Virus record (IMG/VR): IMGVR_UViG_3300047094_001400
Span: 1-64,000 of that record
Strand: one strand, 5' to 3'
Length of the DNA: 64,000 nucleotides
DNA from: a virus
Under the pieces are notes generated by a model. It was not told the DNA's origin. It worked only from the letters and a program-made list of their open reading frames with translations, and did no database searches. Made by a program: the position numbers and the translations under genes. This document shows positions 1-64,000 of this stretch, piece by piece (position 1 is the stretch's first letter; the number at the start of each line of letters is the position of its first letter).

Positions 1-582
1 GACAAAAGGTATATCCTTACCGATTTACGGAAAGAATATCCTGAACTTAATCGCATTGATGAGTTTAAGTCACTCAAAACATGGCAAATGTATTTTGTGT
101 GGCTATACGCAAGTCCTTGCAGTCCTTATAGTAAAACAGAAATACCTGAGGGCGTAAGGCGTAAGAATGCTACTGAAAGGGCGTTATACGATGGCGTAAA
201 CAATAGACTAAGACTTGGGGTATCTGATGAGGAATATGCTAACTACAAGCGTGGTGTGTTCCCTGAAGAAGTAAATTCCGCTATCCGCAGAATGGAAATG
301 TTTAATCCTAATGCGAGGTTTAAGGCGAGGTTGGCAGCAGAAAAGATTCTTGATGACTTTATGGTGTTTTTAGATAGAAGTCCGCACGAAATTACGGACA
401 CAGAAGAACGCAAGAAGTATGTAGAAATGTGTGTGAAAATACACGATGAACTGCCAACGATTATTAAAAATGTTGAAGAAGGATATGGGGTTCGTACAGT
501 TACTAAAAAGGTGGAAATTGAGGGTATGAAAGGGCGAACTTTAATGGATATGGCTCACGAAAGAGAAAAACAAGAACGATGA
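1..582 (+). CDS. Packaging-module protein, N-terminus outside window
   Basis: The frame is open from the first base of the window, so the true start lies outside; the first ATG inside is at 88 but the 28 codons before it are also open and protein-like. The visible 193 residues are charged and mostly helical, with no membrane segment and no motif I recognise. Its stop overlaps the portal start in an ATGA arrangement at 579-582, so the two are probably translationally coupled. The place next to the portal, with the terminase at the other window end, suggests a packaging or head-completion role. That is inference from position only. Confidence 0.75.
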   Translation, partial: DKRYILTDLRKEYPELNRIDEFKSLKTWQMYFVWLYASPCSPYSKTEIPEGVRRKNATERALYDGVNNRLRLGVSDEEYANYKRGVFPEEVNSAIRRMEMFNPNARFKARLAAEKILDDFMVFLDRSPHEITDTEERKKYVEMCVKIHDELPTIIKNVEEGYGVRTVTKKVEIEGMKGRTLMDMAHEREKQER

Positions 583-2846
583 ACTACTCTACAATAGGCG
601 TAAGACCAAACAGGATTACCGGAATTGATGGTAAGAAAAACGAAGAGTACGACTTAGCGTGGGCGAACTATATCATAAGCAGAGTATTTGATTGGAGGCT
701 GGATTTTTTCAGGGTTAAAACCGACACTAATTGGATGTTTCTTTTGGCTAACTACCAAATGAAATGGCAATGGATGTTGGATGAAGATATTGATACATTC
801 CTGAATGATGAAAGCGGACAACCTAATGGGCGTATTCGGTGGCAGGATAATATCATGGCTCCCGTACTTCGTCAATATGTGGGTAATGCTATTCGTACAA
901 GTTTTGAGTACAGGGCAGAACCTTTAAGCGAAAGCGTACAGCAAAAGCGTGACCAAGAAATGACCAAAATGATGGTTATTTCACAGATTGCCCAAGAAAT
1001 GGGCGGTATATTCAAGGATATGCTTCAAGACCAATTCCCTATTGGAGAAGGTCCCGAGGACGCAGAAAGGCTATTTGATGGTTATTACTTTGATTCCCTT
1101 ACCCGTGATGTAAACAACCTTATCAAAGTTGTTGCTGACAGAAACGATGTAAACGGGAAGTTAAAGAAGTGGATGACCAAGCAGTTGTGTGCTTCAGGAA
1201 TGTGTGTTGTTTTCAACAAAGAACACTTCGGGCACCAAGTATTTGAGGGATTGGATAGTAGATATTTCTTTTGGGATATAAGTGCTCAAAGGGATGATTT
1301 ATCCGATTCTATGTATATGGGGCATAAGGCATATCTTGACCCTACTTACATTTATGAGAAATATCCTGACCTAACGATAGAAGAGTGTGAAACTATTGAG
1401 AAGATTGCCAACTATCAAAACAATGGCGATCAATTTGACAATGGCATTTGGAATGGTGACAAGACTGGACGAGTTACTACTTATTACGCTTTTTGGCGTG
1501 ATATTGAAGAACATGAATATGGTGTTGTTTCCGATGAAATGGGCAATGAGTTATTTGTCAGAATAAATTTTGAAGGTGGCAAATACACAGATAAAGACCT
1601 AATTGAAGCCACAGACGAGAAGTACAAAAAGATTCTAAGCCAAGGTACAGGAAAGCGTAGAGGCAATAAGAAGAAAAGAAAGTTCAATGCCGATGTAATT
1701 AGGTATTGTGTTTTCGTTTATGATGTTTCCGGAGGACCAATAGGTGATGCAGAAGATATGTCTCCGATTGTACTTGAAAGTGGCATAATGCCTTATCAGG
1801 AAACAACGAGTTTAGACCCAAGTAGTGCGAGATTCCCATACGCAGTTCAAACCTTTGAGTATTGGAATGGATTAGTTGTAAGTCCTTTGGATTCTATGAT
1901 TGACCCACAGCGTATGATTAACCGCTATTGGTCAGCACAGGAACACCAAATCAATCGTGCTACTCCTCCAATTACTTTAATTGACAGAGGCGTAATTGAC
2001 GAGGAAGAAGGGGAAGAAGGACTTCGTAGAAATATCCGTAATGGAGACCCTGTACTTGTAAATGGCAAGTTCAGTTTGAACAATGCCGTTGCTAATTTAC
2101 CTGGTTCAAGTTTAAGTGGATTCCAATACCTAAGTGCTGCAATCGGTCAGGTTAAGACTGCTGCCTTGGCTATTACAGGCGTAAACGAGCAAATGCTTGG
2201 CACAGGTAGTTTGGAACTTGTACGGAATAATCAGGCTATGATTAACAGGGGTACTCTTATTCAGGAGGACTTCTATTTCAGTTTAGCGGATTGTATCAAG
2301 CAGATTTACCAAAGTATTGCCAACAGAGGAAGAAAGATATATGCCGATAGTCCACACACTTTGATTAATGCAGTAGGGGATGAGGGTGCTGAAAGAGTTA
2401 GCTTCACAAGTGAAGATTTGTTGGCTGACTTCCGTATTAGTTTACAGCGTAGCGAACCTGAAAAAGAGTTGATTAACCAAGGTAATGTTATTGCGATGCA
2501 GTTACTTCAAATGCAGTTGCTTGACGAAAATACGGTTAGTAAGATTCTCAACCTTTGTACTCCTTCAGAGGTATATAGTGCAAGTCGCAGATACCTGAAA
2601 ATGAAGCAAGAAATTGCAAGACAGCAGGAAGAGGCAATGGCAGCACAGGGAATGCAAATGGAAGCACAGGCACAGCAACAGCAGGTTGATAATCAGTTGA
2701 TGCAGTTAGCACAAATGGAGAATGCCAATCAGAATATGGCAGACAACAGGGATGCTAAGTTGATGGAAACAATGATGAAATCCGAGGCACAAATAGCAAG
2801 TAGGCAACAGCCTCGTGGTGGCGGTGCTCCAAACCAAGTAATGTAA
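579..2846 (+). CDS. Portal protein
   Basis: Probable portal: the dodecameric ring at the capsid vertex through which the terminase pumps DNA. At 755 residues it has the size of podovirus-like portals. The N-terminal third is a mixed acidic/aromatic domain containing the run NIMAPVLRQYVGNAIRTSF. A central segment (about 440-560) holds RYWSAQEHQINRATPP and ITGVNEQMLG, the type of helix-loop seen where portals line the tunnel. The last 90 residues are a Gln/Met/Ala-rich helix, typical of the portal crown or barrel. Its start overlaps the upstream stop. It is followed by a small Lys-rich gene and a terminator, then the scaffold and capsid genes, which is the standard head-gene order. The call rests on length, order and general sequence character. 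Confidence 0.8.
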   Translation: MNYSTIGVRPNRITGIDGKKNEEYDLAWANYIISRVFDWRLDFFRVKTDTNWMFLLANYQMKWQWMLDEDIDTFLNDESGQPNGRIRWQDNIMAPVLRQYVGNAIRTSFEYRAEPLSESVQQKRDQEMTKMMVISQIAQEMGGIFKDMLQDQFPIGEGPEDAERLFDGYYFDSLTRDVNNLIKVVADRNDVNGKLKKWMTKQLCASGMCVVFNKEHFGHQVFEGLDSRYFFWDISAQRDDLSDSMYMGHKAYLDPTYIYEKYPDLTIEECETIEKIANYQNNGDQFDNGIWNGDKTGRVTTYYAFWRDIEEHEYGVVSDEMGNELFVRINFEGGKYTDKDLIEATDEKYKKILSQGTGKRRGNKKKRKFNADVIRYCVFVYDVSGGPIGDAEDMSPIVLESGIMPYQETTSLDPSSARFPYAVQTFEYWNGLVVSPLDSMIDPQRMINRYWSAQEHQINRATPPITLIDRGVIDEEEGEEGLRRNIRNGDPVLVNGKFSLNNAVANLPGSSLSGFQYLSAAIGQVKTAALAITGVNEQMLGTGSLELVRNNQAMINRGTLIQEDFYFSLADCIKQIYQSIANRGRKIYADSPHTLINAVGDEGAERVSFTSEDLLADFRISLQRSEPEKELINQGNVIAMQLLQMQLLDENTVSKILNLCTPSEVYSASRRYLKMKQEIARQQEEAMAAQGMQMEAQAQQQQVDNQLMQLAQMENANQNMADNRDAKLMETMMKSEAQIASRQQPRGGGAPNQVM

Positions 2847-2864
2847 CTTTTAATTTCTATTTAT

Positions 2865-3020
2865 ATGAAAATGTCCGTTTCAAAAATGAAAATGAGTACT
2901 GGTGGCGGTAAAAAGACTGCTAAGAAAAGTGCTCCTGCCAAAAAATCTGCTATGAAAAAAGTAGTAGGCATGGCAAAAAAAGCCATGAAAGGCGGTAAAA
3001 TGTCCGGTGGAATGTACTAA
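2865..3020 (+). CDS. Small Lys/Met-rich basic protein
   Basis: A 51-residue frame in the gap between portal and scaffold: short, extremely basic (about 16 lysines) and rich in Met, Ala and Gly, with KKTAKK- and KKSAMKK-type repeats like histone tails. There is no hydrophobic segment. A second ATG six bases in could also start it. It ends 20 bases before a strong terminator, so it is the last gene of the portal transcript. Its charge suggests nucleic-acid binding or packaging with the DNA, but no family is recognised. Two other small basic genes follow in the head module (7432 and 7747). Confidence 0.6.
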   Translation: MKMSVSKMKMSTGGGKKTAKKSAPAKKSAMKKVVGMAKKAMKGGKMSGGMY

Positions 3021-3040
3021 GACTACCAAAACGAAAGAGT

Positions 3041-3074
3041 GCCCGGGCTTCAGCAACCCGGGCATTTGTTTTTT
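3041..3074 (+). terminator. Intrinsic terminator after the portal operon
   Basis: Seven-base GC stem GCCCGGG / CCCGGGC with a 9-base loop, followed by ATTTGTTTTTT. It separates the portal transcript from the strongly promoted scaffold/capsid transcript. Confidence 0.85.
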
Positions 3075-3090
3075 ATAGCATGTCCACTTT

Positions 3091-3122
3091 TTTGTACGAA
3101 CAAAAAATTATATATAACTTTG
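3091..3122 (+). promoter_or_regulatory. Bacteroidota-type promoter for scaffold and capsid
   Basis: TTTG at 3091-3094, 20 bases, then TAACTTTG at 3115-3122, a full match to the TTTG-N19-21-TAnnTTTG promoter of Bacteroidota. The expected start is about 3127, giving a 15-20 base leader to the ATG at 3143. A perfect 8-base inverted repeat (ACTTTGTC at 3117-3124, GACAAAGT at 3135-3142) overlaps the -7 box and ends at the base before the ATG; it could be an operator or a 5' hairpin. Confidence 0.75.
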
Positions 3123-3142
3123 TCTAAAATAATGGACAAAGT

Positions 3143-4303
3143 ATGTCAGAACAACAAGTAACTTTTAGCCCTGAACAAGAAGCACAAGTAAGGGCTGCTA
3201 TGCAGGATAATCCCTTTGCGGATGACCTGACCCCCGAGGAATTTGCCTTGATATTTGGAGATGGCACAACAACAGAAACACAGCCTCCAATAACAGACGA
3301 ACCACCTTCCACTCCTGACAATGACAATCAGGACTATCAGGATGAACCTGAAACACCACCTGCAAAAGATGAACCTGAAACAGAGGTAGGAACAGAGGAA
3401 GAGGAAGATGATGATGAACCAAGTATCTTTCAGTCAAAGAAAGGTTCTAAGGTAAACTTCAAGGATGAATCCGATGCAAAGAAGTATGTAAAAGAAAAAC
3501 TTGGCTTTGATGTGAGCACTCCTGCAGGTTACGCTAAACTCGTTGAGGCGTACAACAAACAGAGGTCAAATGCACAAAAAGCCACAGAGTTAGAAAAATT
3601 CAAGGAAGAAATAGAAACAGCCTTTGCTGAAATGCCTCCTGAAATTGTTAAGGCTATTGAAGCCTACAATAACGGACAGGATTGGAAAGACGCAATAAAG
3701 ACTGCTCCTGCTTTAAGACTTGATTTTAATAAGGACTTGGAAAGTCAAGACAAATGGGCGTTAATCGAAGCCTACGCACCAGATGAATTGACCCGTGAGG
3801 AATACGAGGATGACCCCGATTCCCGAGAAGTCCAACGCTTGTTGAGGGTTGCCGAGAAGGCTTTCCGACTTGACAAACAACAGAATGACCGACAGGTTGC
3901 TGAGGCAAAGCGTGTCCAAGAACAAAAGGTGAAAACCTTTAGGGATTCCGCACTTAGTTCGCTTGAACAGGTCAAAGCCGACTTCCCTGGCATGGATGAA
4001 AAAGAGTTAAAAAAACTCGAAAAAACATTGACAGGTGGCGGTTTAGGTTCTGAGTTTTTCAATAAGGATGGCACATATCGGGCAGACGCTGCTAAGAAAC
4101 TTGCGTTAATTCAGTATGCTCCTACGGAGATTGACAGGCTCGCTAAGAAACTTTCTAAGTTGCAACAGAAGAACAAGGAGCTTAGTGACCAACTTGCCGG
4201 AGTGGTAAGCCGTGGGAGAGATACCATTAACGATGAGAAAGGTGGCAGGAACGAACTGCAAGACCCGAAAATGGCAAACATTCCAGCATGGCTTCGAGAT
4301 TAA
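3143..4303 (+). CDS. Capsid scaffold protein (probable)
   Basis: This 386-residue protein is directly upstream of the major capsid gene. It has the makeup of a scaffold: a disordered, very acidic and Pro/Thr-rich segment (about 45-95, with runs such as EEEEDDDEP), then long charged helices predicted to form coiled coils, including a stretch near 330-350 rich in Lys, Leu and Gln. There is no membrane segment and no protease motif (no obvious Ser-His pair), so it is more likely pure scaffold than a protease-scaffold fusion. It sits under the strong promoter at 3091-3122 and is co-transcribed with the capsid gene 23 bases downstream. Position and composition support the call; no family match was made. 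Confidence 0.7.
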   Translation: MSEQQVTFSPEQEAQVRAAMQDNPFADDLTPEEFALIFGDGTTTETQPPITDEPPSTPDNDNQDYQDEPETPPAKDEPETEVGTEEEEDDDEPSIFQSKKGSKVNFKDESDAKKYVKEKLGFDVSTPAGYAKLVEAYNKQRSNAQKATELEKFKEEIETAFAEMPPEIVKAIEAYNNGQDWKDAIKTAPALRLDFNKDLESQDKWALIEAYAPDELTREEYEDDPDSREVQRLLRVAEKAFRLDKQQNDRQVAEAKRVQEQKVKTFRDSALSSLEQVKADFPGMDEKELKKLEKTLTGGGLGSEFFNKDGTYRADAAKKLALIQYAPTEIDRLAKKLSKLQQKNKELSDQLAGVVSRGRDTINDEKGGRNELQDPKMANIPAWLRD

Positions 4304-4326
4304 CAATTTAACTTTTAGCACAGAAA

Positions 4327-5568
4327 ATGGCAAGTACACAGTACACCCCACCCAATGCGGCGTATAATAATAACTCCGCTAACCCCCTTGGTTCCTTTTG
4401 GGGCCAACTCACAGGTCGTGAGCAAGCGATTCTTGAAAGAATTGTTTACAACAAAATCGTTGATTCTGCCCCACAGCAGTTCTATGATTTGAAACTTCTT
4501 ATGGACAAAACTCCGGAACAAAAAACTTCCGATGAACATGAGTGGTTCGAGGCTCCTTATGACCGTTATGGTTTACCAGTAAATGCATCAAGCGTTGCCG
4601 TTACTTGGCCAACCACTCAGAATGTTACCTTGGTTTCAGGTGATAATGTTACCTTGAACATGGTATTGACTTACCCTAACAACAAGCAGGGTACAGTTAC
4701 AGCCATTGTTGGTAATGTAATTACCGTTACTCCAATGCAGAATGATAGCCTTCCTGCTATCGGTGCTGGTGATGTTTTGACTTTCGCTTCTCAGGTTGAA
4801 GGTGATTCTTCTACCAACATTACTAACTACTATCGTTTGAACTTACAGCGTAAATACAACTACATTTACCTGTTGTCTATCGGTATGCGTTATGGTTTTG
4901 TTGAGATGTTGAAGTACAAATCCAACAACTACCTACCCCAATTCCTTGCAAAAGAGCGTGACCGTATGTTGCAGAACTTCCGTGTTTCTATGTCCAACCA
5001 GTTGTGGATGGGTAAGAAAGGCATGATGTTCTTGGCTGATGGTAGCCGTGTTAAGATGATGGGTGGTATCCTCAACGAAATGTTGGCCGCAGGTTCTCCT
5101 ACTATTTCTACTCCTGTAAGTTCTTTCGGTGATGCTGTTGAGGCTTCATTATTGAACACTATGGGTGGTCCATTAGGTCAGGAGAAATTCTTGTTCGCTA
5201 CACCTACTCGTATCCTTCAACTTTCTAAGCAGTTCAAATCTGCCCTTACTCGTTACACTCCTAACGATATGGTTGCTAAATTGAACCTGAATAAGATTGA
5301 CCTTGGATCTGCTTCTGCGGTACTTGTACCAAACTTGCGTTTCCAAGACCGTTCTTCTTACCCTGCTGCTTGGGAAAACTACGCTTTCGTACTCCAAAAA
5401 GAAAATATCAAAACAGTAAAACTGTTAGGATACGATTCTGCTTGGACTTTGGAGCCTCGTAACAATGGCGGTCCTACTTTGAACAACTTCTATGAATTTG
5501 GAATGAGTTCTTCTTTGGGCTTGCAGTTCGAAGCACCACAGTACTCTGCATTGATTACAATCCAGTAA
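4327..5568 (+). CDS. Major capsid protein
   Basis: A 413-residue protein in the classic place after the scaffold. The N-terminal arm is Asn/Ala/Pro-rich; a helical segment follows (GREQAILERIVYNKIVDSAP). A beta-rich, Thr/Val-rich insertion spans about 95-150 (TVTAIVGNVITVTPMQND), as an inserted or surface domain in an HK97-fold capsid protein would. The C-terminal half holds long helices and a core ending SSSLGLQFEAPQYSALITIQ. Codon choice is strongly biased to codons such as CGT, GGT and ATC compared with neighbours, as expected for a highly expressed gene. A hairpin follows 20 bases after the stop. Confidence 0.85.
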   Translation: MASTQYTPPNAAYNNNSANPLGSFWGQLTGREQAILERIVYNKIVDSAPQQFYDLKLLMDKTPEQKTSDEHEWFEAPYDRYGLPVNASSVAVTWPTTQNVTLVSGDNVTLNMVLTYPNNKQGTVTAIVGNVITVTPMQNDSLPAIGAGDVLTFASQVEGDSSTNITNYYRLNLQRKYNYIYLLSIGMRYGFVEMLKYKSNNYLPQFLAKERDRMLQNFRVSMSNQLWMGKKGMMFLADGSRVKMMGGILNEMLAAGSPTISTPVSSFGDAVEASLLNTMGGPLGQEKFLFATPTRILQLSKQFKSALTRYTPNDMVAKLNLNKIDLGSASAVLVPNLRFQDRSSYPAAWENYAFVLQKENIKTVKLLGYDSAWTLEPRNNGGPTLNNFYEFGMSSSLGLQFEAPQYSALITIQ

Positions 5569-5589
5569 TTCGTGTTTAATTGGTGAACA

Positions 5590-5619
5590 TCCGGGGAGGG
5601 CATTAAAATCCTCCCCGGA
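5590..5619 (+). terminator. GC-rich hairpin after capsid gene
   Basis: A perfect ten-base stem (TCCGGGGAGG / CCTCCCCGGA) with a ten-base loop. There is no T-run downstream, so it may act as an RNA-stabilising or attenuating hairpin that lowers expression of the genes after the capsid gene, rather than as a full terminator. Confidence 0.6.
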
Positions 5620-5656
5620 ATACCAATACAACTATTAATTTTCAATAAAAACAGAT

Positions 5657-6541
5657 ATGTCACAGAATCAGAAGCCGAATGAAGGCAAAAACCCCGTAAG
5701 CAACGGAGGTAATAAGCAAGGTGAATTGCCTTTGACTGAAAAGGAAGTTCACGATAATTCTTTGACTGGGCAAATTACTATTCAGGATAAAGATGGTAAG
5801 CCAGTCGTAATTTCACTTGACCAATTGAGGGCTATCCAAGATAGCATTGGTCCTCGTGTAGTACAAATTGCAGAACAGCACAGCAAGGCAAAAGAAGTTG
5901 CTGATAGAACCATTAACCCTGAATTGCAATATCGGGTTGAGGACTATTTAGATGAGCCTGTTGTATTCTTTTCTTTGCGTAGAGAGTTCTTGGACTTTGG
6001 TAGTTTTGACCACAAAACAGGTCGTTACCACATTCCTCCTTTCCGTGATGAAAGTAAACCTAAGAATGAAAACGGAGAATATCCTGTAAAACCAATCCAT
6101 TTTAAGTTTGCCTATGCTGAAAAGGTAGCAAACTACAAACTTGGGGAGTTCAACGATATTCCGTTTTGCACTTACTATTGCCGGAACCAAAAGGAATTAG
6201 ACTACCTTTTGAACCACCCAAAATTGGGGATTGAGTTCTTCCGTGCAAAAAGTGAGATAACTACGAAAGATACGATTCGTGGAAGAGCCTTGGCAGATGC
6301 AGCCAACGAAGTTGATGTATTGCGTAATGACAGCGTAATTGAACGCCTTATCGGATATGGTAAGCAGGTTAGTACGGATATGCAACAGAACAGAAACGAA
6401 TTGATTTCCATATTGGCAGATGACCGCCTAAGAAGTGAAGATAAGGTTATGGCTGAAAACGCTATTCTAAGTAGCGATGGTAAGCGTAAGGCTATCTTTG
6501 AAATGGGTACAAACAAACCTGCCGTAATTGAACGGACATAA
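5657..6541 (+). CDS. Head-associated structural protein, unknown
   Basis: A 294-residue protein right after the capsid gene. The first 40 residues are polar and disordered (Asn, Gly, Lys, Gln). A QITIQDKDGKPVVISLDQL beta segment follows, then a compact mixed domain with aromatic runs such as PIHFKFAYAEKVANYKLGEF. The last third is helical and charged. It contains no membrane segment or enzyme motif. In phages of this gene order this place is often taken by a capsid-vertex or head-fibre protein; I do not recognise a family. It is separated from the capsid gene by the GC-rich hairpin and followed after 13 bases by the next gene. Confidence 0.65.
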   Translation: MSQNQKPNEGKNPVSNGGNKQGELPLTEKEVHDNSLTGQITIQDKDGKPVVISLDQLRAIQDSIGPRVVQIAEQHSKAKEVADRTINPELQYRVEDYLDEPVVFFSLRREFLDFGSFDHKTGRYHIPPFRDESKPKNENGEYPVKPIHFKFAYAEKVANYKLGEFNDIPFCTYYCRNQKELDYLLNHPKLGIEFFRAKSEITTKDTIRGRALADAANEVDVLRNDSVIERLIGYGKQVSTDMQQNRNELISILADDRLRSEDKVMAENAILSSDGKRKAIFEMGTNKPAVIERT

Positions 6542-6554
6542 CAATTAAAAGTGA

Positions 6555-7430
6555 ATGATACAGGTACAGACTATCATAGACAGAATTAAGTCGGCTTTGG
6601 ATGCCGAGGGAAGTGATTATTACAACTTCAATCGGGATTTCAAACCTGCAATAAACTATGCCTTGGAATGGTCTGTATCTGTAATCAGTCCTTATATTGG
6701 GCAAAAGAAGTTTTCCGAGGAGTTGTTCAGGGAGCTTACTTTCAGTAAAATTTGGCAGACAAGTCAATACAGCAGGATTAATATCAATCCTGCGGAACTG
6801 AATAATCGGGATATTTGGACTGTCCTTGCAATTTACCCTAAGCCATGGGTAGTAGTTGAGGATGCCACAGATTTGCTTCCAAACCTACCTGCACAATACT
6901 ACTTGGAAATTCAGCCAAGTTTGAATCAGCAGTCCTACAATGCCCCTATTGTAACGCAAATGTATAATGCGGTAGGCAATACAACTTTGCTTCCGCACCA
7001 AAGTACATTCAGACCTGAACTTAGTTTCTTAAGAAGCAACCATAGTTGCCGTAGGGAGAACTTAGAAGTGTACGCTGTTAATAAAGGAAACCCATTTGCA
7101 CCAGGGAATATTGCCTACAATGATGATGTTACCGAGTATTGCTATACTTCCTACACAGATTATACAGCGGTTTTTGGTGGCTATAAACTAAGTGTTCCAA
7201 GGGAAATAGAGGTTGCCCCATACATTCCGAATGAATTAGTGGCGGTTTTCTACATTCATACTCCTGCAGAAATTACTGCTCCGACAGATGTTATTCCATT
7301 CCCTGCAATTATGCTGAATGTTTTGGTAAGCAAAGCACTCAATTATATTGCCATCAAGCAAAACAATGGAACTAATCTGAGGGGAACAACGGATCAGGAA
7401 CTTTTAACCTTATTGGGGGCAGTTGAATAA
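6555..7430 (+). CDS. Probable head-completion or connector protein
   Basis: This 291-residue protein starts with a short helical segment (MIQVQTIIDRIKSALDAEGS) followed by a Tyr/Pro-rich beta domain, and ends with a helix (MLNVLVSKALNYIAIKQNNG). An N-terminal helical pair plus beta core is common in head-completion and adaptor proteins, and the two genes at 8748 and 9524 have a similar plan. Function is inferred from this and from its place between capsid and tail genes. The stop is one base before the ATG of the next small basic gene. Confidence 0.6.
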   Translation: MIQVQTIIDRIKSALDAEGSDYYNFNRDFKPAINYALEWSVSVISPYIGQKKFSEELFRELTFSKIWQTSQYSRININPAELNNRDIWTVLAIYPKPWVVVEDATDLLPNLPAQYYLEIQPSLNQQSYNAPIVTQMYNAVGNTTLLPHQSTFRPELSFLRSNHSCRRENLEVYAVNKGNPFAPGNIAYNDDVTEYCYTSYTDYTAVFGGYKLSVPREIEVAPYIPNELVAVFYIHTPAEITAPTDVIPFPAIMLNVLVSKALNYIAIKQNNGTNLRGTTDQELLTLLGAVE

Positions 7431-7431
7431 T

Positions 7432-7716
7432 ATGAAAGACAGGTCAGCCATTCTGAAAAGAGTTGGGGTAAGCGGTTTTAATAAGCCGAAAAGAACTCCA
7501 AGCCATCCTACCAAAAGCCATGTAGTTGTGGCGAAGGAAGGAGATAAAACTAAAACTATCCGTTTTGGACAGCAGGGAGTAAGTGGTAGCCCTAAAAAGA
7601 AAGGTGAAAGTCCGGCTGAAAGAAAAAGGCGTGAAAGTTTCAAGGCAAGACACGCTAAGAATATTGCAAAGGGCAAAATGAGTGCGGCCTTTTGGAGTTC
7701 GAGGGTCAAATGGTGA
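7432..7716 (+). CDS. Small basic virion-module protein
   Basis: A 94-residue protein, very basic, with low-complexity Lys/Arg/Ser segments. Its C-terminus, SFKARHAKNIAKGKMSAAFW followed by SSRVKW, resembles a short motif I associate with small head-module proteins of many environmental phages (ARH...GKMSA.YW...KW), from memory and not verified. The ATG at 7432 directly follows the upstream TAA; an upstream TTG at 7423 is less likely. Role unknown; charge suggests contact with DNA or with the acidic capsid interior. Confidence 0.6.
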   Translation: MKDRSAILKRVGVSGFNKPKRTPSHPTKSHVVVAKEGDKTKTIRFGQQGVSGSPKKKGESPAERKRRESFKARHAKNIAKGKMSAAFWSSRVKW

Positions 7717-7746
7717 TAGAAATTAACCAATAATCAATAACATTTT

Positions 7747-8136
7747 ATGGCAAAAAATAATAATACCAATCCATTTGGCTCTAAAAAGAAAGCAATAGCC
7801 AATATGAGAAAGACAAAATCAGGAAGTGAAATGTATATGATAACTGATTCTGGTCAAAAAGCATCTCATAAAATGAGTTGGGTTGGTGACCCTTCTAAAA
7901 AAAGAGGCAATTTTGCAGTCTTCCCAACAATAGCACCAAAACTTGGAAAGGAAATGTCAAGAAGTCCAAAGGATTGGATTGAACAAACGCCACAACAAGC
8001 CAAGCAAAGAAATGAACTTATTAATGTTAATTCAAGACGAAAAGCCGAAAAACTTGCAGCAGGTTCTTGGAAAAAAGGTTCTGAAAAAAAAATTGCTATG
8101 GCAGAGTATAGAGCCAATAAAACTAAGCGTAAATAA
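7747..8136 (+). CDS. Basic low-complexity protein, unknown
   Basis: A 129-residue protein with about a quarter Lys/Arg and a polar, disordered look throughout. It has no membrane segment or recognised fold. Its codons are more A-rich (AAA, AGA, ATA) than those of the capsid gene, suggesting lower expression or later acquisition. It closes the first run of head genes; the lipoprotein gene follows after 47 bases. Confidence 0.55.
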   Translation: MAKNNNTNPFGSKKKAIANMRKTKSGSEMYMITDSGQKASHKMSWVGDPSKKRGNFAVFPTIAPKLGKEMSRSPKDWIEQTPQQAKQRNELINVNSRRKAEKLAAGSWKKGSEKKIAMAEYRANKTKRK

Positions 8137-8183
8137 AACTTCGTATATTTGTATTCAGTTCAACTAAATTTATACTTCAAACA

Positions 8184-8648
8184 ATGAAAAAACTTTTCTT
8201 CTTTCTGTCTGTACTGCTTTTTGCAGTTGCTTGTGAGCCAAGCGTAAAGGCTCAAAACCTGACTTATTCCTTTGCAAATGGGAATATTGTTGTAAGGCGG
8301 TCTAACAATGTTGTCAAAGCATTGGCTGTTATTGGCACTTCTGTGGACACCGTTACAATTACTTCTGTTCGCTACCTTCGTTTTTCAAACAATGGTACTA
8401 CACAACTGACTTTGGCGTATGGTGCTTCAAGCGATTCTATTAATGGAAGAACTTGGGTTCAGGCTCGCAACATAATTAATCAGGATATTAATAGCCAACT
8501 TGGCAATTATCTCGGTGCCTATACCAAAGCCAATTTAATTACTTCTGATACTGCTATTACAGGCAAATATTATTACGATACCGATTCTGTTACTTTTCGT
8601 TTTAAGAGGGCAGTTGGTGGTTTTCAAAGCCTTCAGCCAAAGAATTAA
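8184..8648 (+). CDS. Secreted lipoprotein, possible moron
   Basis: A 154-residue protein with a clear N-terminal export signal: basic start MKK, hydrophobic core LFFFLSVLLFAV, then Ala-Cys at a lipobox-like site. The mature part is Ser/Thr/Val-rich and beta-like, with no recognised enzyme motif. It interrupts the head/tail genes and has its own strong terminator downstream and a TATATTTG box upstream (8144-8151, no clear -33), so it can be expressed independently. Phage lipoproteins of this sort often act at the host envelope, for example in superinfection exclusion; that is possible here but not shown. Confidence 0.7.
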   Translation: MKKLFFFLSVLLFAVACEPSVKAQNLTYSFANGNIVVRRSNNVVKALAVIGTSVDTVTITSVRYLRFSNNGTTQLTLAYGASSDSINGRTWVQARNIINQDINSQLGNYLGAYTKANLITSDTAITGKYYYDTDSVTFRFKRAVGGFQSLQPKN

Positions 8649-8677
8649 TATTGATTTTTGCGTTGTCATTTGACAGA

Positions 8678-8710
8678 AACCCGAGAGTGATGACCTCGGG
8701 TTTTTTTTTA
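8678..8710 (+). terminator. Intrinsic terminator after the lipoprotein gene
   Basis: Stem AACCCGAG / CTCGGGTT followed by an unbroken run of T. It isolates the lipoprotein gene from the connector genes, which restart from their own promoter. Confidence 0.9.
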
Positions 8711-8743
8711 TTGTCCTTTTTTCTATACATTTTCGTAACTTTG
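8711..8743 (+). promoter_or_regulatory. Promoter for connector/tail genes, possibly leaderless
   Basis: TTG at 8711-8713, 22 bases, then TAACTTTG at 8736-8743. The -7 box ends only four bases before the ATG at 8748, so the transcript would start at or next to the start codon. The spacer is slightly long, so this is less certain than the promoters at 3091 and 31208. Confidence 0.55.
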
Positions 8744-8747
8744 GGGT

Positions 8748-9521
8748 ATGGCTGGATATACATACAGGGAAGTTGTCTATGATATTTGGCAATCCCTAAA
8801 ACAAAACTTTGATGATGGGGAACTTACCATAGCACAGGTACTTTACCATGTCAGCGTTAGTGCTAATAGGCTGAAATTTCAGCACTTAGACAAAGAATAC
8901 AAAGAACAAGGCTCCATTGGTGGAGATTATTTGCGTATTTACTCAAATATTCCTATTCAGGTAAGTAATTCTTCTACCAACCCCAATGTAATTAAGGGGA
9001 ATAAGTACATTATTCTTCCTGCAAGGATACTTGACCTACCAAGAGATGGTGGAATTAAGTTTATTACCTACAATCATTTAGATCCAAACTGCTGTTATGG
9101 TCCCAATCAGGTGAATTTTACAAGAACTACACCTGGTTTTGGTATTCAAAGGCTGTATGCCAATCCGTATGAGAAGCCAAGTGAGGCTAATCCGTACTAT
9201 TATTTGGTGGAGGATGAGGATGGTAATGGTGTTAGGATATATTTATTGGGTATGGAGTGTAGCAATATCAGTACTTTAAGGATTGGTTGCTATTCCTATA
9301 CAACTGCAAGCGATGTAAAGAGCTTAGATGATGTGGTGGACTTGCCTGAACATTTAATTGAAGTGTTAAAATATAATGTAATAAGCCTTGGTAAGTTTGT
9401 TTTATCTACTGCTGATGATAATATTAATGATGGACAGGATACAACAACAGAGGGAGGAATAAGCCGTGCAGAGCAGTTGTATCAACAACAGGTTACTCAA
9501 CAATTACAGGGAGGTAGTTAA
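8748..9521 (+). CDS. Tail connector / ring-type protein (probable)
   Basis: A 257-residue protein. It begins with helices (YREVVYDIWQSLKQNF, ISV-type TIAQVLYHVSVSANRLKF) followed by a Pro/Tyr-rich beta domain and a C-terminal acidic and Gln-rich tail. The next gene has the same size and layout, so the pair probably builds successive rings between portal and tail, as in podovirus-like phages. The evidence is length, pairing and position upstream of the 1550-residue tail protein. The start follows a promoter by only a few bases. Confidence 0.6.
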   Translation: MAGYTYREVVYDIWQSLKQNFDDGELTIAQVLYHVSVSANRLKFQHLDKEYKEQGSIGGDYLRIYSNIPIQVSNSSTNPNVIKGNKYIILPARILDLPRDGGIKFITYNHLDPNCCYGPNQVNFTRTTPGFGIQRLYANPYEKPSEANPYYYLVEDEDGNGVRIYLLGMECSNISTLRIGCYSYTTASDVKSLDDVVDLPEHLIEVLKYNVISLGKFVLSTADDNINDGQDTTTEGGISRAEQLYQQQVTQQLQGGS

Positions 9522-9523
9522 TT

Positions 9524-10288
9524 ATGGAATGGAGTGATGTTATTACCGCTGACGATATTATATCTGAAGTGAGTATGATGCTTGACGATGCTGATATGAG
9601 TAGAGGTTTAAGCCGTGGGTACTATATGAATAGTGTTCAAAGGGCTTTTGAGGACTTGAATTTGCAGTCGTTTATGACTATCAAGACTATTGACATTGAA
9701 CTTAAGCCAGGTAGATTCACTTTGGATATGCCTTCTGATAGTTTCAATATCCGTGAGATGTATATGCACAATGGTGTGTGTTGTCAGCCGGGTGGAGAAA
9801 TGGCAGTAGTTCATTGGAAAAGACTTTACAATAATAGCCAAGGTGGTCCGGGATATACTGCTGCAAAGAAAGATAATCAGGCACAGGATTACTACTTCAA
9901 TGCTGATGGATTTGGAAGCGATATTAATGGTCTTGGATATACTACTTACTTTGCCAATATTGAAAATAGGTTGATAATGCTTAGTAGTCCGTGTTTGGAG
10001 TATAGGTATTTGAGATTGGTTTACAATAGTATGGGTGGAGAGATAGGTGATAAGTTAGAGATACCAAGAGTAGTTCGTGAGTGCATTACTTTAATGACCG
10101 CTAAGAGGGTCTGTATGGCACTTATGGCTCGGGATGATAAGAAGTATCGGGTATTGTACCAAGTAATCACTAATGACTTAGATTCGCCAAGAGATGGTGC
10201 TTTAGCAAGAGCCAAGGTATTTCTTGTCAGAATGGGAACTTGGAAGAGAAATGAGTTTAATTTAAGAAACGAAACCGCAAAGTTTTAA
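9524..10288 (+). CDS. Tail connector / ring-type protein (probable)
   Basis: A 254-residue protein starting two bases after the upstream stop. Its N-terminal helices (DDIISEVSMMLDDADMSRGL) are followed by a segment with MNSVQRAFEDLNLQSFMTIK and a beta part with FTLDMPSDSFNIREMYMHNG. This arrangement is what I know from ring or tail-tube-like adaptor proteins of crAss-like and related phages. It ends in a basic stretch. The call is a family-level impression plus gene order. Confidence 0.6.
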   Translation: MEWSDVITADDIISEVSMMLDDADMSRGLSRGYYMNSVQRAFEDLNLQSFMTIKTIDIELKPGRFTLDMPSDSFNIREMYMHNGVCCQPGGEMAVVHWKRLYNNSQGGPGYTAAKKDNQAQDYYFNADGFGSDINGLGYTTYFANIENRLIMLSSPCLEYRYLRLVYNSMGGEIGDKLEIPRVVRECITLMTAKRVCMALMARDDKKYRVLYQVITNDLDSPRDGALARAKVFLVRMGTWKRNEFNLRNETAKF

Positions 10289-10291
10289 CAG

Positions 10292-13200
10292 ATGCCATTA
10301 CCAATACACAATCAACAGAATACACAGTTAGATGTTAAGGCATTTAACAAGGGTGCTCAATACAGCATAGAGGAGCAGTTCCTTGGACAAAGTGATAGTG
10401 GTGCTTATATTGATGCAGAGAATATGCGTCCTACTGGATTGAAAGAGGATGAAATGGCTTTGCAGAGAATTGATGGGGAGGACAAGATTTATGTGAGTGA
10501 GGATAATAGTTGCTTAAATTATTATGGTGGTACTTTTGCAAATGGAGAGTGGAGATGCTTGGGTACTATGTATGTTAAGGACAATATAGTTGAATTGTGG
10601 TGTGATGAGAACCAAATCGAGGCTCCATTCATAAGAATTAACGGGCAGATTTGTGCAGCAAGTCCACAACTACCTTTGGACATTGACTTTCCTGTTCAGT
10701 TCCATTGGAATAATACCTGTTTAGGTGGAGAGATTTATATTACCGACAACAATACTCCTCCTATTATCCTGAATGTGCAGGATATGATTGATAATAGTAC
10801 AGCACCTAATTGTACTGAAAAATACTTCAATGAGTTCGATAGGAGGAGATATGAAATTAATACACAGATTCCTCCACATATACTATCTTTTGTTGAATTG
10901 ACTGCTAATCCTGGTTATCCAGGTGCAACGGTTTATGGTGCAGGAGGGTTAAAAGTTGGTATGTATTCCTATTCTTTTAGGTATGTAACCAAGGATGGAG
11001 ATAGAACTGCGTGGACAAATGTTACGCCTACGATACCTGTTCCGGTAAATATAAATGCAGATAGTAATCAATATCCGTACATAAAGACTTATGGTGCAGA
11101 CCCAAGTACTCAAACAAAGTATGGAATTGTACTGAATTTCAGGGCTCAAAATGACTTGAACTTTGACTATATTGAGATTAAGAGGTATAGTTACAATACG
11201 GGAGTTCCGGTTGGGTTTACTCCAAGTGCGGAGTTGATAGGTACTTTGTCATTGGTTGATGGGGAAAACTCAATAAGATATATCCTTGACATAGGGGCTG
11301 TTGGGGAACCAATTACGGATGAAGAGGACACTACTACTTTTGCCCCGATTAAGGCTGCAAAAACGATAAGGTACTTTGAGAATAGATTGTATTTGATGAA
11401 TATCAAGTATGAATCTATGGACTTTACACCCTCGTTTGTTTCATATCCTCCTGCAAGTCCAAGACCCAATATGTTTCCTGTTATGGCTCCATTGGGAACG
11501 GTTGGCTACAATGATGCCTACAATACTACCTATCACAGGAGTTATTTCCGTGGGGAGAAGTATGGTTTTGCGGTAGGATTTTGGAATAACTTAATGGGCA
11601 AAACTTTTGCTACGAAAGTTCCTAACTTTACCAATTACCAAATGCCTGAACGCAGGGATGAGGCAAGTGCATTGACAGGAACTTTTAGTTATACTGCAAG
11701 TGGTGCTACTACTTTGCCTACTGCTGTTGTTTATTCTACAAATAGCGATGCCCCTTGCCACGAAACATATACTCTTAGGAATGCAATAACAAAAGATGAT
11801 TGCTGTTCATTTAAGAATATATCGTGTGAAGGTAATAAAGATGATTCATGTGATGCTCCACTTGGATTTAATAATATGCCAAGTTATTGTGGTGGGTGTG
11901 GGATAGCACCTGAACCATATGACGCAAGTGATATAGGTTATCAACCTCTTACTCCCATTGGCGAATCAGACCCTAATGTATCAGGACATGACTATGTAAT
12001 AAATACCCGTGTTGAGAATACTTGTACTAACCTTGGTGATTATCATCCTGCTGGGTTTGCACCTGAATACTTTGCCTTAGGAATGGCATTGAATGGTATT
12101 GATACAAGTTTATTGCCAACAAACATTCAGGCATTTTCGGTACTTAGAACAAGACCTGCAGGTAGAGTTGTATTTCAGGGAATAGGTGGCTACTATCTTT
12201 ATCCGAATCCGGGTGGTGATACCGACCCTGCATATAAGGCTGTAAACAAATTGTGGTTTTATGGGTTTGAGGGTACTTCAAGAGCAGGATTAATAAGTCA
12301 GGCAATTATCAATCAAATAGGTGCTAATGCAGGTGGGCAATATGAGGCTCAATTAGTTTCTCCTGTTGGTTTGTTTTCTGAAATTCCACACGGAGAAAAT
12401 AGAACTTTTCTTGGAGGCAAAGACATTATTGATATGTGTTTGTATCCAAGATTCTACGAGGACAATGCTACAATAAATCTTACTCCTGACCCAACAAGCA
12501 CAGGTGGATATATTCAGTTTGGAAAGTGGAGGAATGCAGGTTTCCCGGGTTCAGGATGGACTACGATTCTATCAACAAATAAAGCGAGTTTTGTTATTAA
12601 CGAGTTTAGAAACGCAAATAACTCTGCTACAAATACAAGCGGTGTTGGTGCTGAGTATGTAGGTGATAGAGGGAATCAGTATTTTGTGCTTGGTACGAGC
12701 ATAGATGTTTATGGTGTTCAAAGCGTTGGCTTAAATGCTTGTGATAATGCTTATGATAGTGGCGATTTAAAGTCATTTCATGAACCTTGGTACAATATCA
12801 ATATTGTTGACACCTTAGCGAATGTTGCTCAGGGAGATATTACTACCTACTACGATACAGGTGCATATCAGAAACTAAAATCTTGGGTGGGCACTTACAC
12901 TCCAACTTCTGCTACATTCCAACTTGCAGGGGATGAAAGATGGGAAGATGTAAGACCATATATTGCTAATACATATACAAATTTTTCATCGATTGATACA
13001 AACACAATAAACTCAATACTTGAAATTGAGTTGCCAAATGGCACTATTCAATATTGGTTGAATGCTGATAATGTGTCAAATGCAAATATTGATTTAATGA
13101 TTCCGTCTTTGCCTTATACAATAGGAACAAATACTCCTGGTGGTAGTAAAGATGGAGTAACTATTTCAGGTTTTTACAGAGTTTTATTTGCCTCTCCAAG

Positions 13201-14944
13201 AACTTTTGTAATTGTGTTTACGGCAGGCTCAACTCCAATGACCCCACAAACCGACAGCAAAATTTACATTAAGTACGACAATGAAGTGCCTATTCGTGCT
13301 TATGGTGGAGATGCTTATACAGGAGATGATGTAGGTTGCTTTGTAGATAGACAAGTTCCTAATGGGGGTGGAAATCCGAATAATACAGGTACAAGCAGTC
13401 CGCTACCTATGAACCTTGGTTTGCCTTATTATGAGGTTCAGATAAACCCAAGAATGTTTATTACTCAGGATGCAAGGGGTGGAATATTAACAAACAAAAT
13501 TCAAGATTGCAGTAAAGTAAAAAGCGATTGGGTGCGTCAAATGATTGCACTATTCAATGTAGAAAGTAGGGTTCATGTAGCATACTTCCACGAGGTTGCT
13601 AAATTAGACCCACCACAATTTCAAATGGGTAAGTTCTTTCCTGCGACAAACTACATTATGCGTCCTAATGAGTGGGAAACAACGGTTGAGGATGATAACT
13701 TCTGTGGGGGTGCAGGGATTATTTACGATACCTACAAGTCAGACTACCCAAGCGAGTGGCTTTATTGGAAATATGGTGGTTACAGATATCAACCTCAGTA
13801 CAATATTGACTATATGCACATTCAGAATGTAGTTATATGGACAACAAAGCCTACTACTGGATACAGAGAACTTACAGAATTTTGTTCAAGGGTTGCGTAT
13901 AGCGAAAGGAGAGATATTGCAAGGGTAGATAGTCCTGGCATAAGAACTTTCAGTCCGGCAAATATCTATGACATTGAGGACCAATCAGGCGAAATAAAGT
14001 ACGCTTGGAGTGCTTTAGGTGGAAACAAGGGGAACAACCTTTATGCTGTTACCGACAGAGGTGTTTGTCTTTTAATTACAGAGGACGTGCTTATTCGTGA
14101 TGCAACCTCCGAGCAAATTGCCATGGGATTGACTACTGAAAACAATGTAATTAGTGGTCAGTATTGGATAAGCAAGGAAATCGGAATGAATGATGAGGCT
14201 TGGCGGTCAAGGTCAGAGTACAATAATGCCTTGTATTTTATCAATAGAACAAGTGCATATCTGCTTGAAGATAACCAACTTACGGATATTGCAAGGGAGT
14301 TTTCTTACTTTGCAAGAATCAATCCATTCCTAAAACAAACTACACTTGGATATGAAACTTGGCTTACAAGTCTTTATGATGTCAAGTATGGGGAGTATTG
14401 GGTTCAGATTCAGGCAGGTAATGCTTCTGAAGAACCAATAGACAACTTGTTTATTTTCAGTAGAAAAAACAAAGCGTGGAACGGAACTTACTCACACAGA
14501 TATGACCAATACCTAAGTTTTGACAATCAGACTTACGGAATGGGTAGATGGGCAGATGGTGGTGAGGCAGTTACTTTTGTCTTAGATACGGGAGACCAAA
14601 TTAACGACAATCCAATTCAAGCAAGGGTAATTCAGTCAAGTGCCAAGAATCAGATACTTGCAAAAGAATTTCAGGGCGTAAGGGTAGTTTCAAACCAAGT
14701 TCCTTTAAGGGTTAATTTCTATGACAACCTGCAACAATACTTGTCTGGTAATATTCAAACGAGTGTATTACAAGCCAATCTTCGTGATTATGGTTCAGGT
14801 TGGGAGCAGTACATAGGCAGAAAAACGGTTGTTGGGAATGACAATCGCATGCAGGGAACTTCCATTGTTTATGAAATAATATTCCAAGGAACAGGGGATT
14901 TCAAGATAGTGAGTTCGGGAATTTATTGGAAACCTTTGGTTTAA
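10292..14944 (+). CDS. Large tail (muzzle/stabilisation-like) protein
   Basis: A 1550-residue protein that dominates the tail region. The N-terminus carries a segment with GAYIDAENMRP, common at the start of large podoviral tail hub proteins. Most of the chain is beta-rich, Asn/Thr/Tyr/Gly-heavy and has a Cys-rich patch near 495-545 (CSFKNISCEG, YCGGCG). Residues about 1225-1440 hold repeated short beta motifs (NLYAVTDRGVCLLI, YNNALYFINRTSAYLL, NLFIFSRKNKAWNG) that look like propeller blades. Size, position and beta content fit the tail muzzle or hub rather than a tape measure; there is no long coiled coil. Confidence 0.65.
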   Translation: MPLPIHNQQNTQLDVKAFNKGAQYSIEEQFLGQSDSGAYIDAENMRPTGLKEDEMALQRIDGEDKIYVSEDNSCLNYYGGTFANGEWRCLGTMYVKDNIVELWCDENQIEAPFIRINGQICAASPQLPLDIDFPVQFHWNNTCLGGEIYITDNNTPPIILNVQDMIDNSTAPNCTEKYFNEFDRRRYEINTQIPPHILSFVELTANPGYPGATVYGAGGLKVGMYSYSFRYVTKDGDRTAWTNVTPTIPVPVNINADSNQYPYIKTYGADPSTQTKYGIVLNFRAQNDLNFDYIEIKRYSYNTGVPVGFTPSAELIGTLSLVDGENSIRYILDIGAVGEPITDEEDTTTFAPIKAAKTIRYFENRLYLMNIKYESMDFTPSFVSYPPASPRPNMFPVMAPLGTVGYNDAYNTTYHRSYFRGEKYGFAVGFWNNLMGKTFATKVPNFTNYQMPERRDEASALTGTFSYTASGATTLPTAVVYSTNSDAPCHETYTLRNAITKDDCCSFKNISCEGNKDDSCDAPLGFNNMPSYCGGCGIAPEPYDASDIGYQPLTPIGESDPNVSGHDYVINTRVENTCTNLGDYHPAGFAPEYFALGMALNGIDTSLLPTNIQAFSVLRTRPAGRVVFQGIGGYYLYPNPGGDTDPAYKAVNKLWFYGFEGTSRAGLISQAIINQIGANAGGQYEAQLVSPVGLFSEIPHGENRTFLGGKDIIDMCLYPRFYEDNATINLTPDPTSTGGYIQFGKWRNAGFPGSGWTTILSTNKASFVINEFRNANNSATNTSGVGAEYVGDRGNQYFVLGTSIDVYGVQSVGLNACDNAYDSGDLKSFHEPWYNINIVDTLANVAQGDITTYYDTGAYQKLKSWVGTYTPTSATFQLAGDERWEDVRPYIANTYTNFSSIDTNTINSILEIELPNGTIQYWLNADNVSNANIDLMIPSLPYTIGTNTPGGSKDGVTISGFYRVLFASPRTFVIVFTAGSTPMTPQTDSKIYIKYDNEVPIRAYGGDAYTGDDVGCFVDRQVPNGGGNPNNTGTSSPLPMNLGLPYYEVQINPRMFITQDARGGILTNKIQDCSKVKSDWVRQMIALFNVESRVHVAYFHEVAKLDPPQFQMGKFFPATNYIMRPNEWETTVEDDNFCGGAGIIYDTYKSDYPSEWLYWKYGGYRYQPQYNIDYMHIQNVVIWTTKPTTGYRELTEFCSRVAYSERRDIARVDSPGIRTFSPANIYDIEDQSGEIKYAWSALGGNKGNNLYAVTDRGVCLLITEDVLIRDATSEQIAMGLTTENNVISGQYWISKEIGMNDEAWRSRSEYNNALYFINRTSAYLLEDNQLTDIAREFSYFARINPFLKQTTLGYETWLTSLYDVKYGEYWVQIQAGNASEEPIDNLFIFSRKNKAWNGTYSHRYDQYLSFDNQTYGMGRWADGGEAVTFVLDTGDQINDNPIQARVIQSSAKNQILAKEFQGVRVVSNQVPLRVNFYDNLQQYLSGNIQTSVLQANLRDYGSGWEQYIGRKTVVGNDNRMQGTSIVYEIIFQGTGDFKIVSSGIYWKPLV

Positions 14945-14969
14945 TGTGTAATTTTGGACAAATAAAATA

Positions 14970-14975
14970 AGGAGG
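14970..14975 (+). promoter_or_regulatory. Canonical Shine-Dalgarno AGGAGG
   Basis: AGGAGG five bases before the ATG at 14981. It is worth noting because almost no other gene in this window has such a site, as is usual for Bacteroidota. It decides the start of the internal virion protein gene. Confidence 0.7.
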
Positions 14976-14980
14976 AAATT

Positions 14981-15745
14981 ATGCCATTACCATTAGTAGC
15001 ATTAGCCGCAGCCCCAAAAATACTTGGGGCATTAGGAGCGATAAAAGGAGTTGCAGGTGCCGCAGGTGCCGCAGGTGCCGCAGGTGGTGGTGGTGCACTT
15101 CCAACCGCAGTTGGTGGTGCTCAACTTCTTTTGGGCAATATTCAACGGGCAAAGGCTAAGAAAATGCAACCCGGACAAGAAGATCCAATGCAAGTAACGG
15201 CTATGCAGGAGTATCAGCGTAGGGCGAATAATGCTATGACGGGTGCGAATATCAGCAATCAGATGCGTGATTTAGCACAAATGCAGGGTGCAGGAATTAA
15301 GGCATTAAGTCGTGGTGGTAATATCAATCAGTTTGGTCAGGTATCAAGAATGCAGAGTAAGGCTTTGAATGATATTTTGGCACAGGGACAACAAACGGAA
15401 TTGAGTTATAGAAATATGTTTAACCAAGCACTTGAATCTGTTGCTGACCGTAGAATGAGAGTTCAAAGTAAGGCTGCGGATGCTATGAATATGAGGGCTG
15501 AAAAGAATATTGCAGCAGGAACGCAGGGCATTATGGCAGGATTGACTAAGATGGGTGGAGGTTCTACAAGTAGTTCAGCAGGAGGGTCGCAAATGAGAAT
15601 ACCAAAGCCTAACTATAATATCGTTGGAACGGGTGGTGCAGACAGTCCTAATCCTATGTCAATGGAACAAATTAACGCATCAGCAAAAGCCCCTATTCTT
15701 GGATTTGGTGGACAACCACTTAATTTACCTTTGCCATCGAAATAA
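14981..15745 (+). CDS. Internal virion protein (probable)
   Basis: A 254-residue protein with an N-terminal Ala/Gly/Leu-rich hydrophobic segment (about 4-45) containing three perfect copies of an Ala-Gly-Ala unit, then Gln/Met/Arg-rich helices. A hydrophobic glycine zipper at the start followed by amphipathic helices suits a protein ejected with DNA that inserts into the host membrane. It heads a set of three such proteins of rising size (254, 1201, 2542 residues), matching the three ejection proteins of podoviruses in number and order. It has a rare strong Shine-Dalgarno. Confidence 0.6.
   Translation: MPLPLVALAAAPKILGALGAIKGVAGAAGAAGAAGGGGALPTAVGGAQLLLGNIQRAKAKKMQPGQEDPMQVTAMQEYQRRANNAMTGANISNQMRDLAQMQGAGIKALSRGGNINQFGQVSRMQSKALNDILAQGQQTELSYRNMFNQALESVADRRMRVQSKAADAMNMRAEKNIAAGTQGIMAGLTKMGGGSTSSSAGGSQMRIPKPNYNIVGTGGADSPNPMSMEQINASAKAPILGFGGQPLNLPLPSK
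15053..15088 (+). repeat. 9-base tandem repeat inside the internal virion gene
   Basis: GCAGGTGCC occurs three times in tandem with a partial fourth copy. The unit is a multiple of three, so copy changes keep the frame and vary the length of an Ala/Gly stretch. Confidence 0.9.
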
Positions 15746-15772
15746 TTTTTCATCAAACAATAAAGTAGGAAT

Positions 15773-18700
15773 ATGAGTGTAAAGCCAGTAAACGGAGAAT
15801 GCCCTGAAGGATATGTATATGTAGCAGGTGGTGATGATGGTAAAAGTGGAGGTTCTTGTATGAAAAATCCATTTGCTATAAAATCCAACAAAGATGGTGT
15901 GTATGAATACGACAAAAGGACTACAAGTTTTGCAGGTAAATACGCAAAGGCTATTTTGGATAAAATGCCTAAAGAATTAAGAAACGAGGATGTTTACAAT
16001 GATATTATTAACACTTTTGTTTTTTCTAGTTCTTTAAGTAAAAGTTCACCTTTATATGAAGTAATACAATTAACCAATCAAGGTGATGTTGCAGGATTAA
16101 ATAAGATTTTGTCAGACATCTCTTCTGGTAATAACACAAAACATCTTGATTACCAAATTAATTCTTGGAATGAATTTGGAAACAATAGAAAAGATAACAT
16201 TAAAAAAGCAAGTGATTTTCCTGCTATTACAGAAATACAATATCCGTACCCAAGAAGTAGCGAAAAAAGCAAAAAAGAAATTGATGCTGAAAATTTTTAT
16301 CAAACAAACCCTAAAAGTAGGTTTGCTGGAATAACAGGAGAAGAAATAAATCCTAATAACTACGGAACGGCCAGAAGTGCTTCAGGTGCAATAACAAATC
16401 CATCTAAAGGGCTTACACCTTTCCAGACCCCCAGAGGATTCGAGTCTAATTTATTTGACAATCCTGGTATTACAGTTGATTCAGAAACACAAAATAGAAT
16501 AAATTTTAACCAACAAAGAATTTCAGACATTCAAAAACTTTCTGAAGGTATAAGAAATCAAATAGATTCTGGAATAGGCACTGATGGTAAAAAACTAAAT
16601 AATAAAGAATTAGAATCTTTAAGGTTACAACTTAAAGAAAATGATGAAGCATTAATTAATTCGAGAAGCGAACTTAGGCCTGCTGGGCAATCAATGCCTT
16701 TAGGAGTTTCACAATCTTTGGGCGTTAATCAATTTCCTCAATCACAACAACAAACTCCTCCTGCACAGTCTGTAATCCCTCCTGCAAATCCACAGGGTCA
16801 GGTAGAATTTATGCAACAACAGGCACAACAAATGCCTGTACCGAATGAGGTTTTAAGTAGGACACAATTGCCTCCAATGGCAAGTAATATGCCCGAAGCG
16901 GAACAACAAGTTGGAATGCAAGAGGAAATGCCACAAGATAATGGCAGTATATTCCAAAGGCTAAGAAACCTATTTTCAGGGAAACAACCACAATCACCAC
17001 AGCCAAGTGTTGCTCCACAAGTAACACCACAGACTACTCAGCAACAACCTGTTGATAACAGAATTATGGGTGGAGGTGCAGGTGATGGTAGTGCTATGGG
17101 TCAAACTACAATGCCTATAAATACTCCAATAGATAATCGTGTTATGGGAGGCGGTGCAGGAGGTGGTAGTGCTATGAATGAAATGATGCCCAAGGAGTTT
17201 CAAAATGCACAGAACCTTGGTCAGCAAGTTACTCAACCCGGAATGTTTGGAGGTGGTAAAAGTGATGGTGGTTCAATGGGTCAAAGTGCAACAACGGGTT
17301 TAAGCGGTGCTTTTGCTAATGCAGGAGAATCCCCTATTGGAACCACAGGTGCTGTTGCAGGTACTACAAATGTGAATACGGGTGCTTTGCCACAAAATGT
17401 TGTAGATAATGCCACCCAAACACAAACTACTATTCCGACAGAAACAGGCACACAACCCACAGGACAAGTAGCAGGGCAAGGCACTCAAGCAGGTGCTCAA
17501 ACAGGTGCTCAAGCAGGTACCGGCACCAAACCTCCTCCACTTGCTACTCCGGGAATTGTTGGCGGTGGAAATACTTTCTCTCCCCAATTTATTGCAGGAG
17601 GTGGAAGTGGTGGTGGATTAGATGTTCGTGTTCTACCTGGTCAAGTAGTTACAACAACAGATGAAAAAGGTCAAAAAAGTAAATCTATTCAAGACCTTAT
17701 AGAAATTGGCGGTACAGGGTTTGACGATGAAGTATTGGCTCGGAAACTTCGCAGACAGGCTGCAATGCCTGACTTGAAGAACGAGGACTACTACCCAAAT
17801 CAACCTTTTACTCAGGCTCAAACTGCTTGGGGAGACCCTATCTTTTCAGGAGCAGGTGCTTTATTCCCAATGGCGGCTTACGATGCACAGCGTAAGGCAC
17901 GGGCACAAGCGGAAATTGATGAGGCAAAACGGAATGTAATGCAAATCAAAATTCCTGAAATAAAAACAGGTGCTTATGTTCAAAGGTTTAGGGATGGTTA
18001 TACCCAAGAAGTAATGGCTTTGGTAGATGAAGCCACTAAGGCAACTGGAGGCAATAGAAAAAAAGCATATCAATATTTAACTCAAACAGGCAAACTTGAT
18101 GCGTTACAGAATAGATATGAAGGTGTTGCACGGAGTATAGACCAAACAGCAGATAGGGCAAAAGAATTCTTGAAAAATGCTCAAGAAAAATCTACTACAA
18201 TGTATTTCTCTCCTGAAGGTGTAAGGGCGGCAACTAACTTTATGAATGGCATGGATGCGTTTTCTAAAGGGGAAATTACGCCTGACCAACTTAATCAGTT
18301 AGAACAGCAATTTAGAACTGCTGAAAGGTGGGATAATTACAAAGAAAGAAACATGAAGTTGCTTACAGCAGATGAAAAAATACCTACTGCTGAACAAATG
18401 AATGCACAACCAAGTCAAGAGGATATGGCATCATACCAAGAGCAATTAAAACTTCCTAATGCAACAGAAGATTATCAAACATGGATATTCGTTAAGAAGT
18501 ACAGCGATTTGAATAAGCAGAAAGTGTTGGATGGTATCGTCTTGCCATTCTTCTCGCAGAACCCTACTGCAATGGAGCAATTAGCAAATGAAAATGAAAC
18601 TCCAGAACAAACAGCAAATAGAATTGCTGATAGCATTGTTGCTTTGCGTGGTAGACAAATTGAAGTAGGTCAAAGGGAAAAGAATCCGAGTGCGAGAACG

Positions 18701-19378
18701 AATATCAACATCACTTCCGTTGGAACAACAACAGAAGAACCTTATTACGAAACAATAAATGCCAAGCGTGATGAGATTATTGGTGGCACAAAAGATGCAA
18801 TAGACAAAATAAATAAATCAAACTTGCAAGGGCAACAAAGAGCAGGTGCTTTACAAGGAGCATTCAAAAATATGTTCCGTGGAATTTCAGACCAAGGTGA
18901 AGTTACAAAAGGTTATGTTGGATTTGAACCTGTTAATGTTAAGCCATACAATTTCAAAGTTCAACCATCATTGCTTGGTGAGTATGTTATTTTTGATGAA
19001 AAAACTAAATCATTCAGAAAATCAACTCCAACAGACTTCCCAGAATTAGATGCTAAAAACTTTGAAACAACAGCAGCAGGTGGGAATTTGACAGGTCAGG
19101 AAATTGTACTTATGACGCCTAATGGTAAACTTGTTCCTTGGGATTCTAAAGATATTCCTGCCGGAAGTGAATTGTTTGTAAAACAAAAAATAACTATTGA
19201 TTATGTGCCAAAAGGAATAAACCCTTCCACGAGTGCAACAATGGCAGCAAAATCAAAAACTGTTTACTCAATAGGTCCAATTACTCAGAACTTCAAAGTT
19301 GCGGACGAAACATTCCAAAGATTTACAAAAGAAGAATCAACCAAAGGTGAAGGACAACCTTTTAAATTCGGTAAATAA
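15773..19378 (+). CDS. Large internal virion protein, 1201 residues
   Basis: The N-terminal 240 residues form a mixed domain, including GECPEGYVYVAGGDDGKSGG with paired Cys. Residues about 300-620 are disordered, Gln/Pro/Gly/Thr-rich and contain near-duplicate units reading DNRIMGGGAGDGSAM and DNRVMGGGAGGGSAM, then a GAQ/TGAQ run. The C-terminal half is helical and charged with long predicted coiled regions (about 690-950) and ends in a beta part. No enzyme motif is evident. It lies between the small hydrophobic virion protein and the 2542-residue protein, with three bases to the latter, so the three are made together and probably packaged in the head or ejected. Confidence 0.6.
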   Translation: MSVKPVNGECPEGYVYVAGGDDGKSGGSCMKNPFAIKSNKDGVYEYDKRTTSFAGKYAKAILDKMPKELRNEDVYNDIINTFVFSSSLSKSSPLYEVIQLTNQGDVAGLNKILSDISSGNNTKHLDYQINSWNEFGNNRKDNIKKASDFPAITEIQYPYPRSSEKSKKEIDAENFYQTNPKSRFAGITGEEINPNNYGTARSASGAITNPSKGLTPFQTPRGFESNLFDNPGITVDSETQNRINFNQQRISDIQKLSEGIRNQIDSGIGTDGKKLNNKELESLRLQLKENDEALINSRSELRPAGQSMPLGVSQSLGVNQFPQSQQQTPPAQSVIPPANPQGQVEFMQQQAQQMPVPNEVLSRTQLPPMASNMPEAEQQVGMQEEMPQDNGSIFQRLRNLFSGKQPQSPQPSVAPQVTPQTTQQQPVDNRIMGGGAGDGSAMGQTTMPINTPIDNRVMGGGAGGGSAMNEMMPKEFQNAQNLGQQVTQPGMFGGGKSDGGSMGQSATTGLSGAFANAGESPIGTTGAVAGTTNVNTGALPQNVVDNATQTQTTIPTETGTQPTGQVAGQGTQAGAQTGAQAGTGTKPPPLATPGIVGGGNTFSPQFIAGGGSGGGLDVRVLPGQVVTTTDEKGQKSKSIQDLIEIGGTGFDDEVLARKLRRQAAMPDLKNEDYYPNQPFTQAQTAWGDPIFSGAGALFPMAAYDAQRKARAQAEIDEAKRNVMQIKIPEIKTGAYVQRFRDGYTQEVMALVDEATKATGGNRKKAYQYLTQTGKLDALQNRYEGVARSIDQTADRAKEFLKNAQEKSTTMYFSPEGVRAATNFMNGMDAFSKGEITPDQLNQLEQQFRTAERWDNYKERNMKLLTADEKIPTAEQMNAQPSQEDMASYQEQLKLPNATEDYQTWIFVKKYSDLNKQKVLDGIVLPFFSQNPTAMEQLANENETPEQTANRIADSIVALRGRQIEVGQREKNPSARTNINITSVGTTTEEPYYETINAKRDEIIGGTKDAIDKINKSNLQGQQRAGALQGAFKNMFRGISDQGEVTKGYVGFEPVNVKPYNFKVQPSLLGEYVIFDEKTKSFRKSTPTDFPELDAKNFETTAAGGNLTGQEIVLMTPNGKLVPWDSKDIPAGSELFVKQKITIDYVPKGINPSTSATMAAKSKTVYSIGPITQNFKVADETFQRFTKEESTKGEGQPFKFGK

Positions 19379-19380
19379 CA

Positions 19381-22300
19381 ATGGCAGACGAAAGTAAAAA
19401 GAAAGCATACTACGATTCACTTGTTAGAGCAGGTGTAGTTCCTCCAGAGGTTTCTTATGATGCGTTTAATCTAAAAATAAGAGATACGAATTTTGCCAAA
19501 ATTGTTTATAGCGGATTAAAAACCGCTTCTGAACTTGGCATTGTAAAAGATATTCCAAGCGAACAGCAGTTTAATTCTGTTCTTCAGTCAGGTCAATTCC
19601 CAACACAGCCGGAATTGTCCGAAGATATACCAGAGGTTAAAGAAATAAAAGAAATGGGTGTTCCTGCCTCTAAACAAACAGCAATACCTCCTGTTTCTAA
19701 TATTCCTAACCAACCACAGCCTACTGCCGAAGAAACACAAATAGCACCTATTGACCAACAAGCAGGGCAAGTACAGGGAGGAATGCCACAGGCAAGACCA
19801 CAAATGACTATTCCGGGAATGCAACAGCCTGAAATGCCTGTTCCTCCTCTTGGTATATTTAATCCACAACAAGCAAAACCAATAGTACCTGAACAAGCAA
19901 AGCAACCACAAGGACAACAATTTCAATGGTCAGGAATGATAGCAGGTGGTGAGCCTGAAAAGCTACAAGTAAGTCCTGTTTCATCTACATCACAAATGCG
20001 TATAAGTGCAGAAGAAAAGCCAAAAGAAATGGCATTAGCACAAATACACAGAAACGCTATGAACCAAGGAGAATTGGCAACACTTGTTTCATCACTATCA
20101 AATCCAACACCTGAATCAATACAAAGAATAGCACAGATAAATGCGGAAATGGAAAACGCTCCGCAATCTGAGGCTATGCAAAATTTACAAAAAGAAGGAA
20201 GTTTTGCTAATATGCTTCAAGCAACGCCTGAGGTAATATATCAATCTTTGGCTTCAATGATAAGGTCTGGGTATGGAACTATATTGGGTTCAACAGCGGC
20301 AGGAGCAGCAGTAGGAAGCACTATACCTGTTCTTGGGAATTTGGCTGGAGCAGGTTATGGTCTTGGTACAGGTATGGTTGCGGCTGGTAGTCAAGTTGAA
20401 TATGCCTCAAGTTTAATGGAAGGGCTTCGTCAGCAGGGTGTAAATGTATCTAATCCAAACGAATTATCAATTGCTTTTTCTAATCCCAATATTATTAATA
20501 ATGCTCGTAAGTTTGCGGCAAAAAGAACCGCTGCAATTATGGTATTCGATGCAGCGACAATGGGTGTTGCAGGAAAACTTGGAGTAGGTAGAGCCTCATC
20601 TACATTAGGAAATGTTGCAAGACTTGGTGGTGAACTTGGTATTCAAGCCGCAGGTGGTTCAGCAGGAGAAGCGTTTGCACAATTTGTTTCTGGTCAAGAA
20701 ATAAATCCACAGGATATAATTATGGAGGGGCTTGGAGAATTAGGTGGTGCTCCTGGTGATATATTTTCTGCAAAATTAAGGGCGGTAAAAAGTCCGGAAC
20801 AAGTTCAAGCAGATGCCAATAGAATGGCGGCAAATGCTCCTATGAATGCAGAGCAAGTAGATGCGTTTGTAAATACAAGTGTTGAGGCAGGATTTATAGC
20901 ACCTGACAATGCCGAGCAAGCAAAAACAACACTTAATAAAGCAAATGAGTTAAACGCCAAAATTCCTGCTGAAATAAAGGACACGGAGTTAAGGGTTGCT
21001 GCGATAGGGTTGATTGAGGAAAGGGATAATCTTAATGCACAATTAGAAACTGTTGATGAGGCATTTAGACCTGCTATTCAGGAGAAGATTAAGGCTATCA
21101 ATGAGCAGTTGGCGGGAATGGCTACTCCGGAAGTTGTTGCTGAAACCATACCAACCCCTGCACCACAGGAAACGCCACAGGAAGCCCCTGTTACTCCCGC
21201 CACCACCGGACAGCAGGATATTCAAAATAGAAAACGGAAAGATTTACTTCCAGATGAAACAGAGTTTGCAAATGTTATAGGTGGTAGTAATTCAAACTCT
21301 AATATATCATCTTATAGAGAAGTTAATGGGATTGGAATAGCAGAATATACAAATCCAAATAATGGTCTTGTTGATGTTATTATGACAGGAACATCAGATA
21401 ACGATTATGTTGGTTATGTAAGAATATATGAAAATGGAAAGCCAACAAATAGGTGGACTTCCAAAATGGAAAACAAATCCGGTAATAAGGATAATTTTAA
21501 AACCATGATTACCGAGGTACAAAAACTATTACCAGAAAATCATGAATACACAGAAAAAACAAATATATCTCTTGATGGGGTTAGGGTTTATGCGAACAAC
21601 TTAAATAGAGGTTACGAGATTGCCACCGATAAAAATGGCAACCCTATAATAAATAATGTTCCATTAAACAATGCTACATTGTCATCTCTTCAATCTACAT
21701 CCGACCCTGATGCAATAGAAGATTTATACAACACAAGAACGGGGATTACAAGAGAAGAGTTTAATAAAATAAAAGAACAAATAAATTCACTGCTTCCTAA
21801 TACAGGGCTATTGTATAACGAGGCAAATGGCAGTGTGATAATACAACTTCCTGTTTTAAGAAAATCCCCCGCCACCACCGGACAGCAGGCTACGCCTGCA
21901 ACCACAGAAGTTGCCACCGAGGCTGTTACGGAAACACCTACGGGAACTACTGCGGAAGTGGAGGTAAAACTTGCAGAACTTCCTACAAAAACAATAGAAG
22001 CGGAGGTAGTATCTGAAACCCCTGTTGCTGGTGCCGAGGCTAACCCTGCTTTAGCAGATGTGGAAAGTACGGCAAAGGCGTTGGAGGGGGTGGATAAGGA
22101 AACAGAAGATTTATCTACTGCATTAATGGTTGCAGAAGGTAGTCTTAAAAACAATGATTTAAGAAAAAGTAAGCAAAGAGATAAATTTATACCAATAATA
22201 AAATCTCTTTTAAAAGAAGGTGAATATATTGGTCAATCTTTTAAAGGTCAAACATCTGAAAGTGCATCTAATTCAATATCCCAAACCATCTCCTCCGCCT

Positions 22301-25300
22301 ACCACTCTGCCAAGGCAAAACCTGAATCCGAAAGGACTGCACAGGAAACTGAATTAATTACCCAAGTCGAACAACTATTAACCCCCACACAAGATGCCGT
22401 TCAAAAGCAAACAGCAGGTCAAGTACCTGTTCAGTCAGGAACCACAAGTAGCCAAGAAGTGGCGGAAGGAGAACCCAAAGCAGAACCTCAAGGCACTGCC
22501 AACAAAGGTCAAACCCAAGAAACAGGGAAAGAAGAAGTAGGGGGAGAAACCCCTGCGGAAGTTGCAAGTTCTGAAATAGCAAACATATCAAATAAAACAT
22601 CTGTAAGAGATTTAGCGTCAATGCAAGATGGCGAAGTTTCAGCAGGAGTTTTTTCTGAACTAAACAAAGGTGATAAAATCACTATTGGTGGTAATGAATA
22701 TGTTGTAACTACCAAGACTAAAGGAACTAAAAAAACAGAGTTTAAAAAGAAAGACGGAACTACAAGTTTTTATACAAAAAGCACTCTTACTTTAAAAGAG
22801 GTAAACCCTGATGGAAGTTTAGGAAAACCAATATCAGGAACATTTGTAGAGTATGAAAATGGTAGAACACTGTTTACTGGAGGCAACCAGTGGAATAACT
22901 TGTCAAGAGATATTGAAGGCGATGTTACGATTGATTTGATTAATGAGAATAATAAATTTCATACTCCAAGTCAATCTTTTAAACTTGCACAACAATATGT
23001 TGATAAGATAAATTCTAATTTACCCAAAGAAAAAGCAGGAAAGCCCACCACGCCCACGGAAACCCCTGGGAAAGCCACGGCAACACAGGAAGCCCCAACG
23101 GGGGAGGTAGATAAATCTACCGAAGAACTTTTGGATGAAACCTTATCAAAATATGGTTGGTCAAAAGAACAAACAAAAAAAGGATACAATATAAAAAACT
23201 CCAAAGGAAATACAGTTGCTATTGCTGAAGTAAAATCAGGTGGAAAATATACTATATATGATGCTTCAGGAGCAAAATTACTTTCTGGAAACAAAGATGT
23301 TGTAGAAGCAGTAGAAAAAGTGGCTACAGAGTATTTCTTTGCTAAACCTAAACCAGCCACCACCACTCCTACTACTACCCCCACCACCGAAGTAACTCTC
23401 AACACTCCTAATGAAACAACTATTAAGGACATTGAGAAAATTGAAAACGCCACAGAAAAAGGTAGAGAACTCGCACTTTCTAAACCCGTAAACAAATGGG
23501 TTAAAAGAGCATTTGATACATTCCAAGACCTTTCAGACCGTGCTAAAAAAGCAGGAATCTATGACGGAACTACTCTCAAAATCGGTGGCAAAGAATATAC
23601 TGTTGATACCCCTGCTAAGTTCAAGGCATTCCTCGCACAATCACAAGCAAACTTTGACGCTATTAATGAGGCGGTAGATAAATCCGAAATTGATGTATTG
23701 AAGGCAGAAAGAGATACTTTGATACAAGAGTTTATTAAGGGAATGGGTAAGGCTACTATGAACCTTAACCCACAACAGGTATCATCGCTTGCTCAAATCG
23801 CTTGGAAGAACTTACAGATATTATTAAAGCAAACTAAATTATCAAGTGCAGGGGTAGCCTCTCAAATAAAGAAGGTAGTTGACAACGCTATATTAGAGGT
23901 TAATCAAATATTGGAACAATCAGGGCAAACATTATTAAACCCTGACAAAGACGACATCACAAATATAATCAATGGTGTCCGTAAGCTTGCTGAGGGAATT
24001 GTTGTTCCTCCAAGTCAAAATGCTGGTCAAATAGGAACTCCCGGACAGCCAAGTGCTACACAATCTCCTATTTACACAAAAGAACAGGAAGAACTTGCAC
24101 GACAAATGGAAAAGAAAATGGATGAAGGTAAGCCATTCATTTCTCGTAGTGAACCATTTTGGACTGCCGTAAAAAGGAAAACTGCTGAATTAAGACAGAA
24201 ATTAGATAGCCCTAAAGAACTATTGAATTTTGTCGAAAAAATGATAGGCACAACTCCAGGTTCATCTTACAATAGAACAAGGGAATTACCACTTGGTAGG
24301 GCTATGGAACAACTTCGTGGGAAAGCAAGGTCTTTGGCTTTGCCATACATGGAGAGAATATCAGAAATTCTAAAACCTATTGAAAGCAATCTTCCTGACT
24401 TTGAAAAGTATTTGATATACAGAAGAATTATTGATAGGGCTATACAGGATAAAGCCAACCAAGAGGCTTACAATCAAGGTTTGTTAAAGAAGAAGCCCGT
24501 AAGGAGAACAACAGGTGGAATGACAGAAACAAATGCTGATATTCTACTTAATAACCTTAGAAACAAAATAGGTGCAGATATGTTTGATAAGTTCACTCAG
24601 GCAGGGGATGATTTGCAACAAGTTTTTGACGACAACCTAAAAGACTTAGTTGATGCCGGAGTGCTTACACAGGATAGGTATGATGCCATTAAGGCTCAGA
24701 ATGAGTTCTATATTCCATTTGATGTTGTACAAAGGGATTTCAGGGGTAATGTTATTACGGGAACAGAATACGATAGGAGTACAGCACAAGGTCAAAAAGT
24801 TATTCGTGAAATAAAAGGCATTGATACACCTAAGAATGCTGCGGATGCCGATAAAACTATTGAGATATTTTACAAAATGATGCAAAACGGTGATATTGAT
24901 GTTGATTCATATTACTATTTAGCAACAGAAAAGATTACTGATGCAAGAAATCAAGGGAATATAACTCAACAGGAGTATGAGGAGTTGATGGATTCTTTAT
25001 CTGAACCTGGATTAGAATTACATTCGCCACTTAATAAAACACTTAATATCATTAATGCTTCTCAATATCAAGTTGCAAGACAAGGGTATATGGAAGATGT
25101 TGATAGGCTTGTTGATGCAGATACCAACAACGATTACTTTAAGAGGTTAGAGGATGGAGAAAAACTTCCAAGCGGTATGGCTATAATTACATACTACAAA
25201 GATGGAGTTCAGCAAAGAGTTGCGGTTGATGAAAAATTAAAACAGGCTATTGATGGAATGACCAAACCTGAATTAAGTGCTTTTGAACAAGTGTTAAAGG

Positions 25301-27009
25301 TTGCTTCAATTCCATTTAAGATAGCAGCCACATCAGCGAGTGTTACATTCCTTCCAGTAAACTTTGTAATTGATACGGTTCGTACATTAACATCAAAGGC
25401 AGGACTTGGTTCAGGTGCAAACATTACAGAAAGAGCTGCGTCTGTAATTCAAATTCCTGTATTATATTCAGAGGCACTTGTTGAAAGCATAATTGGAAAT
25501 TTATTAAACACTAAACTTGGAAATGCCTTAGGACTTAAGAGTATTACTCCTGAATTTATGTATAATCAATATGAGGATTGGAGAAAATCTCCATCATATT
25601 CAGAAGGAACTTACATGAATTACTTTACAGACAAGTTAAAATCAGGTAGGACAAAATCAGAAATCGAAGATGCTAAGTTTTTAGAAACTGTTCAAAGAAG
25701 AACTCAGACAATACTTGGCAAACCTGAAACAGCAAAGGCAATAGCAAACGCAATGCTTGGTGCAAAGCAAAAAACAAGAATGACTGTTGATGGGTTATTT
25801 GATATAATAAACTTAGTTGGTAAAATGCTTGAAAACTCACACAAGATTTATGGAAACATAAAACTTTCAGGAACAGAGGCAGGTGTTAGAAAAGGATTAG
25901 ATAGGTATATTGGAGGGTATATTGATAAACTTCATGGACAGAAAAAATTGACACAAGCAGAACTTGAAAATGCATTGGAGGAAATTAACGATGAAGTATT
26001 AAACAATATCGGCAGTCCAAACTTTGAACAAATTCCACCAAACATGAGGGCTGCATCTATTCTTTTGCCGTTTTTTGGTGCAGCGGTAAAAGGGAATATG
26101 ACTGATATTAGTAGAATGTTAAATTCGGTAAATACTGGTGCTTCTAAAAAAGAAAGAAAAGACGCATTGGTTTTTGCGGCAAGAAATGCTGCTGTGTTTA
26201 CGATTCCTGCTTTTATGACAGGGTTAGCAATGGCACTCAAAGATGATGATGATGAGGATAAGAAAATGTACGATGAGATGGATGAAAACTCCAAGTGGAA
26301 AAACATGATAATTCCAATACAGAGAGATGTGGATGGAGAGGGAGTTCAAACAGATTTTATTACAGTTCCTGTTCGTGGATTGCCTGTTGTTTTTAATTCT
26401 ATTGGTAGGGCATCAGGTCAAGCACTTGGAATGGCTATGAAAGAAAAATTAACAAAAGAAGAACTTAAAAATATATCAAAAGATTTATTGTATTCAAGTG
26501 GTTCTGAGATGATGACTTTTAACTTGGCTGACAAAACATACCTATCAGATATTGACCCAGAAACAGGCGAAAGAAAAGAAAGGCGGAAAGAGGAAGAGTG
26601 GGTTAATAGGTCTATGTCTGCTATTTCAGGATTAAATCCATTAATAAAAGCACCTCTTGAAAGAGTTGCAAACAAAAACTTCTTTGGTAAATATCCATTA
26701 TTCCCTGAAAACATTCGTGGCAAAAGGTTAAGAAATGCAATATTAAATGAAGTAATTGACCCCGAAACAGGAGAGCCAATAAGTCCATCATTGCTTAAAA
26801 ACAAGTTTACTCCTGAGTATTCGGTAAATCTAAGTAAGAAGCTTGAAAGGAATGGAATTAGAATAACTCCTATTGCTATTGACCACTTTTTTGATTCATT
26901 CCTTGCAGGTGCTCCTGAAAAGTATGATGTAGGTGCTTATGAATCTATGAAGCGTAGGTTCCTTTGGAAAGAAAGAAAACTTGCATACGGAGAAAAACCC
27001 AAAAACTAA
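19381..27009 (+). CDS. Giant polyvalent-type internal virion protein, 2542 residues
   Basis: This is the largest gene here. Disordered Gln/Pro-rich start; a glycine/alanine-rich hydrophobic stretch at about 285-345 (GTILGSTAAGAAVGSTIPVL) able to cross membranes; then several Thr/Pro/Glu linkers with repeated PATTGQQ units joining small beta modules; then, from about 1560 to the end, a conserved helical region (for example LPVNFVIDTVRTLTSKAGL near 1990). The last region resembles C-terminal domains of large polyvalent phage proteins delivered with DNA, by memory of the family. No lytic transglycosylase or protease motif was found with confidence. Linker-joined modules suggest a protein assembled by domain addition. 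Confidence 0.6.
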   Translation: MADESKKKAYYDSLVRAGVVPPEVSYDAFNLKIRDTNFAKIVYSGLKTASELGIVKDIPSEQQFNSVLQSGQFPTQPELSEDIPEVKEIKEMGVPASKQTAIPPVSNIPNQPQPTAEETQIAPIDQQAGQVQGGMPQARPQMTIPGMQQPEMPVPPLGIFNPQQAKPIVPEQAKQPQGQQFQWSGMIAGGEPEKLQVSPVSSTSQMRISAEEKPKEMALAQIHRNAMNQGELATLVSSLSNPTPESIQRIAQINAEMENAPQSEAMQNLQKEGSFANMLQATPEVIYQSLASMIRSGYGTILGSTAAGAAVGSTIPVLGNLAGAGYGLGTGMVAAGSQVEYASSLMEGLRQQGVNVSNPNELSIAFSNPNIINNARKFAAKRTAAIMVFDAATMGVAGKLGVGRASSTLGNVARLGGELGIQAAGGSAGEAFAQFVSGQEINPQDIIMEGLGELGGAPGDIFSAKLRAVKSPEQVQADANRMAANAPMNAEQVDAFVNTSVEAGFIAPDNAEQAKTTLNKANELNAKIPAEIKDTELRVAAIGLIEERDNLNAQLETVDEAFRPAIQEKIKAINEQLAGMATPEVVAETIPTPAPQETPQEAPVTPATTGQQDIQNRKRKDLLPDETEFANVIGGSNSNSNISSYREVNGIGIAEYTNPNNGLVDVIMTGTSDNDYVGYVRIYENGKPTNRWTSKMENKSGNKDNFKTMITEVQKLLPENHEYTEKTNISLDGVRVYANNLNRGYEIATDKNGNPIINNVPLNNATLSSLQSTSDPDAIEDLYNTRTGITREEFNKIKEQINSLLPNTGLLYNEANGSVIIQLPVLRKSPATTGQQATPATTEVATEAVTETPTGTTAEVEVKLAELPTKTIEAEVVSETPVAGAEANPALADVESTAKALEGVDKETEDLSTALMVAEGSLKNNDLRKSKQRDKFIPIIKSLLKEGEYIGQSFKGQTSESASNSISQTISSAYHSAKAKPESERTAQETELITQVEQLLTPTQDAVQKQTAGQVPVQSGTTSSQEVAEGEPKAEPQGTANKGQTQETGKEEVGGETPAEVASSEIANISNKTSVRDLASMQDGEVSAGVFSELNKGDKITIGGNEYVVTTKTKGTKKTEFKKKDGTTSFYTKSTLTLKEVNPDGSLGKPISGTFVEYENGRTLFTGGNQWNNLSRDIEGDVTIDLINENNKFHTPSQSFKLAQQYVDKINSNLPKEKAGKPTTPTETPGKATATQEAPTGEVDKSTEELLDETLSKYGWSKEQTKKGYNIKNSKGNTVAIAEVKSGGKYTIYDASGAKLLSGNKDVVEAVEKVATEYFFAKPKPATTTPTTTPTTEVTLNTPNETTIKDIEKIENATEKGRELALSKPVNKWVKRAFDTFQDLSDRAKKAGIYDGTTLKIGGKEYTVDTPAKFKAFLAQSQANFDAINEAVDKSEIDVLKAERDTLIQEFIKGMGKATMNLNPQQVSSLAQIAWKNLQILLKQTKLSSAGVASQIKKVVDNAILEVNQILEQSGQTLLNPDKDDITNIINGVRKLAEGIVVPPSQNAGQIGTPGQPSATQSPIYTKEQEELARQMEKKMDEGKPFISRSEPFWTAVKRKTAELRQKLDSPKELLNFVEKMIGTTPGSSYNRTRELPLGRAMEQLRGKARSLALPYMERISEILKPIESNLPDFEKYLIYRRIIDRAIQDKANQEAYNQGLLKKKPVRRTTGGMTETNADILLNNLRNKIGADMFDKFTQAGDDLQQVFDDNLKDLVDAGVLTQDRYDAIKAQNEFYIPFDVVQRDFRGNVITGTEYDRSTAQGQKVIREIKGIDTPKNAADADKTIEIFYKMMQNGDIDVDSYYYLATEKITDARNQGNITQQEYEELMDSLSEPGLELHSPLNKTLNIINASQYQVARQGYMEDVDRLVDADTNNDYFKRLEDGEKLPSGMAIITYYKDGVQQRVAVDEKLKQAIDGMTKPELSAFEQVLKVASIPFKIAATSASVTFLPVNFVIDTVRTLTSKAGLGSGANITERAASVIQIPVLYSEALVESIIGNLLNTKLGNALGLKSITPEFMYNQYEDWRKSPSYSEGTYMNYFTDKLKSGRTKSEIEDAKFLETVQRRTQTILGKPETAKAIANAMLGAKQKTRMTVDGLFDIINLVGKMLENSHKIYGNIKLSGTEAGVRKGLDRYIGGYIDKLHGQKKLTQAELENALEEINDEVLNNIGSPNFEQIPPNMRAASILLPFFGAAVKGNMTDISRMLNSVNTGASKKERKDALVFAARNAAVFTIPAFMTGLAMALKDDDDEDKKMYDEMDENSKWKNMIIPIQRDVDGEGVQTDFITVPVRGLPVVFNSIGRASGQALGMAMKEKLTKEELKNISKDLLYSSGSEMMTFNLADKTYLSDIDPETGERKERRKEEEWVNRSMSAISGLNPLIKAPLERVANKNFFGKYPLFPENIRGKRLRNAILNEVIDPETGEPISPSLLKNKFTPEYSVNLSKKLERNGIRITPIAIDHFFDSFLAGAPEKYDVGAYESMKRRFLWKERKLAYGEKPKN

Positions 27010-27015
27010 CAACCG

Positions 27016-28062
27016 ATGAAAATAAAATTCAACAGCCACATAGTTCATAGCGGAATGGAGGAGCCTTTGTATGTAAGCAGGGCTACTGCGGAAGATGTAG
27101 TGTTTGTAAAAGTAACAGAAACCGATTTTGAACATTTTAAGATTCTCCCAATGTATAACTGGGAACTTGAAAATGGTACTTACAAAGGCACTATTCCATT
27201 CAAAAAAGACGCTTTGGTATGTCAGTTGGCTTTTAAGGCTGACTACCTTGTGCATACACCTACCTATGTAAAAATGAATTTTTCCTGCGGAGAAGAATCT
27301 GAGCAGGTAGAATTTAAGATTTTGGAGGACAACCTCGGAATTGAGATATTAGAAAAAAGTCTTAACTTTGGTACGCTGAAAGTTGGTCAATCCTTTGACC
27401 ACGAATTTGAAATTAAAAATACCAGTGAGTATGAAATTCAAGTCAATAGTTTCTATTGCAATTTACCTAATAGCATTGTCTTTGGCGGTATTCAGCCTAT
27501 AAAGATAAAGCCGGGTAAAACTGCAAAAAGAAGTATTCAGGCTACGGTTTTAAGACCGTTTGATATTACGAGAACCGCTTTGATAGTAACATACGAAGTT
27601 GGGGGTATATCTATTTCTTCAAAATTTAAGATGGCGATAAACATTTCAGGGGTTGATAATTCTTCTTTACCATTCAAGGTATCGGTGTTGCCTATAAAGG
27701 TTAATGGCATTCCTAAGACAGGCGTAACGGAAGTTGAGCATTTTGTAGGAGATGCTATTCGTGTATTGGGAGTTGAGGGGGCAGGAGTTATTTCTGTTCC
27801 TATTAAGGTGAGTGCTGAAACGGATCAAAGCATTCGTGTTATTGGTGCTACTATTACGGGTGGGGAATTAATTTCTGTGGTAAAAAGACCTGAAGCAAGC
27901 CAGATTGAGATAGATGGTTTTGATAGTACGACCTTAAATTTCAGTTTTGTTCCTAATAAAATTGAGGGCATTGCGTCTGTAAAGGTATCGTTTTCAATAC
28001 TTTACGGAGAAAACAAACAGGATGTGGTGTTAGATATAGTGTGGGGGGTAAGTAAAAATTAA
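27016..28062 (+). CDS. Tail protein with Ig-like domains
   Basis: A 348-residue, beta-rich protein. Around 115-205 it carries LNFGTLKVGQSFDHEFEIKN, the signature of immunoglobulin-like ASPM/SPD-2/Hydin (DUF1573-like) domains, and the remainder looks like two more beta sandwiches. Such domains are common adhesive modules in Bacteroidota phages and hosts. Its place after the internal virion proteins and before Cys-rich tail proteins suggests a tail or receptor-contact role. It has no export signal, so it is a virion component rather than a secreted protein. Confidence 0.6.
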   Translation: MKIKFNSHIVHSGMEEPLYVSRATAEDVVFVKVTETDFEHFKILPMYNWELENGTYKGTIPFKKDALVCQLAFKADYLVHTPTYVKMNFSCGEESEQVEFKILEDNLGIEILEKSLNFGTLKVGQSFDHEFEIKNTSEYEIQVNSFYCNLPNSIVFGGIQPIKIKPGKTAKRSIQATVLRPFDITRTALIVTYEVGGISISSKFKMAINISGVDNSSLPFKVSVLPIKVNGIPKTGVTEVEHFVGDAIRVLGVEGAGVISVPIKVSAETDQSIRVIGATITGGELISVVKRPEASQIEIDGFDSTTLNFSFVPNKIEGIASVKVSFSILYGENKQDVVLDIVWGVSKN

Positions 28063-28075
28063 CTAATTTTGGGTT

Positions 28076-28783
28076 ATGTCAAGTACCTACTGCGATAAAA
28101 TTCGGTTTACCAAGGATGTATATAACCTTGGGTATGTTCATATTGGAGGGGATTTTACTACTAACCCTATGATATTTGCAGGGGTATTAGCGGTTGAATT
28201 AGACCCTGATATGCCAAGGGGACAATTAACTTTGATAAGTAGTTGCCCTAACCAAATTAAGTTTGTGAATTGGACTAATCAATTAGAAAGTCCGTATTAC
28301 TACCAAGTTCCTGTTCCTCCTGCTAATCCTTCTAATTTACTTACAGGAGGCAATACATACTATATTCCTTTCAACTTAGATGTAAGGGAGTGTGGTGAAT
28401 TTGAGTGTGAAATATCATACGAATATGTATTTGAAGTCCCCAATACAAGTCCTGTTGAAACAATTATTTGTACGGGAACAACAAAGATAATGGCGTATCA
28501 AGCCACTTGTGATTTTGTTACTTGTTTGTTAGAGGCTTCTGAGGTGTATTGCAACTTAGATGAATCTTGCATTGAGGAGATATGTGATAACCCTTGCTAT
28601 CAAAGATTTGTAAGGTTGTTCTTAATTGACCAAACGATTGACTACAAGGTAAGCAGATTTGACTGGAAAGCCGTTGATGGGCTTTACAAACAAGCATTAG
28701 TAGATATTTGTCCGTGTGATTGTAGTGGGAATAGAAATGCCATTGGCGAGGCTGAATCTTTAATTTATAGTAGGAATGTCTAA
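28076..28783 (+). CDS. Cys-rich tail/fibre protein with shared C-terminal module
   Basis: A 235-residue protein. The N-terminal 140 residues are beta-rich (an Ig-like plan, with CPNQIKFVNWTNQLES). The last 80 residues have a dense Cys pattern (CDFVTCLLEASEVYCNLDES, then CIEEICDNPCYQRF and CPCDC). A closely similar pattern ends the next protein. The gene overlaps the next one by eight bases. Probably a tail or fibre component; the Cys module may bind metal or form disulfides after release. Confidence 0.55.
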   Translation: MSSTYCDKIRFTKDVYNLGYVHIGGDFTTNPMIFAGVLAVELDPDMPRGQLTLISSCPNQIKFVNWTNQLESPYYYQVPVPPANPSNLLTGGNTYYIPFNLDVRECGEFECEISYEYVFEVPNTSPVETIICTGTTKIMAYQATCDFVTCLLEASEVYCNLDESCIEEICDNPCYQRFVRLFLIDQTIDYKVSRFDWKAVDGLYKQALVDICPCDCSGNRNAIGEAESLIYSRNV

Positions 28784-30899
28784 TACAAGGTGTGAACAAG
28801 ACTTAGTTGGGTTTAACCCACAAAACAGTGCTCAGGTTTTAACCATTGGAGTACCGACTATTGTTAATGATGCCTTGGTTATTGACACAAGGGCTATTAT
28901 CCCATATTCAGGTTCAGTTCAATTAAGAATTACGGATGAACTTGGGATGACTGCTACTTTCGTTGAAAGTGGAACTGCTGATTTGACAAAGGTTGTTGTA
29001 GCAGGTCAGTTACTTTATATTCCACTAAGGGTTACTGCGAATGATTGCGGTTATGACAGATGTGGTTATTGGCAGTTTACAGTTTATTATGAAGCTACTC
29101 CTGATTATGGAGATAAAGGAGGCGAAGAACCTGAACCTTGTGGTAAGCCTAATAGGCAAATAAAGGTATGCAGGTTTGACGCTAAGATTCAGAATAAATG
29201 TATTGCTGATTTTAGGGAAAAGAGAATTGAGATTGTTTCAAGTGATGACCCTCCAACACAAGACATTGAAACTAAGTTTGACTTAGGATATACTCCACAA
29301 TGCACAGGTCCTGTAACAGTTACTTTTACAACAAGTTGTAGGGATGCGATAAGTTTTATTGAAACTCAAGGCGAACCTGATTTTACATACACATTAAATT
29401 CAAGTACAGAACTTGTTGTTCGTGGTGATTATGGTGCTTTTCAATCTGCATTCCCTCTTCAGTTTAGCGTTTATTCGGCTGACCTGAATTGTAACTGCCA
29501 GATATTTGCGTCAATAGTTTACGATAATTGTGATAACCCAAACTTGGTTACGCAATACAACAATGGAACACTATCCGGATATAACTTTCAGGCTCAATTT
29601 AATGCAGCAGGGATATGGGCAAGGTCAGGAACAATTTTTACTACAACTATTAATCCTGTTGCCGGAACTGCTTTACGAGTTCAAATTACTGACCCTGTTG
29701 ATTACACTAACAGGCCATTGCCAAGTTTTGCAGAGTATTTACCACTTGTAACAACAGGTTCTATTATATGGCAAGGAGACCCAAGTAGTCCTATTTCTAT
29801 AACTTCAGGTGAAAGATATTGGCTAAGATGTAAGTCAAGGCTACAAAATGCTTTGCACCTTATTAAAGCAAATGAGGATGTTCACCTTGATAGGTATTTT
29901 GTTACAGGTAGCGGTTCTTTTAATCCTGCGATTCCATACTTTACACAATACACTCCTGCAGGACAATGGCACGATATAGGCATTAGATGGCAATCATCAG
30001 GTGTAAATCCAACCATAAGTCCATTTGTAAGGTATGTAAATACATTTGCAGCAGGACCTAATACTAATTTTGTTGGTGATTTGTATCTTAACGGGGATTC
30101 CTTTTCCGATTGGGCGAATATTGAACTTACAAAGTACTACCCAAGCGATTGTATTGAATGCCCACAAAGAGTACTTACCCTTGTCAGAAAAGATTGCGAC
30201 TATGAAACAATAGTTGAAATTACTCAGCAAGAAGGACAATGCCTTGAGTTCAAACTGAATGACGATAGCCTTTTTGGATATACTCCAGGTCACGACATTT
30301 CAGATTTTACCCTGTTCAGAAAAGCAGTTGTTACATATCCAAGTGGAGCACAAACAATTTATTCTTCCGTTGTTCCATACAACATTCTAATTCAACCTGC
30401 TTCGTCAAATGTTCTTGTAAGTTTTGCTCAATCCCCAATTACAGGTGATGGTACTTTTGATGTAACTCTAACCAATGTTCCTACTTTCAATCCGATAGTA
30501 ACCTATAACGGAACTACCGATTGTGTTTGCCTATTGGATTCAGGGGGCAATATTAGATTCTTTCAAAGTACTGCAAGTGCTCCCGGATATACTCCATTGG
30601 TTACTGCAGGATGGCAAAACTATTGGGTAGAAATTTCCGAGGGTGACTTGGATGAAAAATATTCTGATACCAAGCAGTTGAACATATTCTGTAATTTGGA
30701 TCAGTGCATTGACGAATACCTAAACAAACTTTGGTGCTCACTTGAAAGTTATTGCAATGTAAATATTTGCGACCAAGAGTGCATTCAGAATTACTTGTAC
30801 CTAATTTCTTTGAGGGAAACTATTTTACTTCAGGGAGAGGGCTTCAAGGATGTTTTCAACTATGCAAATAAATTGTGTAAGGATTGTAATTGTAAATAA
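28776..30899 (+). CDS. Large Cys-rich tail/fibre protein
   Basis: A 707-residue protein beginning with beta-sandwich-like repeats of the same general style as the previous protein (FNPQNSAQVLTIGVPTIVND, CGYDRCGYWQFTVYYE), a central carbohydrate-binding-like region (about 245-455, with GERYWLRCKSRLQ), and a C-terminal Cys module (CNLDQCIDEYLNKLWC, CNVNICDQECIQNYL, CKDCNCK) paralogous to the end of the 235-residue protein. Size and domain makeup fit a tail fibre or receptor-binding protein. No lyase or lysozyme motif is visible. Confidence 0.55.
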   Translation: MSNTRCEQDLVGFNPQNSAQVLTIGVPTIVNDALVIDTRAIIPYSGSVQLRITDELGMTATFVESGTADLTKVVVAGQLLYIPLRVTANDCGYDRCGYWQFTVYYEATPDYGDKGGEEPEPCGKPNRQIKVCRFDAKIQNKCIADFREKRIEIVSSDDPPTQDIETKFDLGYTPQCTGPVTVTFTTSCRDAISFIETQGEPDFTYTLNSSTELVVRGDYGAFQSAFPLQFSVYSADLNCNCQIFASIVYDNCDNPNLVTQYNNGTLSGYNFQAQFNAAGIWARSGTIFTTTINPVAGTALRVQITDPVDYTNRPLPSFAEYLPLVTTGSIIWQGDPSSPISITSGERYWLRCKSRLQNALHLIKANEDVHLDRYFVTGSGSFNPAIPYFTQYTPAGQWHDIGIRWQSSGVNPTISPFVRYVNTFAAGPNTNFVGDLYLNGDSFSDWANIELTKYYPSDCIECPQRVLTLVRKDCDYETIVEITQQEGQCLEFKLNDDSLFGYTPGHDISDFTLFRKAVVTYPSGAQTIYSSVVPYNILIQPASSNVLVSFAQSPITGDGTFDVTLTNVPTFNPIVTYNGTTDCVCLLDSGGNIRFFQSTASAPGYTPLVTAGWQNYWVEISEGDLDEKYSDTKQLNIFCNLDQCIDEYLNKLWCSLESYCNVNICDQECIQNYLYLISLRETILLQGEGFKDVFNYANKLCKDCNCK

Positions 30900-30902
30900 G
30901 AT

Positions 30903-31202
30903 ATGTCAATACCTCCTGTAAATGTATCGTGTGTTGGTAATTTGGTAGAACTTACTGAATTGCAGTCCCCGAAAATATTGCAACAAGCGTTAGAATCTTT
31001 GTATAATTACAAGGAGTGTTGCCCGGGTAACGAGTTGCTTTTCAAGGCAGTAATACTAAAAAAACTGATTGGTAAGTACAATTTTAACCCAGGTCAATTT
31101 TACAATGTTCCTGTTACAATTAATAAGAAACAGGCTGAATGCTATTGCGTTTGGGTAACAAGAAGAACTCCAACGGAGGAACCTTCGCAAATTGTTCCAT
31201 AG
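30903..31202 (+). CDS. Small Cys-containing tail-module protein
   Basis: A 99-residue protein starting three bases after the large Cys-rich gene. It has a helical middle with ALESLYNYKECCPGNELLFK and a C-terminal beta segment with CYCVWVTRR. The helix plus paired Cys recalls the C-terminal module of its two upstream neighbours, so it may be a standalone relative of it. Last gene before an independent promoter. Confidence 0.55.
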   Translation: MSIPPVNVSCVGNLVELTELQSPKILQQALESLYNYKECCPGNELLFKAVILKKLIGKYNFNPGQFYNVPVTINKKQAECYCVWVTRRTPTEEPSQIVP

Positions 31203-31207
31203 TCTGT

Positions 31208-31239
31208 TTTGTATAAGTGTCTAAAATTCTATACATTTG
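31208..31239 (+). promoter_or_regulatory. Bacteroidota-type promoter for late genes
   Basis: TTTG at 31208-31211, 20 bases, TACATTTG at 31232-31239: a full consensus match. The -7 box lies inside an inverted repeat CTATAC-ATTT-GTATAG (31229-31244). The transcript would begin near 31244, about 25 bases before the ATG at 31269. Confidence 0.75.
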
Positions 31240-31268
31240 TATAGGTTTTATCCTTAAAGTAACGGATT

Positions 31269-31577
31269 ATGTATATTGATAATGGTCCAAATCAAGGTTT
31301 TCCTGCTTCGGTTATTGTAACCAGCGGTGATGGGATTCAATGGAGTTCTATCCGGAAGTCACGGATTACCAAAGTTGCACCTGTTTTTATGGCAAATGCA
31401 CAGAATACAGGCTCGCAAACTTACCCATACCTAAATCTTTGCCGAATTTACCTCGGAGATGATATGGGTTCTTTCTTCGATTTTGATATTCAGGAAGTTG
31501 TGAATCAGCCTACTTGGGTTGGTGGTACACAAACTCAGTTGAATACTGCAATTAATGACATCAATAACTGGCTATAA
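31269..31577 (+). CDS. Small structural protein under a strong promoter
   Basis: A 102-residue protein, beta-rich, with NTGSQTYPYLNLCRIYLGDD and a helical end. It has no signal peptide or membrane segment. It is the first gene behind a full consensus promoter, suggesting an abundant product, such as a decoration or fibre protein. Family not recognised. Confidence 0.6.
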   Translation: MYIDNGPNQGFPASVIVTSGDGIQWSSIRKSRITKVAPVFMANAQNTGSQTYPYLNLCRIYLGDDMGSFFDFDIQEVVNQPTWVGGTQTQLNTAINDINNWL

Positions 31578-31580
31578 GAT

Positions 31581-31841
31581 ATGGCAACTAAGTACAAATA
31601 CATTCGATTAGAACCTGCTGACAATGGTCACAAACTTTGCTACACAAAATGCAAAGAAGCAGACGATATTAAGCGTGAATACTATTCTGAGGGTATGCCT
31701 CGGGAACTTGTCTTTGAAAACAATGACAAGGCTGTAAAAGCCTATTTGAAACTATGTGAAGCCAACGGTCAAGGGGCTGATGTAGATGAGGAGATAATGG
31801 CTATAAAAGGTGTTGAAATAGAAGAAGAGGAGGAGTATTAA
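31581..31841 (+). CDS. Small acidic/charged protein, unknown
   Basis: An 86-residue protein starting three bases after the upstream stop and ending in an acidic tail (GVEIEEEEEY). The start is basic and Tyr-rich (ATKYKYIRLEPADNGHKL) with two nearby Cys. It could be a chaperone or assembly factor for the neighbouring fibre proteins; this is inferred only from its place and charge. Confidence 0.55.
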   Translation: MATKYKYIRLEPADNGHKLCYTKCKEADDIKREYYSEGMPRELVFENNDKAVKAYLKLCEANGQGADVDEEIMAIKGVEIEEEEEY

Positions 31842-31842
31842 G

Positions 31843-32580
31843 ATGGTTACAGTTACAGTTGTTACCGGAACTCCTGAAGTACAAGTGTCTTTCAATGGAA
31901 GTACATTTTACTTTCCTACTGCTACTTCAAAGGCTGATTACTCCGATAAGGGAGATACAATCATTTTGCAGTGCCCACCAATAGGATTATCTATTCCTTT
32001 GCCAAGTGCTTCTTATCAATTTGTAATTGATTCTGTTGCTTGGGTAGGAACATTTTCAAGTTTGGCAGAAACTTTCAACAAGACTTATTTCAATAATGTT
32101 GCTGTTAGTCCTGACCCTACTTCATTTTCTGCCATTCGTGCCAATGCTATTACAACAGGAGCGTATGTAAATACAAGTTCTATTCTTGTAACAGGCAGAG
32201 AACAGGTTCATTTTGATTTACTTATTTCAAATGGAGGTGGACTTGCAAACCCAGGGACTATTATTGCTATTGTTGAGGTAAGTGATGACAATTCTACTTG
32301 GAAAGACCTTTATAGTTTAAGTCCTGCTTCTGCTCCATCTACTGATGGTGCTACTACCCCATTTGCCGCAGGAACTATTTTTAGGCAGTTCAGTGGTGAA
32401 ATTGCAGCAGTATCAATTCCTTACGACAATACATCTATGCCTACAAGGCAAATCCGTATTAGTTATAGTACAGGATATGGCAAGTATTATAGACTTTCGG
32501 TTCGTGCGAGTTCAGGTGGAATTTCTACTGGAGCTCCTGCTACTTTCCCAGACTTGCGTATTAGGGCTTCTTTACAATAA
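31843..32580 (+). CDS. Beta-rich tail/fibre protein
   Basis: A 245-residue protein made of Ser/Thr/Val-rich beta segments. It includes a segment reading REQVHFDLLISNGGG, followed by IAIVEVSDDNSTWKDLYSL, a style seen in discoidin-like or carbohydrate-binding modules of phage tails. It has no Cys. It begins two bases after the acidic gene and is followed by another beta-rich protein, so both probably belong to the adhesion apparatus. Confidence 0.55.
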   Translation: MVTVTVVTGTPEVQVSFNGSTFYFPTATSKADYSDKGDTIILQCPPIGLSIPLPSASYQFVIDSVAWVGTFSSLAETFNKTYFNNVAVSPDPTSFSAIRANAITTGAYVNTSSILVTGREQVHFDLLISNGGGLANPGTIIAIVEVSDDNSTWKDLYSLSPASAPSTDGATTPFAAGTIFRQFSGEIAAVSIPYDNTSMPTRQIRISYSTGYGKYYRLSVRASSGGISTGAPATFPDLRIRASLQ

Positions 32581-32590
32581 TCATTGAGTT

Positions 32591-33193
32591 ATGATTAACG
32601 ACAAAAACATTTTAGGGGTTTCTGAAATAGCAGTTCCTACAAGTCTTGCAGGTATTTTTAAGGTAATTAGAGATATTCAAATAGTATCTGCCTTACCTGC
32701 GGTTCCTGTCCCTGGCGTTACTTATTTGGTAGGAGCTCAAACAACCATAAGTATTACAGGTTTGAATGGCAATGCAGACTTGTATTACAGAATTATGGGC
32801 ACAACGATTAATGCAGGCAGTGCCGATACGCACACAATGCGATTTAATACGGTTAATACCAATGTGTACGATTCAAGGTATTCGTATGTAGGTGCTGCAT
32901 CAAGTGTTGGCTCAAGTGCTCAGACACATATGTTCCTTGCCCCTAATAATGGTTCAAACTCACTAACAATGTGGGATATAAACATTGACCCTGCTACGGG
33001 TAAGAATAGAGTTGTTCAAGGTACTGCAAGTACATTTGGTGCTAATCAGCAAACTACTCCATTGTATCCAACTTTTGATGGTCTTTGGCGTGACAATTCA
33101 ACTAACATCACAAGCATTCAATTAGGATATGCTTCAATATCTAACGGGTATGCCGTTGGTACAAGAATCAGACTTTTTGCTTTACAATCATGA
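32591..33193 (+). CDS. Beta-rich tail/fibre protein
   Basis: A 200-residue protein with Gly/Ser/Thr/Asn-rich beta segments and a repeated style (GLNGNADLYYRIMGTTINAG, NSLTMWDINIDPATGKNRV) found in fibre tips and phage adhesins. It has no export signal or enzyme motif. It overlaps the following gene by four bases (ATGA). Receptor contact is plausible from context only. Confidence 0.55.
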   Translation: MINDKNILGVSEIAVPTSLAGIFKVIRDIQIVSALPAVPVPGVTYLVGAQTTISITGLNGNADLYYRIMGTTINAGSADTHTMRFNTVNTNVYDSRYSYVGAASSVGSSAQTHMFLAPNNGSNSLTMWDINIDPATGKNRVVQGTASTFGANQQTTPLYPTFDGLWRDNSTNITSIQLGYASISNGYAVGTRIRLFALQS

Positions 33194-33408
33194 TTAAGGT
33201 AGGAAAATACTACAGAATCCAAACAGAATTTGGAGAACGCACTATAAAGGCTTTAGAGCTTATTATTGAGGGAATGTATGGGATTTATTCCCCAAGCGAT
33301 TACGCTATTCCTGCCGACAACCAAGGTTCATTGATTCCTGAGGGTAGTCCTGAGGCAACAGAGGAAGAAGCTTTAGAATGGGATAATTGGTATAATTCTG
33401 CTGGTTAA
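33190..33408 (+). CDS. Small acidic protein, unknown
   Basis: A 72-residue protein with a KVGKYYRIQTEFGERTIK beta start and an acidic C-terminus (ATEEEALEWDNW). It overlaps the genes on both sides by a few bases, linking the fibre genes to the lysis cassette in one operon. Function not recognised. Confidence 0.5.
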   Translation: MIKVGKYYRIQTEFGERTIKALELIIEGMYGIYSPSDYAIPADNQGSLIPEGSPEATEEEALEWDNWYNSAG

Positions 33409-33686
33409 TGACACAAGCAAGTATTGAAAAGAAAAATATGTCTTTTGTATTGGATTGGGCAAAAACCCTTGGTGTACCTGTTATTACTTTGGTAATAAGT
33501 ATTTACGGCAATAGGCTGTTAGATAATACCGATAAACAGAAAGAAGTTCTTGACCAAATCCAAAAGAATCAGATTGAGTTCAAGATTAAAATGGAATCTT
33601 TTCAGGAACTTCAGGAGGCCAAGAACCAAATGTTTGAAAGGGAGTTGCAGGGAATTAAAAGGGAGTTGGAACTATTAAAATACTGA
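33408..33686 (+). CDS. Membrane-anchored coiled-coil protein of lysis cassette
   Basis: A 92-residue protein with one membrane segment near the start (TLGVPVITLVISIYG) followed by a long, heptad-like helix rich in Glu, Gln and Lys to the end. This one-span plus coiled-coil layout matches phage lysis accessory proteins such as i-spanin- or holin-like proteins. It comes just before a two-span holin candidate and a DUF5675-like protein, supporting a lysis role. The assignment is by architecture, not by sequence family. Confidence 0.55.
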   Translation: MTQASIEKKNMSFVLDWAKTLGVPVITLVISIYGNRLLDNTDKQKEVLDQIQKNQIEFKIKMESFQELQEAKNQMFERELQGIKRELELLKY

Positions 33687-33690
33687 CTGC

Positions 33691-33981
33691 ATGAAAATCA
33701 ACGACAAAGTTCAAATTAGCGTAACAGGGGTAGGGCATAGCACTCCAAAGGTATGGAACTGGATTTCTTTGTTCCTTGTTGGATACGCTACCTATCAACC
33801 ATTGTTACTTGATTGGGTTCATTCTGCTCCATTCGGGAGTATAGAATCTAAGGATTTGGTAATGGCGTGGTTTGATTGGCTTTGTCCGGCACTTGGTATA
33901 TTAATTCAGTTTACCCATAAAACTAATCCTGAGAACAATGGCAATACAGACAACAACACTGAGCCAACAAGGTGGGAATAA
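33691..33981 (+). CDS. Holin candidate
   Basis: A 96-residue protein with two hydrophobic segments (WISLFLVGYATYQPLLLDW and LVMAWFDWLCPALGILIQF) and a polar Asn/Thr-rich C-terminal tail. Size, two membrane spans and hydrophilic tail are typical of small phage holins, which open the inner membrane at the end of infection. It sits between a membrane-anchored coiled-coil gene and a DUF5675-like gene in a tightly packed cassette. The next gene starts 44 bases before its stop. Confidence 0.6.
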   Translation: MKINDKVQISVTGVGHSTPKVWNWISLFLVGYATYQPLLLDWVHSAPFGSIESKDLVMAWFDWLCPALGILIQFTHKTNPENNGNTDNNTEPTRWE

Positions 33982-34420
33982 CCCATTAGAGTTAATCCTT
34001 AAGCCATTCCGTTTTACCGCAAACAGTAGTATTTCAGAATTGTTTATTGGCAATAGTAATGTTCGCCAATGCTACATTCTTGAAAGACCATACAGAGGCA
34101 GGAACCTTCGGGATGATAGAAGCACTCCTGGGGTAAATGAATCTGAAGCAATACTTCCTGGCAGGTATGAACTTACCTTAACTTGGAGCCCTGCATTTAA
34201 GCAATTAATGTTGTTGGTGGTAAATGTTCCGGGCAGAGATGGCATAAGAATCCATATTGCCAACAAGCCAAGTGAATTATTGGGTTGTTTAGCACCAGGA
34301 ACAGGAGTAGGAGTTGATAGTGTTACGGGCAGTACGGATGCCCTAGCAAATCTTTTGGGCAGAATAGTACCTGAAATGTTGAAAGGTAGATCCGTTTTCC
34401 TGAATGTAATTAGACCGTAA
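33938..34420 (+). CDS. DUF5675-like protein, probable lysis/peptidoglycan role
   Basis: A 160-residue protein matching what I know of the DUF5675 family in Bacteroidota phages: CYILERPYRG, an ILPGRYELTLTWSP segment, VPGRDGIRIHIANKPSELLG-CLAPG with His and Cys at the positions expected for the active-site-like HxGN/GC motif. The family is thought to be related to L,D-transpeptidase (YkuD) folds and often lies by holins. Here it overlaps the holin candidate by 44 bases, so it is likely a cell-wall-acting member of the lysis cassette. Catalytic activity is not shown. Confidence 0.65.
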   Translation: MAIQTTTLSQQGGNNPLELILKPFRFTANSSISELFIGNSNVRQCYILERPYRGRNLRDDRSTPGVNESEAILPGRYELTLTWSPAFKQLMLLVVNVPGRDGIRIHIANKPSELLGCLAPGTGVGVDSVTGSTDALANLLGRIVPEMLKGRSVFLNVIRP

Positions 34421-34720
34421 TTACTTTTCCTGATACATAGCCCTGATTAAAAGCAGGTAGTTTATAGCGTCAATAAACTTTTCGTCAAGTTCTGCGTGTG
34501 TAGGCTTATGATTAGTTTGGATTGAATCCTTAATCCATTGTAGGTGTTTGGTCATATATTCCCATGCGACTGCCTGAGGTTTATCTTGTAGGGATATTCC
34601 GGTACGGAAGTTTCTGAACACATCATTATCTGATGCGTATTCTTCATTCTTTTTGAGGAGGGTTTTTTCAACGAGTACAAGTGCTTCCTGTACTGACCTG
34701 CGTAGTTCTGAATTATTCAT
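34421..34720 (-). CDS. DUF1599-like nucleotide-modification-associated protein
   Basis: A 99-residue protein on the opposite strand, sharing its end with the lysis cassette. It contains LLKKNEEYASDNDVFRNFRT, then WEYMTKHLQWIKDSI and AELDEKFIDAINYLLLIRAM, a pattern I associate with small MazG-like/DUF1599 phage proteins (Nmad1). These are thought to act on nucleotides or modified bases. The ATG at 34720 is chosen because a longer upstream extension looks non-coding and a TATCTTTG box (34725-34732, minus) lies four bases before it, again implying a leaderless message. Confidence 0.65.
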   Translation of the reverse strand: MNNSELRRSVQEALVLVEKTLLKKNEEYASDNDVFRNFRTGISLQDKPQAVAWEYMTKHLQWIKDSIQTNHKPTHAELDEKFIDAINYLLLIRAMYQEK

Positions 34721-34741
34721 AGGGCAAAGATAAAAAAATAA

Positions 34742-34769
34742 CCTCGGGCGATTCGCATAACACCCGAGG
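34742..34769 (-). terminator. Intrinsic terminator reading leftward
   Basis: Stem CCTCGGG / CCCGAGG with a 14-base loop. On the minus strand it is followed by TTATTTTTTTATC, so it would stop leftward transcription just ahead of the small minus-strand gene. Confidence 0.6.
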
Positions 34770-34895
34770 CTACCCTTAAAACCTATGTCTACGCAAGACG
34801 ATATAAAGGTAGAAAAGGTTGCACGAAATAAAAAATAATTTTTTTTGTAACCTTTGGGGATGTGGTTCGTTAAGGCTATCAAAACCATATAAAGT

Positions 34896-35285
34896 ATGAA
34901 AAAAGTAATGTTAGTTTTGAGTTTAGTTGTGTTCACGGGATGTGCCACAATTACGAGTTCCACCAAGCAGGAGGTTTCTATCAATGTAAAACCTGACCAT
35001 GCTAAAGTTTATGTGAATGGGAACAAGGTAGGAGAGGGAAGTTGTACTGCTGAAGTTCCTGTAAAGAAGCGTAACACTATCATTGTCAAGGCGGAAGGGT
35101 ATGAGAATGCTCAAATTAAGACACAAAGACAGATTCGTCCAGGGTATTTGATTGGCAATATCGGGATGTGTTTTGTGCCTTATGTAAACTTTTTTGGCTT
35201 ACCGAGTTTAATTGTTGATGCGTGTACGGGTGCGTGGTACAAGTTGGAGGAGGATGAATACTACTTTGATTTGGATAAGAAATAA
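34896..35285 (+). CDS. PEGA-domain lipoprotein
   Basis: A 129-residue protein with an export signal (KKVMLVLSLVVFTGC, lipobox ending in Cys at 16) followed by a PEGA-like beta domain (SINVKPDHAKVYVNGNKVGE, then KKRNTIIVKAEGYENAQI). A hydrophobic segment near 90-110 (GYLIGNIGMCFVPYVNFFGL) may contact the membrane. PEGA domains in Bacteroidota are surface or periplasmic modules. The gene is monocistronic, between a minus-strand gene and the RNA pair, so it looks like an accessory gene that changes the host envelope during infection. Confidence 0.65.
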   Translation: MKKVMLVLSLVVFTGCATITSSTKQEVSINVKPDHAKVYVNGNKVGEGSCTAEVPVKKRNTIIVKAEGYENAQIKTQRQIRPGYLIGNIGMCFVPYVNFFGLPSLIVDACTGAWYKLEEDEYYFDLDKK

Positions 35286-35301
35286 ATCCTTTTTAAGTTT
35301 G
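35270..35301 (+). promoter_or_regulatory. Bacteroidota-type promoter for small RNA 1
   Basis: TTTG at 35270-35273, 20 bases, TAAGTTTG at 35294-35301: a full consensus match. It overlaps the end of the lipoprotein gene. Transcription would start near 35306, at the beginning of the structured RNA. Confidence 0.7.
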
Positions 35302-35305
35302 TAGT

Positions 35306-35420
35306 GCCTTCGGAGGCGTAATTCCGGTGTCTGTGTGGAAGCGGATATGAAAATATTTCCTGTTAGGAATCAACCCCTGTGAACAAGCATCTTCCACCTC
35401 TGCTTGTTCCGGGGGTTTTT
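35306..35420 (+). ncRNA. Kissing-hairpin small RNA, copy 1
   Basis: Structure read from sequence: a GCCT-AGGC mini-hairpin at the 5' end; hairpin 1 (TCCG 35323-35326 / CGGA 35342-35345) with GTGGAAG in its loop (35335-35341); the conserved bases CGGATA-GAAAA; hairpin 2 (TTCCT / AGGAA, 35357-35369); then an intrinsic terminator (AACCCC ... GAACAAGC / GCTTGTTC ... GGGGTT and T5). The terminator loop contains CTTCCAC (35391-35397), the exact complement of the hairpin 1 loop. Copy 2 keeps the same plan with compensating changes. Could be a trans-acting small RNA or a ligand-sensing attenuator. It does not match any RNA family I know. Confidence 0.7.
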
Positions 35421-35448
35421 AATTTACAGAAAGTCATGGGAAATTTAC

Positions 35449-35456
35449 TATATTTG
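35449..35456 (+). promoter_or_regulatory. -7 box for small RNA 2
   Basis: TATATTTG, a perfect -7 element, placed just before the second RNA. No TTTG at the expected distance, so this promoter is weaker on paper than that of copy 1, or copy 2 is made by read-through. Confidence 0.5.
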
Positions 35457-35460
35457 TACC

Positions 35461-35564
35461 CGTACAATGGTACTATCCGGGTGAGAGCGGATAAGAAAAA
35501 TTTCCTTTTAGGAAACCAAACCCCTTGAAGCAGGTGACTCTCACCACCTGTTTCGGGGGTTTTT
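35461..35564 (+). ncRNA. Kissing-hairpin small RNA, copy 2
   Basis: Same architecture as copy 1: hairpin 1 here has a six-base stem TATCCG (35474-35479) / CGGATA (35488-35493) with loop GGTGAGAG; hairpin 2 TTTCCT / AGGAAA (35501-35515); terminator AACCCC ... GAAGCAGGTG / CACCTGTTTC ... GGGG and T5. The eight-base terminator loop holds CTCTCAC (35538-35544), the exact complement of GTGAGAG in loop 1. Compared with copy 1, two of seven loop-loop pairs and most of the upper terminator stem have changed on both sides. The T-run ends 15 bases before the GTG start of the next gene, so it may control that gene. Confidence 0.7.
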
Positions 35565-35579
35565 AATTTTAAGAAAGCC

Positions 35580-35948
35580 GTGGAAGAAAAATTGCCAGAA
35601 ACAACTTCTCAAGATTCTGAAATCATTGAGTTCAAAATTCCTTTAAGTGTATTGGAATCTTGCAAATTAACAGGAGAGCAAAAACTTATATGGCTTATAG
35701 CCAACAAGTTAAATGAAAAAGACAAAGAGTATGATGTTCAAATACTTGAGCATTTTTTGTGTATCAGCAAACACAGAATTTATAAGTTAGTAAACGATAT
35801 GATTCGTGATGGGTATTTGAAAAAGATAACAACAACCAAGGAAATAAAAGATATGATATGCACTGAAAAGGAAACAGAATCCTATTTGGTTGCCATTGTT
35901 CCTTCTATTTTAGACGATAATTCAGATAACGATTCAGCTCCATTTTAA
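35580..35948 (+). CDS. Winged-helix replication-module protein with SSB-like tail
   Basis: A 122-residue protein, GTG start. It has an acidic N-terminus, a helical DNA-binding-like region (LTGEQKLIWLIANKL, then DVQILEHFLCISKHRIYKLV and MIRDGYLKKITTT, the helix-turn-helix and wing), and a C-terminal acidic tail NDSAPF. The tail resembles the tip by which SSB recruits partners, and the primase-helicase and the SSB-like protein of this phage end the same way. It heads the replication operon and directly follows the terminator of small RNA copy 2, so its expression may depend on that RNA. Confidence 0.65.
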   Translation: MEEKLPETTSQDSEIIEFKIPLSVLESCKLTGEQKLIWLIANKLNEKDKEYDVQILEHFLCISKHRIYKLVNDMIRDGYLKKITTTKEIKDMICTEKETESYLVAIVPSILDDNSDNDSAPF

Positions 35949-35953
35949 TAGTT

Positions 35954-37030
35954 ATGGTACATATAATTCATTCTCAAATAGCGGAAGTTTATGGAATAGA
36001 AGAATCCATAATCCTGCAAAATATTTTCTACTGGGTAAGCAAGAATAAGGCTAACCAAAAAAACTTCCATGATGGGCACTATTGGACTTACAATAGCAGT
36101 CAAGGATTAACAGAACTATTTCCTTTTATGGCTCCATATCCGAAAGGCGAAGATGGACTTCCTGATACTTCAAAGCCAAGGACAAACCAAAGGATTAAAC
36201 GGGTTATCAAGAATCTTATTGAGGCAGGATTGATAAAATCCGGAAACTACAATAAGACAGGATATGATAGAACTGCATGGTACACACTTACAGAACAAGG
36301 TGAAAACTTATTCAACTCAATAAATTGTACCATCCATGGTTCAAAAATGAACAATGGAAAGTTTGAAAATGAACCACCTATACCAAAAGAATACACAGAA
36401 GAAAACAAAGAAGAAAAGATTAAATTACATTCCCCTCAATCTTCTGAAGAAGATTTTCAGGGTGAAACACAGGAAGATTTTTCTTCTCAAAAAGGGCAAG
36501 AAGAAATTCAGGTTGAAGAGAAAAAGAATACCAACCCATACCAACTCACTGATTCAGATATGAACCTATTGAAATCCTATCAAAAAGGATTCATTGAAGA
36601 AATTGACAAGGTTGCAAAGGTAAAGTATGACAAAAAATTAATTCACTTGTGCAAAACATTCAACCTGCTGAACAAAGACAGAGAACTATTGAAAGCCATT
36701 TACATTTATTTCAGAACTTATCGTGACCATTTTGGAACATATACAACTGAAATCCGTTCATTCAAAGCCTTGAACGAAAAGATTGAAAAATTACAGGCTG
36801 AAATGATTAGAGAAACCAAAAGGGTTATCAAAGAATCCGGTAGTGTAGTATTGCACCAAGACAAAGAAAAGAAGATTGCCGTTATCTATAAATCAGATTC
36901 AATGAAAAAAGATGATAAAAACAGGATTGATGATTTTAAGAGAATCGGGTACACTGTTTTTGATATGTATAAAACCATTGGTCACATAGAATTAAAAGAC
37001 CTTGGCTACCATGTACAACATGTATATTGA
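35954..37030 (+). CDS. Winged-helix replication initiation protein (probable)
   Basis: A 358-residue protein. The N-terminal domain (about 1-120) has the layout of phage replisome organisers: an N-terminal helical start (HIIHSQIAEVYGIEESIILQ), HDGHYWTYNSSQGLTELFPF, then RTNQRIKRVIKNLIEAGLIK and a beta wing ending YTLTEQGENLF. A low-complexity Glu/Lys/Gln linker follows (about 135-190), then a helical, basic C-terminal part possibly contacting the helicase. It lies six bases after the winged-helix gene and just before the primase-helicase. A role in loading the helicase at the origin is inferred. Confidence 0.65.
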   Translation: MVHIIHSQIAEVYGIEESIILQNIFYWVSKNKANQKNFHDGHYWTYNSSQGLTELFPFMAPYPKGEDGLPDTSKPRTNQRIKRVIKNLIEAGLIKSGNYNKTGYDRTAWYTLTEQGENLFNSINCTIHGSKMNNGKFENEPPIPKEYTEENKEEKIKLHSPQSSEEDFQGETQEDFSSQKGQEEIQVEEKKNTNPYQLTDSDMNLLKSYQKGFIEEIDKVAKVKYDKKLIHLCKTFNLLNKDRELLKAIYIYFRTYRDHFGTYTTEIRSFKALNEKIEKLQAEMIRETKRVIKESGSVVLHQDKEKKIAVIYKSDSMKKDDKNRIDDFKRIGYTVFDMYKTIGHIELKDLGYHVQHVY

Positions 37031-37032
37031 TA

Positions 37033-38844
37033 ATGGACACATTTGAAAGCCATGGCATAATCGGAGTAAACTACTCAAAACTGGAAGAACAACTTCTGCT
37101 CTGTCCTGTTTGTAGTCATACCCGTAAAAAGAAAAAAGACAAGTGCCTTGGCGTAAATGTCGGTAAAGGAGTTTGGGGTTGTAATCATTGCGGTTGGGCT
37201 GGAGCATTAAAAAAACAAATGGAATTTATACCACCTGTCAGAAACTATTCATTGCCTAAAGTTGAAGTACACCCTATTTCAAACAAGGCTCTCATTTGGT
37301 TTGAAACAGACAGAGGTATAAACAGACAAACCCTGCAACACTTCAAAGTATTCTCCGATAAGAAATACTTTTTTCAGAAAGGAGATATACAAGCCGGAGA
37401 ATCCTCCTGCATTGCATTCCCGTACTTCCGTGATGAAACAATAATCAACTGCAAATATCGTGATGGCAGAAAGCGTTTTACCCTTGAAACAGGTGCTGAA
37501 TTAATAGCCTATAACGAAAACTCAATTAGAGGCTCAAGGGAAGTAGTTATTGTGGAAGGTGAACTCGATGTATTATCCGTATGGCAAAGTGGCTACAAAG
37601 GCGTTATTTCACCTCCTAATGGGGCTAATTTGAATAGGAACAACCTTGAATGGTTGGATAAGATTTATGACCTGTTTGAAAATATTGATAAAATAATCAT
37701 TGCAGTTGATAATGATTCTGCAGGAGAAAGTCTCAAGTTAGACCTCATTCGTAGATTCGGTAGCGAAAGAACTTGGGTTGTCAGTTGGATAGATGATTGC
37801 AAAGATGCCAATGAAGTACTCTTAAAGTACGGAGAAGAAGCGGTAAGAACCTGCATTAAAGAGGCAAAACAACTGCCCTTGGAGGGAATTGTTGAGCATG
37901 ACAAGTTAGAAATGTCCGTGCTGAACTACTACGACCATGGACTTCCGCAAGGATTGACTGTAAGTTGGACTAAGTTTAGTGAAAGTTTTAAGGTTATTCG
38001 TGGGGAGTTTATGGTGGTTACGGGAATACCTTCTCACGGGAAGTCTGTATGGAGTGAAAACTATATGATTCAGTTGGCAAGGTTACACGATTGGAAGTTT
38101 GGGGTATGCGTGTTTGAAAGTGATCCGGAGATAATGGCGGTAAACCTGATTCAGTTACTTATCCGCAAGAAATTCTTTGGCAACAACAGGCTATCTGAAA
38201 TGGAAAGGGACTATGCCATGGACTTTATTAAGAATCATTTCTACTTTTTTGATGTGGGAGAGGGAGGAAATACCTTGGATAATATCCTGAAACGAGGGGA
38301 AGAGCTTGTCAGAAGGCACGGAATTGATATGCTTTACATTGACCCTTGGAGTTATGTGGAAAAGGACAGAGGTAGAATGAATGATTCAGAATACTTTGAG
38401 GCACAGTTGCCAAAAATGAAGTCTTTCAGGAGAAGAAACAACTGCTCAATACTTTTGGTAGCACACCCAAGGAAGATGGACAGGGATAAAAATACCAACA
38501 AACTACGGGTTCCTGAGCCATACGATATTGGGGGAAGTAACCAGTGGTATGGAGCACCCGATAAGATTATCAGCGTGTATGCAAACTATTCTGAAGATGG
38601 GGTAATTTTGAACCACACCATATACATTCAGAAACAAAAGAAGTGGTGGCTTGGTAAAAAGGGAGAGGTAGAGTTTAAGATGTTGGACCATGGAGAGTTC
38701 ATAGAGTTGCAGGAATATAACCAACGGGATATGAATCAGCCATCTTTTAAGGAAAGACAAGCGAATGATGACACTATGAAATCAGTAAAAGTAGAGGAAG
38801 AAAATAATGATGACAGTATGGGACAAGATACAGCCCCTTTTTAA
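37033..38844 (+). CDS. Primase-helicase (T7 gp4-like)
   Basis: A 603-residue bifunctional replication protein. N-terminal zinc finger with CPVC (24-27) and CNHC (50-53); TOPRIM primase domain with VIVEGELDVLSVW and IIIAVDNDSAGES; C-terminal RecA-type helicase with Walker A GIPSHGKS at about 331-338, and Walker B DMLYIDPW. The protein unwinds DNA and makes RNA primers at the fork. The ATG at 37033 is preferred over an upstream TTG; it follows the upstream stop by two bases. The C-terminus is acidic and ends QDTAPF, an SSB-like tip, shared with two other phage proteins. Confidence 0.9.
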   Translation: MDTFESHGIIGVNYSKLEEQLLLCPVCSHTRKKKKDKCLGVNVGKGVWGCNHCGWAGALKKQMEFIPPVRNYSLPKVEVHPISNKALIWFETDRGINRQTLQHFKVFSDKKYFFQKGDIQAGESSCIAFPYFRDETIINCKYRDGRKRFTLETGAELIAYNENSIRGSREVVIVEGELDVLSVWQSGYKGVISPPNGANLNRNNLEWLDKIYDLFENIDKIIIAVDNDSAGESLKLDLIRRFGSERTWVVSWIDDCKDANEVLLKYGEEAVRTCIKEAKQLPLEGIVEHDKLEMSVLNYYDHGLPQGLTVSWTKFSESFKVIRGEFMVVTGIPSHGKSVWSENYMIQLARLHDWKFGVCVFESDPEIMAVNLIQLLIRKKFFGNNRLSEMERDYAMDFIKNHFYFFDVGEGGNTLDNILKRGEELVRRHGIDMLYIDPWSYVEKDRGRMNDSEYFEAQLPKMKSFRRRNNCSILLVAHPRKMDRDKNTNKLRVPEPYDIGGSNQWYGAPDKIISVYANYSEDGVILNHTIYIQKQKKWWLGKKGEVEFKMLDHGEFIELQEYNQRDMNQPSFKERQANDDTMKSVKVEEENNDDSMGQDTAPF

Positions 38845-39094
38845 TGAGGCAAATTGTAAAGTTATGGGAATGAACATTAAATATCACAGGAACCTGAATC
38901 CGATACTTGTGGAGTTAAACGGGGTTAAGGTAGGAGAAATCAGTAAAACCAACACAGGATACAAACTTGTAACTGAAAGTGCTTTTGGCTCGTTACAGGT
39001 GGAATGTGGTGATGGTAATGAAGAAAAATTGAAATTAAGCAAGGAGGTAGATAGGGTATGTGGGATATTCATTTTGGGATTAATTAAACTTTGA
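38807..39094 (+). CDS. Small replication-module protein, unknown
   Basis: A 95-residue protein starting inside the end of the helicase gene (38-base overlap); an ATG at 38864 would avoid the overlap and give 76 residues. The sequence is a compact alpha/beta mix (ILVELNGVKVGEISK, AFGSLQVECGDGNEEKLKLS) with no motif I recognise. Coupling to the helicase gene suggests a role in replication. Confidence 0.5.
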   Translation: MMTVWDKIQPLFNEANCKVMGMNIKYHRNLNPILVELNGVKVGEISKTNTGYKLVTESAFGSLQVECGDGNEEKLKLSKEVDRVCGIFILGLIKL

Positions 39095-39099
39095 GAACT

Positions 39100-39375
39100 A
39101 TGGACAGCGTAATTAAGTCGTACTTTTTGGATAAGGAAAAACCTATTGCAATACGGGTGTTTTCTAAGATTCAGTTTGAGGTTGTGTTAAAATACTTTGG
39201 AGTGAAGGCTATGTCTTTTGAGGGTGAGAACTTCATAAGTTTTAGCGATGGCTATCGGGCGAGTAAAAAGGGTTATGGGGTAAGTAATTTACCCACAATA
39301 CTTACCTTTGCGGAGTTTTGGATGATAGCAGACGAGGACTATATAGTTGATTTTGATAGGATTATTAGGAAGTAA
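39100..39375 (+). CDS. Small protein between helicase and methyltransferase
   Basis: A 91-residue protein (ATG at 39100, five bases after the previous stop). It has an alpha/beta makeup with FSKIQFEVVLKYFGVKAMSF and an acidic end IADEDYIVDFDRIIRK. The following methyltransferase ATG is directly after its stop. No family recognised. Confidence 0.55.
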   Translation: MDSVIKSYFLDKEKPIAIRVFSKIQFEVVLKYFGVKAMSFEGENFISFSDGYRASKKGYGVSNLPTILTFAEFWMIADEDYIVDFDRIIRK

Positions 39376-40680
39376 ATGCAAATAATAGACTTATTTTCAG
39401 GGGTAGGTGGTTTTAGTATTGCAGGACATCAACTTGGTTGGGAAACCATTTTGTTTTGCGAGAAAGAACCATTCCCACAAATGGTATTACGGGAGAGATT
39501 TCCAGGAGTACCTATTTTTGACGATGTTTGTAAATTAACAGGAGAAAAAATCAATGGACTTATTCAATCAGACAGACCAATTATCCTCACAGGAGGTTTT
39601 CCTTGTCAACCGTTTTCAGTCGCAGGAGCAAGAGAGGGTACAGAAGATTCTCGACATCTCTGGCCGGAAATGTTTAGAATTATCAAAGCAGTCCGCCCGG
39701 ACTACATTATTGGGGAGAATGTGCCTGGATTACTTAGTATTGAAGGGGGAATGGTATTTGAACAGGTGTGCCTTGACTTGGAAAGCGAAGGCTACGAAGT
39801 CCAGGCGTTTGTACTTCCAGCTTGTGCCACAGGTGCACCGCACAGACGGGACAGAGTTTGGATTGTTGGATATAATGCCAACACCGAGAGCAAACGACAA
39901 GAATCATTCACTACAAGGGCAGAAAAGTTTCAATCACAGATTAGAACGGGGTTATTTTGCGGAGGTAGCCCTGAATGGGATATTAGTGGAGAGGATGCAG
40001 GGGCTAATGGCAACCCCGAACACAATGGACCACCTTCCGAGCCGGAGTTACGAAGCAATGAAAAAACAGGCAACAACAGGTGGCAGGAAGAACAGACAAC
40101 GCCCGAGCAACCTTCGGGAGCAGATAGACCCGTTGATGCAACAGGCATATACGGAGGCAAGGTTGGAGGCAAACGGGTTACTCCCGACACCAACGAAATT
40201 CGATTACAACTCAGCAAGAACACCGGAGAAATGGGAGGAGGACAAAGAGAAATACAAGAATCAAGGTGTGAATCTTCAATTACCTCTAAAGCAAATGGCA
40301 ACATTGGGGTTACTCCCGACACCACAAGTAATGGACATACGGGAGGATATTCGGAAACCAGAGGAGAGGTCGGAGAAAGCCAACAAAGGGGGTTGCTCGA
40401 ATCTTCGGGAGTCAATTCAGGTAACTACTGGGGAAACTGGCCATCTATCTCACCTTTTCACTCTGGATATGATGGGATTTCCGAAGACATGGTGCGACAT
40501 ATCCGAACCACTCTTGCAGAGGCTGGAGAAACGCCTGAAAACATTGAAGCGTATATCCGAAAAGAAACCAACTGGCTCAGGAAACAAGCAATAATGGCAG
40601 CAGGAAACGCAGTAGTTCCAACAGTAGTTTTACAAGTTATGAAAGCAATACAGAATCATTATGAAAATACTAACGATTGA
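39376..40680 (+). CDS. DNA cytosine C5-methyltransferase
   Basis: A 434-residue DNA methyltransferase with the C5 motifs in order: motif I IIDLFSGVGGFSIAG at the start, motif IV GGFPCQPFS with catalytic Cys near 77, motif VI GENVPG near 114, motif VIII RRDRVWIVG near 157, and motifs IX-X near 410 (AAGNAVVPTVV). Between about 170 and 360 the chain is low complexity (Asn, Gly, Glu, Thr). This part is also read in the +1 frame by another protein-like ORF (39554-40594), so its composition may be forced by double coding. Phage methyltransferases usually guard phage DNA against host restriction. No partner endonuclease gene is seen next to it. Confidence 0.9.
   Translation: MQIIDLFSGVGGFSIAGHQLGWETILFCEKEPFPQMVLRERFPGVPIFDDVCKLTGEKINGLIQSDRPIILTGGFPCQPFSVAGAREGTEDSRHLWPEMFRIIKAVRPDYIIGENVPGLLSIEGGMVFEQVCLDLESEGYEVQAFVLPACATGAPHRRDRVWIVGYNANTESKRQESFTTRAEKFQSQIRTGLFCGGSPEWDISGEDAGANGNPEHNGPPSEPELRSNEKTGNNRWQEEQTTPEQPSGADRPVDATGIYGGKVGGKRVTPDTNEIRLQLSKNTGEMGGGQREIQESRCESSITSKANGNIGVTPDTTSNGHTGGYSETRGEVGESQQRGLLESSGVNSGNYWGNWPSISPFHSGYDGISEDMVRHIRTTLAEAGETPENIEAYIRKETNWLRKQAIMAAGNAVVPTVVLQVMKAIQNHYENTND
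39554..40594 (+). CDS. Overprinted methyltransferase-associated protein nested in the C5-methyltransferase gene
   Basis: A 346-codon open frame lies wholly inside the methyltransferase gene, in the +1 frame. It is not noise: it holds CALTWKAKATKSRRLYFQLV, HRTDGTEFGL, MPTPRANDKN, LLPTPTKFDYNSARTPEKWE and MMGFPKTWCDI, a set of motifs I associate with a conserved protein or C-terminal region found with phage and prophage cytosine methyltransferases. Three separate PTPxxxD units recur at regular spacing. Both frames thus look selected. The start is uncertain (ATG at 39554 is the first). It might be translated from within the methyltransferase message or joined to it by frameshifting. Confidence 0.6.
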   Translation: MDLFNQTDQLSSQEVFLVNRFQSQEQERVQKILDISGRKCLELSKQSARTTLLGRMCLDYLVLKGEWYLNRCALTWKAKATKSRRLYFQLVPQVHRTDGTEFGLLDIMPTPRANDKNHSLQGQKSFNHRLERGYFAEVALNGILVERMQGLMATPNTMDHLPSRSYEAMKKQATTGGRKNRQRPSNLREQIDPLMQQAYTEARLEANGLLPTPTKFDYNSARTPEKWEEDKEKYKNQGVNLQLPLKQMATLGLLPTPQVMDIREDIRKPEERSEKANKGGCSNLRESIQVTTGETGHLSHLFTLDMMGFPKTWCDISEPLLQRLEKRLKTLKRISEKKPTGSGNKQ

Positions 40681-41209
40681 CCCTTCAATGAGCCACACAG
40701 CGTTGGTTCTATTTGAACTAAACACGGAATCCATGGAAGCCAAAGTGGCTTGGAGTACCACCATTAACACCGAGAAAGCCAAAAAGAATAAGCAAATTCG
40801 GGCAAGTTCCGATTTGATTCAGAGGTGCAGGGAACTTTATGAACCTATACAATACTACCTTAAAATATACCAACCCGACCTAATCTTTGCGGAAACGCCA
40901 TCAGGTTCTCAAAGTGCTTCGGGAATGAAGTCTTATGGAGTAAGTTGTTTTCTCCTTGCTACATTAAGTCCTGACCCTATTGAGGTAACCCCTATTGAGG
41001 TAAAGAAAGCCTCTGTTGGAAGTAAGACTGCAAGCAAGGCAGAAATGATAGCGTGGGCATTTGAGAAACACCCTGAACTTGAATGGAAGTTAGATAAGTC
41101 AGGGAAGCCCCAAGTAACCACCGAGGAACACAAGGCGGATGCAGTAGCGGTATTCTATGCCGGACTACAAACATCTGACTTTAAGAGAGTATTGTCGTTT
41201 AGGAAGTAA
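40661..41209 (+). CDS. RuvC-like Holliday junction resolvase
   Basis: A 182-residue protein of the RNase H-like RuvC fold: first acidic residue in MKILTIDPSMSHTALVLF (Asp7), second in DLIFAETPSGSQS (Glu near 79), and the last pair in EEHKADAVAVFYAGL (near 157-160). Such phage enzymes cut branched DNA before packaging or in recombination. It begins 20 bases before the methyltransferase stop. It sits upstream of the exonuclease and RecT genes and probably works with them. Confidence 0.75.
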   Translation: MKILTIDPSMSHTALVLFELNTESMEAKVAWSTTINTEKAKKNKQIRASSDLIQRCRELYEPIQYYLKIYQPDLIFAETPSGSQSASGMKSYGVSCFLLATLSPDPIEVTPIEVKKASVGSKTASKAEMIAWAFEKHPELEWKLDKSGKPQVTTEEHKADAVAVFYAGLQTSDFKRVLSFRK

Positions 41210-41240
41210 TTTTGTAACCTTACTACCTAATTACTCGTAT

Positions 41241-41426
41241 ATGCACACAGGTCAGGAACTACGGAAACATTTATGGAAGAAAGTTTTAGTCAGAATACCC
41301 AATGTAGGCAGTTACTTTGCCACTTTGGTAATGATTGATGAAAAACTCCATGAATGCCAAGTTCGTGATACCAAGCATAAAGTTCTTCACAAAGTCCGTT
41401 TCAGGCACATTCGTTTAATTAAATAA
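41241..41426 (+). CDS. Small basic protein, unknown
   Basis: A 61-residue protein with a strongly basic beta-like sequence (KHLWKKVLVRIPNVGSYFAT, ending VRFRHIRLIK). The ATG at 41241 is preferred; an upstream in-frame ATG at 41157 would overlap the resolvase by 50 bases. The basic surface and small beta makeup may mean nucleic-acid binding. Confidence 0.5.
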   Translation: MHTGQELRKHLWKKVLVRIPNVGSYFATLVMIDEKLHECQVRDTKHKVLHKVRFRHIRLIK

Positions 41427-41434
41427 TAAAATCT

Positions 41435-42313
41435 ATGCAGACAGAGTACTACTCCGACAAGACACGCCTAAGCAGTTCAGGAATTAAACACCTGCTCAAA
41501 AGTCCAAGGCACTATCAACTTTACCTGCTTAATGGTATCGAAACTACCGATGCCATGAATCACGGGCAGTTCATTCACACCGCAACTATGGAGGAATCTG
41601 AAATACACAACAGGTTCAGACTACTTGCAGACCCAAGGCTTGAACCAAATAAAGAAGGTAAGATTGAGTTCAGGTCAGCACTTAACAAATCAATAAGAGA
41701 TGAGTTTATTAACCAGTGCGAACTTGATGGCGTTACTCCCATAATCAAAAAAGATGATTGGTATGAAATTATTGCCACCGCAGGTTCCGTTAAACAAAGT
41801 CCTATCTACAAACAACTATTCCAAGATGCAGAAGTAGAGAAAGAATTTCATTGGACAGACCCACAATACAATATCCCAATGAAAGGCAAAGTGGATTTAT
41901 TCAAAACTCTTCAAGGTTTCGCAGTAATCGGGGACTTGAAGAAACTGCCTGATATTGATATTGAATCCGTAAAGGGATATGTTAAGCACAAAGACAGGCT
42001 TATTCATTGCCAACTTGCTATCTACTCCGAGGCTATTCAGGAAGTATTAGGACTTGAAACTAAGTTCCATATTGTCATTGGTTGCAATAAAGAAAGCCAA
42101 CAAAACGGATTCTTCCTCGTTCCACAAGAACCTACGGATGGTACTTCTGTATGGCAAGACTATTCTATTAGTGCAGGTAAAACTATCTACACCCGAGGTA
42201 AACAGATTTACAGAGATTGCCTTGACAGATTTGGAAACCCTTGGGAGGATAATGTAGTATGGCCAGGAGTAGAATACTTTGCCTCAAACGAATACGGATT
42301 AATTGAACTTTAA
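41435..42313 (+). CDS. PD-(D/E)XK exonuclease (RecE/DUF3799-like)
   Basis: A 292-residue nuclease. The N-terminus SSSGIKHLLKSPRHYQLYLL and GQFIHTATMEE are typical of RecE-like/DUF3799 phage exonucleases. The catalytic core reads KGKVDLF (Asp near 153) then VIGDLKK (Asp167-x-Lys169), followed by a conserved helix with RLIHCQLAIYSEA. It makes single-stranded overhangs at DNA ends for the RecT annealase encoded next, 13 bases downstream. The pair is a standard phage recombination system. Confidence 0.85.
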   Translation: MQTEYYSDKTRLSSSGIKHLLKSPRHYQLYLLNGIETTDAMNHGQFIHTATMEESEIHNRFRLLADPRLEPNKEGKIEFRSALNKSIRDEFINQCELDGVTPIIKKDDWYEIIATAGSVKQSPIYKQLFQDAEVEKEFHWTDPQYNIPMKGKVDLFKTLQGFAVIGDLKKLPDIDIESVKGYVKHKDRLIHCQLAIYSEAIQEVLGLETKFHIVIGCNKESQQNGFFLVPQEPTDGTSVWQDYSISAGKTIYTRGKQIYRDCLDRFGNPWEDNVVWPGVEYFASNEYGLIEL

Positions 42314-42326
42314 TAAATAAATCACC

Positions 42327-43130
42327 ATGTCAGACACAAAAGCAATTCAGAAACAGGAAAGTGCACCTGCAAAAATCACTAACCCATCAGAGGCTATTGC
42401 AGCAGCCAAGCAAAGATTCCTAAGCGTAATGCCACAGGAAACATTTGTGAAAGAAGCCAATTTTGCTTTACAAATTATCCAAAGCAATCCCAAAGGATGG
42501 CAGAATGTGGATTTAATGTCTATCCGTAGTGCAGTTGAGAATATCGCATTTACAGGACTTACATTGAATCCTGCTATGAAGTTGGCATATCTTATCCCAC
42601 GCAAAGGAAAGGCTATATTTGAAGCCGGATATGGTGGATTGGTGAAGATTCTAACGGATTCAGGTAGTGTAAAGAAGGTTGCAGCGGTAGTTGTGTACGA
42701 GGATGAGGAGTTTGAGTACAATGCGGCAACACGAATGGTGGTCAAGCACGAGCAGAAGTATGCCAAAACAGAGAAAGAACACATGGCAAGAAAGGTAATT
42801 GGTGCCTACTCTTGTGCTACTTTAACCGATGGTAGTTTGGATTATGAGTTTATGCCTGGTTGGGAACTTGATAAGATTAAGTCCAAAAGCGATGGTGCTA
42901 ACTCTCAATATTCCCCTTGGCAGGAAAGTAATTGGGCAGATGAGATGCGGAAGAAAACCGTTATTAAACGCCACTACAAGTACCTTCCTAAGTCAGAGCA
43001 GGTAAGTAAGATTGTTGATTTAGATAACCAGCAGTTTATTGTTGAGAAGCCAAATATTTCTGAATTATTTGTTCAGAGTACTGAAACAAAGATTGAGGAT
43101 GCTCCGTTAGACATCACACCACATGAGTAA
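42327..43130 (+). CDS. recT: RecT-family single-strand annealing protein
   Basis: A 267-residue recombinase. Its core motifs include AVENIAFTGLTLNPAMKLAYLIPRKGKAIFEAGYGGLVKI as a block (positions about 70-110), then RKVIGAYSCATL and EMRKKTVIKRHYKYLP. These are hallmarks of the RecT/RedB-type annealase. It binds single-stranded DNA produced by the neighbouring exonuclease and anneals homologous strands. The C-terminus is acidic and disordered. It overlaps the next gene by eight bases. Confidence 0.9.
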   Translation: MSDTKAIQKQESAPAKITNPSEAIAAAKQRFLSVMPQETFVKEANFALQIIQSNPKGWQNVDLMSIRSAVENIAFTGLTLNPAMKLAYLIPRKGKAIFEAGYGGLVKILTDSGSVKKVAAVVVYEDEEFEYNAATRMVVKHEQKYAKTEKEHMARKVIGAYSCATLTDGSLDYEFMPGWELDKIKSKSDGANSQYSPWQESNWADEMRKKTVIKRHYKYLPKSEQVSKIVDLDNQQFIVEKPNISELFVQSTETKIEDAPLDITPHE

Positions 43131-43491
43131 GAACAAGACCTCAAAAGAATCAACCGTGCTTCGGGCAATTAATTTTGCCCGAGCATTGGTTGGCATTTCC
43201 AACCCTAAAACCGAAACAACAAAAATGGAAACTGGCTACGACAAAATCCAACGAAAGACTTCTTCTGAACATAGAAGTCCTTCTGGTGTAAAACTATTGG
43301 CACAATACCTTGAAAAGAATGGTGTTATTACGCCTATGCAAGCCCTTAGTGAACTTGGCATTTACAGACTTGGTGCAAGAGTATTTGAGCTTAGGCATGA
43401 TTATAACTGGCAAATTACCTGCGAAAAGTTTGCGGTAAAAGGTAAGATACATTCAAAGTACATTCTAATTAAGAAAGGTAAAGAAGTATGA
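43123..43491 (+). CDS. Helix-turn-helix protein
   Basis: A 122-residue protein with a polar, basic first half and a C-terminal winged-helix module: LAQYLEKNGVITPMQALSEL, IYRLGARVFELRHDYNWQIT and a beta wing. This helix-turn-helix type (order, then RLxARVxELR) is common in small phage DNA-binding proteins. It overlaps both neighbours by a few bases. It may regulate or assist recombination; the target is unknown. Confidence 0.65.
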   Translation: MSKNKTSKESTVLRAINFARALVGISNPKTETTKMETGYDKIQRKTSSEHRSPSGVKLLAQYLEKNGVITPMQALSELGIYRLGARVFELRHDYNWQITCEKFAVKGKIHSKYILIKKGKEV

Positions 43492-43928
43492 AACATGGCA
43501 TTTGGATTCTCGTTATACTGCTAATGGCGGTTGTATCAATTCAGTTAGATAGGTACAAGAAAATAAAGCAGGAACTTAGTGAAATCTCTTGGGATAAGAA
43601 AGTGCTTCAGGATGCTTGGTATGCTTACCATGACATTGATATTCAGTTACAGGCTTTGCTTACAGGTTGTCCGGATTCTGCAATGATATACCACACAGCG
43701 TTAAGTGAATCAGGGAACTTTAATAGCAATCAGTTCCAAAGGAATAGGAATCTATTTGGGTTTCATAATGGTCAGGATTACCTGAAGTTTAATCATTGGA
43801 AGGAATCGTTTGACTATTTTATGAATAAGTTCTATTGCGACATTCGCCATGGAGAAAGTTATTGTGCCTTTCTCCGTAGGAAAAAATTTGGCACAGGAGG
43901 ATTTGTAAACTATTGTACACAGAAATAA
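43488..43928 (+). CDS. Membrane-anchored lysozyme-like (glucosaminidase) protein
   Basis: A 146-residue protein with an N-terminal signal-anchor (HGIWILVILLMAVVSIQLD) and a lysozyme-like fold: HTALSESGNFNSNQF with a probable catalytic Glu near 74, followed by NRNLFGFHN and YLKFNHWKESFDYF, as in FlgJ-type glucosaminidases. It would cut peptidoglycan from the periplasmic side while tethered. It is far from the holin/DUF5675 cassette and inside the recombination operon, so it might be the real endolysin under separate timing or a virion/entry factor. Confidence 0.7.
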   Translation: MKHGIWILVILLMAVVSIQLDRYKKIKQELSEISWDKKVLQDAWYAYHDIDIQLQALLTGCPDSAMIYHTALSESGNFNSNQFQRNRNLFGFHNGQDYLKFNHWKESFDYFMNKFYCDIRHGESYCAFLRRKKFGTGGFVNYCTQK

Positions 43929-43930
43929 AT

Positions 43931-44068
43931 ATGAAAGGACAGACAAAAAAACAGCAACCCGTAAGTAAGCGGAATCAGGTTTTTACAGTTCAGGTAAAAG
44001 ACCATGAAGGCAAAATGCGAGAATCAAAAATATCTTATCCGATAAAAGTTTATGGCAGACAGGATTGA
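43931..44068 (+). CDS. Small basic protein, 45 residues
   Basis: A short frame three bases after the lysozyme-like gene (start MKGQTKKQQP, end KVYGRQD). It is basic and polar, with a beta-like middle (QVFTVQVKDHEGK). It overlaps the following Cys-rich gene by 17 bases. The tight spacing supports it being real; function unknown. Confidence 0.5.
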   Translation: MKGQTKKQQPVSKRNQVFTVQVKDHEGKMRESKISYPIKVYGRQD

Positions 44069-44243
44069 GCATATTGAATTTTGGGAATACCCCAAGTTGC
44101 CTGATCCAAATGTAGACTATGGCGAACCGAATCTCCCCGAATGCACTTGTGGCGAGTGCGGATTGGTATGGGAGACCGAAGATATTGACGATATGGGGCG
44201 GTGTGGTGAATGTCGACCTGTTCAGGCTAATGATGGGTGGTAG
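44052..44243 (+). CDS. Small zinc-ribbon-like protein
   Basis: A 63-residue acidic protein with two Cys pairs, CTCGECG and GRCGEC, spaced to form a rubredoxin-like zinc knuckle. Such small phage proteins often bind host enzymes or nucleic acid. It is the last gene of the recombination operon, just before a degenerate tRNA. Confidence 0.55.
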   Translation: MADRIEHIEFWEYPKLPDPNVDYGEPNLPECTCGECGLVWETEDIDDMGRCGECRPVQANDGW

Positions 44244-44249
44244 ATAAAT

Positions 44250-44345
44250 AGTCAGGTGGCGCAATGGTAGACGTTGTTCCGAAGTACAAGGAACGTAAAA
44301 TGGGGTAATCCTCATAGTATACAGGTTCGAATCCTGTCCTCGGCT
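44250..44345 (+). tRNA. Degenerate or tRNA-like sequence with long variable arm
   Basis: A D-arm-like segment (GTGGCGCAATGGTAGACGT), a five-base anticodon stem GTTCC / GGAAC with a nine-base loop (expected seven; it contains GTA), a long variable arm ATGGGG-TAAT-CCTCAT, and a perfect T-arm ACAGG-TTCGAAT-CCTGT. The acceptor stem pairs only if one bulged base is allowed (AGTCAGG with CCT-C-GGCT). The long variable arm and GTA would suit tRNA-Tyr, but U33 is missing. It is either a decayed tRNA or a tRNA-like processing signal between genes, directly before an HNH gene. Confidence 0.45.
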
Positions 44346-44387
44346 AGACAAGTTGTATGTGGGAGGTAGAAATATCTCCTACATCTC

Positions 44388-44418
44388 TTGTTTCTTAACA
44401 AGAGGGTTCGTATATTTG
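44388..44418 (+). promoter_or_regulatory. Promoter for the HNH gene
   Basis: TTG at 44388-44390, 20 bases, TATATTTG at 44411-44418, 20 bases before the ATG at 44439. It supports this ATG over the in-frame TTG at 44388, which lies inside the promoter. Confidence 0.65.
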
Positions 44419-44438
44419 TGACTACAAAATATAAGTAT

Positions 44439-44852
44439 ATGAAAAGATTTTTTGACAAAGTAGAAAAGACTGATACTTGCTGGTTGTGGACAGCAGCTAT
44501 TAGAGGGAAAACAGGATATGGTGCATTTAAACTTAATAGCAAAGTTATAGATGCACATCGTATATCTTATGAATTACATAATGGTGTAATTCCTAATGGA
44601 ATGTATGTTTGTCACACTTGTGATAATAGAAAATGTGTAAACCCTAATCATTTATTTTTAGGTTCTCCTAAAAATAATTGGCAAGATGGATTTGATAAAC
44701 AAAGAATTAAACCATTAGGAGGAATAGATACAGAGAAATTAAAAAAACATCCAAGTAGAGGTGCTTATCTAAGAGGATGTAGATGTGATGAATGTAAAGC
44801 TATCAATAACATGATGGTTAAAAGATATAGGGAAGGATTAAAAAATAAATAA
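44439..44852 (+). CDS. HNH homing-type endonuclease
   Basis: A 137-residue HNH nuclease: HRISYELHNGVIPNGMYVC, then CDNRKCVNPNHLFLGSPKNN, the beta-beta-alpha metal finger with His and Cys pairs (HNH_3 type), and a C-terminal basic Cys motif GAYLRGCRCDECKA that I associate with DNA recognition in such enzymes. It is far more AT-rich than its neighbours downstream and has its own promoter, both typical of a mobile selfish gene. It lies next to a damaged tRNA, which may be its insertion site or remnant. Confidence 0.85.
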   Translation: MKRFFDKVEKTDTCWLWTAAIRGKTGYGAFKLNSKVIDAHRISYELHNGVIPNGMYVCHTCDNRKCVNPNHLFLGSPKNNWQDGFDKQRIKPLGGIDTEKLKKHPSRGAYLRGCRCDECKAINNMMVKRYREGLKNK

Positions 44853-44882
44853 TTCTGTCCTGACTACTAAAGATAAAAACAA

Positions 44883-45080
44883 ATGACACAATTCGACATC
44901 ATCCACCTAATCCGCACCACCAGAGCCGAAAAGGGGTATAAGCAAACCGACATGGCTGAAATGCTAAACATGAACTTGTTGGCATACCAGCGACTTGAAC
45001 AGGGCAAGACCCAACTGCCCGTGTTCAGGATGTTGCAGATATTTAACTTGTTGGGGATTGAGATAAAATTGAGCAAATGA
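44883..45080 (+). CDS. XRE-family helix-turn-helix protein
   Basis: A 65-residue protein that is nearly all one Cro/C1-type domain: IRTTRAEKGYKQTDMAEMLN, the recognition helix MNLLAYQRLEQG, and a last helix with MLQIFNLLGIEI. It binds DNA as a small repressor. The next gene starts four bases before its stop (ATGA), so it is coupled to the DnaA-domain-like protein. It may control that gene or the small-gene cluster that follows. Confidence 0.75.
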   Translation: MTQFDIIHLIRTTRAEKGYKQTDMAEMLNMNLLAYQRLEQGKTQLPVFRMLQIFNLLGIEIKLSK

Positions 45081-45511
45081 CAACCTACCAAATCTGCGTA
45101 AAATTGTACGGACAAGCCACCGTAGACCAATGGCTTCTGAGCAAGATGGAAGAGATACCACCGCCAACGATTCAACTCGATATGTTTAACGGCTTTATCA
45201 GGTCGTTTGATGTAACCAAACGCACCACCAGACAATACGAGGTAGTTCGGATTCCAGAGCGAAAAATGACGATGGAGGATGTCATCAGTTCCCAGCGATA
45301 CGATGCGGTGAATGTCCGGTTCGTGCTGGTCAAATACTTTGTGGATAATTACCCAAATTACGACTTCAATATGATTGGATTGGTTTTCGGAGGCAAAGAC
45401 CAAAGCACCATACGCCACGCATATCAGGAGGCTTGTAATCGCTTGGATATAGGCGACCCAGATACAATCGAGGCGTGGCAAAGATTAATGGATTTTGTGA
45501 AACATAAATAA
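45077..45511 (+). CDS. DnaA domain IV-like DNA-binding protein
   Basis: A 144-residue protein whose second half matches the DNA-binding domain of DnaA: VRFVLVKYFVDNYPNYDFN, then MIGLVFGGKDQSTIRHAYQEA, where DnaA has IGxxFGGRDHSTV.HA. The AAA+ ATPase part is absent. Standalone domain IV proteins could bind DnaA boxes, competing with or guiding the host initiator. The first half is unlike anything I recognise. It overlaps the XRE gene and probably acts with it in replication timing. Confidence 0.7.
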   Translation: MTTYQICVKLYGQATVDQWLLSKMEEIPPPTIQLDMFNGFIRSFDVTKRTTRQYEVVRIPERKMTMEDVISSQRYDAVNVRFVLVKYFVDNYPNYDFNMIGLVFGGKDQSTIRHAYQEACNRLDIGDPDTIEAWQRLMDFVKHK

Positions 45512-45532
45512 ATTAAACCCGTATAAACTATC

Positions 45533-45721
45533 ATGGCAAAGAAAGAACCAAAATTAAAGCACATAGTAATTATTGGAAAGTTCGATGATGGCAATTGCCG
45601 TCAAGTATTAATTAATCCAAAAACTCAGGATGTCGTATTGTCTGCGATAGTTGCATGCGAAGGTAGTGTTAGAGTACTTGATAAAGTTATTGATAATATT
45701 GACATTGAAATACCTGAATAA
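45533..45721 (+). CDS. Small protein, unknown
   Basis: A 62-residue protein (KHIVIIGKFDDGNCRQVLIN beta start, acidic end). Its leader carries AACCCGTATAAA a few bases before ATG, a motif shared with the genes at 45752 and 47076. Confidence 0.55.
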   Translation: MAKKEPKLKHIVIIGKFDDGNCRQVLINPKTQDVVLSAIVACEGSVRVLDKVIDNIDIEIPE

Positions 45722-45751
45722 CCTTTTCACTTCAACCCCGTATAAACCAAT

Positions 45752-46234
45752 ATGACACCTTTCAACACCACTATCACCGAAACGCACCCAGACAACTTAG
45801 ACTGGCTGTATCATTTCCAACTTCCAGATGGTCGAACCGCTTATATCGAGCCACACTCGATTGACCACTCCAATCCGTACAAGTACCATTCATTCCTGCT
45901 GAATGACATCAGGAATAACAAGGTATTGGAAATCAGGCAGGGTATAATAACCCCGAAACAAGCCTATCGGGACTGGTTCGTGATGCCGTTTCATACCGAC
46001 CGCAAATACTTCTTCCAGTTAATCATGCCTGAACTAATTATTGACGGCTGGGACATTGACGAACTGCTCAAAATGGAGAAGGAGTTTAATTATTCAGGAC
46101 ACAACGCTTTCAAACTATACCGCAACGACTACGGGCATACCTGCTACGATGTCGAAGCGATTGATAGAAACTACACCGGCATAGATGGCTGGTACATTGG
46201 AATCATAAAAGACAAGGAGGTTCAAGATGTTTGA
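45752..46234 (+). CDS. Protein of small-gene cluster, unknown
   Basis: A 160-residue protein, aromatic-rich and acidic (DWLYHFQLPDGRTAYIEPHS, KYFFQLIMPELIIDGWDIDE). No membrane segment or enzyme motif. Its leader has ACCCCGTATAAACC before the start codon. GC content is higher than in the preceding HNH gene. It overlaps the next gene by eight bases. Confidence 0.55.
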   Translation: MTPFNTTITETHPDNLDWLYHFQLPDGRTAYIEPHSIDHSNPYKYHSFLLNDIRNNKVLEIRQGIITPKQAYRDWFVMPFHTDRKYFFQLIMPELIIDGWDIDELLKMEKEFNYSGHNAFKLYRNDYGHTCYDVEAIDRNYTGIDGWYIGIIKDKEVQDV

Positions 46235-46508
46235 GATAAACGGCAAAATATATACAGAACGCCCACAACAACCTAAAAAGAAAACCAGAATAGGTAGGAT
46301 TGAACTTATGGCAATGGCAATGACTTACATTAATCTGTACAATTACGGAGGCTCAAATTATACCAGACCTTTTCCGAAATTAAAAAATAGTTTGGTTGAA
46401 GAATTTAGGCTCATTCAAGAAAAAAAATCAAGCCTTTCAAGAGCCGAAAGAAAAATGATTGAAAGTCGATTTCATACAGTTTATCAGGAGGTGCAAGATG
46501 AGAACTAA
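46227..46508 (+). CDS. Small basic protein, unknown
   Basis: A 93-residue basic, helical protein (RPQQPKKKTRIGRIELMAMA, then ELSRAERK-like SSLSRAERKMIESRF). It overlaps the previous gene by eight bases and the next by 11. Function unknown. Confidence 0.5.
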   Translation: MFEINGKIYTERPQQPKKKTRIGRIELMAMAMTYINLYNYGGSNYTRPFPKLKNSLVEEFRLIQEKKSSLSRAERKMIESRFHTVYQEVQDEN

Positions 46509-46806
46509 CCCATACACTTACCGATTCGGCTACAAGATAGCCACATACCCCCTTGCCGTGCTTTGTATCGCATTATCTTTCGCTTGGATAAGTACAAGTA
46601 TCAGTCGGGATAATTCAAGAGAAATGGAGATGTTTTGGCGTTCCGGCTACATTGAAAGTCGGGCGATGCTGAACTATTCGATTCGGGAGAAGGATATATT
46701 GATTGATGTTATTACCGCTCAAGAATCGGGCATATGCGAAATATACTGCGAGCATATCAGGCAGTTTAAGATTGAACATGCAAAGAGACACGGGAATGAC
46801 AACTAA
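46498..46806 (+). CDS. Small membrane protein
   Basis: A 102-residue protein with one N-terminal membrane segment (IATYPLAVLCIALSFAWIST) and a charged, helical outer part. ATG at 46498 is chosen since the upstream in-frame ATG (46459) lies deep in the previous gene. Probably an inner-membrane protein with a periplasmic or cytosolic helical tail. Confidence 0.5.
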   Translation: MRTNPYTYRFGYKIATYPLAVLCIALSFAWISTSISRDNSREMEMFWRSGYIESRAMLNYSIREKDILIDVITAQESGICEIYCEHIRQFKIEHAKRHGNDN

Positions 46807-47053
46807 AACCCTATCCAGTGGCATCCGCATTGACGACAACAGGTCGATTAATTGTGGCGTGTCAATATCGAATCAGAATAACCCGATGTATCTGCTTTGG
46901 TACGATTCAGGAAGAAACGAGTTCGCATTCACGATAAAAACCACTGAAAATGTTTACTACATGGACGACCTGAACGACTACATCAACGCCCTTGCCGATA
47001 TAATTCAGGCAATGGCTGAGGCGAATGAGTTTGTAAATAATGTAACAAAGTAA
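46796..47053 (+). CDS. Small protein, unknown
   Basis: An 85-residue beta-rich protein (YLLWYDSGRNEFAFTIKTTE, then an acidic helix YMDDLNDYINALADIIQAMA). ATG at 46796 is preferred; 46778 is possible. It overlaps the membrane gene by 11 bases. No family recognised. Confidence 0.5.
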   Translation: MTTKTLSSGIRIDDNRSINCGVSISNQNNPMYLLWYDSGRNEFAFTIKTTENVYYMDDLNDYINALADIIQAMAEANEFVNNVTK

Positions 47054-47075
47054 CACCAAACCCGTATAAAGTAAT

Positions 47076-47423
47076 ATGAACGAACAAACTAAACTCGAAA
47101 TCCTGTGTGCGTATTTGCCGTATGGGGTGGAATGCCTTATAGATGGCACAATTACGGCACAAATGCACTCTGTTTATTCAGATGGCACTTGCACATTTCA
47201 CGACATAGTCGAGTCGGAACAAGGCTTTAAATCAGTTCAACCCATCCTGCGCCACCCGAACGATATGACGGAGGAGGAGTTGGGTAATGTATATGAAATA
47301 TGGGATAGCACTACGGAGGTCATTGATATGGCTACCAAATACCTCCGCTACCTATGGTCTATCCACATCGACACATTCGGAGCGATTGAGGCAGGGTGGG
47401 CAATAAGGAAAGAAACTAATTAA
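47076..47423 (+). CDS. Protein of small-gene cluster, unknown
   Basis: A 115-residue protein (KLEILCAYLPYGVECLIDGT, then MTEEELGNVYEIWDSTTEVI). It resembles a small-gene type often seen in Bacteroidota phages and plasmids, but I cannot name it. Its leader has AAACCCGTATAAA, shared with two other genes in this cluster. Confidence 0.55.
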   Translation: MNEQTKLEILCAYLPYGVECLIDGTITAQMHSVYSDGTCTFHDIVESEQGFKSVQPILRHPNDMTEEELGNVYEIWDSTTEVIDMATKYLRYLWSIHIDTFGAIEAGWAIRKETN

Positions 47424-47430
47424 ACCAGAT

Positions 47431-47970
47431 ATGACACCAAACGAAATCCAAAACCAAATCAATCAACTCCAAGCCGAGTTGGACAAACTCAAAAAAGCCG
47501 ACACTTACTTTCCCGAATTGGGCGAGGTTGTATGGGTATCGGACGACTTAGAAGAGTGGCATAAGCGAATCTTCATCAAGTTCCTTGGCTTCAAATCCAG
47601 TCCGTACAAATGCGTCTGGGAAAACAAATCCAACACGACCAAGAACTATCTGCTTGGGAAAAATTACATCACCTCAGACTGGGCTTATTGTCGCAGGATG
47701 GATGGGGAGATTATTCCGTTCGGTCGGGACAAGTCAATCCAATACCATGTTGCCGTACACGAGGCGGTAACAACCGAACCGAACCCATACAGCGTTGATT
47801 GGTCAAATGCTCCTGAGTGGGCGGAATTTCATATGTACGATGAGACTAAAAGCGGCTATTTTAAAGGGTGGGTTACGAGAGGTTGTTTTTGGAGCGGCTG
47901 TTTCGCACCATCCGGCTTCACCCTCCCCACCGGATTAGATTGGAAATTATCCAAAACAACACGACCATGA
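47431..47970 (+). CDS. Protein of small-gene cluster with N-terminal coiled coil
   Basis: A 179-residue protein: a short N-terminal coiled coil (EIQNQINQLQAELDKLKKAD) followed by a Trp-rich beta domain (VVWVSDDLEEWHKRIFIKFL, CRRMDGEIIPFGRDKS). Phage proteins with this layout are often of unknown function but widespread. It overlaps the next gene by four bases (ATGA). Confidence 0.55.
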   Translation: MTPNEIQNQINQLQAELDKLKKADTYFPELGEVVWVSDDLEEWHKRIFIKFLGFKSSPYKCVWENKSNTTKNYLLGKNYITSDWAYCRRMDGEIIPFGRDKSIQYHVAVHEAVTTEPNPYSVDWSNAPEWAEFHMYDETKSGYFKGWVTRGCFWSGCFAPSGFTLPTGLDWKLSKTTRP

Positions 47971-48155
47971 CAATCTGGATTAACAACACCGAATACTTCG
48001 TCAGTGCCGACCTATTCCCCGGCTACGACCTTGAACGATTGGCGAGGTGGTTCAGCAAGAACCGACCTAACCAAGACATGCAAGCGTTTGTTCAGTTCTG
48101 GCAGAACCGAATCAGTGGGGCAGATGATAGTTTCAAAGAGATGATTGTACTATGA
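47967..48155 (+). CDS. Small protein, unknown
   Basis: A 62-residue protein (MTIWINNTEYFVSADLFPGY, ending DDSFKEMIVL), start coupled to the previous stop by ATGA and ended by another ATGA with the next gene. Its sequence looks like a compact helical domain. Function unknown. Confidence 0.55.
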   Translation: MTIWINNTEYFVSADLFPGYDLERLARWFSKNRPNQDMQAFVQFWQNRISGADDSFKEMIVL

Positions 48156-48271
48156 AACGGAACGAATACATCAAAGCATTTTATTCGCTCGGTATAACGA
48201 TACCGGCACTCGCTCAGGCGTATAACCTTCCTGAATATTATGTTGAACGAATTGTAAAGTATGGGAAATAA
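48152..48271 (+). CDS. Mini helix-turn-helix protein, 39 residues
   Basis: A very short frame coupled by ATGA to the gene before it. It reads as a single helix-turn-helix (IKAFYSLGITIPALAQAYNL, ending PEYYVERIVKYGK). It may be a minimal DNA-binding or regulatory peptide. The ATGA coupling and the sensible helix pattern support it. Confidence 0.5.
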   Translation: MKRNEYIKAFYSLGITIPALAQAYNLPEYYVERIVKYGK

Positions 48272-48272
48272 T

Positions 48273-48470
48273 ATGACAAAACGATTTAAAATTGAACCCG
48301 ACCTTACCTGCCCTGAGTTGGCTGGGTATAAGTTGCCACAGATTGAACGCACCCCGATTGCGATTGAGGTGGAGATGGACTCAACAAAAAGTTTATTAGG
48401 CGTTTGGACTGGATTTGTTCCAGCATTAAACCCAGACGGAACGGTGAAAGGGAGGTATATTTATGAGTAA
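48273..48470 (+). CDS. Small protein, unknown
   Basis: A 65-residue protein (start MTKRFKIEPDLTCPELAGYK, end YIYE). Overlaps the next gene by eight bases. No family recognised. Confidence 0.5.
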   Translation: MTKRFKIEPDLTCPELAGYKLPQIERTPIAIEVEMDSTKSLLGVWTGFVPALNPDGTVKGRYIYE

Positions 48471-48696
48471 ACAGCAAACCGCAGTGGAGTGGTTATTGGA
48501 AAATATGCCAGAAGATTATATGGCATCTATTCCTTATGAACTTGCAGAACAAGCCACCCAAATGAACCGAGAGCAGATAGAGCAAGCCTTTATAAAAGGG
48601 AATGAATTCGTTCCTAAATGGAAAATAAATGGTGTGCCATATATTGAATCTGAACAATATTATGAACAAACCTATGGAACTACAAAAAGCAGTTGA
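48463..48696 (+). CDS. Small acidic helical protein, unknown
   Basis: A 77-residue protein starting with QTAVEWLLENMPEDYM, a helix typical of small Bacteroidota phage proteins that begin TAVEWL. The end is Tyr-rich. Overlaps the next gene by about 35 bases. Function unknown. Confidence 0.55.
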   Translation: MSKQQTAVEWLLENMPEDYMASIPYELAEQATQMNREQIEQAFIKGNEFVPKWKINGVPYIESEQYYEQTYGTTKSS

Positions 48697-48853
48697 CATC
48701 TTAATGCACCTGCACCGCCATAAACTTGGCAAAGCAGACAAGCCAAATTGCACCGATGCGGAGATTAACACAGCGAGGAATGTGTTGATGCACTATAATA
48801 ATTTGCAAAGAACTATCGTTGCCGGACGAACAACCGGAGTAAGTAAGTTATGA
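48662..48853 (+). CDS. Small helical protein, unknown
   Basis: A 63-residue protein (PMELQKAVDILMHLHRHKLG, then CTDAEINTARNVLMHY). ATG at 48674 is an alternative. Its 3' end lies in a 23-base direct repeat that is copied upstream of the gene at 49114. Confidence 0.5.
   Translation: MNKPMELQKAVDILMHLHRHKLGKADKPNCTDAEINTARNVLMHYNNLQRTIVAGRTTGVSKL
48831..48853 (+). repeat. 23-base direct repeat, copy 1
   Basis: CAACCGGAGTAAGTAAGTTA plus TGA. It recurs unchanged at 49095-49117; each copy includes the first bases of a small membrane-protein gene. A shortened ACCGGAGTAA appears again near 49317. Confidence 0.85.
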
Positions 48854-49008
48854 GTAAAAACAGATTAAAATATGTATTGACAACAACCTTTTTCTTTTCT
48901 GTTTCAATGATTGGATTTTACCATTCTGTTGGATTCGAAATTACCGTACTTTTTGGTATGGTAATGTTATCTGCTGGAATAGCAAGCATAAGATACGGAG
49001 GCGATTAA
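48850..49008 (+). CDS. Small two-span membrane protein
   Basis: A 52-residue frame, coupled by ATGA to the gene before. Two hydrophobic segments (VLTTTFFFSVSMIGFYHSVG and ITVLFGMVMLSAGIASI) make it a small hairpin membrane protein. Similar in size and start context to the gene at 49114, so one may derive from a local duplication. It could be a toxin-like, exclusion or holin-like peptide; unproven. Confidence 0.55.
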   Translation: MSKNRLKYVLTTTFFFSVSMIGFYHSVGFEITVLFGMVMLSAGIASIRYGGD

Positions 49009-49094
49009 CCGGATTTCTCCGGAACGAAAGAGGACAGCCCTGCTTAATGTGGGGATGTTTTATTTTAGAACAACTCTCAACCACGCATTACCCA

Positions 49095-49117
49095 CAACCG
49101 GAGTAAGTAAGTTATGA
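49095..49117 (+). repeat. 23-base direct repeat, copy 2
   Basis: Exact second copy of the repeat at 48831-48853, ending in the ATGA at the start of the next small membrane-protein gene. The stretch between the genes (49009-49094) holds a CCGG-ATTTCT-CCGG hairpin and a GC stem followed by TTTTATTTT. Confidence 0.85.
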
Positions 49118-49305
49118 AAAAATTATTTAAAAGTATATTTGCGTTCTTTTTGGCATTCCTTGTTTTCCAGTTAATACACAATTACGGGTTATGGATGGCA
49201 GAATTAAAATGGAGTATTTCTGATTCTTCTTTACTTATTCCCGAAACGATTGTTGCTATGTTATTTGCTTTTGTTTTTTATATACTTGGAGAGGATAAAG
49301 ATTAA
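49114..49305 (+). CDS. Small two-span membrane protein
   Basis: A 63-residue protein with two membrane segments (SIFAFFLAFLVFQLIHNYG and ETIVAMLFAFVFYILGE) and short charged ends. Its start lies in the 23-base repeat shared with the upstream membrane-protein gene. Last gene of the plus-strand small-gene cluster, followed by two terminators. Confidence 0.55.
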   Translation: MKKLFKSIFAFFLAFLVFQLIHNYGLWMAELKWSISDSSLLIPETIVAMLFAFVFYILGEDKD

Positions 49306-49333
49306 CCGCAACCCAAACCGGAGTAAAATCATT

Positions 49334-49364
49334 CAACCCCTGCCTAACAAGTAGGGGTTGTTTA
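49334..49364 (+). terminator. Intrinsic terminator
   Basis: Eight-base stem CAACCCCT / AGGGGTTG with a loop of 11 bases, then TTTATT. It closes the plus-strand cluster. Confidence 0.7.
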
Positions 49365-49449
49365 TTACCCGGTGATTTTTAAAAACCGTTTTGCCCCGTT
49401 TTCTCAGGTTTAATCCAACCCGAAATTCAGGACCAAGCAAGGCACAAAA

Positions 49450-49485
49450 AAACCCAAGCTAATTAAAGCCTGGGTTTCTTTTTTT
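49450..49485. terminator. Bidirectional terminator between convergent operons
   Basis: AAACCCAAGC / GCCTGGGTTT with loop TAATTAAA, followed on the plus strand by CTTTTTTT and on the minus strand by a T-rich run. It serves both the plus cluster and the minus-strand operon, whose last gene ends at 49503. Confidence 0.8.
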
Positions 49486-49502
49486 ACTGCCAACCTGAAT
49501 CC

Positions 49503-49709
49503 TTAATAGTCCGGTCTTTTGTTCATCACTACTTCATAAAGATTAATCCATGCCATAAACCAGGTAATCATGAAGCAACTTAGAAACGAATGAATAAGAA
49601 TATCGGAGTAGTAATTGTATCCCCGAATCCGCTTCAGGAATATAGCAAAGACTAAGTAAGTAAGGAACGGTGCCCAATAAATGAGCTGCCAAATGATTAA
49701 TGCTTTCAT
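49503..49709 (-). CDS. Small membrane protein
   Basis: A 68-residue protein with two membrane segments (ALIIWQLIYWAPFLTYLVFA and HSFLSCFMITWFMAWINLY). The start overlaps the stop of the HTH gene (ATGA), which fixes it at 49709 rather than further upstream. Last gene of the minus-strand operon. Confidence 0.55.
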   Translation of the reverse strand: MKALIIWQLIYWAPFLTYLVFAIFLKRIRGYNYYSDILIHSFLSCFMITWFMAWINLYEVVMNKRPDY

Positions 49710-49984
49710 TCTTTGTCCCCCCTTTCCCGTTTGCTCGTTTCCCTTACACGGATAACTAAATCCATTTCTAAGGCATCTAATACTGCCAACAAGGACTTCA
49801 AAGATAGGTTCCTGCCCTGGCATACATTGTAAACAGATACCCTACACATACCCGTTTCCTGCCCTATGGTAGTATTACTTTTTTCTTCCATTCTTTTGGC
49901 TATGGATGTTTTAATCAAAAGATTCTCTAAGAATCTCCGATGTAGGGTTTCAACCCTGTTTGTGAACTGTTCTTTTTTCTTCAT
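49706..49984 (-). CDS. XRE-family helix-turn-helix regulator
   Basis: A 92-residue protein with a Cro/C1-type domain: ENLLIKTSIAKRMEEKS, NTTIGQETGMCRVSVYNVCQG (turn and recognition helix), then LLAVLDALEMDLVIRV. This is the only repressor-like gene of the minus operon and a candidate for binding the operators at 56741-56787; that link is inference. It is coupled by ATGA to the lipoprotein before it and to the membrane gene after it. Confidence 0.7.
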   Translation of the reverse strand: MKKKEQFTNRVETLHRRFLENLLIKTSIAKRMEEKSNTTIGQETGMCRVSVYNVCQGRNLSLKSLLAVLDALEMDLVIRVRETSKRERGDKE

Positions 49985-50241
49985 TGGTTTGAACTTGGAA
50001 TGTAAAAAAAATCATTGTCAATACGGTAAAACTTCACCATTGGAAATTTCTTTCTGTTTCTGGGGACAAACAAAACTTCTGTGGAATCATGGGACAAAAA
50101 GAACCCATACCCTTGTTTGTGGATACTTGCTTGGTGGTAGATCCATTTCTCAGGATAATGAAGCCTCGAAGGTTCATTGTGTTTTGATACTGAACAGGAA
50201 TAAAGAATCCCTGCTGTAAGGAATGCAAATAGTACTTTCAT
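49981..50241 (-). CDS. Small lipoprotein
   Basis: An 86-residue protein with an export signal KVLFAFLTAGILYSC, where Cys16 is the probable lipidation site. The mature part is basic and aromatic with no recognised domain. The ATG at 50241 follows directly after the stop of a 38-residue membrane-protein gene. Third lipoprotein of the phage; likely an envelope modifier. Confidence 0.65.
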   Translation of the reverse strand: MKVLFAFLTAGILYSCSVSKHNEPSRLHYPEKWIYHQASIHKQGYGFFLSHDSTEVLFVPRNRKKFPMVKFYRIDNDFFYIPSSNQ

Positions 50242-50358
50242 TTAGAAATTGAATAAAGTGTGACGAATGACAAATAATCCTGTGAGCAGGATAAGGACAA
50301 CAGTAATTACCTCGTCCCTTGTTAGTGGTTTTGGTGGCCTTGGTTTGAACTTTCTCAT
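50242..50358 (-). CDS. Mini membrane protein, 38 residues
   Basis: A short frame: basic, Pro-rich start (MRKFKPRPPKPLTRDE) then one membrane segment (VITVVLILLTGLFVI). Its stop abuts the ATG of the lipoprotein. The leader directly follows tRNA-like element A and ends ACAAACCTT-ATG. Size, tight coupling and clear membrane pattern support it. Confidence 0.55.
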   Translation of the reverse strand: MRKFKPRPPKPLTRDEVITVVLILLTGLFVIRHTLFNF

Positions 50359-50379
50359 AAGGTTTGTAAATTAAGTTAG

Positions 50380-50429
50380 TTCCGGGAGCAGGAATCGAAC
50401 CTACCTGAATACCCAAATGTAATCCCGGA
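50380..50429 (-). tRNA. Minimal tRNA-like element A (acceptor + T-arm)
   Basis: On the minus strand: TCCGGGA / TCCCGGA acceptor stem (seven perfect pairs), an 18-base linker with no D arm or anticodon arm, and a perfect T-arm GTAGG-TTCGATT-CCTGC with the canonical T-loop; discriminator A. Total about 50 nt, far too short for a normal tRNA. It lies between the clamp gene stop and the start of the 38-residue gene. The structure is what RNase P and RNase Z read on pre-tRNA, so it may be a cutting site in the mRNA. Confidence 0.65.
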
Positions 50430-50440
50430 ATCAAAGAGGA

Positions 50441-51463
50441 TTAAACGGTTTCTTTAATCATTATAGGCATAACTATAAAGTTATCATCAACCCATGCAGC
50501 CCTGTTGGGGGTTGATAGGTTCAAAGTAACTTCAGGACTTTTGCTGTCCTTTAATACCTGAATCAAAAACTTTGCATTGAATCCTGCCAAAAATCCATTT
50601 TCTCCTGTCCATTCGCAAGGAACTGTGGTACTGAATTCCTTTGAGTAATCCATATCCTCAGCAAATAGGCTTAATTTATCCTCAGTGAGCATAAATTTAA
50701 CCATTGGAACAGTTTTATTAGTGTACTTCAAACAAGCCTCTAAGGCCTTAATAATTCCATTTCTGTTAATGGTTACAAAAGTGTTTGTTTTTTCAGGAAG
50801 CACATTCCGATAAGAAGGGAACTTGTCGCACATTAAACGAGTATAAAAGAATCCAAAATCTAAATGAACCTTTGCCCGTGAACAATCTGAATTTACTTCT
50901 ATGGTCCTCGTTGCATTCAGAATTTTATGGACAACCTTTGCCGGAATCACAAAATCGAAATTCCCTTCTTTATGGTATTGGTTAGGTTCTACCTTTAGCC
51001 TGTGTGCATCCGTGGAACAAATATCCTTACCTACAAATATCCCATTCATAGCAGGTTTAAGCTCATCAGTACTTGCAAAGGGGACAAAGCCTGTAAGGTC
51101 CGGAATTGTAGTTTTGAATTCAGGAATGAATTCGGGAATCGAAGGGAATTCAGAATTATTTTCCCCGTAAGACTTCATATTCATTTCTCCTGCTGTGAAT
51201 GTTATTTCGTAGGTTTCATAATCTAAATTCATTTCTACAATTTGATTCCCTAAGGTTTTTAATGTTTCCATAAATTCCTGAAAATTTATACATACTTCAG
51301 GAAGGTTCTTGTATGGAATGTGAATCGTTTGTTCAAGGTTCGTACCAGTAAATCCCTGAGAATCTAATTTCAGGCATTCTATAATAGGTAATTTGTGACG
51401 TTTCGGAATTACCGCCTGCATTGGTGCAAGAATTTTGATAAGGAAGGAAGGATTGATTTTCAT
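50441..51463 (-). CDS. DNA polymerase sliding clamp (beta subunit-like)
   Basis: A 340-residue clamp homologue with the three-domain plan of bacterial beta: INPSFLIKILAPMQAVIPKR, then FQEFMETLKTLGNQIVEM, the turn ENNSEFPSIPEF, PAMNGIFVGKDICSTDAHRL (a very typical beta motif, GI-F--D--STDxHRL), and RNGIIKALEACLKYTNK. It tethers DNA polymerase to DNA. No polymerase gene is in the window, so it may pull host polymerase to phage DNA. It is the central gene of the minus-strand operon. Confidence 0.85.
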   Translation of the reverse strand: MKINPSFLIKILAPMQAVIPKRHKLPIIECLKLDSQGFTGTNLEQTIHIPYKNLPEVCINFQEFMETLKTLGNQIVEMNLDYETYEITFTAGEMNMKSYGENNSEFPSIPEFIPEFKTTIPDLTGFVPFASTDELKPAMNGIFVGKDICSTDAHRLKVEPNQYHKEGNFDFVIPAKVVHKILNATRTIEVNSDCSRAKVHLDFGFFYTRLMCDKFPSYRNVLPEKTNTFVTINRNGIIKALEACLKYTNKTVPMVKFMLTEDKLSLFAEDMDYSKEFSTTVPCEWTGENGFLAGFNAKFLIQVLKDSKSPEVTLNLSTPNRAAWVDDNFIVMPIMIKETV

Positions 51464-51489
51464 TGTTTTTTCGGTTTGAGGTGAAATGA

Positions 51490-51690
51490 TTAAAATTCTT
51501 TGATGTATTTCAAAATGTCGTTCCTTGTAACATATGCACCGCCAAAAGAAGGTTCAGAGTCAAAGAATGTTAATTTTCCGCTAAGGTCGTGTGCAATAAA
51601 CCCGTCAGGTCTTTTGTAAAAATCCATTTTGTTTAGGATGTCTTTGAAATCCTGCAATGTTACTTTGTTTGTTTCTTCTGTGGTTTCCAT
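51490..51690 (-). CDS. Small acidic protein, unknown
   Basis: A 66-residue protein (TNKVTLQDFKDILNKMDFYK, then GGAYVTRNDILKYIKEF). It lies between the ParB-like gene and the clamp gene. No family recognised; the spacing and conserved leader style support a real gene. Confidence 0.55.
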   Translation of the reverse strand: METTEETNKVTLQDFKDILNKMDFYKRPDGFIAHDLSGKLTFFDSEPSFGGAYVTRNDILKYIKEF

Positions 51691-51716
51691 GTTTTTTATT
51701 AAATAGGGTGAAATGA

Positions 51717-52514
51717 TTAATTATGAATCTCAGATTTTACATTCAGTACAATACTACTAACAGGAATATTCCCCTGTATGGCTTCCCATATAAGCAATAT
51801 GGAATCAATTCCGGTTTGAGCGTGTAGTTCTATCAAAACTTTTTCCGCTTGTTCTAATCCCTTTGCTGGTGATTTTGTCGGGTTTCCTGAATTACTTTCC
51901 CGTTTGTCCTGAATCTGTGTTTTTACTTTTGCCGGAATTACTTTCCCCGTTTCTGAATCTTTTGAACTTTCGATAATTTGTCTAAGTTCGTCCGGATTGT
52001 CTGTCCCCTTCATGGCCTGAATAACAACAGATGCACTTACTTTCCCCGTTTCTATTTCGGTTTTTATTTCGCCAGGAGCATAACTCAGGGACAAAATATC
52101 CCTTACATACTGTTCCGAATAGGTACAACGCTTGCAAATTTCGGGAATGGTTTCTCCTGCAAGTTCGAGGGACTGAAAAACTTCCGATAATTCCAAAGGA
52201 GTTAAACTTTTGCCCGAATTCCCGTTTATCTGTAAATACAAGGAATCCGCTTCAGAAAATTCCGTTTCAGGTTTGACTAAACAAGGGACCGGAAATTCAA
52301 AGCCTTGTAAACTTAGTTCCTGCAAGGCACGGAATCGTCGGAATCCGTCACGAATGTGGAATGTGCCTTCAGGACTTTCAAAGCCTTCTAAGGGCTTAAT
52401 TAGCCCGTTTATACGGATATTATCCGCAAGGTTAGAAATATCCCCATAATCCGTGCGGGAATTGATTTTCTCATCGGATATTAAATCCGAAAAATTGAAT
52501 TGTTTTACTTGCAT
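51717..52514 (-). CDS. ParB-like nuclease/partition-domain protein
   Basis: A 265-residue protein. N-terminal ParB domain: INSRTDYGDISNLADNIRIN, GLIKPLEGF, HIRDGFRRFRALQEL (the ParB GxRRxRA box), then a KorB-like helical DNA-binding part (EVFQSLELAGETIPEICKRC, YSEQYVRDILSLSY). A disordered linker and a C-terminal helix follow. No ParA is present, so partition in the plasmid sense is unlikely; a regulator or DNA-organising role in replication fits its neighbour, the clamp. ATG at 52514 is chosen over a longer start that would run through the leader motif. Confidence 0.75.
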   Translation of the reverse strand: MQVKQFNFSDLISDEKINSRTDYGDISNLADNIRINGLIKPLEGFESPEGTFHIRDGFRRFRALQELSLQGFEFPVPCLVKPETEFSEADSLYLQINGNSGKSLTPLELSEVFQSLELAGETIPEICKRCTYSEQYVRDILSLSYAPGEIKTEIETGKVSASVVIQAMKGTDNPDELRQIIESSKDSETGKVIPAKVKTQIQDKRESNSGNPTKSPAKGLEQAEKVLIELHAQTGIDSILLIWEAIQGNIPVSSIVLNVKSEIHN

Positions 52515-52518
52515 GGTT

Positions 52519-52713
52519 TTATTGGTTAAGGTAATTATTGAAAAATTCTTTTGCCGTGAATTGTGCATCCTCAAAGGTTTCATATTTCCAACCTATGCAG
52601 GTAGTATCTGAAGGTTTTCCGGTCCTCGTTTCATAGGTTCCGGATTGATTCCGGACTATGTGACAAATTATCCGGTTTTTGTGTTTGAAGGTTTGAATTA
52701 CATTGTTTTGCAT
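52519..52713 (-). CDS. Small protein downstream of hammerhead ribozyme
   Basis: A 64-residue basic protein (VIQTFKHKNRIICHIVRNQS, then EDAQFTAKEFFNNYLNQ). Its start codon lies about 20 bases after the ribozyme cleavage point, so its message would carry a short 5'-OH leader. Function unknown. Confidence 0.55.
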   Translation of the reverse strand: MQNNVIQTFKHKNRIICHIVRNQSGTYETRTGKPSDTTCIGWKYETFEDAQFTAKEFFNNYLNQ

Positions 52714-52728
52714 AATGTTTTTATTTTA

Positions 52729-52781
52729 AGTTCATACACGGTTTTACCCGTGTTTCATCCTTACGGAATCATCAGTGAACT
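52729..52781 (-). ncRNA. Hammerhead ribozyme
   Basis: Read on the minus strand: stem I AGTTCA (52781-52776) / TGAACT (52734-52729); core CTGATGA (52775-52769); stem II TTCC-GTAA-GGAT with a GNRA loop (its closing base pair is a T-T mismatch); core GAA; stem III ACACGG / CCGTGT; cleavage-site A at 52735 after GT. All conserved core bases of a hammerhead are present and correctly placed. It begins three bases after the stop of the upstream gene and cleaves 21 bases before the next ATG, so it would split the operon mRNA between the two genes. Confidence 0.85.
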
Positions 52782-52784
52782 AAA

Positions 52785-53306
52785 TTAGAATCTATTCCCA
52801 TTCTCATAAAATTCCCATTCATATGCCTCGCACATTTCCGAGAATCCTTCCTCAGATAATTGATATTCATAATCCTTGCAACCTGCTGAAATTACAGAAT
52901 CAACACAATAATTTAGAATTTCCTGAAGGTTTGTGTATTTGCAAGGCCTTTGAAGGAATCTGTAAATAGGTTCCATAAAATCAATATCCGCACAAAATCC
53001 CGTGAACTTGCATTCGTTTTTTAATAATTCTACATTGTACCTGTTATTAAGGTATTTGTACAACCTTACTCCGGACAATTCAGAATTATTGTGTTCCGAA
53101 ATTCTTACATTCCATGAAGTATTCCCCCAGTCTATGGAATAATTTTTCAATTCAATATCAAAGTAATTTAATGCGTATCGAATTGTTCTAAGATAGTCAT
53201 CGGACCAATAAAATTCTGTTGAATAGCAATAATTGTTAAGGGCTTTTTGTTTTGCGGAATCGGATAGTTCCGAAAATTTGTAAACTGTTTTTTCAATTGT
53301 TCTCAT
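52785..53306 (-). CDS. Phage protein of the YKFSELS-type, unknown
   Basis: A 173-residue acidic protein. It starts with TVYKFSELSDSAKQKALNNY, a beginning I recognise from a widespread but uncharacterised phage family. The rest is aromatic and acidic with paired Cys. The start at 53306 is used; a longer frame would read through tRNA-like element B. It is flanked by element B upstream and the hammerhead downstream, so its message may be freed at both ends. Confidence 0.65.
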   Translation of the reverse strand: MRTIEKTVYKFSELSDSAKQKALNNYCYSTEFYWSDDYLRTIRYALNYFDIELKNYSIDWGNTSWNVRISEHNNSELSGVRLYKYLNNRYNVELLKNECKFTGFCADIDFMEPIYRFLQRPCKYTNLQEILNYCVDSVISAGCKDYEYQLSEEGFSEMCEAYEWEFYENGNRF

Positions 53307-53329
53307 TTTATTTTTGGTTTTAAGGTTAG

Positions 53330-53380
53330 CTCCTGCTTCAGGGATCGAACCCGAATAATATCCCAACCACGGGAGCAGGA
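53330..53380 (-). tRNA. Minimal tRNA-like element B (acceptor + T-arm)
   Basis: Minus strand: acceptor TCCTGCT / AGCAGGA (seven perfect pairs), linker with a tiny CCC-GTGGTT-GGG arm, T-arm TCGGG-TTCGATC-CCTGA, discriminator G. About 51 nt, no D arm or anticodon arm. It fills the gap between two minus-strand genes and is followed at once by AACCTTAAAACC, the leader motif of this operon. Same plan as elements A and C with unrelated stem sequences, so the structure rather than the sequence is kept. Confidence 0.65.
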
Positions 53381-53388
53381 CAAAGGAA

Positions 53389-53601
53389 TTATTTAGATTT
53401 ATTCCGGTAGGCTTTCATAAGGTAATTGTAAAGGGCCTTGTATCCCCTGTTTGACCTTCGGGGATTTTCGTGGTCCCTATACTCATCTACGGAAATTGAA
53501 TCCGTGGTAATTGTACTAAACGGTTTCCCGTAAATTAACATAGTGACTCGGTAATGTCCGTGTCCAGTTTGGGTAATGCTGATGTGTTTTTTGGTTTGCA
53601 T
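53389..53601 (-). CDS. Small basic protein, unknown
   Basis: A 70-residue protein (HISITQTGHGHYRVTMLIYG, C-terminal RSNRGYKALYNYLMKAYRNK). Strongly basic end suggests nucleic-acid binding. Leader contains AACCTTAAAACC shortly before the ATG. Confidence 0.55.
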   Translation of the reverse strand: MQTKKHISITQTGHGHYRVTMLIYGKPFSTITTDSISVDEYRDHENPRRSNRGYKALYNYLMKAYRNKSK

Positions 53602-53624
53602 GGTTTTTAAGTGGTTTTAAGGTT

Positions 53625-53882
53625 TTACAATAATTCAACTGCACTAATTACCCCGGCTTTATTTGCTCCTGCCTGAATGAGAACTAATGCCCAAAATTTC
53701 GGATTTTTACCCGCTGGTGATGCTCCGGATTTTTCGCCATTACATAGCATGGAAATTAAGCTCATGTAACTTTGATAATGATTTTTAGACAACTCCGGCC
53801 CGTTTTCAATTTCCTGAATTTCCGGCCTTATGGCCTTAGACAATGAATCTAAGATTGTTTTTAATTCTGTACTTACTTGCAT
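53625..53882 (-). CDS. Small helical protein, unknown
   Basis: An 85-residue protein, mostly helical (STELKTILDSLSKAIRPEIQ, SLISMLCNGEKSGASPAG, ending ANKAGVISAVELL). The leader is AACCTTAAAACC directly followed by ATG. Family not recognised. Confidence 0.55.
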   Translation of the reverse strand: MQVSTELKTILDSLSKAIRPEIQEIENGPELSKNHYQSYMSLISMLCNGEKSGASPAGKNPKFWALVLIQAGANKAGVISAVELL

Positions 53883-53906
53883 GGTTTTAAGGTTTGATGG
53901 TTTGAA

Positions 53907-54104
53907 TTACTTGTTTTTCCATTCTTTTGTGCATCTTGAGGACCTGTAAACAGGCATTCCGGATAAATGGTATTCACTTACCATTTTAGATACATAGTCC
54001 CTAAATTCTTTGGGGTTTGTGGGGGAATCGATCCCAGGGGTGAAACTGTCCACGGTTTCTACACCAAAGGAACCACGGAAATTTAAAAATACTGTCTTTT
54101 GCAT
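53907..54104 (-). CDS. Small protein, unknown
   Basis: A 65-residue protein (KTVFLNFRGSFGVETVDSFT, ending SRCTKEWKNK). It is directly downstream of tRNA-like element C, with the leader motif AACCTTTAAAACC between them. Confidence 0.55.
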   Translation of the reverse strand: MQKTVFLNFRGSFGVETVDSFTPGIDSPTNPKEFRDYVSKMVSEYHLSGMPVYRSSRCTKEWKNK

Positions 54105-54134
54105 AATGAAAGGTTTTAAAGGTTAAATTTTTAG

Positions 54135-54183
54135 TTCCCGTTCCTGGATTCGAACCGGGCAAAGCCTCCGACAGGCACGGGAA
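54135..54183 (-). tRNA. Minimal tRNA-like element C (acceptor + T-arm)
   Basis: Minus strand: acceptor TTCCCGT / ACGGGAA, an extra short arm GCCT-GTCGG-AGGC, then T-arm CCCGG-TTCGAAT-CCAGG (one C-A mismatch, perfect T-loop). About 49 nt and no D arm. It lies between the stop at 54192 and the start at 54104. Like A and B it is followed by CTAA and then the operon leader motif. Confidence 0.6.
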
Positions 54184-54191
54184 ATGGGGGG

Positions 54192-54905
54192 TTAGATAGT
54201 TCCGTAATTTACAACTTTGAAAGGTTGAAAATCCGGGACCTTCTGAGCTTCAATTTTTTCAATATCTAAAAGTGAAGCAAGGAAATTTGAACTTTCTCCT
54301 TTGGTTATCCGGACAATGTTCTGTATTTGCTCAGTGTATAGTGGCTTGAGGGCTTCAAAGTCAGAACCGGCATACACTACCTGAGCTTTAATATCTACCT
54401 TCAAATACATAAGGATAACTAAGCAAATATCATTTATCTGCTCAGGGTTGAAATACTCCCGAAATTCATTCATAAAATGAAGGCCGGAATTAATTTCCTC
54501 GTGACCATTAAAACCGGTTCCGATAGTTCCAACATGACCGGTATTTAAGTTCGTGTAATTAAGTAAAACGGGGGAATAGGTACTTTTTTTCTCAGCGTTT
54601 AATTTACCCGTCTTTGGGTTAATTGTTTGAAAAATTGACCGTGTGCCTTTCCCGTTCACATACTCACAGGAAAAAAACGCAGTAGTCCTGAGTCTTCCAT
54701 AAGGATAAGAATCTACCTGTATTTTTTCGCCTAATTTATGCACCTGAATAGGAGTTACCTCGAATTCATAAGATTCCGAATCTGATAAATTAAGGTGCTT
54801 TTTTGCCTTCTGGATAGCCTCTGATTCATTCAGGGCATTCAGGGCAGTTCCGCGGGATAACCAGGTTTTACCGGTTACTTTTGCATTGATTTTGTACTGA
54901 TTCAT
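54192..54905 (-). CDS. Protein of clamp operon, unknown
   Basis: A 237-residue protein. The first 60 residues look like a small alpha/beta domain (YKINAKVTGKTWLSRGTALN, then QKAKKHLNLSDSESYEFEV); the central part is Gly/Asn/Thr-rich and beta-like, the C-terminal part helical. No membrane segment or enzyme motif. Its leader holds a CCGGA-TCCGG hairpin and AACCTTAAAAACC. Function not recognised. Confidence 0.55.
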   Translation of the reverse strand: MNQYKINAKVTGKTWLSRGTALNALNESEAIQKAKKHLNLSDSESYEFEVTPIQVHKLGEKIQVDSYPYGRLRTTAFFSCEYVNGKGTRSIFQTINPKTGKLNAEKKSTYSPVLLNYTNLNTGHVGTIGTGFNGHEEINSGLHFMNEFREYFNPEQINDICLVILMYLKVDIKAQVVYAGSDFEALKPLYTEQIQNIVRITKGESSNFLASLLDIEKIEAQKVPDFQPFKVVNYGTI

Positions 54906-54952
54906 GATTTTAGGTTTTTAAGGTTCCCGGAATCCGTCCGGTGCGGGTTTTA

Positions 54953-55057
54953 TTAAATATCAAACAGGAATGTGGCCAAAGCCCTAAGAGGCATATAGGA
55001 CCCCGCAATTAAGGCGAAAATTAGGATTTTCCGGTCTGTTTTGTTTTGTGTTTTCAT
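54953..55057 (-). CDS. Mini membrane protein, 34 residues
   Basis: A short frame: basic start (MKTQNKTDRK) then one membrane segment (ILIFALIAGSYMPLRALATF). Comparable to the 38-residue gene at 50242. Lies between the two upstream-most genes of the minus operon. Small size makes it uncertain. Confidence 0.4.
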   Translation of the reverse strand: MKTQNKTDRKILIFALIAGSYMPLRALATFLFDI

Positions 55058-55085
55058 AAGACAAAAGGATTAAAGGGTGAAAGGA

Positions 55086-55376
55086 TTAACAGTATTTATA
55101 TGAAATTACGGCTTCGGAACCACAACGGGACAAAACTATAAAGTAAGCGGAGAAGGCCGAAATTCCATATACCCCACAAAAAATACCTGGCTTATCAATT
55201 CTCATAAAATTAGACAAGGGTAAAATTTCGTTTCTTTCTTTGTCAATTACAAAGGATTCATCTTCTAACTTTTCATGGCTTAAGTAATCCATTTCTTTTG
55301 AAACAGTTTCTTTTTGAAATTCTGATAATTCAAAGAAATTCAAAACGGGTGAGCGAAAGTAAAATGATGTTTGCAT
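55086..55376 (-). CDS. First gene of minus-strand operon, unknown
   Basis: A 96-residue protein (LNFFELSEFQKETVSKEMDY, ending CGSEAVISYKYC). It is the promoter-proximal gene of the leftward operon, about 25 bases after the expected transcription start. The phrase FELSEFQKE is reminiscent of the YKFSELS family at 52785. Function unknown. Confidence 0.55.
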   Translation of the reverse strand: MQTSFYFRSPVLNFFELSEFQKETVSKEMDYLSHEKLEDESFVIDKERNEILPLSNFMRIDKPGIFCGVYGISAFSAYFIVLSRCGSEAVISYKYC

Positions 55377-55408
55377 AAGTTTTGAGCGTTAAATTAGATT
55401 AACGGGTA

Positions 55409-55440
55409 CAAACCTACAAAGTTTATTTTTAATTTGTCAA
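55409..55440 (-). promoter_or_regulatory. Leftward promoter of the clamp operon
   Basis: On the minus strand: TTG (55440-55438), 21 bases, TAGGTTTG (55416-55409). Transcription would begin near 55403 and read the whole 49.5-55.4 kb operon. Confidence 0.65.
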
Positions 55441-56740
55441 GTAACATTTAACCTAAACACAAAAATATTTTTTAACTCATTGAAAACCAACACAAAAAAA
55501 TTTACCTATAAGAAAAAAAAAGAATAAACCAGGACACAAAAATAAGATACAAGACAAGATACAGACACAAGGAAAAAACAGAATTAAACGGATGATTCCT
55601 ACACTAAACTAAACTTAGAAAAATTTATCTGGTGAAGGTTTGAATAACGGAATAAAGGGAAGGGAAGGAAGGGATTAATAATGGGGGGGTAATTTCCCTT
55701 TATGGAATTCCAACAAAGGTCCTCACATTCCGGAATAGATCAACCAAAAATAAAGGGACCAACAAAGGAGACCAAAGGGCAAAGGGATTAATTACATTTA
55801 TCTTTTTCCGTTACATATAACTATTATTATGTTAAGTAAATTATATTTCATATTGTAACTAACTGAATAACAAAGGGATAAGCCGGAACAGGCACAAAGG
55901 GAATGTATAAAGGTATTAACCACATTATAAGTAGTGATAATCTCAGGGGCAAAGGAAGGACCGCATCCGGACGGATTGAGACCCCCCCTTCATCGGAATT
56001 GCGCATTTCGGATTTTCGGACCGCAGGCCGGCGGGGGTGCTCGCATATAATCATACCCCAACTTTTCATTCGAGGTAAAATTTGATATTTAGTAATTAGT
56101 CTTAATGTGTGCTATCCCCAACTTTTCATGCTAATCAATTTTCAGTGTTTCGATATTTATGCTGAATTTACTTTTCACACGCAACAGAATATGTAAATCG
56201 GTTTGGATTGGATTTCTGGTTTGCGTTTCAATTAAGGTTGTGTTGTAAGTGCATGGTAGTTAAACTTCAATCAAACATTGCCCTAAGAAAGAAAACCTGA
56301 TATATCGCCCCCTGCAATTGAGGGTAGGAGCATTGGAGGGTTGGGGATTGTGTTGTATTTGTAGTAGGGTGGGTCGGTAATGCGAACTGCCCGAAATTCA
56401 TGGGGGAATGAAATTTAAAGCGGCTGGTTGTGGGCTGATGTTGAGTTGTGGTTGGGGTATTGTTGGTTTATGTGGTTTACAGCCCAAAAAGCGGAATGAG
56501 CGAATGTGTAGTGTGGGATGTTGTGATATTCGTGAATGTAGCGTTTGGGCGTGTTAGTTGGTTGGAAATACAGGTTGGTGCGACTGGTTTGCGGGAGGGT
56601 AGGGTAGGTGTAAAAGAAAGGATCAGCGGAATTGTTTGTTTGGTGTTTCCCTAGACTAATATAGGCTGGAATTTTGAAAAATTAAATTGGTGGTTTTCAG
56701 TTGTTTATGTTTGTGTTTAATTTCATAACTTGCGAAAATC
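55441..56740. other. Non-coding control region between divergent operons
   Basis: About 1.3 kb without a convincing gene. Left part (55441-55620) is A-rich with short direct repeats (ACAAGATACA-type). Next is a purine-rich stretch (GGGAAGGGAAGGAAGGG near 55667). A GC-rich island of about 100 bases lies at 55945-56045. Two 14-base direct repeats follow at 56056 and 56116. The right part is G/T-rich. Strand composition switches here in step with gene direction. A replication origin is possible; I see no clear DnaA boxes. Confidence 0.5.
56056..56129 (+). repeat. Pair of 14-base direct repeats
   Basis: CCCCAACTTTTCAT at 56056-56069 and again at 56116-56129, exactly 60 bases apart. The bases around them differ, so the repeat itself may be a protein-binding site. 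Confidence 0.8.
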
Positions 56741-56787
56741 GGACACTTTCTGTCCGAAAAAGGGGGTTACTCTGACACTTTCTGTCC
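56741..56787 (+). promoter_or_regulatory. Two operator sites
   Basis: GGACA-CTTTC-TGTCC at 56741-56755, a perfect five-base dyad, and TGACACTTTCTGTCC at 56773-56787, which keeps 14 of 15 bases. Centres are 32 bases apart, close to three helical turns, so bound dimers would lie on the same DNA face. The second site falls in the spacer of the promoter box at 56797. Confidence 0.75.
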
Positions 56788-56796
56788 TGTTTTTTG

Positions 56797-56804
56797 TAAC
56801 TTTG
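56797..56804 (+). promoter_or_regulatory. -7 box of the rightward replication promoter
   Basis: TAACTTTG, 25 bases before the GTG at 56830. No TTTG at the -33 place; instead the second operator site is there, as expected for a promoter that is repressed or activated by the operator-binding protein. Confidence 0.6.
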
Positions 56805-56829
56805 TATATTAGTTTGTACTTTTGTTTTT

Positions 56830-57264
56830 GTGAATGCGAAGGATGCTAATTACGAGAAGAGGTTGAATAATATGTGCATTGACCACTTTAGTTATATGAG
56901 GTTGTACGGGGAAGCACATGTTTCGTTGTTTGGGTTAAGTGATAATGCTTGGAGGTTGCTTCGTGCTTTGGTTTTGTGTAGTGATGTTGAGGATGGGTTG
57001 GTTCATGTGTATATAAAGCCAATTAAGATTAAGGTAAAGGGGTTAGCGTTTATGAGGGTAGATGATACGGATTACAACATTGACAAGCGGTATTATCGGG
57101 CGTGTAAGGAGTTATCGGATGAGGGGTTGTTAAGGAAGGTAATGGGAGGTTTTGGTTGGTGTTTGTTTGTGAATCCGATAGTGGTGTATATGGCGGATTA
57201 CAGGAATAGGAAGAATTTGATTGAGAAGTGGAAGGTTGATTTCAATAAGAATTTGGAGATATGA
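56830..57264 (+). CDS. RepL-like winged-helix protein
   Basis: A 144-residue protein, GTG start. It has a winged-helix plan as in RepL-type replication proteins: LFGLSDNAWRLLRALVLCSD, YIKPIKIKVKGLAFMRVDDT, RYYRACKELSDEGLLRKVMG (the recognition and turn), and FVNPIVVYMAD, where the family often has an NPxxxxxG end. First gene after the operator region, coupled to the next by ATGA. Probably an early regulator or replication initiator of the phage. Confidence 0.65.
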   Translation: MNAKDANYEKRLNNMCIDHFSYMRLYGEAHVSLFGLSDNAWRLLRALVLCSDVEDGLVHVYIKPIKIKVKGLAFMRVDDTDYNIDKRYYRACKELSDEGLLRKVMGGFGWCLFVNPIVVYMADYRNRKNLIEKWKVDFNKNLEI

Positions 57265-57491
57265 CAGAAATACTTGAATTAAGTGATAAGGATATGGAGT
57301 GGGTTACGGATGTTGCGTTCAATGAGTTTAACGGGAAGTCGGATAATGACTTAGGGGACAGGTGTGTGAATTGCAATTTGTATGATAGGGTTGATGCGGA
57401 GAAGGGTGTATGTAAGTTAAGTATGTTGGATGTATTAAGGACAGACTGTTGTTGGATGTTCTTACCAAAGGTTGTAACAAGTTTAAAGTAA
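57261..57491 (+). CDS. Small Cys-rich protein
   Basis: A 76-residue acidic protein with CVNCNLY, C and CC (possible zinc site), coupled by ATGA to the RepL-like gene. A similar Cys-rich style is present at 58324. It may be a zinc-binding accessory factor; function unknown. Confidence 0.55.
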   Translation: MTEILELSDKDMEWVTDVAFNEFNGKSDNDLGDRCVNCNLYDRVDAEKGVCKLSMLDVLRTDCCWMFLPKVVTSLK

Positions 57492-57499
57492 GTAATATT

Positions 57500-57913
57500 A
57501 TGAGACCAGAGAAAACATTGTACTCGGAGTTCCACTTGGGACTTAAGCCAGGGCAGGCTACCATTAACATTAACCACAGTAATCCTGAGGAAAGGAAGCC
57601 TTCGGTAGAGGTTGTGTGTCGTTTTCCGTTTAAGATTGTAACGGAGGAGGGAGAGGTTTACGAGGCAGGGACTATGATGAAGTTGAGCTTTTGGGCTCGT
57701 GTGGCTAAGAGTGGCAGAGTATGGCATAGTGGAGGTGTGTCTGCGGTGGGGGAGAAATTCTATCGTGGTGGTTCTTCAACAAGCAATGGCAGTATGGGCA
57801 CGAGTACTTCATCGGGGACAAGTTCAGGTATAGGAACTGGAGCATCGGTCCCAACGAACAATACGGGCCATGGAACTTCAGCACCGACTACGGGAGACGA
57901 CCTTCCGTTTTAA
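57500..57913 (+). CDS. SSB-like protein with DDLPF tail
   Basis: A 137-residue protein with the layout of a single-stranded DNA-binding protein: an N-terminal beta domain of about 85 residues (TININHSNPEERKPSVEVVC, FPFKIVTEEGEVYEAGTMM, KLSFWARVAKSGRVWHSGGV), a Ser/Gly/Thr-rich disordered linker, and an acidic tip ending GDDLPF, almost identical to the DDDIPF tip of bacterial SSB. No family match was made for the OB part. The ATG at 57500 is favoured over an upstream one in the previous gene. Confidence 0.65.
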   Translation: MRPEKTLYSEFHLGLKPGQATININHSNPEERKPSVEVVCRFPFKIVTEEGEVYEAGTMMKLSFWARVAKSGRVWHSGGVSAVGEKFYRGGSSTSNGSMGTSTSSGTSSGIGTGASVPTNNTGHGTSAPTTGDDLPF

Positions 57914-57948
57914 GGCGTAGATTTTATGATGAGAATACTGGTTCAGAT

Positions 57949-58314
57949 TTGGATCAGTATTACTCTCATATTAACCCTGGGATGGGGTTTGCGAACAGGA
58001 ATAGTAAGAAGCACGGGAAGTATGATGTGGACTTTATAGGGTTGTTGAGGCTTCCTATTGAGTTCGGGGGTAGGCTGTGTAAGGTAGGGGTGTTTGTTAA
58101 GTTAATGCCTGACAGGAGAACGCAGTATTTGAGTTTGCGGTTTATGGAAACGGAGAGTGTTGCGGAGAACATTGTTACGAAGAAAACGGAGCAGATGTTA
58201 GAGCATATGATTAAGACTGGTGAGATTTACGAGTTACCGGGGGTGGCTGAAAAGTACGGGGACATTATGAGTATTGAGGTAGATGGGTTTGATGAAGTTA
58301 ATGATGAGTATTAA
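57949..58314 (+). CDS. Protein of early rightward operon, unknown
   Basis: A 121-residue protein (if started at TTG 57949; ATG at 57982 would give 110). It has a beta-rich core (VDFIGLLRLPIEFGGRLCKV, GVFVKLMPDRRTQYLSLRFM) and a charged helical end. It follows the SSB-like gene and may be a partner of it. No motif recognised. Confidence 0.5.
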   Translation: MDQYYSHINPGMGFANRNSKKHGKYDVDFIGLLRLPIEFGGRLCKVGVFVKLMPDRRTQYLSLRFMETESVAENIVTKKTEQMLEHMIKTGEIYELPGVAEKYGDIMSIEVDGFDEVNDEY

Positions 58315-58323
58315 ATTTGCCTT

Positions 58324-58701
58324 ATGGAAGAGAATAGTAACAACCAAGAAGAGCCTGTGTGCCGACCTTGTTCAGAAAAGAGTAAGATTATAGAGGGGAA
58401 CTTAGTTGCCGGACAGATTAATTATAGTGTCAGGGACAAGGCAAAGAACCTCATTAGTGGTATAGGGGATATGTTGAAGGAGAACTATGTAAGTAATGAG
58501 GAGTATATGCGTAGGAAGGAAATATGTAGGCAGTGTCCTCACAGGCTTAATGTATTGACGAATAAGCACAATCCTGAGAGGGTAAGTAAGGCGGACAAGT
58601 GTATGGCTTGTGATTGCTTTCTTATTGCACAAGTAGGGAAGCTTAGGGGCAAGTGTTGGTTGGTTAATCAGGAGTGCCCTTTGGGGAAGTGGAAGGTTTA
58701 G
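58324..58701 (+). CDS. Zinc-finger phage protein
   Basis: A 125-residue protein with a C-terminal Cys cluster: RKEICRQCPHRLN, KCMACDCFLIAQ and GKCWLVNQECPLGKW. The end CPLGKW and the CxC-Gly spacing are familiar from a widespread group of small phage zinc-binding proteins. It shares its end with a minus-strand gene (4-base overlap), so it is the last gene of the rightward operon. Confidence 0.65.
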   Translation: MEENSNNQEEPVCRPCSEKSKIIEGNLVAGQINYSVRDKAKNLISGIGDMLKENYVSNEEYMRRKEICRQCPHRLNVLTNKHNPERVSKADKCMACDCFLIAQVGKLRGKCWLVNQECPLGKWKV

Positions 58702-58907
58702 TCCTGAAATATTACTTCCCATTTATCTTTTGCGTTTTCGTTATTGAGTATTTTATTTGTAACTTCAATTACCTCCCGTAAGTCATAGGCGTTATGAGTA
58801 ACTATTAGAATGTTGTTTACTGTTTCAAGCATTGGATTACACTTGCACGACTGAGTTTGTTCGTGGGGTTCAGTGTCATTCCGTGGTATTATTTGTATTG
58901 AGGTCAT
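58698..58907 (-). CDS. Small protein, unknown
   Basis: A 69-residue protein with two Cys (QSCKCNPMLETVNNILIVTH) and an acidic helical end. Last gene of the short minus-strand cluster. Convergent with the zinc-finger gene with a four-base overlap. Confidence 0.55.
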   Translation of the reverse strand: MTSIQIIPRNDTEPHEQTQSCKCNPMLETVNNILIVTHNAYDLREVIEVTNKILNNENAKDKWEVIFQD

Positions 58908-58937
58908 TGTTGCGTATGTTTATTGTTAGGTGCAAGG

Positions 58938-59744
58938 CTACGAAACTGCATCTAAACGAGCATTTGTGATTTCAATAGCCTTTGGGTTAATGTCGCAACC
59001 TATAAAATTTCGGTTAAGTTCTTTACAAACTACTGCTGTCGTGCCACTACCTAAATAGTAATCAGCCACTACATCACCTTCATCTGTAGAAGCCAAAACA
59101 AAACGACTTATTAGTTCCTTTGGTTTTTGAGTTGCATATCCTGTCCTTTCAGGCTGACAATGAAGCATAGGTATATTTACAATGGTATCTGCAACTCTGC
59201 TATCCCTAACCTCATAAATACCCTTCCCTTCATCATCTTTTACATATATTTTTTTACCGTTTACCTTTTTTATTTTACTAACAACTATTGGCTTTGCCCT
59301 TGCATCTTCTATGGTATTAAATGTATAATTCCCAAGTGCATAGAATAAAATAACGTCATTGCTTTGCGTAAACATCTTTTTTCTTGTATCGGGTATTTTA
59401 TTCATATAATACCAAATAATCTCATTGCGAAAATTATTATACCCAAAAACATCATCCATTAAACAGCGTAACCAATGGCTAATTTTGCAATCCATTTGTA
59501 AATAAATTGAACCGTTTTGTTTTAGCACTCGTTTCATTTCAATAAGTCTTGGTAGGTAGTGGCTTTCTATTTCGCTTCGTATTGGCTTTAAATCTTGATA
59601 ATCGCCAAAGTTTCTACCTGTGCCATAAAGTATATCGCAATAAATCATATTTACGCTTTCATTCGGCTGTGATTTTAGTAGTTCCAAATTATCACCGCAC
59701 TGCACATAACACGAGTTTGGCAAAATTGCCGTTTCGTTTTTCAT
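58938..59744 (-). CDS. DNA adenine/cytosine-N4 methyltransferase with altered motif IV
   Basis: A 268-residue enzyme of the beta class (Mod-like). Motif IV comes first at 37-40 in MIYCDILYGTGRNFGDYQDL, where the family has DPP(F/Y): here it reads DILY. Motif X-like ATQKPKELISRFVLAS and the SAM-binding motif I VADYYLGSGTTAVVCKEL follow, then RNFIGCDINP. Overall length and order are complete, so it is not truncated. The DILY change may reduce or alter activity. It would modify phage DNA along with the C5 enzyme at 39376. Confidence 0.8.
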   Translation of the reverse strand: MKNETAILPNSCYVQCGDNLELLKSQPNESVNMIYCDILYGTGRNFGDYQDLKPIRSEIESHYLPRLIEMKRVLKQNGSIYLQMDCKISHWLRCLMDDVFGYNNFRNEIIWYYMNKIPDTRKKMFTQSNDVILFYALGNYTFNTIEDARAKPIVVSKIKKVNGKKIYVKDDEGKGIYEVRDSRVADTIVNIPMLHCQPERTGYATQKPKELISRFVLASTDEGDVVADYYLGSGTTAVVCKELNRNFIGCDINPKAIEITNARLDAVS

Positions 59745-59755
59745 AGGGATTAAAT

Positions 59756-60016
59756 TTACAAGTTCTTATCAAGCAATTCAAGGATAGCAAGCCAATTTTC
59801 CTTGGTCTTGAAGTAAATCTCCATAACCTGTGAACCCGCTTTTTCCCGATTAAGGTATATATCTAAGCCAAAAATTTTTTCATCGTCCTTGTACGCATAA
59901 TACCCAGCGAAGTCAATCTGATTGAACGAAAAACAAACGAATCCGTCTATGTAAATCTTTACCCTGCCATTGTAAATCTTAAAGCCGTAGGTGTGTTTTT
60001 TAGGTTGTGTTTTCAT
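59756..60016 (-). CDS. Small protein, unknown
   Basis: An 86-residue protein, basic and aromatic (HTYGFKIYNGRVKIYIDGFV, then EKAGSQVMEIYFKTKENWLA). A compact beta domain is likely. It lies between the methyltransferase and another small gene in the same direction. Confidence 0.55.
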   Translation of the reverse strand: MKTQPKKHTYGFKIYNGRVKIYIDGFVCFSFNQIDFAGYYAYKDDEKIFGLDIYLNREKAGSQVMEIYFKTKENWLAILELLDKNL

Positions 60017-60018
60017 AG

Positions 60019-60240
60019 TTATTGCTTCATTAAGTTACTAACTGCCTCGTTTATTTGCTCAATAGTCTTTGTTTCGACAAGGAACCTTCTATGGTCTGGG
60101 CTTCTGTTATTGAGTATTTCAAAGTATTCCCACTCTTTAATTGCACCTTCTTTGGTTTCGTGAGTGCAAGGTACAACAAGATTTTCTCCTTCGAGTATTC
60201 CGTACTTGCCTTTTTTATTAATTATAGAGAGTTGGTTCAT
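60019..60240 (-). CDS. Small protein, unknown
   Basis: A 73-residue protein (LSIINKKGKYGILEGENLVV, ending INEAVSNLMKQ). The start KKGKYGI is reminiscent of WG-repeat-like beta hairpins (KKGKYGxxD). Located two bases upstream of the 86-residue gene. Confidence 0.55.
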   Translation of the reverse strand: MNQLSIINKKGKYGILEGENLVVPCTHETKEGAIKEWEYFEILNNRSPDHRRFLVETKTIEQINEAVSNLMKQ

Positions 60241-60286
60241 TTGTTTTCTTACGAGTTTCTGGGGTGAAAGTTACAGTGAATTGGGG

Positions 60287-60892
60287 TTATTGAGGATTAT
60301 TATACTTCTTATTTCTAAATTTCCTATTGGCTCTATCCCTTCTTATATCATCCAACTCCTTTTTCCTTACAACTTCAATCGCTTCGCTTACAGTAAGTTT
60401 CATTGGTTTTAATTCACCATTTATTTTGTACCTCCTTTGCCATTTTTTTGCACCGTTACCACCAAGAACCCTAAGAACTTTTTTCAAACCTTTGCCACTA
60501 TCCTTATTTGAGGTTTTTTTCTTTCTCTCCTTTTTCAAAACGACTATCACCCCTCCTGTCTTTTGAACATAAACCCTTTGGTTCTTATCCAACTTATCTT
60601 TTCCTTCTAATGTGTAATCTTTCTTTTGAACATTATACACATTGTCAATAGAGTTTATCAGTTGATACTCATGGATAAGCATATCTTTCTGATTGTTAAA
60701 GTATTGAACAACCTCGAATTTGAAAGACTTTGCCCCAAATTTATCAAAGTCCCTTTGTAACTTGTAGTTGTGATGCTTCTTGTTAAACAGGTCTTCGAGG
60801 TGCTGCTTTTTTCTTGCTTTGAAATCCTTAGTTGAGCCAAAGTACACCCTATCGTTTATGATGTTGGTAATTTTGTAAACTGAAAAGTCCAT
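60287..60892 (-). CDS. GIY-YIG homing-type endonuclease
   Basis: A 201-residue protein with an N-terminal GIY-YIG domain: VYKITN and RVYFGSTKDFKARKKQHL (the VYK/VYFG pair replacing GIY/YIG and the catalytic Arg region), then FDKFGAKSFKFEVVQYF and a YN pair. A very basic linker and a C-terminal DNA-binding region (KWQRRYKINGELKPMKLTVS-type AP2-like end) follow. Typical free-standing phage homing endonuclease. The start at 60892 is chosen because an upstream extension would run through the terminator of the RNA at 60903-61006, which lies in its leader. Confidence 0.8.
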   Translation of the reverse strand: MDFSVYKITNIINDRVYFGSTKDFKARKKQHLEDLFNKKHHNYKLQRDFDKFGAKSFKFEVVQYFNNQKDMLIHEYQLINSIDNVYNVQKKDYTLEGKDKLDKNQRVYVQKTGGVIVVLKKERKKKTSNKDSGKGLKKVLRVLGGNGAKKWQRRYKINGELKPMKLTVSEAIEVVRKKELDDIRRDRANRKFRNKKYNNPQ

Positions 60893-60902
60893 AGTACTGT
60901 AT

Positions 60903-61006
60903 AAAAATGAAAAACCCTCAAGGGGTGGTGCGTCCTCAAGGGTTTCTAATACCGGGTAAAAGCCGATAATTTCTTTAGTTACACATTGTACGCACCACCG
61001 TAACAA
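60903..61006 (-). ncRNA. Kissing-hairpin RNA / leader, copy 3
   Basis: Minus strand. Hairpin 1 GTTAC (61004-61000) / GTAAC (60982-60978) has GGTGGTGCGT (60999-60990) in its loop. An intrinsic terminator ACCCTTGAGG / CCTTGAGGGT (60943-60934, 60923-60914) with T-runs has the loop ACGCACCACC (60933-60924), a perfect ten-base complement of loop 1. Two G-T pairs in the terminator stem form only in the minus-strand RNA, confirming the direction. Same architecture as the RNA pair at 35.3-35.56 kb though sequence differs. It ends 11 bases before the endonuclease ATG, so it may also control that gene. Confidence 0.6.
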
Positions 61007-61011
61007 CGCAA

Positions 61012-61043
61012 CAAAGTTATTTTCTCCTTACGACAATTCCAAA
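61012..61043 (-). promoter_or_regulatory. Leftward promoter for RNA copy 3
   Basis: Minus strand: TTTG (61043-61040), 20 bases, TAACTTTG (61019-61012), a full consensus match. Transcription would begin near 61006, at hairpin 1 of the RNA. Confidence 0.7.
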
Positions 61044-61076
61044 CAAAGGTTACATTTTTGCTAAAATATTTTTTCT

Positions 61077-61084
61077 TACCTTTG
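61077..61084 (+). promoter_or_regulatory. -7 box upstream of terminase genes
   Basis: TACCTTTG, inside a dyad TTACC-TTT-GGTAA (61076-61088). The nearest TTTG upstream (61057) is only 16 bases away, so the -33 part is poor. The ATG at 61102 follows 17 bases later. Confidence 0.45.
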
Positions 61085-61101
61085 GTAAAAATTTGTTTGT
61101 T

Positions 61102-61368
61102 ATGGCAAAGGCTAAAAATATCGAAACCGTTGTTGAAACTGAAAAGGAAAGCACTCCTATTACAGTTACAATTCATATTAATGTGAATGGTCGCATTGTT
61201 GCTCGTACCATTACCGTTAAGTCTGACAAGGAAATTGACGAGAAAGTCCGTAAAATCACCAGAAACATTAAGTTCTTTGGTGGTATTTTGGTTCGTGTTC
61301 TCCTCAATGGACAGTCTGCTGAAGATGTAATTTTCAAGCGGATTGAGAAAGTATTGAACAAGAAGTAA
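61102..61368 (+). CDS. Small protein upstream of terminase, unknown
   Basis: An 88-residue protein: beta hairpin start (PITVTIHINVNGRIVARTI) followed by charged helices (KSDKEIDEKVRKITRNIKFF). ATG at 61102 preferred to upstream TTG. Together with the next gene it precedes the large terminase, a place often held by the small terminase subunit, but neither shows the usual helix-turn-helix. Confidence 0.55.
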   Translation: MAKAKNIETVVETEKESTPITVTIHINVNGRIVARTITVKSDKEIDEKVRKITRNIKFFGGILVRVLLNGQSAEDVIFKRIEKVLNKK

Positions 61369-61380
61369 TAATATAACTTT

Positions 61381-61662
61381 ATGACAGAGGTAAAACCCCA
61401 AGGTGTGAAAGTAAAGCACCGCACTTCAAATTTTGAGGTGAGCATAGATGAAAATACGGGAAGGAAACTAAAAGTCAGCGTAGATGTGGAGAACCTTGAT
61501 TTCATAGTCCATGGTGTTTCTGCTTTGATGAAGGAACTTGAGAACTTCAAATACAGCAAGAACACTATTGATAGTGACATTCGGGCAACTGATGAACTCT
61601 TTAAGCACACTATGGCTCTTCTGTATTCAGCCCGGAACTCCGGTAGGCTTGAAACAGAATAG
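61381..61662 (+). CDS. Small protein upstream of terminase, unknown
   Basis: A 93-residue protein with a beta half (KVKHRTSNFEVSIDENTG, KLKVSVDVENLDFIVHGVS) and a helical half. Ends five bases before the terminase ATG. A packaging partner such as a small terminase subunit is possible by position only. Confidence 0.55.
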   Translation: MTEVKPQGVKVKHRTSNFEVSIDENTGRKLKVSVDVENLDFIVHGVSALMKELENFKYSKNTIDSDIRATDELFKHTMALLYSARNSGRLETE

Positions 61663-61667
61663 TCCAA

Positions 61668-64000
61668 ATGGCTTCAGGGAACGACAAATACGGTAAAGTT
61701 TTATTAGAGAACTTAGGGGACTTGTATTCACTTTTAAGTGAACACGGGGCTGAAAGTGTATTGCCTACTGCATTCGTTGTTGAACTTGAAAGGCAGGGCG
61801 TAGTTAGTAATTCTGACTATATGCCAGGGGAAATACTTTACAACCGCAAGCAGAAAGAACGGCAAAAAAGGCAGAAGTATATTGCCAAGCAGTTAGAAAA
61901 GAAGTTTGGCAAAACCCACACCAAGCAGTTATTTGAACAGATTAGTGATAACCATGTTGAGATTGTCAAGGGTAAGTTCAAGAATGAGCCAACGGTAATT
62001 GTAACCGAGGAAAGGAAAAAGCAGGAGCAGGAAAGCGTAGAGGTTATTTACCGAGGGGGTGTAATTAAGAAAGAGGATTGGATTCCGTACAGGAATGATG
62101 ATAAATTTGACTTTGACCCACAATTTATTCGTTGGGTTGATAGTTGGTTTCCAAGGGGATTTAGTTATGCCACAGAGTATTCTAAATTCAATATCTATTG
62201 CCAACAGGCAGAGGATTGGTACATGGCAGGGTATGACATTAACAATGCCCTTACCATTGACGAGCAGGTAGATTTCTGTTTGTCAGAAAAGCGTAGGTAT
62301 GAGGAGAATAGCCTGTACTATGTTTACAAGAATGGCAGGTTAAAGGATGGTAGTTTTGATGGAGGCAGGAGAAGAATAGAACCCTACAAGGCACAGAAAC
62401 TACTTTTGTACCTACTTGATTGCGGATTGTCAGTTGTTATTGGCAAGATGAGGCAGTTGGGTATTACGAGTATTTTGGGAATGGGGGCTGCTTCCAAGAC
62501 TATGTACCGAAGGGAGTGGTTTACCAAGTACATTTGTGAGGATGATAGTAAAACCCGAAGTGTATTTGAGGATAAGATTAAGTATCCCATAAGTGAAACT
62601 CCACACTATCTTGTTCCAAGCAGTTTTAGTGATGCTGAAAGGCAGTTGAAGTTTGGCTTAAAAGAAGTTAAGGGTAGGGTAGCAGGGGCAAATAGTAAGA
62701 TAGAGGTAGTTCCCCCAAGTGCTACTGCTGTAAACTCAGGTAGTCCGCAGTTGGTACTTATAGATGAGATTGGGAACATTCCCGTACTTACCAAAATGGT
62801 GAATGAATCCCGACCCACGATGTTTATTTTTAATCCGGAAACCAAGAGGATTGAGTATAGGAGGCAGTTGTTTATGTGGGGAACAGGGGGTGAAATGAAA
62901 ACGGATAGTTTTGAAACCGAGTTTAAGGCAGCACTAACGAATTGGAGGGACAGAAACTTTAAGTATGGTATTATTCCTGTGTTTTTGGATGCGTTTTGTA
63001 AGCCAGGAATACAGGGTGATTTCTATGAAACCGAGAAAAGGAATGCGTATAGCAAACAAGGGGCAGACCGAGAGGCTACAATAGCACAATTTCATGCGGC
63101 ATATCCTGTTCATATTGACGATATGTTCATCAGGAGTGTAAACACCTTAGTTCCTATTGCTACTTGTAATGCACACCTGAAGCGTATATGGAGTTTGGAG
63201 GAAAGTGCAAGACCGATTTATGGTAGGTTTGAGCCTGTTTTTGACACCAATAGTCCTACAACGGATATTAATGATTGGCCATACAAAGTAGTTGGGGTGA
63301 TATTCGTGCCTATGAGTAAGGAGGAAGATCCACCAATAATTATGTTCCATGAGCCTGAAAAGAATTGGAAGTACAGGTATTTTCAGGGGACTGACCCTAT
63401 TAACACAGAAAGTGGGCATAGTAAGTTTGCGAGTGCTATATGGGATGCTGAATGGAATACGGTTAGTTGTCAGTTGTTTTGGAGGGTAACAAACTTTGTG
63501 GAATGCTATCAGCAGAGTTTATTGATGGGGTTGTACTATGATAGGAAGGATTGGAGGGGTGTTCCAGAGTTAATTGAGTACAACATTGGTGCGGATTATA
63601 TAGGATTTAGGGAGAGAAAGGGATTTGACAAGAATGTTATTTTCAACAAGGAGTTGAATCCTATGATGCACATAGATGGGGCAAGAGTAGGTATTAGCAA
63701 TAAATCGGCAACCAAGGGTAAGATTATCAATAAGATGACCGAGTTGTATAACAACTATGCGGATAACATATTTATTGAGGAAACCTTTGAGCAGTTAAAA
63801 ACTTTTGTTGAGAAACCTACACCAAATGGCGGAGTAAAGTGGCAGGCGGAGAATCTTAAAAAGCACTATGATGATATTTTGTTTAGTCAGACTTATGCTT
63901 ATATGGCTTCTCAGTTGTATGCGAGTAGCAGTAGGTATCCGCAATTTACGGATGAGAATGCACCAAGGAGTGTAAAGACAACCTTCAGCAGGGATGCTTA
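61668..64000 (+). CDS. terL: Large terminase subunit, C-terminus outside window
   Basis: The visible 777 residues hold both terminase domains. ATPase: a deviant Walker A GKMRQLGITS at about 259-268 (Lys is at the start of the loop, not in the usual GKT/S place) and Walker B LVLIDE at about 362-367. Nuclease (RNase H-like): QGTDPINTESGHSKFA with Asp near 576, a middle acidic region, and KKHYDDILFSQTYAYM with Asp735-Asp736. It cuts and pumps DNA into the capsid through the portal. The end of the window interrupts it after FSRDA, probably close to its natural stop given the length of the family. Confidence 0.85.
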   Translation, partial: MASGNDKYGKVLLENLGDLYSLLSEHGAESVLPTAFVVELERQGVVSNSDYMPGEILYNRKQKERQKRQKYIAKQLEKKFGKTHTKQLFEQISDNHVEIVKGKFKNEPTVIVTEERKKQEQESVEVIYRGGVIKKEDWIPYRNDDKFDFDPQFIRWVDSWFPRGFSYATEYSKFNIYCQQAEDWYMAGYDINNALTIDEQVDFCLSEKRRYEENSLYYVYKNGRLKDGSFDGGRRRIEPYKAQKLLLYLLDCGLSVVIGKMRQLGITSILGMGAASKTMYRREWFTKYICEDDSKTRSVFEDKIKYPISETPHYLVPSSFSDAERQLKFGLKEVKGRVAGANSKIEVVPPSATAVNSGSPQLVLIDEIGNIPVLTKMVNESRPTMFIFNPETKRIEYRRQLFMWGTGGEMKTDSFETEFKAALTNWRDRNFKYGIIPVFLDAFCKPGIQGDFYETEKRNAYSKQGADREATIAQFHAAYPVHIDDMFIRSVNTLVPIATCNAHLKRIWSLEESARPIYGRFEPVFDTNSPTTDINDWPYKVVGVIFVPMSKEEDPPIIMFHEPEKNWKYRYFQGTDPINTESGHSKFASAIWDAEWNTVSCQLFWRVTNFVECYQQSLLMGLYYDRKDWRGVPELIEYNIGADYIGFRERKGFDKNVIFNKELNPMMHIDGARVGISNKSATKGKIINKMTELYNNYADNIFIEETFEQLKTFVEKPTPNGGVKWQAENLKKHYDDILFSQTYAYMASQLYASSSRYPQFTDENAPRSVKTTFSRDA

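Follow-up and report, generated by a model that had tools for sequence, protein, structure and literature searches.

A structured phage RNA whose terminator loop is complementary to an upstream hairpin loop: a putative self-terminating leader of early operons

Phage replication genes are known to be controlled by RNA alone in only a few systems, and early gene control in Bacteroidota phages is little known. The phi29 pRNA, like the RNA described here, carries two complementary loops in one phage RNA, but its loops pair between molecules to build the packaging ring, and it is not a leader with a terminator. The put RNA of phage HK022 binds the zinc-binding domain of the RNA polymerase beta' subunit. 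This structured RNA of ∼70 nt forms two stem-loops and is located directly past an early phage promoter (PMC9378689). In the satellite phage P4, the early transcript is terminated by RNA-RNA pairing with release of a short stable RNA, read-through serves the genes behind, and the Rfam C4 and isrK models are used for CI/seqA relatives (PMC10111431). In the Gifsy-1 prophage, one promoter gives a terminated short and a read-through long isoform of IsrK (PMC4825925), and the pT181 repC attenuator is a replication-gene leader with an intrinsic terminator, in which a kissing hairpin makes the initial contact (PMC4878617). In the open-access literature, other literature being outside our scope, we found no phage leader terminator described with a loop that kisses an upstream hairpin.

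The window analysed here, 64 kb of a 70,472-base IMG/VR phage record, contains two tandem units, A (35294-35420) and B (35449-35564), between a lipoprotein gene and a replication operon. Both consist, in this order, of a TAnnTTTG promoter element, a small 5' hairpin, hairpin 1, an A-rich linker of 8 nt, hairpin 2, a linker of 3-4 nt and an intrinsic terminator; its 7-nt loop and the loop of hairpin 1 are exact reverse complements (Table 1). By analogy, such a leader would work most like P4 CI/seqA control, the Gifsy-1 IsrK isoforms and the pT181 attenuator, and it sits like HK022 putL. With P4 it would share RNA-RNA pairing in a terminated early phage transcript, a short RNA and read-through; however, CI is released from the transcript by processing and has its binding site elsewhere, whereas here both partners lie inside one unit of ∼100 nt and one of them is the terminator loop. 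A short terminated and a long read-through RNA from one promoter would recall IsrK, but IsrK acts at the translation of an upstream ORF, and the leader has no Rfam isrK match. The pT181 attenuator is likewise a replication-gene leader with an intrinsic terminator and a kissing hairpin, but it has an antisense RNA and an anti-terminator sequence. Here, a search of the opposite strand in 12 members of the family, over the interval 40-350 nt past hairpin 1, found no TAnnTTTG element (other promoter types are not excluded), and no conserved antiterminator structure is visible in an alignment of 14 members.

The resemblance to put is one of place, a structured RNA right after an early phage promoter, and would suit a mechanism in which the nascent RNA binds RNA polymerase and confers resistance to its own and later terminators. 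However, put is free of terminators and acts on later ones (PMC9378689), whereas the leader ends in a terminator of its own, the stem of which is within the covarying structure; the put criterion of a two-stem RNA of ∼70 nt without its own terminator is unmet, and we regard such antitermination as very unlikely. As far as sequence can tell, the leader does not qualify as a C4/isrK RNA or as put, nor, by the antisense criterion, as a pT181-type attenuator.

Anatomy of units A and B

An earlier note on this DNA had proposed the plan of promoter, hairpin 1, hairpin 2 and terminator for two adjacent units, with a terminator loop complementary to the hairpin 1 loop in each. Its coordinates and anatomy hold in the sequence, the folds and a scan for complementary loops, and the complementarity is exact in both units. 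Two details had to be revised. CGGATA, taken there as single-stranded, is actually the 3' arm of hairpin 1 and covaries with the 5' arm (variants in relatives: CGGATA, AGGATA, CAGATA and AGAATA), and the GAAAA taken as conserved belongs to the A-rich linker, which is fixed in length but not in sequence.

Table 1. Predicted RNA elements and neighbouring genes in the window
Feature	Position	Strand	Basis or remark
Unit A, promoter -7 element TAAGTTTG, Bacteroidota TAnnTTTG type	35294-35301	+	sequence; position common to homologues
Unit A, optional 5' hairpin (GCCTTCGGAGGC)	35306-35317	+	sequence; centroid fold
Unit A, hairpin 1	35327-35348; kissing loop GTGGAAG 35335-35341	+	fold, loop-complement scan, alignment
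Unit A, hairpin 2	35357-35369	+	fold
Unit A, intrinsic terminator	35372-35420; kissing loop CTTCCAC 35391-35397; T-run 35416-35420	+	fold, scan
Unit B, promoter -7 element TATATTTG	35449-35456	+	sequence
Unit B, optional 5' hairpin (GTACCCGTACAATGGTAC)	35456-35473	+	sequence; fold (part)
Unit B, hairpin 1	35474-35493; kissing loop GTGAGAG 35481-35487	+	fold, scan, alignment
Unit B, hairpin 2	35501-35515	+	fold of transcripts, alignment
Unit B, intrinsic terminator	35519-35564; kissing loop CTCTCAC 35538-35544; T-run 35560-35564	+	fold, scan, alignment
First gene behind unit B, weak Rep3/winged-helix similarity	35580-35948	+	GTG 15 nt past T-run; opens replication operon
Replication initiation protein, operon behind unit B	35954-37030	+	
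DNA primase/helicase, operon behind unit B	37027-38844	+	
Unit C, promoter -7 element TAACTTTG	61012-61019	-	sequence
Unit C, hairpin 1	60984-61008; loop GTGGTG 60993-60998	-	sequence, fold
Unit C, hairpin 2	60950-60968	-	sequence, fold
Unit C, terminator	60910-60945; loop ACGCACCACC 60924-60933, complementary to GGTGGTGCGT 60990-60999	-	scan, fold
GIY-YIG nuclease gene behind unit C	60287-60892	-	ATG (60892) 17 nt past T-run

Compared with dinucleotide shuffles, folding gives z = -3.6 for unit A and -4.6 for unit B, with none of 200 shuffles equally good. Our scanner, which requires a terminator loop with at least 7 nt complementary to the loop of an upstream hairpin, recovered both units and a third site in the window, unit C. 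Its background was 0.07 strong-terminator sites per shuffled window, and 7 sites were found in 2.02 Mb of unrelated viral contigs.

The small lipoprotein gene adjoining the units (34896-35285, + strand; PEGA domain, phrog_6823) recurs near homologues. Behind unit A, an ATG at the same distance as the start codon behind unit B opens an ORF of 30 codons (35436-35528, + strand), which crosses hairpin 1 of unit B and has its stop codon inside the unit B terminator; it may be left over from the duplication or encode a leader peptide.

Homologues and covariation of the loop-loop pairing

No Rfam 15 family matched the whole window at the gathering cut-off, and units A and B searched separately gave chance-level matches only; C4 and isrK had no gathering-score match in the window and were absent from the weak matches listed for the two units. 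DNA similarity searches of the units against INPHARED and PLSDB gave nothing relevant, and a loose pattern (CGGATA..GAAAA..TTCC) in viral contigs gave only chance matches among the matches listed. Searches of viral contigs with a terminator pattern, a hairpin-2 pattern and protein anchors, together with one phage record, yielded ∼15 further distinct homologues beyond units A-C, every one in phage sequence. Terminator sequences served as search patterns, and the sample is thus biased towards conserved terminators. A covariance model built from the first eleven members (R1) scores typical members at 78-116 bits.

The main group has the loop pairs GUGGAAG/CUUCCAC, GUGAGAG/CUCUCAC, GUGGCAG/CUGCCAC, CUGCAAG/CUUGCAG, GUCAGAG/CUCUGAC and CUGGCAG/CUGCCAG. 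A second subfamily, made up of MW202710.1 and contig L155, has a longer hairpin 1 and retains the kissing terminator, with the pairs GGACUAG/CUAGUCC and GGUUCAG/CUGAACC. In MW202710.1, a TTGGCA-17-TATAGT promoter comes first, then a hairpin 1 of ∼20 bp whose loop is GGUUCAG, a terminator with CUGAACC as its loop and a replication initiation gene; in L155, the plan stands ahead of an HNH-like gene and a replication initiation gene. In the public record of this phage, MW202710.1, the leader (3001-3142) has no RNA annotation. A related terminator with loop CTTGCAG, upstream of a lipoprotein gene in L124 (4015-4135; counterpart in L158), has a different 5' part without a matching hairpin 1 loop and scores 34 bits; it is a decayed or rearranged unit.

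The terminator pattern matched 17 loci in 84,980 bacterial and archaeal genomes, none with a kissing loop; model R1, with which 150 of the roughly 1000-2000 candidates in each genome were scored, found nothing in three of them, and a stricter pattern found nothing in 198 genomes of one phylum. The family is thus phage-borne on present evidence. No cultured carrier is known, since no convincing kissing terminator was found upstream of related replication genes in the cultured phages checked (PJN03, Cellulophaga phi10:1, Flavobacterium hattifnatt and elemoE, Tenacibaculum JQ, Bacteroides Barc2635, Burkholderia BcepMigl, three Vibrio phages, three Xanthomonas phages, E. coli ZX5, Pseudomonas PAN70, Cobetia Carin1, epsilon15 and CBW1004C-Prop1).

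In the alignment of 14 members, pairing over the structure with its kissing helix reaches 96.1%; shuffles give 87.3% and slid versions 34.8-54.4%. Within the kissing helix, 98 of 98 pairs can form, and four of its seven pairs show two-sided changes. Thus, the compensating loop changes first noticed between the two copies, and the upper terminator stems that are replaced yet stay paired, are confirmed and extend across 14 sequences. Ordinary terminators, common between phage genes and here with a nearly invariant lower stem, might by chance match an upstream hairpin loop. However, the scanner background is low, each of eight distinct 7-nt loops has its exact complement, and the covariation already contradicts this explanation, which we consider next to impossible. 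The earlier note would have abandoned a structured RNA had homologues lacked covarying loop-loop pairs or had a known Rfam family matched, and its claim survived on both counts. Judged from the alignment, these RNAs form a structured family of ∼100 bases that is absent from Rfam.

The next positions outside the loops pair in only 1 of 14 members on one side and 7 of 14 on the other, and stem bases covary with partners in their own hairpin. That covariation ends at the loop borders favours a kiss between hairpins over a long-range helix and implies that both hairpins form at once; the kiss appears from these patterns to coexist with a complete terminator stem. For transcripts cut at the terminator loop, RNAfold gives a long-range helix as the best fold of most members. 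This linear antiterminator helix was rejected as the selected structure, since it fails to extend past the loops in several members and its covariation ends where the loops do. The selected structure thus appears to be that of the whole terminated RNA. Linker 1 is 8 nt long in 14 of 14 members and linker 2 is 3-4 nt, length variation being found mainly in the hairpin-2 loop. The rise of an A-form helix is ∼2.8 Å per base pair. With such standard dimensions, a straight stack of hairpin 1 (6 bp), kiss (7 bp) and terminator (16 bp) would measure ∼81 Å, which the twelve unpaired nucleotides and the width of hairpin 2 would barely bridge; we infer that a kiss in cis is feasible but nearly taut.

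Genes behind the RNA and its proposed role

In typical members, 5-33 nt separate the end of the TAnnTTTG element (in L153 a near-match) from hairpin 1, and wherever sequence continues behind a member, its T-run ends at most 17 nt before a start codon. Intact units other than A precede a replication-module gene (among them one for a phrog_2509 replication initiation protein), an HNH gene or a GIY-YIG gene; unit A is followed only by unit B and the 30-codon ORF, without a replication gene. Two types of module are found behind the units, one with a small ORF, a winged-helix/DnaD-like initiator and a DnaB-type helicase or primase, the other with a ResIII-type helicase and then a VapE/BT4734-type primase. 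By sequence comparison, the first genes behind this RNA plan are mutually unrelated. The RNA was found in five of five relatives of the ResIII-type helicase from a protein search and in ten of ten relatives from the initiator alignment; these sets largely overlap the members found by pattern and give no independent estimate of the association. The lipoprotein gene was ruled out as the partner of the RNA, since G003 and G010 have it without a model match and helicase-type members precede another operon.

The units satisfy the general definition of an attenuator or leader: a promoter, a structured leader and an intrinsic terminator lie immediately ahead of a gene that reads in the same direction. 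Of the two roles suggested in the earlier note, synteny favours that of an attenuator for the gene at 35580, because homologues too sit between a promoter and a nearby start codon; the other, a stable small RNA, is compatible with attenuation as its terminated product. In the absence of expression data, we consider it moderately probable that the RNA is a cis-acting, self-terminating leader of early, mostly replication, phage operons. Transcription would start at the promoter upstream of hairpin 1, which would fold first, and its 7-nt loop would pair with the apical loop of the terminator as this emerges, so that the three hairpins form one compact kissing fold. RNA polymerase would by default halt at the T-run before the start codon and release an RNA of ∼95-115 nt, and the downstream genes would be expressed by read-through to a level that depends on the kissing complex. 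We observed the anatomy, the covariation, the leader position and the compatibility of kiss and terminator; default termination, its modulation by the kiss and the persistence of the released RNA are inferred. As no conserved antiterminator was found, regulation would come from something acting on the loops: another RNA copy, a protein or folding kinetics may compete for or stabilise them, competition by another copy or a phage protein being speculative.

The unrelated first genes behind one RNA plan and the lack of a detectable antisense promoter were counted in favour of a leader. Against it, neither a conserved antiterminator nor a switch for the terminator was identified, unit A has no replication gene behind it, and the loops turn over faster than the flanks (see below), which a purely internal brace does not obviously require.

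Another explanation is that the RNA of ∼100 nt is itself functional, as an sRNA acting in trans on another transcript, in a kissing dimer with a second copy or as a decoy for a host factor, and that the gene behind is merely reached by read-through or from another promoter. The RNA has its own promoter and terminator, its covarying structure is that of a terminated RNA without a switch, its loop pairs change fast and complementarily, and unit A lacks a substantial gene of its own. Moreover, in MW202710.1 only a few nt link the long hairpin 1 to the terminator, from which we infer that a kiss in cis would be awkward. However, a free-standing sRNA has no need of a start codon so close behind it, nor of genes that are mostly replication genes, and the constant 8-nt linker 1 is what an internal kiss predicts; we hold this explanation to be unlikely, though not negligible. 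An origin RNA or a replication primer would also explain the place before replication genes, including modules of unrelated types, but units precede GIY-YIG and HNH genes as well, one phage has two tandem copies and a distant third, and the conserved feature is a terminator hairpin. This we find hardly credible.

If the RNA is a leader, it is a compact one that follows a simple rule, a terminator loop equal to the complement of the hairpin 1 loop, before unrelated replication modules.

Loop turnover and a divergent third copy

The close relatives L161 and L261 are 97.7% identical over 2.2 kb and differ at 16 of 99 RNA bases against 33 of 1273 flanking bases. The changes in the RNA are mainly in the two hairpin heads and complementary, and the stretch between them has a single difference, so no single simple recombination event accounts for them. 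Over seven close pairs, differences affect 22% of kissing nucleotides and 36% of upper terminator stem positions; the flanks differ at 12% and the lower stem at 6%. When each base pair is counted a single time, the p value is 0.04 for the kiss and 6e-6 for the upper stem, and in L161/L261 alone 5 of 12 pairs are changed (p = 1e-5). These numbers are small, some members occur in more than one pair, and most of the flanking sequence is coding.

A scaffold that is kept while both heads swap complementarily hints at a specificity code, and the fast turnover suggests, as a hypothesis, that the identity of the pairing matters, which fits a trans-acting element better than an internal brace. The loops could be an RNA identity code in the control of phage replication: leaders released from one phage genome would recognise nascent leaders of the same loop type through loop-loop pairing and determine their termination, which would control copy number and exclude co-infecting relatives. 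This idea, for which the head changes of L161/L261 relative to their flanks are the supporting sign, is tentative and rather improbable at present. If true, it would push close relatives to new, still complementary loop pairs, and turnover reflecting such exclusion would mean RNA-based specificity in Bacteroidota phages.

The third copy in the window phage, unit C (61019-60910, minus strand), is divergent, with a loop-loop match of 6-10 complementary bases. It was found both by the loop-complement scan and by the covariance model; on its own, the model gives only a weak score (26 bits, E = 0.002 within the record), and a 10-nt complement site occurred in none of 30 shuffled windows. For the three loop pairs of the window phage, computed duplex energies are -7.8 to -9.2 kcal/mol for cognate and -2.0 to -4.6 kcal/mol for non-cognate combinations; by this calculation, the three pairs are orthogonal. 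Natural, mutually orthogonal kissing pairs on one scaffold make cis/trans swaps direct and might serve as transcription-control parts.

Elsewhere in the window, past the replication operon, a cytosine DNA methyltransferase gene (39376-40680, + strand; Pfam DNA_methylase, phrog_363) is overlapped in another frame by an ORF of 346 aa (39554-40594, + strand) that matches the phage DNA methyltransferase phrog_1008 (E = 5e-22). From the sequence matches, these are apparently two overlapping protein-coding frames.
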